IMG/VR virus record: IMGVR_UViG_3300032315_000520 | Coordinates: 1-22,554 of that record | Length of the DNA stretch: 22,554 nucleotides | Origin: a virus | Direction: 5' to 3' (one strand) | Shown here: one piece after another, positions 1-22,554 of the stretch | Layout of the letters: each line of letters opens with the position of its first letter | How positions within the stretch are numbered: position 1 is the first letter of the stretch | Position numbers and translations under genes: made by a program | The notes under the pieces: generated by a model | What the model saw: the letters and a program-made list of their open reading frames with translations, nothing else | Database searches by the model: none | What the model was told of the DNA's origin: nothing

Positions 1-2
1 CA

Positions 3-495
3 CCAGCACCTGTAGAGCCAACACCAGCACCTGTAGTACCTACACCAACACCGGTACCTACACCAGCACCTGTAGTACCTACACCGGCACCTACACCAGC
101 ACCTGTAGTACCTACACCGGCACCTACACCAGCACCTGTAGTACCTACACCAGCACCTGTAGTACCTACACCGGCACCTACTCCTGCACCTGTAGTACCT
201 ACACCGGCACCTGTAGAGCCAACACCAGCACCTGTAGAGCCAACACCAGCACCTGTAGTACCTACACCAACACCGGTACCTACACCTGCACCTGTAGAAC
301 CAGCACCTACACCGGCACCTGTGGTACCTACACCAGCACCTACACCTGCACCTACACCAGCACCTGTAGAGCCAACACCAGCACCTACACCAGCACCTGT
401 AGAGCCAACACCAGCACCTACACCAGCACCTGTAGAGCCAACACCAGCACCTACACCAGCACCTGTAGAGCCAACACCTGCACCGGTAGAGCTAA
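3..495 (+). repeat. Pro-Ala-Pro tandem repeat DNA
   Basis: The DNA is built from degenerate 9- to 33-nt blocks such as CCAACACCAGCACCTGTAGAG. From about 361 a 33-nt unit, encoding PTPAPTPAPVE, is repeated about four times almost perfectly. All units are multiples of 3, so gain or loss of units keeps the frame. The array continues past the left edge of the window. It codes for an extended, rod-like Pro-rich stalk. Confidence 0.95.
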
Positions 496-2222
496 CACCG
501 CCGCTAACGATAACACTAATGCAGTCTAGCACAACATATACAAATCAGACCAACATGGATCGTCTGGATGTTGGCGTAGATGTGTCGATTGGAACAATGA
601 CCAACAGCAACGATGTCACAGTTGGTGGTATGACAAACAAAGGTCGTGTCACGGAGTTTATCAACAACGGTACAATTGGTATGTTTACTAATGGCGAACC
701 AACAATTCCTGGTTGGGTTGGCACATACACCAATACCGGCACCATTGGTATCTTAGAGAATGGCATGGTGGGCACCATTGAAACCTTTAATAACACCTCT
801 ACTGGTAGTATTAACACATTACGCAACTTAGGTGTTATTAACACAATGCGTAACGAGGGCCGCATTGATACCTTGTTTAACACCAGCACAGGTACCATTG
901 GTACTGTAAACAACTTGGGTAACATTAACAATTTTACCAACAACAACAGAATTGATGTATTAAACAACTCTAGCACCATTGGTGCATTAAACAATACCGG
1001 CGTCATTGGTGCATTAAACCTAGCCGATGCCAGTATAATTGGACAGATCAACAATAGTGGTATTATCAACAGTTTGAATAACAGTAGTTTTGCAACTGTA
1101 AATTTAAACGGAGTATTGCCCACCAATTACAATGTGTTAATTAATGGAGACCGATACGGTGTATTAGCCGTTACCAACGCTAGCGGTCAAATGGCGTTCG
1201 GCGTACTAGCAGGATCATCGGTAACTGCCGGCAAAACATACATCGCCATTTTACAAGGTGTTACTGCCGAACAAATCAATACAGGCAAGTCCGGCACAAA
1301 CAACGGCGTTTCTTGGGAATTAAAACAACAGGGTGGTACTACTAACAAATGGGACTTGGTTGCATCTGCACCAGCACCTACTCCTGCACCAACACCAACA
1401 CCTACACCCAATAACAATTCCAACTCGTCATCCGATTCTAGTTCATCATCCAGTTCTAGCTCCAGTTCTAGTTCATCATCCAGTTCTAGCTCCAGTTCTA
1501 GTTCATCAAAGTCATCAATCGGTCCGGTGGCTGGGGTAGCAGTAGCTGCCGGTGTAACAGCATTCATTGTTTCGAAGTTGACTTCTACAAACAGCGGTCT
1601 CGTAGCGGCCTACACCAATAAGGAGTTCAATGGTACTCATAGTGGGTCAACCGCTGTACTCAAGTTCAAAGACAACACCTACGTAGACCATAGCAGTTAT
1701 ATCGGACCTTTGGATAGTTACAACTCAAATGTTACCTCCGAAAAACCAAACTACAGCAGATACTTGGCCACAATCAGAACCGGTGTTACCAAGCAATACA
1801 GTCTGGATAATCGGGATAAGTTTATGCTCATGCCATCATTACATACCAACTATACTGTGGTAAGCAATTTTGGGTCAGGCACTACAAATGCTGATACTAG
1901 CGTTTTAGGTATGGGTCAAACTTACAATCAATGGTCACAAAATGCAAATCTGCGCCTAAGTTATCAATTGACTGACAAAGTAAGATTTGCCACCAACGTA
2001 GGAGCCGGATACAATATGTTGGGTAACAACCCGCTGTTGTCTAATACTGGATCGTTGGTCAGTACAGGATACACCAACAGCCGAACCTTGTATACTGCTG
2101 GTGTCGGAGTAGAATCCGCCATAGCAAAAAATGTTTCTAGTGCTGTGAGATATGACAAACAAAACAATTTACAAGGTTATCAGAGCCAGATAATTTCAGT
2201 CCGAGCAACAATTGCGTTTTAA
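3..2222 (+). CDS. Autotransporter-like surface protein with Pro-rich repeats (5' end missing)
   Basis: The reading frame is open from base 3 to the TAA at 2220-2222, so the true start lies left of the window. The GTG at 321 sits inside the repeats and is not a credible start. Parts in order: Pro-Ala-Pro-Thr/Val-Glu repeats up to about base 495; an Asn/Thr/Gly/Ile-rich passenger-like region (about 520-1130) with recurring N-x-G-x-I-x-x-L steps suggesting a beta-helix; a linker; a pure Ser tract (about 1425-1510); one hydrophobic helix (about 1520-1580, GPVAGVAVAAGV); then about 200 residues of alternating polar/hydrophobic strands ending in phenylalanine. A terminal aromatic residue is the known outer-membrane barrel targeting signal. 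Inference: a phage-encoded protein displayed on the host surface, or a fibre-like virion protein. The barrel part is short for a classical 12-strand autotransporter, so the family assignment is tentative. No sequence family was recognised outright. Confidence 0.75.
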   Translation, partial: PAPVEPTPAPVVPTPTPVPTPAPVVPTPAPTPAPVVPTPAPTPAPVVPTPAPVVPTPAPTPAPVVPTPAPVEPTPAPVEPTPAPVVPTPTPVPTPAPVEPAPTPAPVVPTPAPTPAPTPAPVEPTPAPTPAPVEPTPAPTPAPVEPTPAPTPAPVEPTPAPVELTPPLTITLMQSSTTYTNQTNMDRLDVGVDVSIGTMTNSNDVTVGGMTNKGRVTEFINNGTIGMFTNGEPTIPGWVGTYTNTGTIGILENGMVGTIETFNNTSTGSINTLRNLGVINTMRNEGRIDTLFNTSTGTIGTVNNLGNINNFTNNNRIDVLNNSSTIGALNNTGVIGALNLADASIIGQINNSGIINSLNNSSFATVNLNGVLPTNYNVLINGDRYGVLAVTNASGQMAFGVLAGSSVTAGKTYIAILQGVTAEQINTGKSGTNNGVSWELKQQGGTTNKWDLVASAPAPTPAPTPTPTPNNNSNSSSDSSSSSSSSSSSSSSSSSSSSSSSSKSSIGPVAGVAVAAGVTAFIVSKLTSTNSGLVAAYTNKEFNGTHSGSTAVLKFKDNTYVDHSSYIGPLDSYNSNVTSEKPNYSRYLATIRTGVTKQYSLDNRDKFMLMPSLHTNYTVVSNFGSGTTNADTSVLGMGQTYNQWSQNANLRLSYQLTDKVRFATNVGAGYNMLGNNPLLSNTGSLVSTGYTNSRTLYTAGVGVESAIAKNVSSAVRYDKQNNLQGYQSQIISVRATIAF
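1436..1510 (+). repeat. Serine-tract tandem repeat
   Basis: A 30-nt unit (TTCTAGTTCATCATCCAGTT followed by CTAGCTCCAG) occurs a little over two times in a row. It encodes an uninterrupted Ser run between the passenger-like part and the hydrophobic helix of the surface protein. Confidence 0.85.
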
Positions 2223-2270
2223 TATTACGGAAATAGTGTTGTACCAAAACAACAGTCTGGAAAATAATGC

Positions 2271-2298
2271 TTGTGGTATCCTGTGGTTCGTGTATAAT
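2271..2298 (+). promoter_or_regulatory. Sigma70-like promoter for the CobS-like gene
   Basis: A perfect -10 box TATAAT (2293-2298) lies 16 nt after a weak -35 TTGTGG (2271-2276), in the gap after the surface-protein gene. The -10 is followed by GG, as at 3544 and 5749. Transcription would start near 2305, giving a short leader to the ATG at 2333. Confidence 0.6.
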
Positions 2299-2332
2299 GG
2301 TACATTAAATTATGTTTAAGTGAAAGGTGTAT

Positions 2333-3499
2333 ATGTTGAATAAAAACGGAGTTGCTTTCGTAGAAGCGGCAGAAAAACTTTATGGTGTTGGCGCAATATT
2401 GACCAGAGATGGTATTGCTCATGTAGTGAGTGAAGCTGATGTGCCATATCCATATTGGTTTGTAACCAAAACAGAATATCGTAGTGGTGAGCGTGGTCGT
2501 TATAAGTTACCAAATATTGGTAGCAAAAAATCAAAAGTGTCGGCTGTGGCAAAGGAGCCAGAATTAGAAGTTGCATTGCAGGCACAATCAGCACAAGTGC
2601 TAGAGTTTCGTCAACCAAAAATGATTGATGAATCTGATTCGGCAATTCCTGCAAAATGGCCTGATTATGTCCCCTTTGGATTTTATCGTGATATGAAGAA
2701 TATCATTTCATCCAAACAATTCTATCCTGTATTCGTTACAGGCTTATCAGGCAACGGCAAGACCTTGATGGTCGAGCAAGTGTGTGCTGAATTGCAGCGT
2801 GAGTGTATTCGTGTTAATATCTCCATTGAGACCGATGAAACCGACCTGCTTGGTGGTCCTACTCTTATCAATGGCAATGTGGTGAATCGTGATGGTCCTG
2901 TATTACAGGCTATGAAGAAAGGTGCCGTATTGTTGATTGACGAAGTAGACCGTGGTTCTAATAAGTTGATGTGCTTGCAAGGCATTCTCGAAGGCAAACC
3001 ATACTACAATAAAAAAACTGGCGAAGTAGTAACGCCAACCAAAGGCTTCACCGTGATTGCCACCGCCAACACCAAAGGTCGTGGTAGTGAAGAAGGTCGT
3101 TATCTGTCACAAGTGCTTGATGATGCCTTCTTGGAACGATTCCCAATTACGGTAGAACAGGAATATCCTGATGCCAAAACTGAGAAAAAGATTCTTACAC
3201 CATTAATTGATGATAAGGATTTCGTTGAGAATTTATGCCAATGGGCAGATGTGGTTCGCCAAACATTTGACCAAGGTGCAGTTGATGAGATTATCTCCAC
3301 TCGCCGTTTGGTACATATTGCCAAAGCATATAGTATCTTCAAAGACCGCATGAAAGCGATTGAGCTTTGTGTGAATCGTTTTGATGCCGAAACCAAAATG
3401 GCATTTTTAGATTTGTATTCAAAAGTCGATGCGACAGTAGAATCACCAGCGAATACAAGTACCACAGTTGCCAGTACCGAAACATCGGTGCAACAATAG
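2333..3499 (+). CDS. cobS: CobS/MoxR-type AAA+ ATPase
   Basis: The AAA+ core is clear: Walker A GLSGNGKT (about residues 137-144), Walker B LLIDEVD (about 200-206), a sensor-1 segment ATAN, and an ERFP motif after it. This arrangement closely resembles the CobS-like proteins common in T4-like phages of marine and freshwater bacteria. Bacterial CobS is an ATPase subunit of cobaltochelatase in cobalamin synthesis. The phage role is unproven and may instead be remodelling of a protein complex. The N-terminal 100 residues carry a phage-type extension not seen in the core family. I chose ATG 2333 over the GTG at 2327 because AAGG at 2324-2327 gives proper spacing to it and overlaps the GTG. The tail is Ser/Thr-rich. 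It has its own promoter and is followed by another promoter and a small gene. Confidence 0.85.
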   Translation: MLNKNGVAFVEAAEKLYGVGAILTRDGIAHVVSEADVPYPYWFVTKTEYRSGERGRYKLPNIGSKKSKVSAVAKEPELEVALQAQSAQVLEFRQPKMIDESDSAIPAKWPDYVPFGFYRDMKNIISSKQFYPVFVTGLSGNGKTLMVEQVCAELQRECIRVNISIETDETDLLGGPTLINGNVVNRDGPVLQAMKKGAVLLIDEVDRGSNKLMCLQGILEGKPYYNKKTGEVVTPTKGFTVIATANTKGRGSEEGRYLSQVLDDAFLERFPITVEQEYPDAKTEKKILTPLIDDKDFVENLCQWADVVRQTFDQGAVDEIISTRRLVHIAKAYSIFKDRMKAIELCVNRFDAETKMAFLDLYSKVDATVESPANTSTTVASTETSVQQ

Positions 3500-3520
3500 T
3501 GGTAAATAACCAAGGATTGG

Positions 3521-3549
3521 TTGCCAACCAACCGTCCTTGTGTTATAAT
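3521..3549 (+). promoter_or_regulatory. Sigma70-like promoter, strong
   Basis: TTGCCA (3521-3526), 17-nt spacer, perfect TATAAT (3544-3549) followed by GG. It sits in the gap between the CobS-like gene and the gene starting at 3602. Its leader shares the 13-mer TTGAGAAGGAATT, including the ribosome site, with the leader of the gene at 5784. Confidence 0.8.
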
Positions 3550-3601
3550 GGCAGTTCAAGTTGCATTTTATTTTATTAATTTATTGAGAAGGAATTACAT
3601 C

Positions 3602-3946
3602 ATGGCATTAACAGTTCGTAAAGGCAAAATCAATCGTCACGAAAAAATCACTCAGGTATTATTGAGTGGCAAACCAGTATCGCCTGACGAGATTGCTGCC
3701 GTATTCAAAGGCACCGACCAAGAGTCTGTTTTATATCGCCTCTCGACCAACATCTACAACATTCGTAAAGATGGTGGCATCGTCAAAGTGATTAAATCTG
3801 GCCGTAAGGTAACAGGTTATCAGCTCGTAAACTTTACCGAGTTCGATGCTAATGGCCGATTCAAAGGCGCCACTAAGGCAGCTGCACCAGTTGCAAAAGC
3901 TGGCAAGGCAGTTGACCAATCTCAACCTGCTGAAGTAGCAGCCTAA
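3602..3946 (+). CDS. Small basic protein, winged-helix-like, unknown role
   Basis: This codes for a 114-aa protein. I chose ATG 3602 because it follows GAGAAGGAATT with good spacing; a longer reading from TTG 3521 would start inside the -35 box of the promoter. Residues 1-75 are basic and predicted to be mostly helical, ending in a short strand pair (GGIVKVIKSGRKVTGYQLV). This is the look of a small winged-helix/HTH fold that reads 'is the option on or off' style DNA sites, but I recognise no named family. The C-terminal third is Ala/Lys-rich and probably disordered. It has a strong promoter of its own, which suggests high and early expression. DNA binding is inference from composition and predicted fold only. 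Confidence 0.75.
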   Translation: MALTVRKGKINRHEKITQVLLSGKPVSPDEIAAVFKGTDQESVLYRLSTNIYNIRKDGGIVKVIKSGRKVTGYQLVNFTEFDANGRFKGATKAAAPVAKAGKAVDQSQPAEVAA

Positions 3947-3957
3947 TCGTAGAATCA

Positions 3958-4117
3958 AATATGGCCCCTCGGGAGAGGCCGCCATATTAAAGCACATCAT
4001 ACGAACCGATTACTCTGGTAGCAAAGGCGCAAGCTGATGGTGTGCTTTAATATGGTGTTGTACCATAAACCTCGGTTAACTCCGAGGCATTCATCGCAGT
4101 AAAGTTCCTGTTTATGG
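3958..4117 (+). ncRNA. Candidate structured RNA or leader upstream of the DUF262-HNH gene
   Basis: This non-coding stretch holds nested and competing inverted repeats. Hairpin A: AATATGGC (3958-3965) with GCCATATT (3981-3988), enclosing CCTC/GAGG. Stem B: 3982-4000 pairs with 4037-4055 over 19 consecutive positions (one G-U), loop 36 nt. Stem C: CCATAAAC (4063-4070) with GTTTATGG (4110-4117), enclosing the hairpin CTCGG (4071-4075)/CCGAG (4082-4086). Hairpin A and the base of stem B use the same bases (3982-3988), so they exclude each other, as in a switch. No poly-U run follows. No promoter is obvious directly upstream, so it may be read from the promoter at 3521. It could be a regulatory leader, a small RNA, a processing site, or a DNA-level element. 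Confidence 0.5.
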
Positions 4118-4155
4118 GAATTTGTTTTACCTTAACTTAATATGAGGAAATAATT

Positions 4156-5505
4156 ATGAGTAACAATGTAACAGTTTATATCAACAAAGACTATCCATTA
4201 AATTCGGATAAGATGTTCAATTTCAAAAACAAAATTGGACTAGACCTTTCATTTCAATCAGAAGCTCGGTGGGATCCTAAACAAAAGAGTGAGTTTATTA
4301 CCTCTTTGATTAAAGGTATGGCACCATCACGAATTATTGTTGCCAATATTGAAAGTTGTTTAGAAGAAGCTACAGAAGATTCATTGTGTTATAATTATTT
4401 CTCAGACTGGCAGAACCGCGGTAAAGAAGGTATCTCGATTGATGGTAATAATCGTACCATCACTATTGATGAGTACCTCAACGATAAGGTTGCAATTGAA
4501 CATGGTGAATACAATTTACCTACAGGTCCGGTTGTAATAAATGAGAAGAATGACCGTTTCAACACACACCCAAAACTATTAAAAGAACATATTACAAACA
4601 ATATTCGTATTTCTATTTGTGAATATGTCAAAGCAACTCGTTCGGACTTATCCGAATTATTCAAGAACATTAACAATGGCGTACCACTAAATGCACAAGA
4701 GTTGCGTAATGCTACTTTAGTGCCGTTCGCTGAAGAAGTCCGTAAGTTGGCCAAAGAATATTCTGGGGCATTTAAATATATCTTTAAGTCAAATGGTCGC
4801 CGTGCTATTGATGAACAGATTGTTAATATGTCTGTGTATTACGCTTATGGTGCATCTGAAGGTATTTCTAAGAAAGATAAAGACACAGCATACGATGACA
4901 ATTCAACGGTATGGAAAAACTTTAAGGGTGCCAAGAAAGCAATTGAAGATACATTAAAACTAGTTGACAAATATGCTAATGCTGGATTTAAAGACGTATC
5001 AACAATGATGAATTTGTTTATTGCTGTTTCTTATCTACAAAAAGAAAAGCGTAATATTGTAGATAAAGAAAAATTCTTTAAATGGTTCTTGTCTACTGAA
5101 AATGCTCGTGTTGGTGATTTTACCAAGTTGGTTGAAACTAAGACCGAGAGTCGTGACTATGAAGGTTGTAATACCAGTACGAGTAAAGAATATTTGATTG
5201 CTCGTTATGAATATATTTTAAAAGACTTACAGTTGGTTTCTTCTGATATTGTTACTGCTGTGGATCCTGAAAGATTGTTTAGTCGTGCTCAACGATATGA
5301 AATGTGGGCTCGACAAGGTGGTGTATGTACTCAAACAGGTAAAATTATACCTGAAGAAGATATTAACAATCACGAAGTGTGGGCTGCTGACCATGTAATT
5401 CCATATTCTAAAGGTGGACCAACTACGGTAGAAAATGGTGAATTGGTTTGTAAAGAATATAATTTGGCTAAAAGTAATAAGATGCCAGAATTATTGTCTG
5501 CGTAG
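4156..5505 (+). CDS. DUF262-HNH nuclease-like protein
   Basis: This codes for a 449-aa two-domain protein. The N-terminal DUF262 (ParB/sulfiredoxin-type) part shows DGNNRTITI (about residues 96-104) at the place of the family's DGQQR motif, and NGVPLNAQELRNA (about 174-186), a family hallmark. The C-terminal HNH domain (about 380-445) has C391, then AADHVIP with the catalytic-type D412-H413, then N427, C432 and N436. DUF262-HNH proteins include GmrSD-type modification-dependent restriction enzymes and SspE-type defence nucleases. Here the Q-Q of DGQQR is N-N, so nucleotide handling may differ. The start has GAGGAA upstream. Neighbours are a structured RNA before it and a tiny membrane protein 3 nt after it. 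The role in a phage is unknown: attack on rival or host DNA, or homing-type activity, are both possible. Confidence 0.85.
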   Translation: MSNNVTVYINKDYPLNSDKMFNFKNKIGLDLSFQSEARWDPKQKSEFITSLIKGMAPSRIIVANIESCLEEATEDSLCYNYFSDWQNRGKEGISIDGNNRTITIDEYLNDKVAIEHGEYNLPTGPVVINEKNDRFNTHPKLLKEHITNNIRISICEYVKATRSDLSELFKNINNGVPLNAQELRNATLVPFAEEVRKLAKEYSGAFKYIFKSNGRRAIDEQIVNMSVYYAYGASEGISKKDKDTAYDDNSTVWKNFKGAKKAIEDTLKLVDKYANAGFKDVSTMMNLFIAVSYLQKEKRNIVDKEKFFKWFLSTENARVGDFTKLVETKTESRDYEGCNTSTSKEYLIARYEYILKDLQLVSSDIVTAVDPERLFSRAQRYEMWARQGGVCTQTGKIIPEEDINNHEVWAADHVIPYSKGGPTTVENGELVCKEYNLAKSNKMPELLSA

Positions 5506-5508
5506 TAA

Positions 5509-5688
5509 ATGGCATTAATTTTACTCATATTCTGTATCGCCACGGCATTTTGTGCAGGCCGGGAGTTTGAGTGTAGAACCACGCTGGACTACTCACCAGG
5601 AGCGCTTGGAGCGCTTCTGGTTTGTTCGGTTATACTAGGTCTCATACTCATTGGTGTCCTCTCTCCTGAGGCGCTCCTAATCGACTAA
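5509..5688 (+). CDS. 59-aa protein with two hydrophobic segments
   Basis: This small gene starts 3 nt after the stop of the DUF262-HNH gene. It has no clear ribosome site, so translation would rely on coupling to the upstream gene. The product has hydrophobic stretches at about residues 2-16 and 32-51, separated by a charged, Cys-containing link, so it is probably a double-spanning inner-membrane protein. The DNA is visibly richer in G+C than its neighbours and contains repeated AGCGCT palindromes (5601-5618) and an inverted copy (AGGAGCGC near 5599, GCGCTCCT near 5670). This suggests foreign origin. Possible roles are a membrane partner or effector of the nuclease, or a holin-like protein. 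It could also be a chance frame, since 59 codons is short. Confidence 0.5.
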   Translation: MALILLIFCIATAFCAGREFECRTTLDYSPGALGALLVCSVILGLILIGVLSPEALLID

Positions 5689-5726
5689 AATATGTTGTTT
5701 CCAAGCAACATTCCAGCATATTTCTC

Positions 5727-5754
5727 TTGTAATTTTCTATGGTTATGTTATAAT
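5727..5754 (+). promoter_or_regulatory. Sigma70-like promoter for the small-gene operon
   Basis: TTGTAA (5727-5732), 16-nt spacer, perfect TATAAT (5749-5754) followed by GG. It precedes the long run of tightly packed genes that starts at 5784. No other clear promoter was seen until 12529, so it may drive the whole block. Confidence 0.65.
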
Positions 5755-5783
5755 GGTATCTCAATTTGAGAAGGAATTTTAAT

Positions 5784-6026
5784 ATGAAAAAATCAGTAAA
5801 TAAATCCATTAAAGATATTTTTCCTGGCATTATGATTTTAGATAATGAACCAGTCCGTGTAGAAAACCCATTTAGTGGTGAAAGTGTTATGTTATCACCT
5901 GATGAAGTTGCTGTATATGATTACCTTAAAGGTTGTGAGTTAATTGGTGACCATAAAGGTTTGCGTAAAGGCCTTAATTGGTTTATGAATAACAATGCAC
6001 AAGCCTACATGACATTATTAGATTAA
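5784..6026 (+). CDS. Conserved small phage protein
   Basis: This codes for 80 aa. ATG 5784 is preceded by GAGAAGGAATT at the right distance; the upstream in-frame TTG at 5766 is part of that leader. The product has a NPFSGE segment, a central LSPDEVAVYDYLKG helix and a C-terminal GLNWFMNNNAQAYMTLLD segment. This pattern (acidic, aromatic end closing in LLD) recurs in small unnamed proteins of many tailed phages. No catalytic motif is visible. It is the first gene of a run of about 17 closely spaced genes, so it is probably expressed early. The function is unknown. Confidence 0.85.
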   Translation: MKKSVNKSIKDIFPGIMILDNEPVRVENPFSGESVMLSPDEVAVYDYLKGCELIGDHKGLRKGLNWFMNNNAQAYMTLLD

Positions 6027-6036
6027 GGAATATATT

Positions 6037-6759
6037 ATGGGAACAAGATCACTTACTTTTGTTTATGAAAAATATGGCGAAGTACAAAAACCAGTAGTTA
6101 ATATGTACCGTCAATTTGATGGCTATCCTACAGGACATGGTGCTGAGTTAGCGGAGTTTTTGAGTGGTGGCCGTATGGTTAACGGTTTGGCTCAAACCAA
6201 AACCGTTGAAGAAATAGTTTTCAACGGCATGGGTTGTTTGGGTGCTCAGATGGTTGCTCACTTTAAGCAAACGCCTGGGGGTTTTTATATTCATCCAGTT
6301 GATGTAACCGATTGTGGCCAAGATTATGAGTACCACATTTACGATAGTGATAAAGGTTTGTATATTGAAGTGGTTGATTGTGGTTGCAATATGTTTGGTA
6401 TGACCATGAGTGATAAACACGATTTTGTATTCAAAGGTAATCTAAAAGAGTTTACTAAATTTTGTTCTGATGATTTGCCCGATGAGCAAGAAAATATTTT
6501 CGATGGCAGTATTGTTGGCCAAGATTGGTTAAAATCTGTATTGCGTGATGGTGTAGTAACAGTTAATTTTATTAAAAATGATGGCACCGAGCGTACCATG
6601 AAATGCACCTTGAGTAAAGAAATTGTGCCATCAGTTGTGAGTGAGAATGTTAAAAAGGTTCGTGCAATCTCAAGTGATGTGCTGCCTGTATATGATATTG
6701 ATGCACAAGGCTGGCGGTCATTCCGTTGGGATTCTATTAAGAGTGTGGAGATAAAGTGA
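6037..6759 (+). CDS. Phage protein with C-terminal SH3-like (DUF2693-type) domain
   Basis: The 240-aa product has two parts. Residues 1-130 begin with MGTRSLTFVYE and contain MYRQFDGYPTGHG, a signature of a widespread phage and bacterial protein of unknown role. Residues about 170-240 contain VVTVNFIKNDGTERTMKCTL and a closing WRSFRWDSIK; this is the small SH3-like beta-barrel typical of phage proteins labelled DUF2693. AGGAAT ten bases upstream supports the ATG. The gene ends in a 4-nt overlap with the next one. Fusion of the two parts suggests they act together, perhaps binding a host protein or nucleic acid, which is inference. Confidence 0.8.
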   Translation: MGTRSLTFVYEKYGEVQKPVVNMYRQFDGYPTGHGAELAEFLSGGRMVNGLAQTKTVEEIVFNGMGCLGAQMVAHFKQTPGGFYIHPVDVTDCGQDYEYHIYDSDKGLYIEVVDCGCNMFGMTMSDKHDFVFKGNLKEFTKFCSDDLPDEQENIFDGSIVGQDWLKSVLRDGVVTVNFIKNDGTERTMKCTLSKEIVPSVVSENVKKVRAISSDVLPVYDIDAQGWRSFRWDSIKSVEIK

Positions 6760-7178
6760 AAATTGTAATTAATGCTTGTCATGGTGGTTTTGGTTTATCA
6801 CATAAAGCGATTGTTCGATATCTTGAGATTCTAGATAAAAAAGTCTGGATTGAAGAAGATGAAGATTGGGAAGGCCAATTCAATTATTGGTTGGTACCAA
6901 AAGAAGAACGTTTGCATGACCGTGAATCTGATTTTTGGGATCTTACTGATGAAGAAAAGAAAACCTACAATAAAACATGGCGAGAACAGAATTTTTCTGA
7001 TCGTGAGATTTTTCGTGGTGATACTGCCCTAATTCAAGTTGTTGAAGAATTGGGCACCGATGCAAATGGTCGATATTCAGAATTAAAGATTGTGGAGATT
7101 CCAGATGACGTAGAATGGCAGATTGCTGAGTACGATGGTTTGGAATGGGTTGCAGAAAAACATAGAACTTGGAGATAA
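6756..7178 (+). CDS. Conserved phage protein, GTG start
   Basis: The product is 140 aa and starts at a GTG that overlaps the TGA of the previous gene by 4 nt (translational coupling). It begins KIVINACHGGFGLS, and near the end has VVEELGTDANGRYSELKIVEIPDD followed by a HRTW close. The combination of an N-terminal CHGGFGLS motif and this acidic IPDDVEW end marks a conserved protein family seen in many phages and some plasmids. A Cys-His pair (residues 8-9) is present, but no complete metal or catalytic site can be read. The function is unknown. Confidence 0.85.
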   Translation: MKIVINACHGGFGLSHKAIVRYLEILDKKVWIEEDEDWEGQFNYWLVPKEERLHDRESDFWDLTDEEKKTYNKTWREQNFSDREIFRGDTALIQVVEELGTDANGRYSELKIVEIPDDVEWQIAEYDGLEWVAEKHRTWR

Positions 7179-7179
7179 T

Positions 7180-7467
7180 ATGAGTGATAGATTTGATTTT
7201 GAACAACAGATTCAAAAGTGTTGGTTAGTTACGGACGATATCTATGATTTGTCTGAGGCCATTTTAGAAAGAGATTTAAGTCATGACCAGATTACCAGTA
7301 CATTATTAGGTTTGAGAGAAATTGGTGAGATTAGATTCAACAAACTGTGGGAATTATTTGAAGATGTGCATATGTCATTGGTTCGTGAGCATAAGATGCT
7401 CGAACAAGAATGTGCTGCGTTGCGTGAACAATTAGAGAAAGCAGAAAAGAAAAATGTCAAACGATAA
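7180..7467 (+). CDS. Small helical phage protein with C-terminal coiled coil
   Basis: This codes for 95 aa from ATG 7180, which follows GGAGATA; in-frame starts further left would overlap the previous gene by over 50 nt without a ribosome site. The N-terminal part (FDFEQQIQKCWLVTDDI) matches a small conserved phage protein type found next to other short early genes. Residues about 60-92 form a heptad-like, charged helix (LEQECAALREQLEKAEKK), probably a coiled coil for dimerisation. The function is unknown. The end overlaps the next gene by 14 nt. Confidence 0.85.
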   Translation: MSDRFDFEQQIQKCWLVTDDIYDLSEAILERDLSHDQITSTLLGLREIGEIRFNKLWELFEDVHMSLVREHKMLEQECAALREQLEKAEKKNVKR

Positions 7468-7699
7468 TCCAGAATACAGTAAGTATATTTCATCTGATGG
7501 AAAAATCAGATATGGCAAAGTGTATTCGATGACACAGAAACCTGTTCGTATCGAATTGGGTCGTGCTGACATTCCAAAATTTCTCTCAATGTTACATGAA
7601 ACGCAATTCAATTTAATTGAAGCGGCAGTTGAGAGTAGAGAGAAACAAGGATTTGTTGAAGCCAACATGGTGATTAAACATATTATGGAAAAGAAATAA
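7454..7699 (+). CDS. Small hypothetical protein
   Basis: This codes for 81 aa and begins inside the end of the previous gene (14-nt overlap); AGAAAAG a few bases before the ATG is a weak ribosome site. The N-terminal half is polar with a beta-rich look (KIRYGKVYSMTQKPVRIEL). The C-terminal half is a single amphipathic helix with an EKQGF turn. No cysteines, membrane segment or known motif were seen. It ends in a 1-nt overlap (TAATG) with the next gene, which implies shared translation. Confidence 0.75.
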   Translation: MSNDNPEYSKYISSDGKIRYGKVYSMTQKPVRIELGRADIPKFLSMLHETQFNLIEAAVESREKQGFVEANMVIKHIMEKK

Positions 7700-7935
7700 T
7701 GGCCTCAATTGAACCTGATACAATGTTGGTTGAGTTGGCTGAACAGATTGACCTTCAGTTAATGGAATGGATGGTTGAGAATAAACTACCACCATTAAAT
7801 ATAGTTGCCATTGTGTTAGCAAGACTATCACGGTTGGCCAAAGAAACCGATTGTATGGAAGATTTTATTGCATTACTAGATGCACCAAAACAAATCTTAA
7901 ACGAAGAAATGGATAAAGAGAGAGTAGTACATTAG
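7699..7935 (+). CDS. Small acidic helical protein
   Basis: This codes for 78 aa, predicted all-helical and acidic, with a central hydrophobic helix (NIVAIVLARLSRLAKE). Proteins of this size and pattern occur among the early genes of T4-like phages of aquatic bacteria, without known function. The ATG overlaps the previous stop by one base, and the stop (TAG 7933-7935) directly abuts the next ATG. Nothing in the sequence points to a reaction. Confidence 0.75.
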   Translation: MASIEPDTMLVELAEQIDLQLMEWMVENKLPPLNIVAIVLARLSRLAKETDCMEDFIALLDAPKQILNEEMDKERVVH

Positions 7936-8841
7936 ATGAAAATTGCTTTAGCTTCAGATATTCACCTTGAGTTTGGTGATTTACTTTTAAAGAACGAAGA
8001 AAATGCCGAAGTGTTAATACTGAGCGGCGATATCTGCACAGCTAAAGTTTTCAAACATAAACCAAAAGAACGAGCAATGGTTAAGGATTTCTTTAAGCGT
8101 TGTTCATTCCAATTTCCTCATGTTGTTTATGTTCTTGGAAATCACGAATCGTATGATTTTGATATCGCTAAAACATATGATACACTCAAAGCCAATCTGT
8201 CCGATTTACCAAATATTCATTTGCTTGAGAAAGAAACATGGGAACATAATGACATTACCTTTGTTGGTGGTACATTATGGACTGATATGAATAAGAATGA
8301 TTCATTAACACTTTGGCATTGTGGTCAACGTATGAATGACTTTAGGTTGATTAACAACAGTAATCGCAAAACACATCACAAGAATGTGGTGTATGCCAAG
8401 AATCCTGATGGTTCAGGTATGAATTTAAAAGATGCTGAAGGTAATTTGGTGATTGAAAGAGTTGACCACTATGAGAGGTCATCAAGATGGTCAGCGGAAG
8501 ATTCTGTGGAAGATCATAAGAAGATGTTAGATTACATTAAGATTGCTACAGCTGACTATGGTGGTGCACCTAGAAAGTTTGTGGTTGTAACTCACCATGC
8601 ACCAACATCGTTAAGTATTGCTGAATATTATAAACATGACACATTAATGAATGGTGCGTATCATTCTGATTTATCTGATTTCATTTTAGATAGACCACAG
8701 ATTAAATTGTGGACTCACGGTCATATGCATAATGTATCAGATTACATGGTTGGCGACACCAGAGTTGTTTGTAATCCCCGTGGTTACATTAATTATGAAC
8801 AACGAGCCAAAGAATTTGAATTGCAATATTTGGAGGTTTAA
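7936..8841 (+). CDS. Calcineurin-like metallophosphoesterase
   Basis: The five metal-site motifs of the family are present in order in this 301-aa protein: DIH (D8, H10), GD (31-32), GNHE (68-71), THHAP (about 219-222) and THGHMH (about 259-264). These would bind two metal ions and hydrolyse a phosphomono- or diester. The substrate cannot be read; phage members may act on nucleotides, RNA or ADP-ribose-type signals. A polar insertion of about 50 residues lies between the GNHE and HH motifs and may shape the substrate pocket. The gene abuts both neighbours without gaps, so it is part of the small-gene operon. Confidence 0.9.
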   Translation: MKIALASDIHLEFGDLLLKNEENAEVLILSGDICTAKVFKHKPKERAMVKDFFKRCSFQFPHVVYVLGNHESYDFDIAKTYDTLKANLSDLPNIHLLEKETWEHNDITFVGGTLWTDMNKNDSLTLWHCGQRMNDFRLINNSNRKTHHKNVVYAKNPDGSGMNLKDAEGNLVIERVDHYERSSRWSAEDSVEDHKKMLDYIKIATADYGGAPRKFVVVTHHAPTSLSIAEYYKHDTLMNGAYHSDLSDFILDRPQIKLWTHGHMHNVSDYMVGDTRVVCNPRGYINYEQRAKEFELQYLEV

Positions 8842-9165
8842 ATGGGAATGTTTGATTACCTTTATTATGAAGGCAACAAATACCAGACTAAAGATACACC
8901 TAGTCAATCGTTAGATGATTATAAAATTCAACATGACCAAGATTCAGGTCATATATATTTGTGGCATGAAGATTATGACGCTGAGTGGGTTGAAGATGAA
9001 GGCCTTTTTGGTGGGTCATTAAGGCAATTCAATCACCGATGGGTACATTGTTGGGATTTTGATGGTAAGATTCGATTCTATCGTACCGAAAATAAAGGTG
9101 AAACATGGATAGAGTTTTCGGCATTGTTCATGGATGGGCAATTATTAAAGATTGATAAGATATGA
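8842..9165 (+). CDS. Conserved small phage protein
   Basis: This codes for 107 aa starting MGMFDYLYYEGNKYQTKDTP, the characteristic opening of a small protein common in T4-like phages. It is rich in Trp, Tyr, Asp and His, with GLFGGSLRQFNHRW in the middle, suggesting a compact beta-rich fold. GGAGG stands just before the ATG. The last four bases overlap the epimerase gene. The role is unknown. Confidence 0.85.
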   Translation: MGMFDYLYYEGNKYQTKDTPSQSLDDYKIQHDQDSGHIYLWHEDYDAEWVEDEGLFGGSLRQFNHRWVHCWDFDGKIRFYRTENKGETWIEFSALFMDGQLLKIDKI

Positions 9166-10004
9166 AAAAAATATTGATTACTGGTTGTAACGGCTACATT
9201 GGTCTACATTTGGCCAAATTATTGAAGAATGATTATGAAGTGTATGGTATCGATAACACGATGCCATTCAACACAACCAATATGATTAATGTGGACATTC
9301 GAAGTGAATTAAAAGAGTATGAGTTCACGTTGAATGATTTGCCATGGGAATACGATACTGTAGTTCATTTGGCTGCATTAGTAAAGGTCAATGAGTCCGT
9401 TACAAAACCAATTCAATATTACAACACCAACCTATTTGGTACAATCAATGTACTAAAGAAATTGCAGTACAACAATTTTGTGTTTGCTTCAACAGGCACA
9501 GCCGCACATCCCATCAACCCATATGCTTTGAGTAAGAGAACTGCTGAAGATGTGGTCGAAAGATATTGCATTGAAAATACAAAGACTTTCACTACTTTCA
9601 GATTTTATAATGTGATTGGGTCTGATGGGATCCCTCCAACGAATGTAGATGGTTTGATGTTTAACCTTATGAAGGCTAAAGAAACTGGCACATTCAATCT
9701 ATATGGTAGTGATTACAATACACCAGATGGCACACCCGTTAGAGATTACGTTCATGTGAATGAAATATGCCACTCGATTAAAAAGGCAATCGAAACGCCT
9801 GCCAATTCGTTACAGAATCTAGGCCATGGTAAAGGTCACACAGTCAAAGAAATGGTAGAAGTATTTAAACAGGTAAACAATTGTGATTTTGAAATTAAGT
9901 ATTGCCAAAGGCGTGAAGGTGATTTAGAATGTAGTGTATTGGATGATGTATCGTCTTACATGGATTCCACTTATACACTACCACAATTATTGGAAATAAA
10001 ATGA
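9162..10004 (+). CDS. NAD-dependent sugar epimerase/dehydratase (GalE-like)
   Basis: The protein opens with the Rossmann nucleotide-binding motif GCNGYIG (residues 8-14) and has the catalytic Tyr-x3-Lys pair (Y121, K125) after a Ser/Thr-rich stretch. RDYVHVNEI, typical of UDP-sugar epimerases, follows. At 280 aa it is shorter than bacterial GalE (about 340), missing part of the substrate-binding C-terminus. Expected reaction: NAD-assisted epimerisation or dehydration of a nucleotide sugar. In a phage this could alter host surface polysaccharide or supply sugar for DNA or virion decoration; neither can be settled here. The gene overlaps both neighbours by 4 nt. Confidence 0.88.
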   Translation: MKKILITGCNGYIGLHLAKLLKNDYEVYGIDNTMPFNTTNMINVDIRSELKEYEFTLNDLPWEYDTVVHLAALVKVNESVTKPIQYYNTNLFGTINVLKKLQYNNFVFASTGTAAHPINPYALSKRTAEDVVERYCIENTKTFTTFRFYNVIGSDGIPPTNVDGLMFNLMKAKETGTFNLYGSDYNTPDGTPVRDYVHVNEICHSIKKAIETPANSLQNLGHGKGHTVKEMVEVFKQVNNCDFEIKYCQRREGDLECSVLDDVSSYMDSTYTLPQLLEIK

Positions 10005-10168
10005 ACGATGTAATGCAAAAGATAATGAATGAATCCTTTACTGATGAACAAGGTGAACGATTTGATCCTGAACGATTCGCCGAGTTGATTGTGCAAGAAT
10101 GTATCAATGTTTGTGGTTCTGATTTTGGTACTGAACTAATCAAGAAACATTTTGGAATTAAAGAATGA
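10001..10168 (+). CDS. 55-aa conserved phage protein
   Basis: This short gene fits exactly between two 4-nt ATGA overlaps, with the epimerase before and the next gene after, which strongly supports it. The product contains GERFDPERFAELIVQECINV, a helix pattern found in many tiny T4-like phage proteins, and ends KKHFGIKE. It is acidic and helical, without membrane segment. The function is unknown. Confidence 0.85.
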   Translation: MNDVMQKIMNESFTDEQGERFDPERFAELIVQECINVCGSDFGTELIKKHFGIKE

Positions 10169-10830
10169 AAGTTTATCTAAGTAATTATAGAAACCATTGG
10201 ATTTCTCCATATACAATCATAGAATATATTTTCTTCTGGACTGATTGGAGTAAATGTGGTCGCAATAAAGGTGTAATCGCAGATGAAGATTATGTGGATC
10301 ATCCTGCATGGGTTAACAAGTGGGCTGTTCGAATTGAACCTATTAGTACCGCCATTCGTGTAGTTTTAGATTTTATTCACCCATCAATCAAGTATGTGAA
10401 AGTTGATAGATATGATACATGGTCAATGGACCACACACTATCACAAATTATTTTGCCAATGCTTAAACAGTTGAATAAAGAAAAGCACGGAGCACCATAT
10501 GTTGATGATGAAGATGTGCCTGATGAATTGAAATCTATCAATGCTGAACCGAAAGAGAATGAATGGGACACCGATTCAAACCATTTCAAGCGTTGGGATT
10601 ATGTAATGAATGAAATGATTTGGGCATTTGAACATCTCGTTGATGATACATGGGAAGAAGAATTCTGGTCTGGTGACAAAAATGATCCAAACGAAGATAT
10701 TGCCAATATGTTTAAATCAGGTTGGAAATCAAAGAGAGTATGGGACCGTGAAGGCCACGAAAAAGTGGATAATAGAATTAAAAATGGTTTAATACTATTT
10801 GGTAAATACTATCGCAATTTGTGGGACTAA
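10165..10830 (+). CDS. Conserved phage protein rich in Trp and acidic residues
   Basis: The 221-aa product has a recognisable central pattern, DTWSMDHTLSQIILPMLKQL followed by HGAPYVDDEDVP, then a RWDYVMNEMIWAFEHL helix and a closing LFGKYYRNLWD. This order is conserved in proteins of unknown function in T4-like phages. A hydrophobic N-terminal stretch (about residues 13-28) is short and aromatic rather than a clear membrane helix. No catalytic motif of a known enzyme was found. It overlaps the preceding 55-aa gene by 4 nt and lies 3 nt before the next. Confidence 0.85.
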   Translation: MKVYLSNYRNHWISPYTIIEYIFFWTDWSKCGRNKGVIADEDYVDHPAWVNKWAVRIEPISTAIRVVLDFIHPSIKYVKVDRYDTWSMDHTLSQIILPMLKQLNKEKHGAPYVDDEDVPDELKSINAEPKENEWDTDSNHFKRWDYVMNEMIWAFEHLVDDTWEEEFWSGDKNDPNEDIANMFKSGWKSKRVWDREGHEKVDNRIKNGLILFGKYYRNLWD

Positions 10831-10833
10831 TTT

Positions 10834-11070
10834 ATGATACCATATTATTATTTGTGGCAAGCCAAGAAATTATTGGAATTGGACAAAGAAACCATCCGAA
10901 TGATGGGTGATTCTACCAATGATCGGTTAGAGCAACAAAAAGAAATGCGTGAGTTGGAAGTGGAACATTTCCGTGAAACCTCGAAAAAGTTTACCATCTT
11001 TCTATTGACCTTGGTTTTCTTTTGTGTTACACTATATTATCTGTATATTAATGGAGTAATAAATGTTTGA
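10834..11070 (+). CDS. Single-span membrane protein with coiled-coil stalk
   Basis: This codes for 78 aa: a polar helical region (about residues 10-50, charged and heptad-like) followed by one strong membrane helix (about 53-72, rich in Phe, Leu, Tyr). The start 3 nt after the upstream stop lacks a good ribosome site, so coupling is likely. Topology suggests a cytoplasmic coiled coil anchored in the inner membrane. It overlaps the next gene, also a membrane protein, by 8 nt; the two may form a pair. The function is unknown. Confidence 0.75.
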   Translation: MIPYYYLWQAKKLLELDKETIRMMGDSTNDRLEQQKEMRELEVEHFRETSKKFTIFLLTLVFFCVTLYYLYINGVINV

Positions 11071-11314
11071 TAAATTTCACACATGGGTAGGTAAAAATAC
11101 AATCTATCTTATCTTAGTGCTGGCACTTGTTTCATCAATCATTGCGATCTATAATTTGGTTGATGTGATTCGTAAACCCCCTGTAATTAATGTGGTTGAA
11201 GGTAGTATTCAACACCATCTAGTGTGGTCTACAAAAGGAGAATGTTTCTTTGTTCGTCCATTCTCCTCTGAAGCTGTATATTTAATCCGTGTTAATGATT
11301 GTGATAAGAAATGA
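11063..11314 (+). CDS. Single-span membrane protein
   Basis: This codes for 83 aa with one N-terminal membrane helix (about residues 13-33) and a soluble tail of about 50 residues containing two Cys (GECFF and NDCDKK). If the N-terminus stays inside, the tail would be periplasmic and could carry a disulfide. It overlaps the preceding membrane-protein gene by 8 nt and the next gene by 4 nt. No family was recognised. Confidence 0.75.
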   Translation: MFDKFHTWVGKNTIYLILVLALVSSIIAIYNLVDVIRKPPVINVVEGSIQHHLVWSTKGECFFVRPFSSEAVYLIRVNDCDKK

Positions 11315-11472
11315 AACCAAATAAAGATTTTAAATTGAGTAAGAGTGCTAAGAGATTATTGGCCACCAAAACAGGCGAATCAAAAAGTCTGTGGAAGAAA
11401 CTATATATTGAAGCAGAGTTGTCCGAGAAAATGGCCAAGCTTGCAAAAGTTCGTGAACCTAAAGGAGAGTAA
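11311..11472 (+). CDS. 53-aa basic helical protein
   Basis: This small gene starts in a 4-nt ATGA overlap with the membrane-protein gene and ends 1 nt before the next ATG, filling the gap exactly. The product is very Lys-rich (LSKSAKRLLATKTGESKSLW and further Lys/Glu helix) and predicted helical. It could bind nucleic acid by charge, but no motif proves this. Confidence 0.7.
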   Translation: MKPNKDFKLSKSAKRLLATKTGESKSLWKKLYIEAELSEKMAKLAKVREPKGE

Positions 11473-11473
11473 A

Positions 11474-11752
11474 ATGTCGTTATTTATCGAAGTAGAGTCA
11501 GTAGAAAAAGGTTGTAAAGTGATTTTGAATTTAGATACCGTGAGTGAAATTGCTCCGTTCTCAACAGGTGGTTGCCATTTGTTTTTGAGTGATGGTCGAA
11601 TCTATAAAGTAAAAGATTCATACGAACTGTTCAAACAATTTGCTATGCAACAAGTATCGGCTGAAGATATTGCTCATCGTATTGAAGCAATCAAAGGCCG
11701 TGGTCGTCCACCAAAATCAGCAATTACAGCAGAAGATGTTCCTAAACTATGA
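11474..11752 (+). CDS. Small protein with AT-hook-like tail
   Basis: This codes for 92 aa from ATG 11474, preceded by AAAGGAGAG, a strong ribosome site which decides the start. Residues 1-60 are beta-rich (FIEVESVEKGCKVILNLD, then GCHLFLSDGRIYKVKDSYE). Near the end stands KGRGRPPKS, an AT-hook-like GRP core flanked by basic residues, which binds the minor groove of AT-rich DNA in known proteins. Together this suggests a small DNA-associated protein. Whether the single hook is functional is inference. Confidence 0.8.
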   Translation: MSLFIEVESVEKGCKVILNLDTVSEIAPFSTGGCHLFLSDGRIYKVKDSYELFKQFAMQQVSAEDIAHRIEAIKGRGRPPKSAITAEDVPKL

Positions 11753-11771
11753 GTAAGAACAACCTTTTATA

Positions 11772-12056
11772 ATGAATGATTTAATACTTAGAGGTTTTAA
11801 TTGGATTCATGATGATTGGAAATCTGGCCGTGTTCGATTTATTGTAGAATGTGTGGCGTGGGCAATCTCTATTGGTTGTGCCATCGCCATGGCCGCTACT
11901 GTTCCTAATCCTCCTCTTTTGATTTTATATCCTATTTGGATTCTTGGTTGTGCCATGTATGCTTGGGCTGCGGTCACTCGTAAGTCATTTGGTATGCTGG
12001 CCAACTATTTGTTACTTACTACGATTGATATTATTGGTTTAATAAGAATGCTATGA
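11772..12056 (+). CDS. Three-span membrane protein
   Basis: This codes for 94 aa with three hydrophobic segments (about residues 24-43, 48-68 and 75-92) and a polar, charged N-terminus. Small proteins with this kind of 'NYLLLTTIDIIGLIR' ending occur in many T4-like phages, without known function. The ribosome site is weak (TAAGAA 15 nt upstream). It overlaps the next gene by 4 nt. A holin role is possible from topology, but its position among early-type genes argues against it. Confidence 0.75.
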   Translation: MNDLILRGFNWIHDDWKSGRVRFIVECVAWAISIGCAIAMAATVPNPPLLILYPIWILGCAMYAWAAVTRKSFGMLANYLLLTTIDIIGLIRML

Positions 12057-12616
12057 ATATATTTGCGTTAGATTTGGATGTAAAAAAATGTGCTGAGATG
12101 CATAACGATAAACATTGTATCAAAATGATTTTAGAACATTGCCAATTGTTGTCAACGGCTCATAGAGTTCTTGATGGTAATGAAGTTGTTGTAAAATCAA
12201 AAACTGGTCGTAACACCAAACGATGGTTACTCTCAGATGAACGAGAGAACCTTCTCTATTCCGCTACACACATGAACCATCCTAGTGCGATCTGGTGTCG
12301 CCAATCACCATCAAACTATCTTTGGCTGGTTGATCTGACTGAAGCCTTATGTAAAGAATATACTTATCGTTATGGTAAAGTTCATAAGTGTGAACAGATT
12401 GGACTAATTAAAATGTTGAAGTCTGTACCAAAAAATATTCCTGTAGGATTATTCACACAACCAACACCAGCAATGCCAGATAACTGTAAAGTACCAGGAG
12501 ATTCAATTCAGTCCTACCGTAATTACTATATAAATAATAAGACACACCTTGCTAGTTGGAAAGGTAAGGTAAACTCCCGTAATGTACCTGAATGGTTTAA
12601 CTATGCCCTCGTATGA
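12053..12616 (+). CDS. Conserved phage protein of unknown function
   Basis: The 187-aa product shows a pattern I know from many T4-like phages: an opening MNIFALDLD, then DKHCIKMILEHCQLLSTAHR, THMNHPSAIWCRQSPSNYLW, a CKEYTYRYGKVHK helix, and a late SYRNYYINNK segment. Conserved His, Cys and Arg residues in these blocks hint at an enzyme or a metal site, but the reaction is not known to me. It starts in a 4-nt overlap with the membrane protein. A late promoter box (12529-12536) lies within its 3' end. Confidence 0.85.
   Translation: MNIFALDLDVKKCAEMHNDKHCIKMILEHCQLLSTAHRVLDGNEVVVKSKTGRNTKRWLLSDERENLLYSATHMNHPSAIWCRQSPSNYLWLVDLTEALCKEYTYRYGKVHKCEQIGLIKMLKSVPKNIPVGLFTQPTPAMPDNCKVPGDSIQSYRNYYINNKTHLASWKGKVNSRNVPEWFNYALV
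12529..12536 (+). promoter_or_regulatory. T4-type late promoter box
   Basis: Exact TATAAATA, inside the 3' end of the preceding gene. Transcription would begin about 6 nt after it and serve the gene at 12603. The T4 late box is recognised by gp55-type sigma together with gp33 and the sliding clamp. Confidence 0.75.
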
Positions 12617-12881
12617 TTTTAAAAATTTGAATACTGGTAAAATAGAAGAGCACCGTATGTCTTACACGGTGTTGGATCAATTTCTGCAAGACAATCCACA
12701 CCTCACACGATATCATTCGGCTGATAATCTCCCTATCTTTGGTGATGGCACTCGTATGTCGGTACCGGGTATTGGTCAACCCCATGCAGCATTTGAAACG
12801 GGGGTTATTCAGAGGATGCAAGAAACTATTCCAGGAAATACTATGAGTGGCCACAAAACAAAAAAAATCCGAGAGTGGTGA
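12603..12881 (+). CDS. FmdB-like small phage protein lacking the zinc cysteines
   Basis: This codes for 92 aa starting MPSYDFKNLNTGKIEEHRMS, which follows the layout of FmdB-type zinc-ribbon proteins (MPxYxFxC...) but has no Cys pairs. Similar Cys-less versions are common in T4-like phages. The next part has a DNPHLTRYHSADNLPIFGDG stretch and a helical ending that stops in REW. ATG 12603 matches this conserved opening; ATG 12582 would add seven unrelated residues. The gene end is duplicated beyond the neighbouring homing endonuclease (13667-13687). The function is unknown. Confidence 0.85.
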   Translation: MPSYDFKNLNTGKIEEHRMSYTVLDQFLQDNPHLTRYHSADNLPIFGDGTRMSVPGIGQPHAAFETGVIQRMQETIPGNTMSGHKTKKIREW

Positions 12882-12883
12882 GG

Positions 12884-13627
12884 TTATATTAAAGAATATC
12901 CTTTAAGCGTTTTTAAATTTCTCAAAGACCTATGATTTAATCCAATAGAATTGCAAAATTTACTTAAATTGAAAACTTCAACTATCTTATCATCAGGGCA
13001 TTTTATTTTCCAAGACTTGGCGTGTTTTTCTCCCATAATATCCATGGACTTTTTCTTTTTGTCTAGGTAAATATTTAAACATTCTTCAAAAGTTTTTCCT
13101 TCATAATATTTTATGTAACCTTTATATGACAGTTTCTTTTCTAAATTGACGGCACCTAACGAATCCCTACATAATCCATATTGTTCACTATATTTTTTTA
13201 GATTCTTGAATTGAAGTAATGTGCCATCCAAGTTCCAAAATTTATATTGTTTGGCACAACTTTCGGAATTTTTGATTTTAGATTCTTCTCGGTGTTTGAA
13301 TCCTAACATACCATCACCACCAAGTGTCATATTGTAACCATTAGAATTAATAAAGTTGATAAAAGAATGATTTTCAATTATGAAATAATTTTCCATAAAA
13401 TCCTTAGTATGGTTTCCGTCTTTTGACCGGTAAATTACTTCCCATTCAAAATTTTCTTTACCATATTTTCTTATGGCTTTGTGGAACGCATCATTATATG
13501 CTTTAGATTTTAGATTTTTACTATCTTTAATGTGCCTTTTTTGTCTTTGAGGCCAATTGGAATCAAATCCAATGTAAACTTTACCATTTGTCCTATTGAC
13601 ACATCGGTAGATTGAATATATAATCAT
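12884..13627 (-). CDS. Free-standing GIY-YIG homing endonuclease
   Basis: This is the only gene on the minus strand. The 247-aa protein has the GIY-YIG core at its N-terminus (SIY at residues 5-7 and YIG at 18-20), with an Arg-rich helix and a Glu in FMENYF for metal binding. From about residue 95 come GYNMTLGGDGMLG and a repeated NLKKYSEQYGL / NLSKFCNSIGL pattern. These are the modular DNA-binding segments (NUMOD type) found in Seg and I-Tev-like homing enzymes. Such enzymes cut DNA of related phages and spread by repair. The ATG at 13627 has AAGAGAG 7 nt upstream, and a late box lies 28 nt upstream. Its stop faces the stop of the previous gene at 2-nt distance. Confidence 0.9.
   Translation of the reverse strand: MIIYSIYRCVNRTNGKVYIGFDSNWPQRQKRHIKDSKNLKSKAYNDAFHKAIRKYGKENFEWEVIYRSKDGNHTKDFMENYFIIENHSFINFINSNGYNMTLGGDGMLGFKHREESKIKNSESCAKQYKFWNLDGTLLQFKNLKKYSEQYGLCRDSLGAVNLEKKLSYKGYIKYYEGKTFEECLNIYLDKKKKSMDIMGEKHAKSWKIKCPDDKIVEVFNLSKFCNSIGLNHRSLRNLKTLKGYSLI
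13596..13624 (+). promoter_or_regulatory. Perfect sigma70 promoter inside the 5' end of the endonuclease gene
   Basis: TTGACA (13596-13601), 17-nt spacer, TATAAT (13619-13624), all consensus, on the + strand opposite the first codons of the GIY-YIG gene. It points at phoH, whose ATG is about 90 nt downstream. Confidence 0.75.
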
Positions 13628-13654
13628 ATGAATACTCTCTTAACTGTATATGTT

Positions 13655-13662
13655 TATTTATA
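13655..13662 (-). promoter_or_regulatory. T4-type late promoter box for the homing endonuclease
   Basis: TATTTATA on the + strand is TATAAATA on the minus strand, 28 nt upstream of the endonuclease ATG. It is an exact late box with suitable spacing for a short leader. Confidence 0.7.
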
Positions 13663-13714
13663 CAAAAAGAGACCTAGGGAGTGGTAAACGATTTCTAACA
13701 ACAAAGGAAGTTTG

Positions 13715-14470
13715 ATGGTAACCAAAAAAAGAGTTCTACCTGATGTGTCAACACCACACGAAAAAGAACCACACAATAGACAGACAAATGCTTTAAAGGT
13801 TCGTATTGATGATTTGAAAACATTTCAACCATTAACAGAGAATCAAAAGATTTTCTTTGATGCCTACAAACAAGGTGATTACTTTGTTGCACTACATGGT
13901 GTTGCAGGTACAGGTAAAACATTCTGTGCCTTATACAAAGCACTAGAAGAAGTATTGGATAAATCCAATCCATTCAATAAGATTATTATTGTTCGGTCAG
14001 CCGTACAATCAAGAGAGATTGGCCATCTGCCAGGTGATGTATCTGAAAAAATGGAAATCTTTCAACAGCCTTACCAACAGATTTGTGAAACACTCTTTGG
14101 TCGTAAAGATGCGTATCAACGATTAACTGAGCAAGGTCACATTGAGTTTATCTCCACATCATTCATTCGTGGTATGTCATTCGATGATGCCATCATTATT
14201 GTGGATGAGATGCAGAACTTAACCTTTGAAGAAATTGATACTGTGATGACACGGGTAGGTTACAGATCGAAGATATTGTGGTGTGGTGATTATCGCCAGA
14301 CCGATTTAAATAAACGCAAGAATGATATGTCAGGCATATTAAGGTTCTTTGATATTGCCATGCACATGAATGCCTTTACCAAAATTGAATTTACTGCTGA
14401 TGATATTGTTCGTAGTAGTTTGGTAAAAGAGTATATCTTGGCCAAATTGAAGATCGAAGATTCTGAATAA
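13715..14470 (+). CDS. phoH: PhoH-like ATPase
   Basis: The 251-aa product has a Walker A GVAGTGKT (about residues 62-69) and Walker B IIIVDEMQN (about 154-162), with the typical GHLPGDVSEKME and GDYRQTDL segments of the PhoH family. These are P-loop ATPases linked to RNA handling; in phages they are common but of unsettled role. AAGGAAG lies 4 nt before ATG 13715, which I prefer to TTG 13712. Expression is likely from the promoter at 13596. The gene ends just before a late promoter, so it closes the non-late segment here. Confidence 0.93.
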   Translation: MVTKKRVLPDVSTPHEKEPHNRQTNALKVRIDDLKTFQPLTENQKIFFDAYKQGDYFVALHGVAGTGKTFCALYKALEEVLDKSNPFNKIIIVRSAVQSREIGHLPGDVSEKMEIFQQPYQQICETLFGRKDAYQRLTEQGHIEFISTSFIRGMSFDDAIIIVDEMQNLTFEEIDTVMTRVGYRSKILWCGDYRQTDLNKRKNDMSGILRFFDIAMHMNAFTKIEFTADDIVRSSLVKEYILAKLKIEDSE

Positions 14471-14475
14471 CTCTA

Positions 14476-14483
14476 TATAAATA
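14476..14483 (+). promoter_or_regulatory. T4-type late promoter box for the virion-gene operon
   Basis: Exact TATAAATA, 32 nt before the ATG of the repeat-built virion gene. It is the likely source of late transcripts for 14516-17581. Confidence 0.85.
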
Positions 14484-14515
14484 GTATCAAATAAAATAAT
14501 AAAGAGAATACTAAT

Positions 14516-15592
14516 ATGCCATTAAATTCATCAGGACCAATTAGTTTAGGTGGATCAACAGCAGGACAGTCTATTAACCTTGAATTAGGTCAGTCAGCCA
14601 CTGCAACCGTAAGTTTAAATAATACTAACGTTAGAACACTAGCTGGTGTTGCTAGTGGTGCAATTACCATGCCAACGAACTTTTATGGTAAAAGTATCGG
14701 CCCAACGGTCGGCATATTTTATGGTGGTGGCACTGCTAGTTCTGCACAATGTAATTTAGTAATTCGCATTAACGCCTGTGGCGCTCAAGTAGGAAGTCAA
14801 ACTAACATTGGAACTGGAAGGAGTTCGTTGGCAGGAGCACCAGTGGGCAGTAATGGGGTATTTTATGGTGGTCGAAGGTGTGGCTGTGCAACTACTCGCC
14901 GAAACGAAGTAAATCGCATTAACGCTTGCGGCGCTGAGGTGGGAAGTCAAACTAACCTTGGAACTGCAAGGGAAAGTCTTGGAGGAGCGCCGGTCGGTAG
15001 TAACGGGTTGTTTTATGGTGGCTGCGGTGCCACTAGTGCTGCTCGCCGGACAGTAACCCGCATTAACGCTTGCGGTGCTTTAGTGGGATCTGAAACAACA
15101 TTAACAGATGGAAGGACTACTTTGGGAGGAGCAAAAGTAGGTAATAACGGGTTGTTTTATGGTGGACTTACTCCTAGTTTTAATTGCACAAATACAGTAA
15201 CCCGCATTAACGCCTGCGGCGCTCAAGTGGGATGTATAACAAGCGTTGGAACTTCAAGGCAGAATGTGAGTGGAGCTCCAGTGGGTGGTAACGGGTTGTT
15301 TTATGGTGGACGTCTTCGGGGTGTATCTTGTGGATGGAGAAATAGAGTAACCCGCATTAACGCTTGCGGTGCTTTAGTAGGAAGTGAAACAAGCGTTGGA
15401 ACTTCAAGAGATAATATTGGAGGAGCGTTAGTGGGCAGTAATGGTGTATTTTATGGTGGCTGCGGATTCAATTCTGGCAGTGGTAGCTGGCGAAACACAG
15501 TAACCCGAATTAACGCTTGTGGTGCTTTAGTAGGAAGTGAAACTAGCATAAACCCAGCAGTTAGTCGTAATGCAGGAGCGGGATTAGGATAA
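14516..15592 (+). CDS. Repeat-built virion protein, probable tail fibre or receptor-binding subunit
   Basis: The first 60 residues (ISLGGSTAGQSINLELGQ, later GAITMPTNFYGKS) are a module I know from virion structural proteins of T4-like phages, where it tops fibre-like proteins. The rest consists of six 48- to 51-residue repeats. Each repeat opens with G-(V/L/I)-FYGG, then 12-15 variable residues often with Cys, then RINACGA, VGS and a GxSR/GGA-VGSN close. This recalls kelch-like beta-propeller blades, six of them forming a ring. The variable stretches would lie in surface loops, the normal place for receptor contacts. It is under a late promoter. Propeller folding and receptor binding are inference. 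Confidence 0.82.
   Translation: MPLNSSGPISLGGSTAGQSINLELGQSATATVSLNNTNVRTLAGVASGAITMPTNFYGKSIGPTVGIFYGGGTASSAQCNLVIRINACGAQVGSQTNIGTGRSSLAGAPVGSNGVFYGGRRCGCATTRRNEVNRINACGAEVGSQTNLGTARESLGGAPVGSNGLFYGGCGATSAARRTVTRINACGALVGSETTLTDGRTTLGGAKVGNNGLFYGGLTPSFNCTNTVTRINACGAQVGCITSVGTSRQNVSGAPVGGNGLFYGGRLRGVSCGWRNRVTRINACGALVGSETSVGTSRDNIGGALVGSNGVFYGGCGFNSGSGSWRNTVTRINACGALVGSETSINPAVSRNAGAGLG
14711..15589 (+). repeat. Six tandem blade-coding repeats
   Basis: The DNA repeats are marked by near-identical cores CGCATTAACGCYTGYGGYGC starting at 14765, 14915, 15059, 15203, 15353 and 15506 (spacing 150, 144, 144, 150, 153; all multiples of 3), and by TTTTATGGTGG at the start of each unit. Between these two cores lies the part that differs between copies. 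Such arrays can exchange units by recombination without losing frame. Confidence 0.9.
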
Positions 15593-16168
15593 ATGTCAAG
15601 GGTTAATCATAACGCACAATATATTTATGAATTGCAAGGAGAAACACCTTGGGCAAAACTTAACGCTGTCCGCAATCAATTAAAACAAAGAAAATTAGCT
15701 TACGAATTAGCAAAGCTGAGCATGGAAAAAGCTGAGGCAACGTTAGAAAAAAATTCTTTTGAGTATCGTGAATATTTATTACACAAAGAACAAACGGAAG
15801 AAAATATTCAAGACTGTGTTAACGAAATTGATTTTTTAACGGAATTTGAAGCGGCACTTGCAATAGAAGCAGAAAGAACCAGAATCCCTGGTAAAACCGA
15901 TGATGAAATGTATGAGATTAACTTTTTTGACGAGTTAAAATTTCGCTTGGTACGCCAAGCTCAGTCGCAGATTTTATCAAGCGGAAGGCTTGCAGAAGAT
16001 ACCGCAAGTCGTATTTTAAAGAATAAACCTGCTTTACAACTGTGCATCGAACAGGGCCTGTTAGGAGAGGGGGCATTACAAATAGCAAATGTTAATTCAT
16101 CAGCTTTGCCTTATAACTACGAAATATTACATTTGGAAAATTTAAAGAAGGAAAATGAAAATGGCTAA
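15593..16168 (+). CDS. Helical protein downstream of the fibre gene, possible fibre-assembly partner
   Basis: The 191-aa product starts at the base right after the fibre-gene stop and shares the late operon. It has a long charged helical region (about residues 25-85, e.g. LAKLSMEKAEATLEKNSFEY) that looks like coiled coil, then a second helical part with FFDELKFRLVRQAQSQIL. Position directly after a fibre gene is typical for fibre chaperones or small structural partners, but I do not recognise the family, so this role is inference from context. It overlaps the next gene by 8 nt. Confidence 0.75.
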   Translation: MSRVNHNAQYIYELQGETPWAKLNAVRNQLKQRKLAYELAKLSMEKAEATLEKNSFEYREYLLHKEQTEENIQDCVNEIDFLTEFEAALAIEAERTRIPGKTDDEMYEINFFDELKFRLVRQAQSQILSSGRLAEDTASRILKNKPALQLCIEQGLLGEGALQIANVNSSALPYNYEILHLENLKKENENG

Positions 16169-16412
16169 AAACTGGCTTTTTATAGAAAATGGTATTGTTA
16201 AGCAAATTGTTACCCAAGATGAAACACCAAATTCATCACAATCAACAGAATCATACGATACTTTAGCCCAAGATGATTCCCAAACCTTCAAAGTTGGAGA
16301 TGTTTTTACTAATGAACTACAGCTTCAATATAACAAAACTATTTGGCAGCAAATAGGATGGCTTCCTACTGAGGCTGAAATTGAAGCGCAAAAAGAAGTA
16401 AACCCAATTTAA
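16161..16412 (+). CDS. Small hypothetical protein of the late operon
   Basis: This codes for 83 aa, MAKNWLFIENGIVKQIVTQD onward. I prefer ATG 16161 over 16155, because AAGAAGGA ends about 8 nt before it but only about 2 nt before the first ATG. Two beta-rich halves, with TIWQQIGWLPTEAEIEAQ at the end, resemble short accessory proteins placed after phage fibre genes. No enzyme motif is present. The function is unknown. Confidence 0.75.
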   Translation: MAKNWLFIENGIVKQIVTQDETPNSSQSTESYDTLAQDDSQTFKVGDVFTNELQLQYNKTIWQQIGWLPTEAEIEAQKEVNPI

Positions 16413-16434
16413 ATTACATAATAGAAAGTTAATT

Positions 16435-17070
16435 TTGAATAAAATTGACAAAAACGATTTTGAAGAAATTCAGTTATTTCCAACAAGTGTGTATTCTGCA
16501 CTTGTATTAGACGATCTTGAATTGGTAAAAAAAGTAGCAGAAGATCCGATTTACCATCATCCAACCGATAGAATGATGTCGGAAACTTTTTTTGATGACG
16601 AACGGATTTTTGATTTTTCTCAGTTTATATTACAATCATCTTGGAATATTTTAAAACACCAAGGTTATTTGATGGAGAATTATCATACTGTGTTTGAATC
16701 TATGTGGCTTCAAACTTATGAAAAGCACTCATACATGGCACAACATGTCCATGCAAATGGTAATCAGATTGTTGGGTTTTATTTTTTAGAAGTTCCAGAA
16801 AATTCAGTACAATTAATTTTGCACGATCCAAGGGCGGGTAAAGTACAAATTGATTTAGACGATGCGGATCCTAAACAACTCACAACTGCATCTTCTTTTT
16901 CTGTTTTAACACCCCGAGCTGGCCAGTTAATTTTAACTCCAGCTTGGTTGGCTCATTCAATTACTGCGAATCAGTCTGATGAACAAGTTAAATTTGTTCA
17001 CATTAATATTCAAGCGAAAAGAATTGCCAATAATATAGCTAGTGAAATGCCAGAGGTAGAAGTCGTATGA
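16435..17070 (+). CDS. 2OG-Fe(II) oxygenase-like protein (phage type)
   Basis: The product has an H-x-H pair (H104, H106) at the place of the family's iron-binding motif, a DPR turn (131-133), and a distal His (H174) in a GQLILTPAWLAHSI context. The last strand has a basic residue before VHINIQ that would hold 2-oxoglutarate. This pattern fits the putative 2OG-Fe(II) oxygenases common in T4-like phage virion regions. These use O2 and 2-oxoglutarate to hydroxylate a target not known here; the operon position suggests a virion protein. Standard enzymes use H-x-D, so the H-x-H is a variant. The start is TTG 16435 with AGAAAG upstream; an ATG alternative is absent nearby. The length, 211 aa, is normal for the group. 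Confidence 0.82.
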   Translation: MNKIDKNDFEEIQLFPTSVYSALVLDDLELVKKVAEDPIYHHPTDRMMSETFFDDERIFDFSQFILQSSWNILKHQGYLMENYHTVFESMWLQTYEKHSYMAQHVHANGNQIVGFYFLEVPENSVQLILHDPRAGKVQIDLDDADPKQLTTASSFSVLTPRAGQLILTPAWLAHSITANQSDEQVKFVHINIQAKRIANNIASEMPEVEVV

Positions 17071-17324
17071 ACAAATATCGTATTCGCTATAATAAGAGCC
17101 GTGGTCAAGAGGGTCGTGGAACCGTTGATCATGTTTGGCGGGTTTTTGAGGGCAATAAAGAATACTTGGTAAAGCATTTTAAACTAAACGTAGCCTCAGA
17201 AAGTGAAATAGACCCCAGCGGTGGAGATTGGAATGTAGTTTGTTATGGAGAGTTAACCCTAGATAGGACCACTTCTACAGCCATCATTTCAGAGTATGCA
17301 CCGACTTGTAAGCAAAGATTATGA
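17067..17324 (+). CDS. Conserved small phage protein
   Basis: This codes for 85 aa with the pattern KYRIRYNKSRGQEGRGTVDH, VWRVFEGNKEYLVKHFKLNV, and a late LTLDRTTSTAII. I know this as a conserved hypothetical type from T4-like phages of aquatic hosts. It is beta-rich, with two Cys (NVVCYG and PTCKQ). It overlaps both neighbours by 4 nt, so it is co-translated with the oxygenase gene. The function is unknown. Confidence 0.85.
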   Translation: MNKYRIRYNKSRGQEGRGTVDHVWRVFEGNKEYLVKHFKLNVASESEIDPSGGDWNVVCYGELTLDRTTSTAIISEYAPTCKQRL

Positions 17325-17581
17325 TTAAAGAAGCAAAACATCTTATTCGTTTTTTTCTAAAGTCCACCGGTTATGCTGGTATTACTTTACCACCTTTTGG
17401 TATCTATATACTAAAAGAAAGAATGGATGATGAACTCCTCAAGCGCCACGAACTGGTACATTGGGAACAATATCAAAGAATGGGTGTTATTCGTTTTTAT
17501 GTTACGTATTTGTGGTATAATACTCGATATGGGTATTGGAATAACCCAATGGAAGTAGAAGCCAGAAAAAAATCTGAATAA
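17321..17581 (+). CDS. Small zincin-like protein with HELVH motif
   Basis: This codes for 86 aa. HELVH (H43-E44, H47) has the H-E-x-x-H zinc metallopeptidase signature, within KRHELVHWEQYQRMG, and E78 or E80 in NPMEVEARKK could be the third ligand. An amphipathic N-terminus (about residues 7-30, Gly/Pro-rich and hydrophobic) may associate with membrane. At this size it is a minimal catalytic core. The target is unknown; a virion-maturation or host-protein target is conceivable from its late-operon location. It starts in a 4-nt overlap with the preceding gene. Confidence 0.8.
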   Translation: MIKEAKHLIRFFLKSTGYAGITLPPFGIYILKERMDDELLKRHELVHWEQYQRMGVIRFYVTYLWYNTRYGYWNNPMEVEARKKSE

Positions 17582-17584
17582 CTC

Positions 17585-17613
17585 TTGACAATTTAATTTA
17601 CCTGTGATATCAT
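17585..17613 (+). promoter_or_regulatory. Sigma70-like promoter, extended -10 type
   Basis: Consensus -35 TTGACA (17585-17590), 17-nt spacer, TATCAT (17608-17613) directly preceded by TGA. The expected start of transcription is about 17620, at the first codon of the nuclease gene. Confidence 0.75.
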
Positions 17614-17618
17614 TTAAC

Positions 17619-18275
17619 ATGACATTTATATTTTGCCCACCAGTACCACTCCAAGATTTACAATCCGAAACATTATCCAATGGTCGGTTCTATACTCTAC
17701 CTGATGGTACCAAATTGCCATCGGTAACTACCGTTCTTGGTGCTCAAAAGAAAGATGCCATTATGGCATGGCGTAAGAGAGTGGGTGAAGATGTGGCCAA
17801 TGCAATCTCAAAGAAGGCTACAGGAAGAGGCACCAATGTGCATACCTTGTGTGAACGATATCTGAACAATGAAGGTCTAGGCCTAATTATGCCAGACGCC
17901 TTGGAGATGTTCCTATCACTTAAACCACTATTGAATCGCATTAATAACATCCATTACCAAGAGTGTGCCTTGTGGTCGAAACAATTGGGTATGGCAGGCC
18001 GTGTAGATTGTATTGGTGAATTCGATGGCCAACTATCCGTAATTGATTTCAAAACATCCAAGAAGATTAAAACCAAGGCACAGATTGAAGATTACTTCTG
18101 GCAAACGGCCGCATATAGTTTGATGTATGAAGAAATGATTGGCACGCCTATACAAAACTTGGTCATTATCATGGCGGTAGAAGATGAACAACCATTGGTA
18201 TTCCAAGAAAAAACAGAAGATCATATCGAAGGATTAGTCAAGGCAATTAAATTCTACAATGACCAAAAGTGGTGA
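17619..18275 (+). CDS. PD-(D/E)XK family exonuclease-like protein
   Basis: The product (218 aa from ATG 17619) shows the nuclease core of the RecB/Cas4-like superfamily: GTNVHTLCE (about residues 71-79) with H75, E115, GRVD (D130), and IDFKTSKK with D143 and K145, then a Gln-Tyr helix (QTAAYSLM). These residues bind metal and cut DNA. Phage members of this group take part in DNA degradation or recombination; the exact role is unknown. GTG 17604 overlaps the -10 box and was not chosen. With the promoter ending at 17613 and no ribosome site visible, ATG 17619 would be leaderless or nearly so. Confidence 0.85.
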   Translation: MTFIFCPPVPLQDLQSETLSNGRFYTLPDGTKLPSVTTVLGAQKKDAIMAWRKRVGEDVANAISKKATGRGTNVHTLCERYLNNEGLGLIMPDALEMFLSLKPLLNRINNIHYQECALWSKQLGMAGRVDCIGEFDGQLSVIDFKTSKKIKTKAQIEDYFWQTAAYSLMYEEMIGTPIQNLVIIMAVEDEQPLVFQEKTEDHIEGLVKAIKFYNDQKW

Positions 18276-18284
18276 TTCTCTAAG

Positions 18285-18292
18285 TATAAATA
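18285..18292 (+). promoter_or_regulatory. T4-type late promoter box
   Basis: Exact TATAAATA, 33 nt before the ATG of the 39-aa membrane protein. This indicates late expression of the small gene, and possibly of the following genes up to the lysin. Confidence 0.8.
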
Positions 18293-18325
18293 CTAATAGT
18301 ACAAACACTAATACGAAAGAAGAAA

Positions 18326-18445
18326 ATGAGCCACGATAAATTTGAAAACTATTCCGAAGAAAAAATTGAACAGAGATTAGGTGCATTGCTGGTGCTTGCC
18401 TGCGGTTTGACTATTCTTTTTACGGTATTTTACCTATTTGGTTAA
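18326..18445 (+). CDS. 39-aa single-span membrane protein
   Basis: This short gene begins after AAAGAAGA and follows an exact late promoter. The product has a charged N-terminus (MSHDKFENYSEEKIEQRLGA) and one membrane helix (about residues 19-38) ending FYLFG. Placement a few hundred bases before a lysin gene and late control make a holin- or antiholin-like part possible. Single-helix miniproteins have many other roles, so function stays open. Confidence 0.65.
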   Translation: MSHDKFENYSEEKIEQRLGALLVLACGLTILFTVFYLFG

Positions 18446-18470
18446 TTACCAATTTTAGATGCAAAAGCGC

Positions 18471-18499
18471 TTGACTTTTATATTGAATTAGTATACACT
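18471..18499 (+). promoter_or_regulatory. Sigma70-like promoter, moderate
   Basis: TTGACT (18471-18476), 17-nt spacer, TACACT (18494-18499) in the gap before the gene at 18590. The -35 is 5 of 6 and the -10 is 4 of 6. Confidence 0.5.
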
Positions 18500-18521
18500 C
18501 CAAGAATGTAGATTAATTCTG

Positions 18522-18559
18522 CATAAATAAAATACCAGCAACACACAAACCGCTGGTAT
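18522..18559 (+). promoter_or_regulatory. Variant late box plus leader hairpin
   Basis: CATAAATA (18522-18529) differs from the late box at one base. Directly after it, ATACCAGC (18532-18539) pairs with GCTGGTAT (18552-18559) around a 12-nt loop. Transcripts from the sigma70 promoter at 18471 would contain the whole hairpin, while late ones would begin within its 5' arm. The ribosome site AAGGAGAAG lies about 20 nt further on and remains free. Confidence 0.45.
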
Positions 18560-18589
18560 ATTACACATAACACACACAAGGAGAAGTAA

Positions 18590-18868
18590 ATGAGTATGAC
18601 ACCTTACGAGATACGGCTAGAACTCTTAAAAATGGCCAAAGATATGCTAACTGATGATTATCACGGAAAACGTGATGCACTACAACAGCAATGGCATACA
18701 CAGGTAGATGCAGCTAAAATTGCTGGTACACAATCACCTGAATTCCCGGCGTTACCGCCATTTCCCAATGAAGATGAAATTGTAAAGAAAGCAGAAGCTC
18801 TCAATCAATTCGTTTCTCAAACCACTCCACAACCTGAAGTAAAAATTACAAAGAAAACAAATTCGTAA
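18590..18868 (+). CDS. Conserved small phage protein
   Basis: This codes for 92 aa with a strong ribosome site AAGGAGAAG before the ATG. The opening MTPYEIRLELLKMAKDML is a hallmark of a conserved short protein in T4-like phages. The middle is Gln/His-rich and Pro-rich (FPALPPFP), followed by an acidic helix (NEDEIVKKAEALNQFV), and the tail is Pro/Lys. No catalytic motif is present. Its place next to late genes suggests a structural or accessory role, which is not shown by the sequence. Confidence 0.85.
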   Translation: MSMTPYEIRLELLKMAKDMLTDDYHGKRDALQQQWHTQVDAAKIAGTQSPEFPALPPFPNEDEIVKKAEALNQFVSQTTPQPEVKITKKTNS

Positions 18869-18878
18869 TTGGAGAAAT

Positions 18879-18904
18879 CTGGCCGCCTGATGTTGGGTGG
18901 CCAG
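18879..18904 (+). promoter_or_regulatory. GC-rich stem-loop before the lysin gene
   Basis: CTGGCCGCC (18879-18887) pairs with GGTGGCCAG (18896-18904) over 9 positions (one G-U), around an 8-nt loop. No T-run follows, so it is not a standard terminator. It lies about 10 nt before the lysin ribosome site and may act in mRNA stability, processing or translation. Confidence 0.6.
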
Positions 18905-18924
18905 AACATCAAAAAGGAAGAAAG

Positions 18925-19452
18925 ATGTTTAATATCAGTAAAAAATCAACAAACAAAATTTTAATTACAACCTCAGTAGTATTGATTGCAATTAATCTGT
19001 TAGTGCCTGTAGCTCAAGCATACGCTCAGAACATAGAATCGGCCGAGGTCAATCAACACTTCAATAAAGAGTTGCAATGCCTAGCAGAAAATGTTTATTA
19101 TGAATCTAAGAGTGAACCATTTGAAGGTAAACTGGCAGTCGCACAGGTCACAATCAACCGTGTAAATTCTGGTAAGTTCCCATCAACCATATGTGGTGTA
19201 GTGAAGCAGAAAGTTGGCGAAACATATCAGTTTAGTTGGGTAGGCATGACTGTGAGTAAATTAAAGAATCCATATCAATGGGAAGAATCGGTAATTGTTG
19301 CAAAGAAAGCCTTGACATCTTCTGTTGCACATGATATACTCCATAAAAGTAACGCATTATATTTCCATGCAAACTATGTGAATCCTGGTTGGAAACTAAC
19401 CAGAGTAGCACAGATTGGTAACCATATTTTTTATAGAGAAAACAAGTTCTAA
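18925..19452 (+). CDS. SleB-type cell wall hydrolase (secreted endolysin)
   Basis: The 175-aa product has a Sec-type signal: Lys-rich start, hydrophobic core (about residues 12-30), AQA-YA sites near 30-34. After it comes the hydrolase core typical of SleB/CwlJ-type enzymes: LAENVYYESKSEPFEGKLAV, then QVTINRVNSGKFPSTICGVV and a FSW segment. These cleave bonds in peptidoglycan, and the Glu-rich first motif is the likely catalytic part. A signal sequence means export to the periplasm without a holin pore, or delayed release as in signal-anchor lysins. AAAGGAAG supports the ATG. The 3' end contains a strong promoter for the gp33 operon. Confidence 0.9.
   Translation: MFNISKKSTNKILITTSVVLIAINLLVPVAQAYAQNIESAEVNQHFNKELQCLAENVYYESKSEPFEGKLAVAQVTINRVNSGKFPSTICGVVKQKVGETYQFSWVGMTVSKLKNPYQWEESVIVAKKALTSSVAHDILHKSNALYFHANYVNPGWKLTRVAQIGNHIFYRENKF
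19312..19340 (+). promoter_or_regulatory. Sigma70-like promoter inside the lysin gene, for the replication operon
   Basis: TTGACA (19312-19317), 17-nt spacer, TATACT (19335-19340) with TGA just before the -10 (extended -10). It lies about 110 nt before the gp33-like ATG, within the lysin coding sequence. Confidence 0.75.
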
Positions 19453-19673
19453 TGCCAACAAAAGATGAGATTAAAGATTTTAGTATGATGATTGAGGAGT
19501 TGTGCATTGAGTTGAGGTGCAATCGAATGGATGCCATACTACAACATTGCAAAGAAACTGGATTAGAAATTGAGGTAGCTTCTACCTTGATTTCTTCCGC
19601 ACTCAAAGCCAAAATCAAAGAAGAAGCACAAGAAAACAATATGCTGAAAAAGACTTCTAAACTACCAATATGA
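19452..19673 (+). CDS. 33: Late-transcription coactivator, gp33-like
   Basis: This codes for 73 aa, whose pattern matches the phage late-transcription coactivator family: an IEELCIEL helix, a DAILQHCKETGLEIEV segment, then ALKAKIKEEAQENNML. From memory this aligns over its length with the C-terminal half of T4 gp33, which bridges RNA polymerase and the sliding clamp at late promoters. It fits the TATAAATA boxes found in this window. The product is shorter than T4 gp33 (112 aa) because the acidic N-terminal part is missing, as in many aquatic T4-like phages. The ATG overlaps the lysin stop by one base. Gene order 33-59-32 supports the assignment. Confidence 0.82.
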   Translation: MPTKDEIKDFSMMIEELCIELRCNRMDAILQHCKETGLEIEVASTLISSALKAKIKEEAQENNMLKKTSKLPI

Positions 19674-20245
19674 TTGAGCTGGTTCAAGTCACCACACAAG
19701 AACAAAAAAATATAGTTAAACAAATAATTGAAACCCATCATTCATATGTGGCATCAAATGCTTCAGTAGGTCGTAGAATTGATTGGTTGATTTATGTTGA
19801 TGATGGTATGTTGGGTGAATGTATTGGTATGATCGGTATTGGTTCTTCAGTATACCCACCACCGAAAGATATATTAAAATATCTTGGCGTGTCCAAACAA
19901 GATTACAAACTACAATTCAATAATATTGGAAACAATTGGAGATTTTGTTTTTCCAAATCAATCAAGAATGCTGGCACACAAGTATTGAAGCAATTAAGAC
20001 AGAAAGCACCAATCGCATGGAAACAAAAATATGGTGATGATTTAAATCACATCATTACTTTCGTTGGTGCTGGTAAAAATGGTGCAGTATATTTGGCTGA
20101 TAATTGGAAAAAGATTGGTGAAACAGCAGGATTACCTGCACACAAATCAAGTAGTATGAAGTGGAACACAGGTGAACAATTAAAAGAATTGTTTGTTAAA
20201 CCCACAGGTGAGAATAAGAAAATTATATTAATTAAATCGTTATGA
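19670..20245 (+). CDS. Mom/DUF4338-like acyltransferase-type protein
   Basis: The 191-aa protein carries the layout of Mom- and DUF4338-type proteins, which have a GNAT-like fold. It has an N-terminal HHSYVASNASVGRRIDWLIY segment, a central GECIGMIGIGSSVYPPP, then NWRFCFSKSIKNAGTQVL, a DLNHIITFVGAGKNGAVYLA strand, and the closing NWKKIGETAG. Mom of phage Mu adds a carbamoylmethyl-type group to adenine in phage DNA and so blocks restriction. By analogy this could be a DNA modification enzyme, but substrate and reaction are inference. It lies between gp33-like and gp59-like genes, with 4-nt overlaps at both ends, so it is made together with the replication proteins. Confidence 0.7.
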   Translation: MIELVQVTTQEQKNIVKQIIETHHSYVASNASVGRRIDWLIYVDDGMLGECIGMIGIGSSVYPPPKDILKYLGVSKQDYKLQFNNIGNNWRFCFSKSIKNAGTQVLKQLRQKAPIAWKQKYGDDLNHIITFVGAGKNGAVYLADNWKKIGETAGLPAHKSSSMKWNTGEQLKELFVKPTGENKKIILIKSL

Positions 20246-20838
20246 CAGAAAATTCAGGTTTTGCGGCATATGCCTTATGGAATGCTTTGAAGTTACATTT
20301 TACTTCCGAATCTTATGATTACTTTAAATATAACGGAAAAACAAATGTATCTAAGCAGACATTTACCACCAACAAATCAAAATACCAATTCTATAAACTA
20401 TCCCGTAAATACGATTTGAATGAATTAAAGAATTTTTATGTTGCCAATTTCATACAAGGCAAAGGTGATTGGGTAGGTGAACTACTACAAGATGGTGATG
20501 AGAACTATACCAAGTGGCAAAAAACCCAACAGAGCTTGACATATACCTTTAATCGTGATATAATAGGGTTGTTTGAATCGAGTGGTAATTGTTTGTATGT
20601 TGATAATGGAAATCATCCAGTTCTACTGAGAGAAGTTATGCAAGGTGTGGTATCATTAGAAACACTCTGCATCATGGATGATATAATGAATTTTCTTCCT
20701 ATGTGGTCTAAAAAAATTGAAGATGATATAATCTGGCCAGATTGGGAAATGAAGATACTCAAATACAAACCATTTCTAAATTATGATAAAGTGAAGTTTA
20801 AAGCAATACTGAAAGAGAAGATTAAAGAATATGCATAA
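20242..20838 (+). CDS. 59: Replicative helicase loader, gp59-like
   Basis: The 198-aa protein matches the layout of T4 gp59 (217 aa). From memory of T4, the shared parts are SYDYFKYN near the start, KYQFYKLSRKYDLNEL, DWVGELLQDGD, and a C-terminal LETLCIMDDIMNFL and IIWPDWEMKILKYKPFLNYD. T4 gp59 binds forked DNA and gp32-coated single strands and loads the gp41 helicase. Neighbours agree: gp33 upstream and gp32 downstream, as in T4. The gene starts in a 4-nt overlap and ends in an 8-nt overlap with the HAD gene. A perfect sigma70 promoter is embedded at 20536-20564. Confidence 0.85.
   Translation: MTENSGFAAYALWNALKLHFTSESYDYFKYNGKTNVSKQTFTTNKSKYQFYKLSRKYDLNELKNFYVANFIQGKGDWVGELLQDGDENYTKWQKTQQSLTYTFNRDIIGLFESSGNCLYVDNGNHPVLLREVMQGVVSLETLCIMDDIMNFLPMWSKKIEDDIIWPDWEMKILKYKPFLNYDKVKFKAILKEKIKEYA
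20536..20564 (+). promoter_or_regulatory. Perfect sigma70 promoter inside the gp59-like gene
   Basis: TTGACA (20536-20541), 17-nt spacer, TATAAT (20559-20564), with TGA just before the -10. All boxes match consensus. It would drive the HAD gene (20831), the miniprotein and possibly gp32. Confidence 0.75.
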
Positions 20839-21316
20839 AATTACCAAGATTTACCTAGACCTTGATGGTGTCATTGCCGACTTTGATAGGCATTACAAAG
20901 AGTTGTATAAAATGTCACCAAAAGATGCCGATGAGAAAAAAGAGTTCTATAAACTCTTTGACCATTTCATTGCAAACGAACACTTTGCAAAACTGCCGCT
21001 GATGGAAGATGCACGGACATTATTAAGTTTTCTGAATAGCACCGGTATTCCTGTTGAGATATTATCATCAACATCATCAGAGAAACGGCATGATCCCATT
21101 GCAAAACAAAAGACAGAATGGTTGCATGTACATGGCATACACTACCCAATCAACCTTGTACCAGGAAAAAGATTGAAAAGAAACTTTTCAAATCCAAACT
21201 CAATACTGATTGATGATACGGCACAGAATATCGACCAATGGCGAGCCGAAGGTGGTGTTGGTATTCTTCATACAGACGCTATGACAACTATTGGTATTTT
21301 AAAGATGTATGTTTAA
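20831..21316 (+). CDS. HAD-type 5'(3')-deoxyribonucleotidase-like protein
   Basis: The 161-aa product begins with the HAD nucleophile motif DLDGVIADFD (D10 and D12) and later has ILIDDTAQNIDQW, the acidic motif that completes the metal site. A central ILSSTSSEK holds motif II. These phosphatases remove phosphate from nucleoside monophosphates in the nucleotide pool; the exact substrate is unknown. Similar small HAD proteins are common in T4-like phages. The ATG overlaps the gp59-like gene by 8 nt, and the gene lies under the perfect promoter at 20536. Confidence 0.85.
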   Translation: MHKITKIYLDLDGVIADFDRHYKELYKMSPKDADEKKEFYKLFDHFIANEHFAKLPLMEDARTLLSFLNSTGIPVEILSSTSSEKRHDPIAKQKTEWLHVHGIHYPINLVPGKRLKRNFSNPNSILIDDTAQNIDQWRAEGGVGILHTDAMTTIGILKMYV

Positions 21317-21327
21317 GGAGAAAAAAT

Positions 21328-21504
21328 ATGAAAGAAATGTTAAAAGAAGTAATTAATCCTTGTCGCTGTGGTCGTAGTCCAACCGGTGACTGTATTGGTT
21401 GGCATAATTTAACCAATGAAGAATTCAAAGTTCGCTTCGATGAATGGAATATGTCATCCGGCAAACAATTATTAAGTGAGAGTTCGGGCATTGACAAAGC
21501 CTAA
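21328..21504 (+). CDS. 58-aa CDGSH-like miniprotein
   Basis: ATG 21328 follows AAGGAG at good spacing, which decides the start. The product has CRCGRSPTGDCIGWH at residues 12-26. This recalls the CDGSH iron-sulfur motif (C-x-C, then S, then C, with His 4 after the last Cys), one residue shorter between S and C and without CDG. Three Cys and one His could bind an iron-sulfur cluster or zinc. Short proteins with this CGRSPTG pattern are frequent in T4-like phages, without known function. It lies between the HAD gene and gp32. The promoter for gp32 overlaps its last codons. Confidence 0.8.
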   Translation: MKEMLKEVINPCRCGRSPTGDCIGWHNLTNEEFKVRFDEWNMSSGKQLLSESSGIDKA

Positions 21505-21519
21505 ATATTATGATATAGT
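21491..21519 (+). promoter_or_regulatory. Sigma70-like promoter for gene 32
   Basis: TTGACA (21491-21496), 17-nt spacer, TATAGT (21514-21519) with TGA before the -10. It overlaps the end of the miniprotein gene and leaves a leader of about 80 nt before gene 32. Confidence 0.8.
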
Positions 21520-21549
21520 AGTTGATTATGAGAAGTAATTTGAAAGTAG

Positions 21550-21583
21550 TTTATATTCCGTTTAATACAATTTATATTCCGTT
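21550..21583 (+). repeat. Two 13-bp direct repeats in the gene 32 leader
   Basis: TTTATATTCCGTT occurs at 21550-21562 and 21571-21583, spaced by 21 nt (two helical turns). Both lie between the promoter and the ATG of gene 32. T4 gp32 represses its own mRNA through its leader, so these may be an operator, though of another design. Confidence 0.7.
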
Positions 21584-21606
21584 ATATACGAAAGAAAGGT
21601 AACATC

Positions 21607-22494
21607 ATGAGTTTTGCAAATCTAAAAAGACAATCCGGTAATCTGGATAAGTTATCAAAAGCCATCGAGGCACTCAATACATCCTCAGAAGGTGGTTCAG
21701 AAAAGTCAGATAATTTCTGGCGTCCCGAAGTAGACAAATCAGGCAATGGTATGGCAACAATCCGTTTTTTGCCAGCATCTGAAAAAGATGGTGACGATGG
21801 TCTACCATGGGTCAAGATTTTCTCCCACGGATTCCAGGGAGCGGGTGGATGGCTTATCGATAACTGTTTGACCACAAAGAACCAACAATGTCCAGTATGT
21901 GAACACAATTCTACATTATGGAATTCTGGCATCGAAGCCAACAAAGATGTAGTTCGTAAGCAAAAGCGTAAATTGAATTACATCGCCAATGTTTATATCG
22001 TATCTGATCCTAAGCATCCTGAGAACGAAGGCAAGATTAAATTGTTTAAGTTCGGCAAGAAGATTTTCGATAAGATTTCTGAAGCAATGAACCCACAGTT
22101 CGCTGACGAAGAAGCAATCAACCCATTTGATATGTGGAAAGGTGCTAACTTTAAGTTGAAGATTCGTAAGGTTGAAGGCTATCAGAACTATGACAAGTCT
22201 GAATTTGAATCGCCATCTGCATTGTCTGACGATGATGCCAAGTTAGAACAAATCTGGAAAGATTCTTTCTCACTACAAGAATTGATTGCTGATAAAGAGT
22301 TCAAGTCATATGATGCTCTGAAGCAACGCCTCGATAAGGTTCTTGGTTTGAATGGTGAAGCACCACGCACAACCGTAGAACAAGTAAAGGCAAAAGAGTT
22401 TGCTACACCTAAGAAGGCCGCAGTCGCTGAACCTAGTCTTGGTGAAGATGAAGATGACATGGCATATTTTGCCAAGTTAGCTGAAGAAGATTAA
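21607..22494 (+). CDS. 32: Single-stranded DNA-binding protein gp32
   Basis: The 295-aa product matches T4 gp32. It has a basic LAST-like start (LKRQS, residues 6-10) for cooperative binding, then GNGMATIRFLP, and a zinc site H74, C87, C95, C98 with the same spacing of the outer pairs as T4 H64/C77 and C87/C90. It also has ENEGKIKLFKFGKKI and an acidic C-terminal tail (GEDEDDMAYFAKLAEED) that contacts replication partners. It coats single strands during replication, recombination and repair. AAAGG lies 7 nt before the ATG. The gene has its own promoter and a repeat-bearing leader, and a strong terminator follows directly. Confidence 0.96.
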   Translation: MSFANLKRQSGNLDKLSKAIEALNTSSEGGSEKSDNFWRPEVDKSGNGMATIRFLPASEKDGDDGLPWVKIFSHGFQGAGGWLIDNCLTTKNQQCPVCEHNSTLWNSGIEANKDVVRKQKRKLNYIANVYIVSDPKHPENEGKIKLFKFGKKIFDKISEAMNPQFADEEAINPFDMWKGANFKLKIRKVEGYQNYDKSEFESPSALSDDDAKLEQIWKDSFSLQELIADKEFKSYDALKQRLDKVLGLNGEAPRTTVEQVKAKEFATPKKAAVAEPSLGEDEDDMAYFAKLAEED

Positions 22495-22515
22495 ACCTTA
22501 ACCCCTTGGTTTAGA

Positions 22516-22537
22516 CCCCGCTACGGCGGGGTTTTTT
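22516..22537 (+). terminator. Rho-independent terminator after gene 32
   Basis: CCCCGC (22516-22521), loop TACG, GCGGGG (22526-22531), then six T (22532-22537). The stable C(UACG)G loop and the T-run make a textbook terminator. Confidence 0.95.
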
Positions 22538-22554
22538 ATTGGTTATTATACAAC

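Follow-up and report, generated by a model that had tools for sequence, protein, structure and literature searches.

The long stem downstream of a 114-aa gene in this viral DNA encloses a compact three-way RNA junction that is strongly conserved and is referred to here as the module. It is a phage structured RNA that is new to Rfam, is well supported and occurs at dozens of loci. The window, that is, the whole stretch analysed, comprises 22,554 nt (IMG/VR record IMGVR_UViG_3300032315_000520, positions 1 to 22,554), and the features on which the argument turns are the following, slots 1 and 2 being two sites between the 114-aa gene and the next gene.

3521..3549, + strand: TTGCCA-17-TATAAT, a promoter-like site of the extended -10 type that precedes the 114-aa gene; a match to consensus only
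3602..3946, + strand: 114-aa gene, upstream; its relatives in viral contigs number at least 175, and neither Pfam nor PHROG has a family for it
3958..3988, + strand: hairpin 1, in slot 1, AAUAUGGC/GCCAUAUU, with inner CCUC-GGGA-GAGG
3981..4000, + strand: 5' arm of P1, the long stem, in slot 2
3993..4044, + strand: span matched by covariance model R1, the complete module (66.5 bits, E 8e-18; the model includes the window sequence)
4002..4004, + strand: invariant joint CGA, preceded by A at 4001 facing G at 4036 (a C-G pair in other copies)
4005..4019, + strand: P2 hairpin, ACCG-loop-UGGU
4020..4025, + strand: invariant joint AGCAA(A)
4026..4035, + strand: P3 hairpin, GGC-GCAA-GCU, with a GNRA loop
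4037..4056, + strand: 3' arm of P1
4063..4155, + strand: separate leader of the HNH gene, outside the module; its inner hairpin, 4070-4087, is common to L002 and L015
4156..5505, + strand: GmrSD_N (DUF262)-HNH gene, neighbour of the module

The long stem pairs 3980/3981-4000 with 4037-4056/4057, giving 20–21 contiguous pairs (G-U allowed) within a region that is non-coding on the + strand. It is the longest contiguous stem of the whole 22.5-kb window (3980-4057), at 21 pairs against maxima of 13–19 in 20 block shuffles. The preliminary description, made from the letters of the window, had placed a stem at 3982-4000 with 4037-4055 and judged it too long for chance, and both statements hold, the stem being slightly longer than described. 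The folding energy of the long hairpin, 76 nt in length, is -31.0 kcal/mol (z -5.2), and none of 200 shuffles was equally stable. Judging from its consensus match, the candidate promoter at 3521-3549 would transcribe the 114-aa gene together with the hairpins.

Relatives were collected by core-pattern scans of viral contigs, which yielded dozens of copies; pattern matches without P1 (L104, L117, L125, L129, L136, L319, L344, L349, L360, L377, L399 and L403) were set aside. The consensus reads P1 - (A or C) - CGA - P2 (ACC..GGU or UCC..GGA) - AGCAA(A) - P3 - G - P1, and the sequence of P1 is wholly different between contexts, yet well paired in nearly all copies. Among 36 distinct model-aligned sequences, pairing is found in 94% of cells, and changes on both sides of a pair occur at 8/8 outer (P1) pairs and 3/3 P3 pairs. 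P2 changes as well, from A-U to U-A in L159 and L241 and, in many copies, from G-U to G-C with an extra pair. Covariation in these 36 sequences is 0.824, compared with 0.227 after shuffling; the alignment used for this final count (A4, model-based) is biased towards the model's own structure, and slid controls nonetheless reach at most 0.17. An earlier sequence-based alignment, in which MAFFT misplaced some P1 arms, gave 0.667 compared with 0.217. Compensatory changes above controls in most helices are what is expected of a conserved structured RNA, which the preliminary description had proposed. They are also what refutes the least credible of the alternatives, a palindrome that is mobile as DNA, or an inverted repeat due to chance, with no function as RNA: such an element would fit the presence of the module at several unrelated sites, but the compensatory changes remake the stem while the terminal sequence is unconserved.

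The identity of base 4001 is coupled to the second joint, which is mostly AGCAAA where that base is an A facing G and AGCAA where it is a C paired with G. Together with the invariance of the joints, this coupling indicates that the junction itself is under selection. L297 appears to have lost P3, and given this copy the full three-helix architecture may not always be required.

The same core recurs in tmRNA intervening segments, in the tmRNA leader, beside tRNAs and in the mRNA slot, and the outer-stem sequence is usually unrelated between these sites. The commonest location is the intervening segment of a permuted tmRNA gene, which separates the CCA end from the GGGGGUG 5' end (ARAGORN; Rfam RF04321/RF01850) and accounts for most copies; the copy in the window lies between two protein genes. 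In L105, L107, L118, L134 and L135 the module opens the permuted tmRNA transcript, beside promoter-like sequence. It follows the CCA end of tRNA-Met by 1 nt, immediately before a start region, in L425 and L351, is immediately upstream of tRNA-Gly or tRNA-Met in L428, L429 and their duplicates, and lies in a 5' UTR in L137. Every copy has the orientation of the RNA or gene next to it. Of 51 distinct tmRNA intervening segments that were fetched independently of the module, 10 hold it, 8 a small ORF and 9 are short, the other 24 holding structured inserts or protein-coding-like stretches; with 41 of the 51 lacking the module, tmRNA maturation does not require it. Phage permuted tmRNA genes thus have, in this discarded segment, a variable site for conserved RNA modules or small ORFs.

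Two model searches, which together covered 82 distinct records, found exactly one module in every record that matched, including records of 162 and 357 kb and a region with 26 tRNA genes; because the records are fragments of uncertain completeness, mostly chosen for the presence of the module or of the upstream gene, a single copy in each record does not prove a single copy in each genome. The module shifts place when another insert occupies the tmRNA site. In the 357-kb record and a 104-kb record it is in the mRNA slot and a small ORF is in the tmRNA site, and phages whose module is in the tmRNA leader carry an ORF or a different RNA at that site. Conversely, it is in the tmRNA when slot 2 holds content b (L025, L040), c (L014, L041, L053) or g (L057), and also in L017 and L071, where only hairpin 1 follows the 114-aa gene. 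Freshwater phages, an origin we infer from sample codes, seem to keep a single copy per genome whose location varies, the tmRNA gene being the most frequent site.

The two slots are apparent from about 70 comparable intergenic regions downstream of relatives of the 114-aa gene. Slot 1, directly 3' of the stop codon, may be filled by a plain intrinsic terminator, by the GGCCCCTCGGGAGAGGCC hairpin seen in the window or by a hairpin built around CTCGYTGTGAARCGC. Slot 2 is near the ribosome-binding site of the next gene; some relatives lack it, and in the others a long stem closes over one of several contents that are unrelated to each other. That of the window, the module, is shared with L004, L006-L008, L032, L038/L039, L050, L054 and L068, and is followed there by a NUMOD-type HNH gene, a GIY-YIG-like gene or one of several unrelated small genes.

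This arrangement bears on the suggestion that the hairpins form a switch or attenuator of the DUF262-HNH gene. As the preliminary description had it, a hairpin of 3958-3965 with 3981-3988 competes for the base of the long stem; the hairpin exists (-15.7 kcal/mol alone) and shares 8 nt with the stem, as it also does at the loci that have the same hairpin 1. The two are less exclusive than they appear, because when hairpin 1 is forced the long stem retains 13 pairs and its entire inner structure, at -34.2 compared with -39.7 (a cost of 5.5 kcal/mol), so that the conserved core stays intact in both alternative folds. Moreover, where relatives have another type of hairpin 1 (L038, L050, L054), slots 1 and 2 have no strand in common, and the competition is therefore not conserved, as it would be in a riboswitch or attenuator, whose mutually exclusive structures are coupled to a terminator or Shine-Dalgarno sequence. 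Since the HNH gene also occurs without the module, control of that gene by a riboswitch, attenuator or competing hairpins is largely refuted and must be considered very improbable.

The HNH nuclease is an incidental neighbour of the module and no partner of it, in disagreement with the earlier proposal of a regulatory leader or functional partner. Its only close relative in the viral collection (L002, 85% identical, after the same upstream gene) retains the gene's own leader, corresponding to window positions 4063-4155, and lacks the long hairpin, and the module precedes many unrelated genes, tRNAs and tmRNA. Within that leader, folding predicts the stem-loop at 4063-4117 that had been described; the one related leader (L002, L015) keeps its inner hairpin, with a compensatory change of CCUCGG/CCGAGG to CCUUGG/CCAAGG, and lacks the outer stem.

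Because the module is present in single copy, is free in its choice of position and has an invariant junction, we tentatively favour its being an accessory phage RNA whose junction binds a specific partner and which acts independently of its neighbours once exposed or released by processing. A phage would carry it once, as accessory cargo placed wherever a processed or intergenic transcript leaves space: in the intervening segment of its permuted tmRNA, at the start of that tmRNA, beside a tRNA or, as in the window, in the gap after the 114-aa gene. tmRNA precursors are reportedly cut by tRNA-processing enzymes (PMC11915505), and such cutting of the flanking RNA would probably free or expose the hairpin. 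The junction might then bind a protein, of either host or phage, or a second RNA, and the module would work independently of adjoining genes and RNAs. With more reserve, it is possible that the tmRNA segments and the hairpin slots by tRNAs and mRNAs are swap sites for cargo and that the single-copy module acts in trans, for example by inhibiting a host factor or serving as its decoy; equally guarded is the idea that such sites receive structured RNAs or tiny membrane peptides as an RNA counterpart of accessory-gene hot spots.

The main rival, which we regard as somewhat less likely, is a cis processing element, either a small self-cleaving ribozyme or a nuclease site, that separates neighbouring precursor RNAs. 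The module does lie within a few bases of RNA ends (L425/L351, L428/L429, and between CCA and the 5' end in permuted tmRNA), a closeness that suggests such an element equally well, its size and invariant joints resemble those of small ribozymes, and theta ribozymes have been reported beside phage tRNAs (PMC10879173). However, no Rfam ribozyme family matches it, it remains single even beside 26 tRNAs, small ORFs, short spacers or other RNAs can replace it in tmRNA, and the precursor of tmRNA is reportedly cut by the tRNA-processing enzymes mentioned above. Improbable, too, is a cis stability or boundary hairpin protecting transcript ends (3' of the 114-aa mRNA, 5' of the next), for which any compact cap would suffice. 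In many relatives slot 2 directly precedes the Shine-Dalgarno sequence of the next gene, an intrinsic terminator frequently fills slot 1 and several unrelated caps occur on similar stems, all as such a role would have it, but invariant joints combined with a fully diverged P1 are unexpected of a passive cap. Whether the module proved to be a new ribozyme or a phage RNA acting in trans, the result would be notable.

The module reaches the Rfam gathering score for no family in the window or in L084, L086, L096, L088, L095, L137, L425, L428 or L429, in keeping with the preliminary description, which had assigned the region to no known class; permissive scans of the window and L105 returned chance-level or tmRNA matches only. 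HEARO, the omega RNA of IscB, is a structured RNA associated with an HNH protein. The likeness ends at the proximity of a structured RNA to an HNH gene: the neighbour here is GmrSD_N-HNH rather than IscB, it is dispensable and its association is incidental, and the window has no Rfam match to HEARO. Sponges of the 3'ETS-leuZ type are spacers of tRNA precursors, and the module would resemble them, by analogy, in its proposed mode, as a spacer of a stable-RNA precursor with its own job; they have no sequence relation. The theta (HDV-like) ribozymes, found beside gut-phage tRNAs and proposed to separate precursor RNAs, are likewise small structured RNAs adjoining tRNAs of Caudoviricetes (PMC10879173). 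In contrast to their HDV-like fold, the module is a simple three-way junction whose invariant bases are different, lies mostly inside the permuted tmRNA of freshwater phages and has no Rfam match; it is a ribozyme candidate only. The permuted tmRNA intervening sequence (RF04321, RF01850; PMC11915505), absent from mature tmRNA, holds most copies, but these families leave the cargo unmodelled, aligned as an insertion, and the module also occurs outside tmRNA.

In GTDB genomes the core pattern gave 17 matches; none had the P1 stem in the displayed contexts and all were judged to be due to chance, so the module seems to be phage-borne. Searches of cultured phages gave no DNA match to the leader plus HNH gene, no relatives of the 114-aa protein and no match to the tmRNA hairpin, and no publication on the module was located in the open-access literature.

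Several other elements were observed at these sites. The CTCGYTGTGAARCGC core of slot 1 has the form CGUU-GUGA-AACG, with compensatory CGCU/AGCG and varied stems (L009, L017, L030, L037, L050, L054 and about 15 more). Other structured contents of slot 2 are b (L003, L025, L040, L032), g (L029, L057), i (L037, L043) and h (L031), and one alternative content has a T-arm-like hairpin, GAGGGTTCGAAACCTC; those alternative contents that were searched had no Rfam match. The sequence ATATGGTGTNGTACCATA directly after the long stem (window 4053-4068, L004, L008) recurs before differing endonuclease genes (DUF262-HNH, NUMOD-HNH) and perhaps marks their insertion. Directly upstream of the module, L137, L428, L383 and L398 share a conserved RNA-like segment, GCGGTGTGTAATAGTACGAT..GAGATACCCTCTT..CATAGCAGACCACCGC, and in L429 (about 770-980) roughly 200 nt of tmRNA-like sequence (GGGGGTGATTGGCTTCACC..), probably structured and with no Rfam call, separate a gene from the module.

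Within tmRNA, L105 (6438-6520) carries a different intervening RNA, pseudoknot-like (CUGCAAC/GUUGCAG) and with no Rfam match, its module being in the tmRNA leader. The small ORFs in phage tmRNA intervening segments are mostly hydrophobic, such as MKPYEVIVITLLTILILVHVFF and MTWDDIRRVKVLLTCYLLVIFALVFL, and end at the tmRNA 5' end (L107, intervening segment about 4904-4990 on the - strand; L210, L180, L219, L236, L255, L205, L449, L450). In L165, L166, L190, L253 and L270 the segment resembles coding sequence with the protein motif DWYYTENEWSRLG, as if a protein gene overlapped the tmRNA or had become fused with it.
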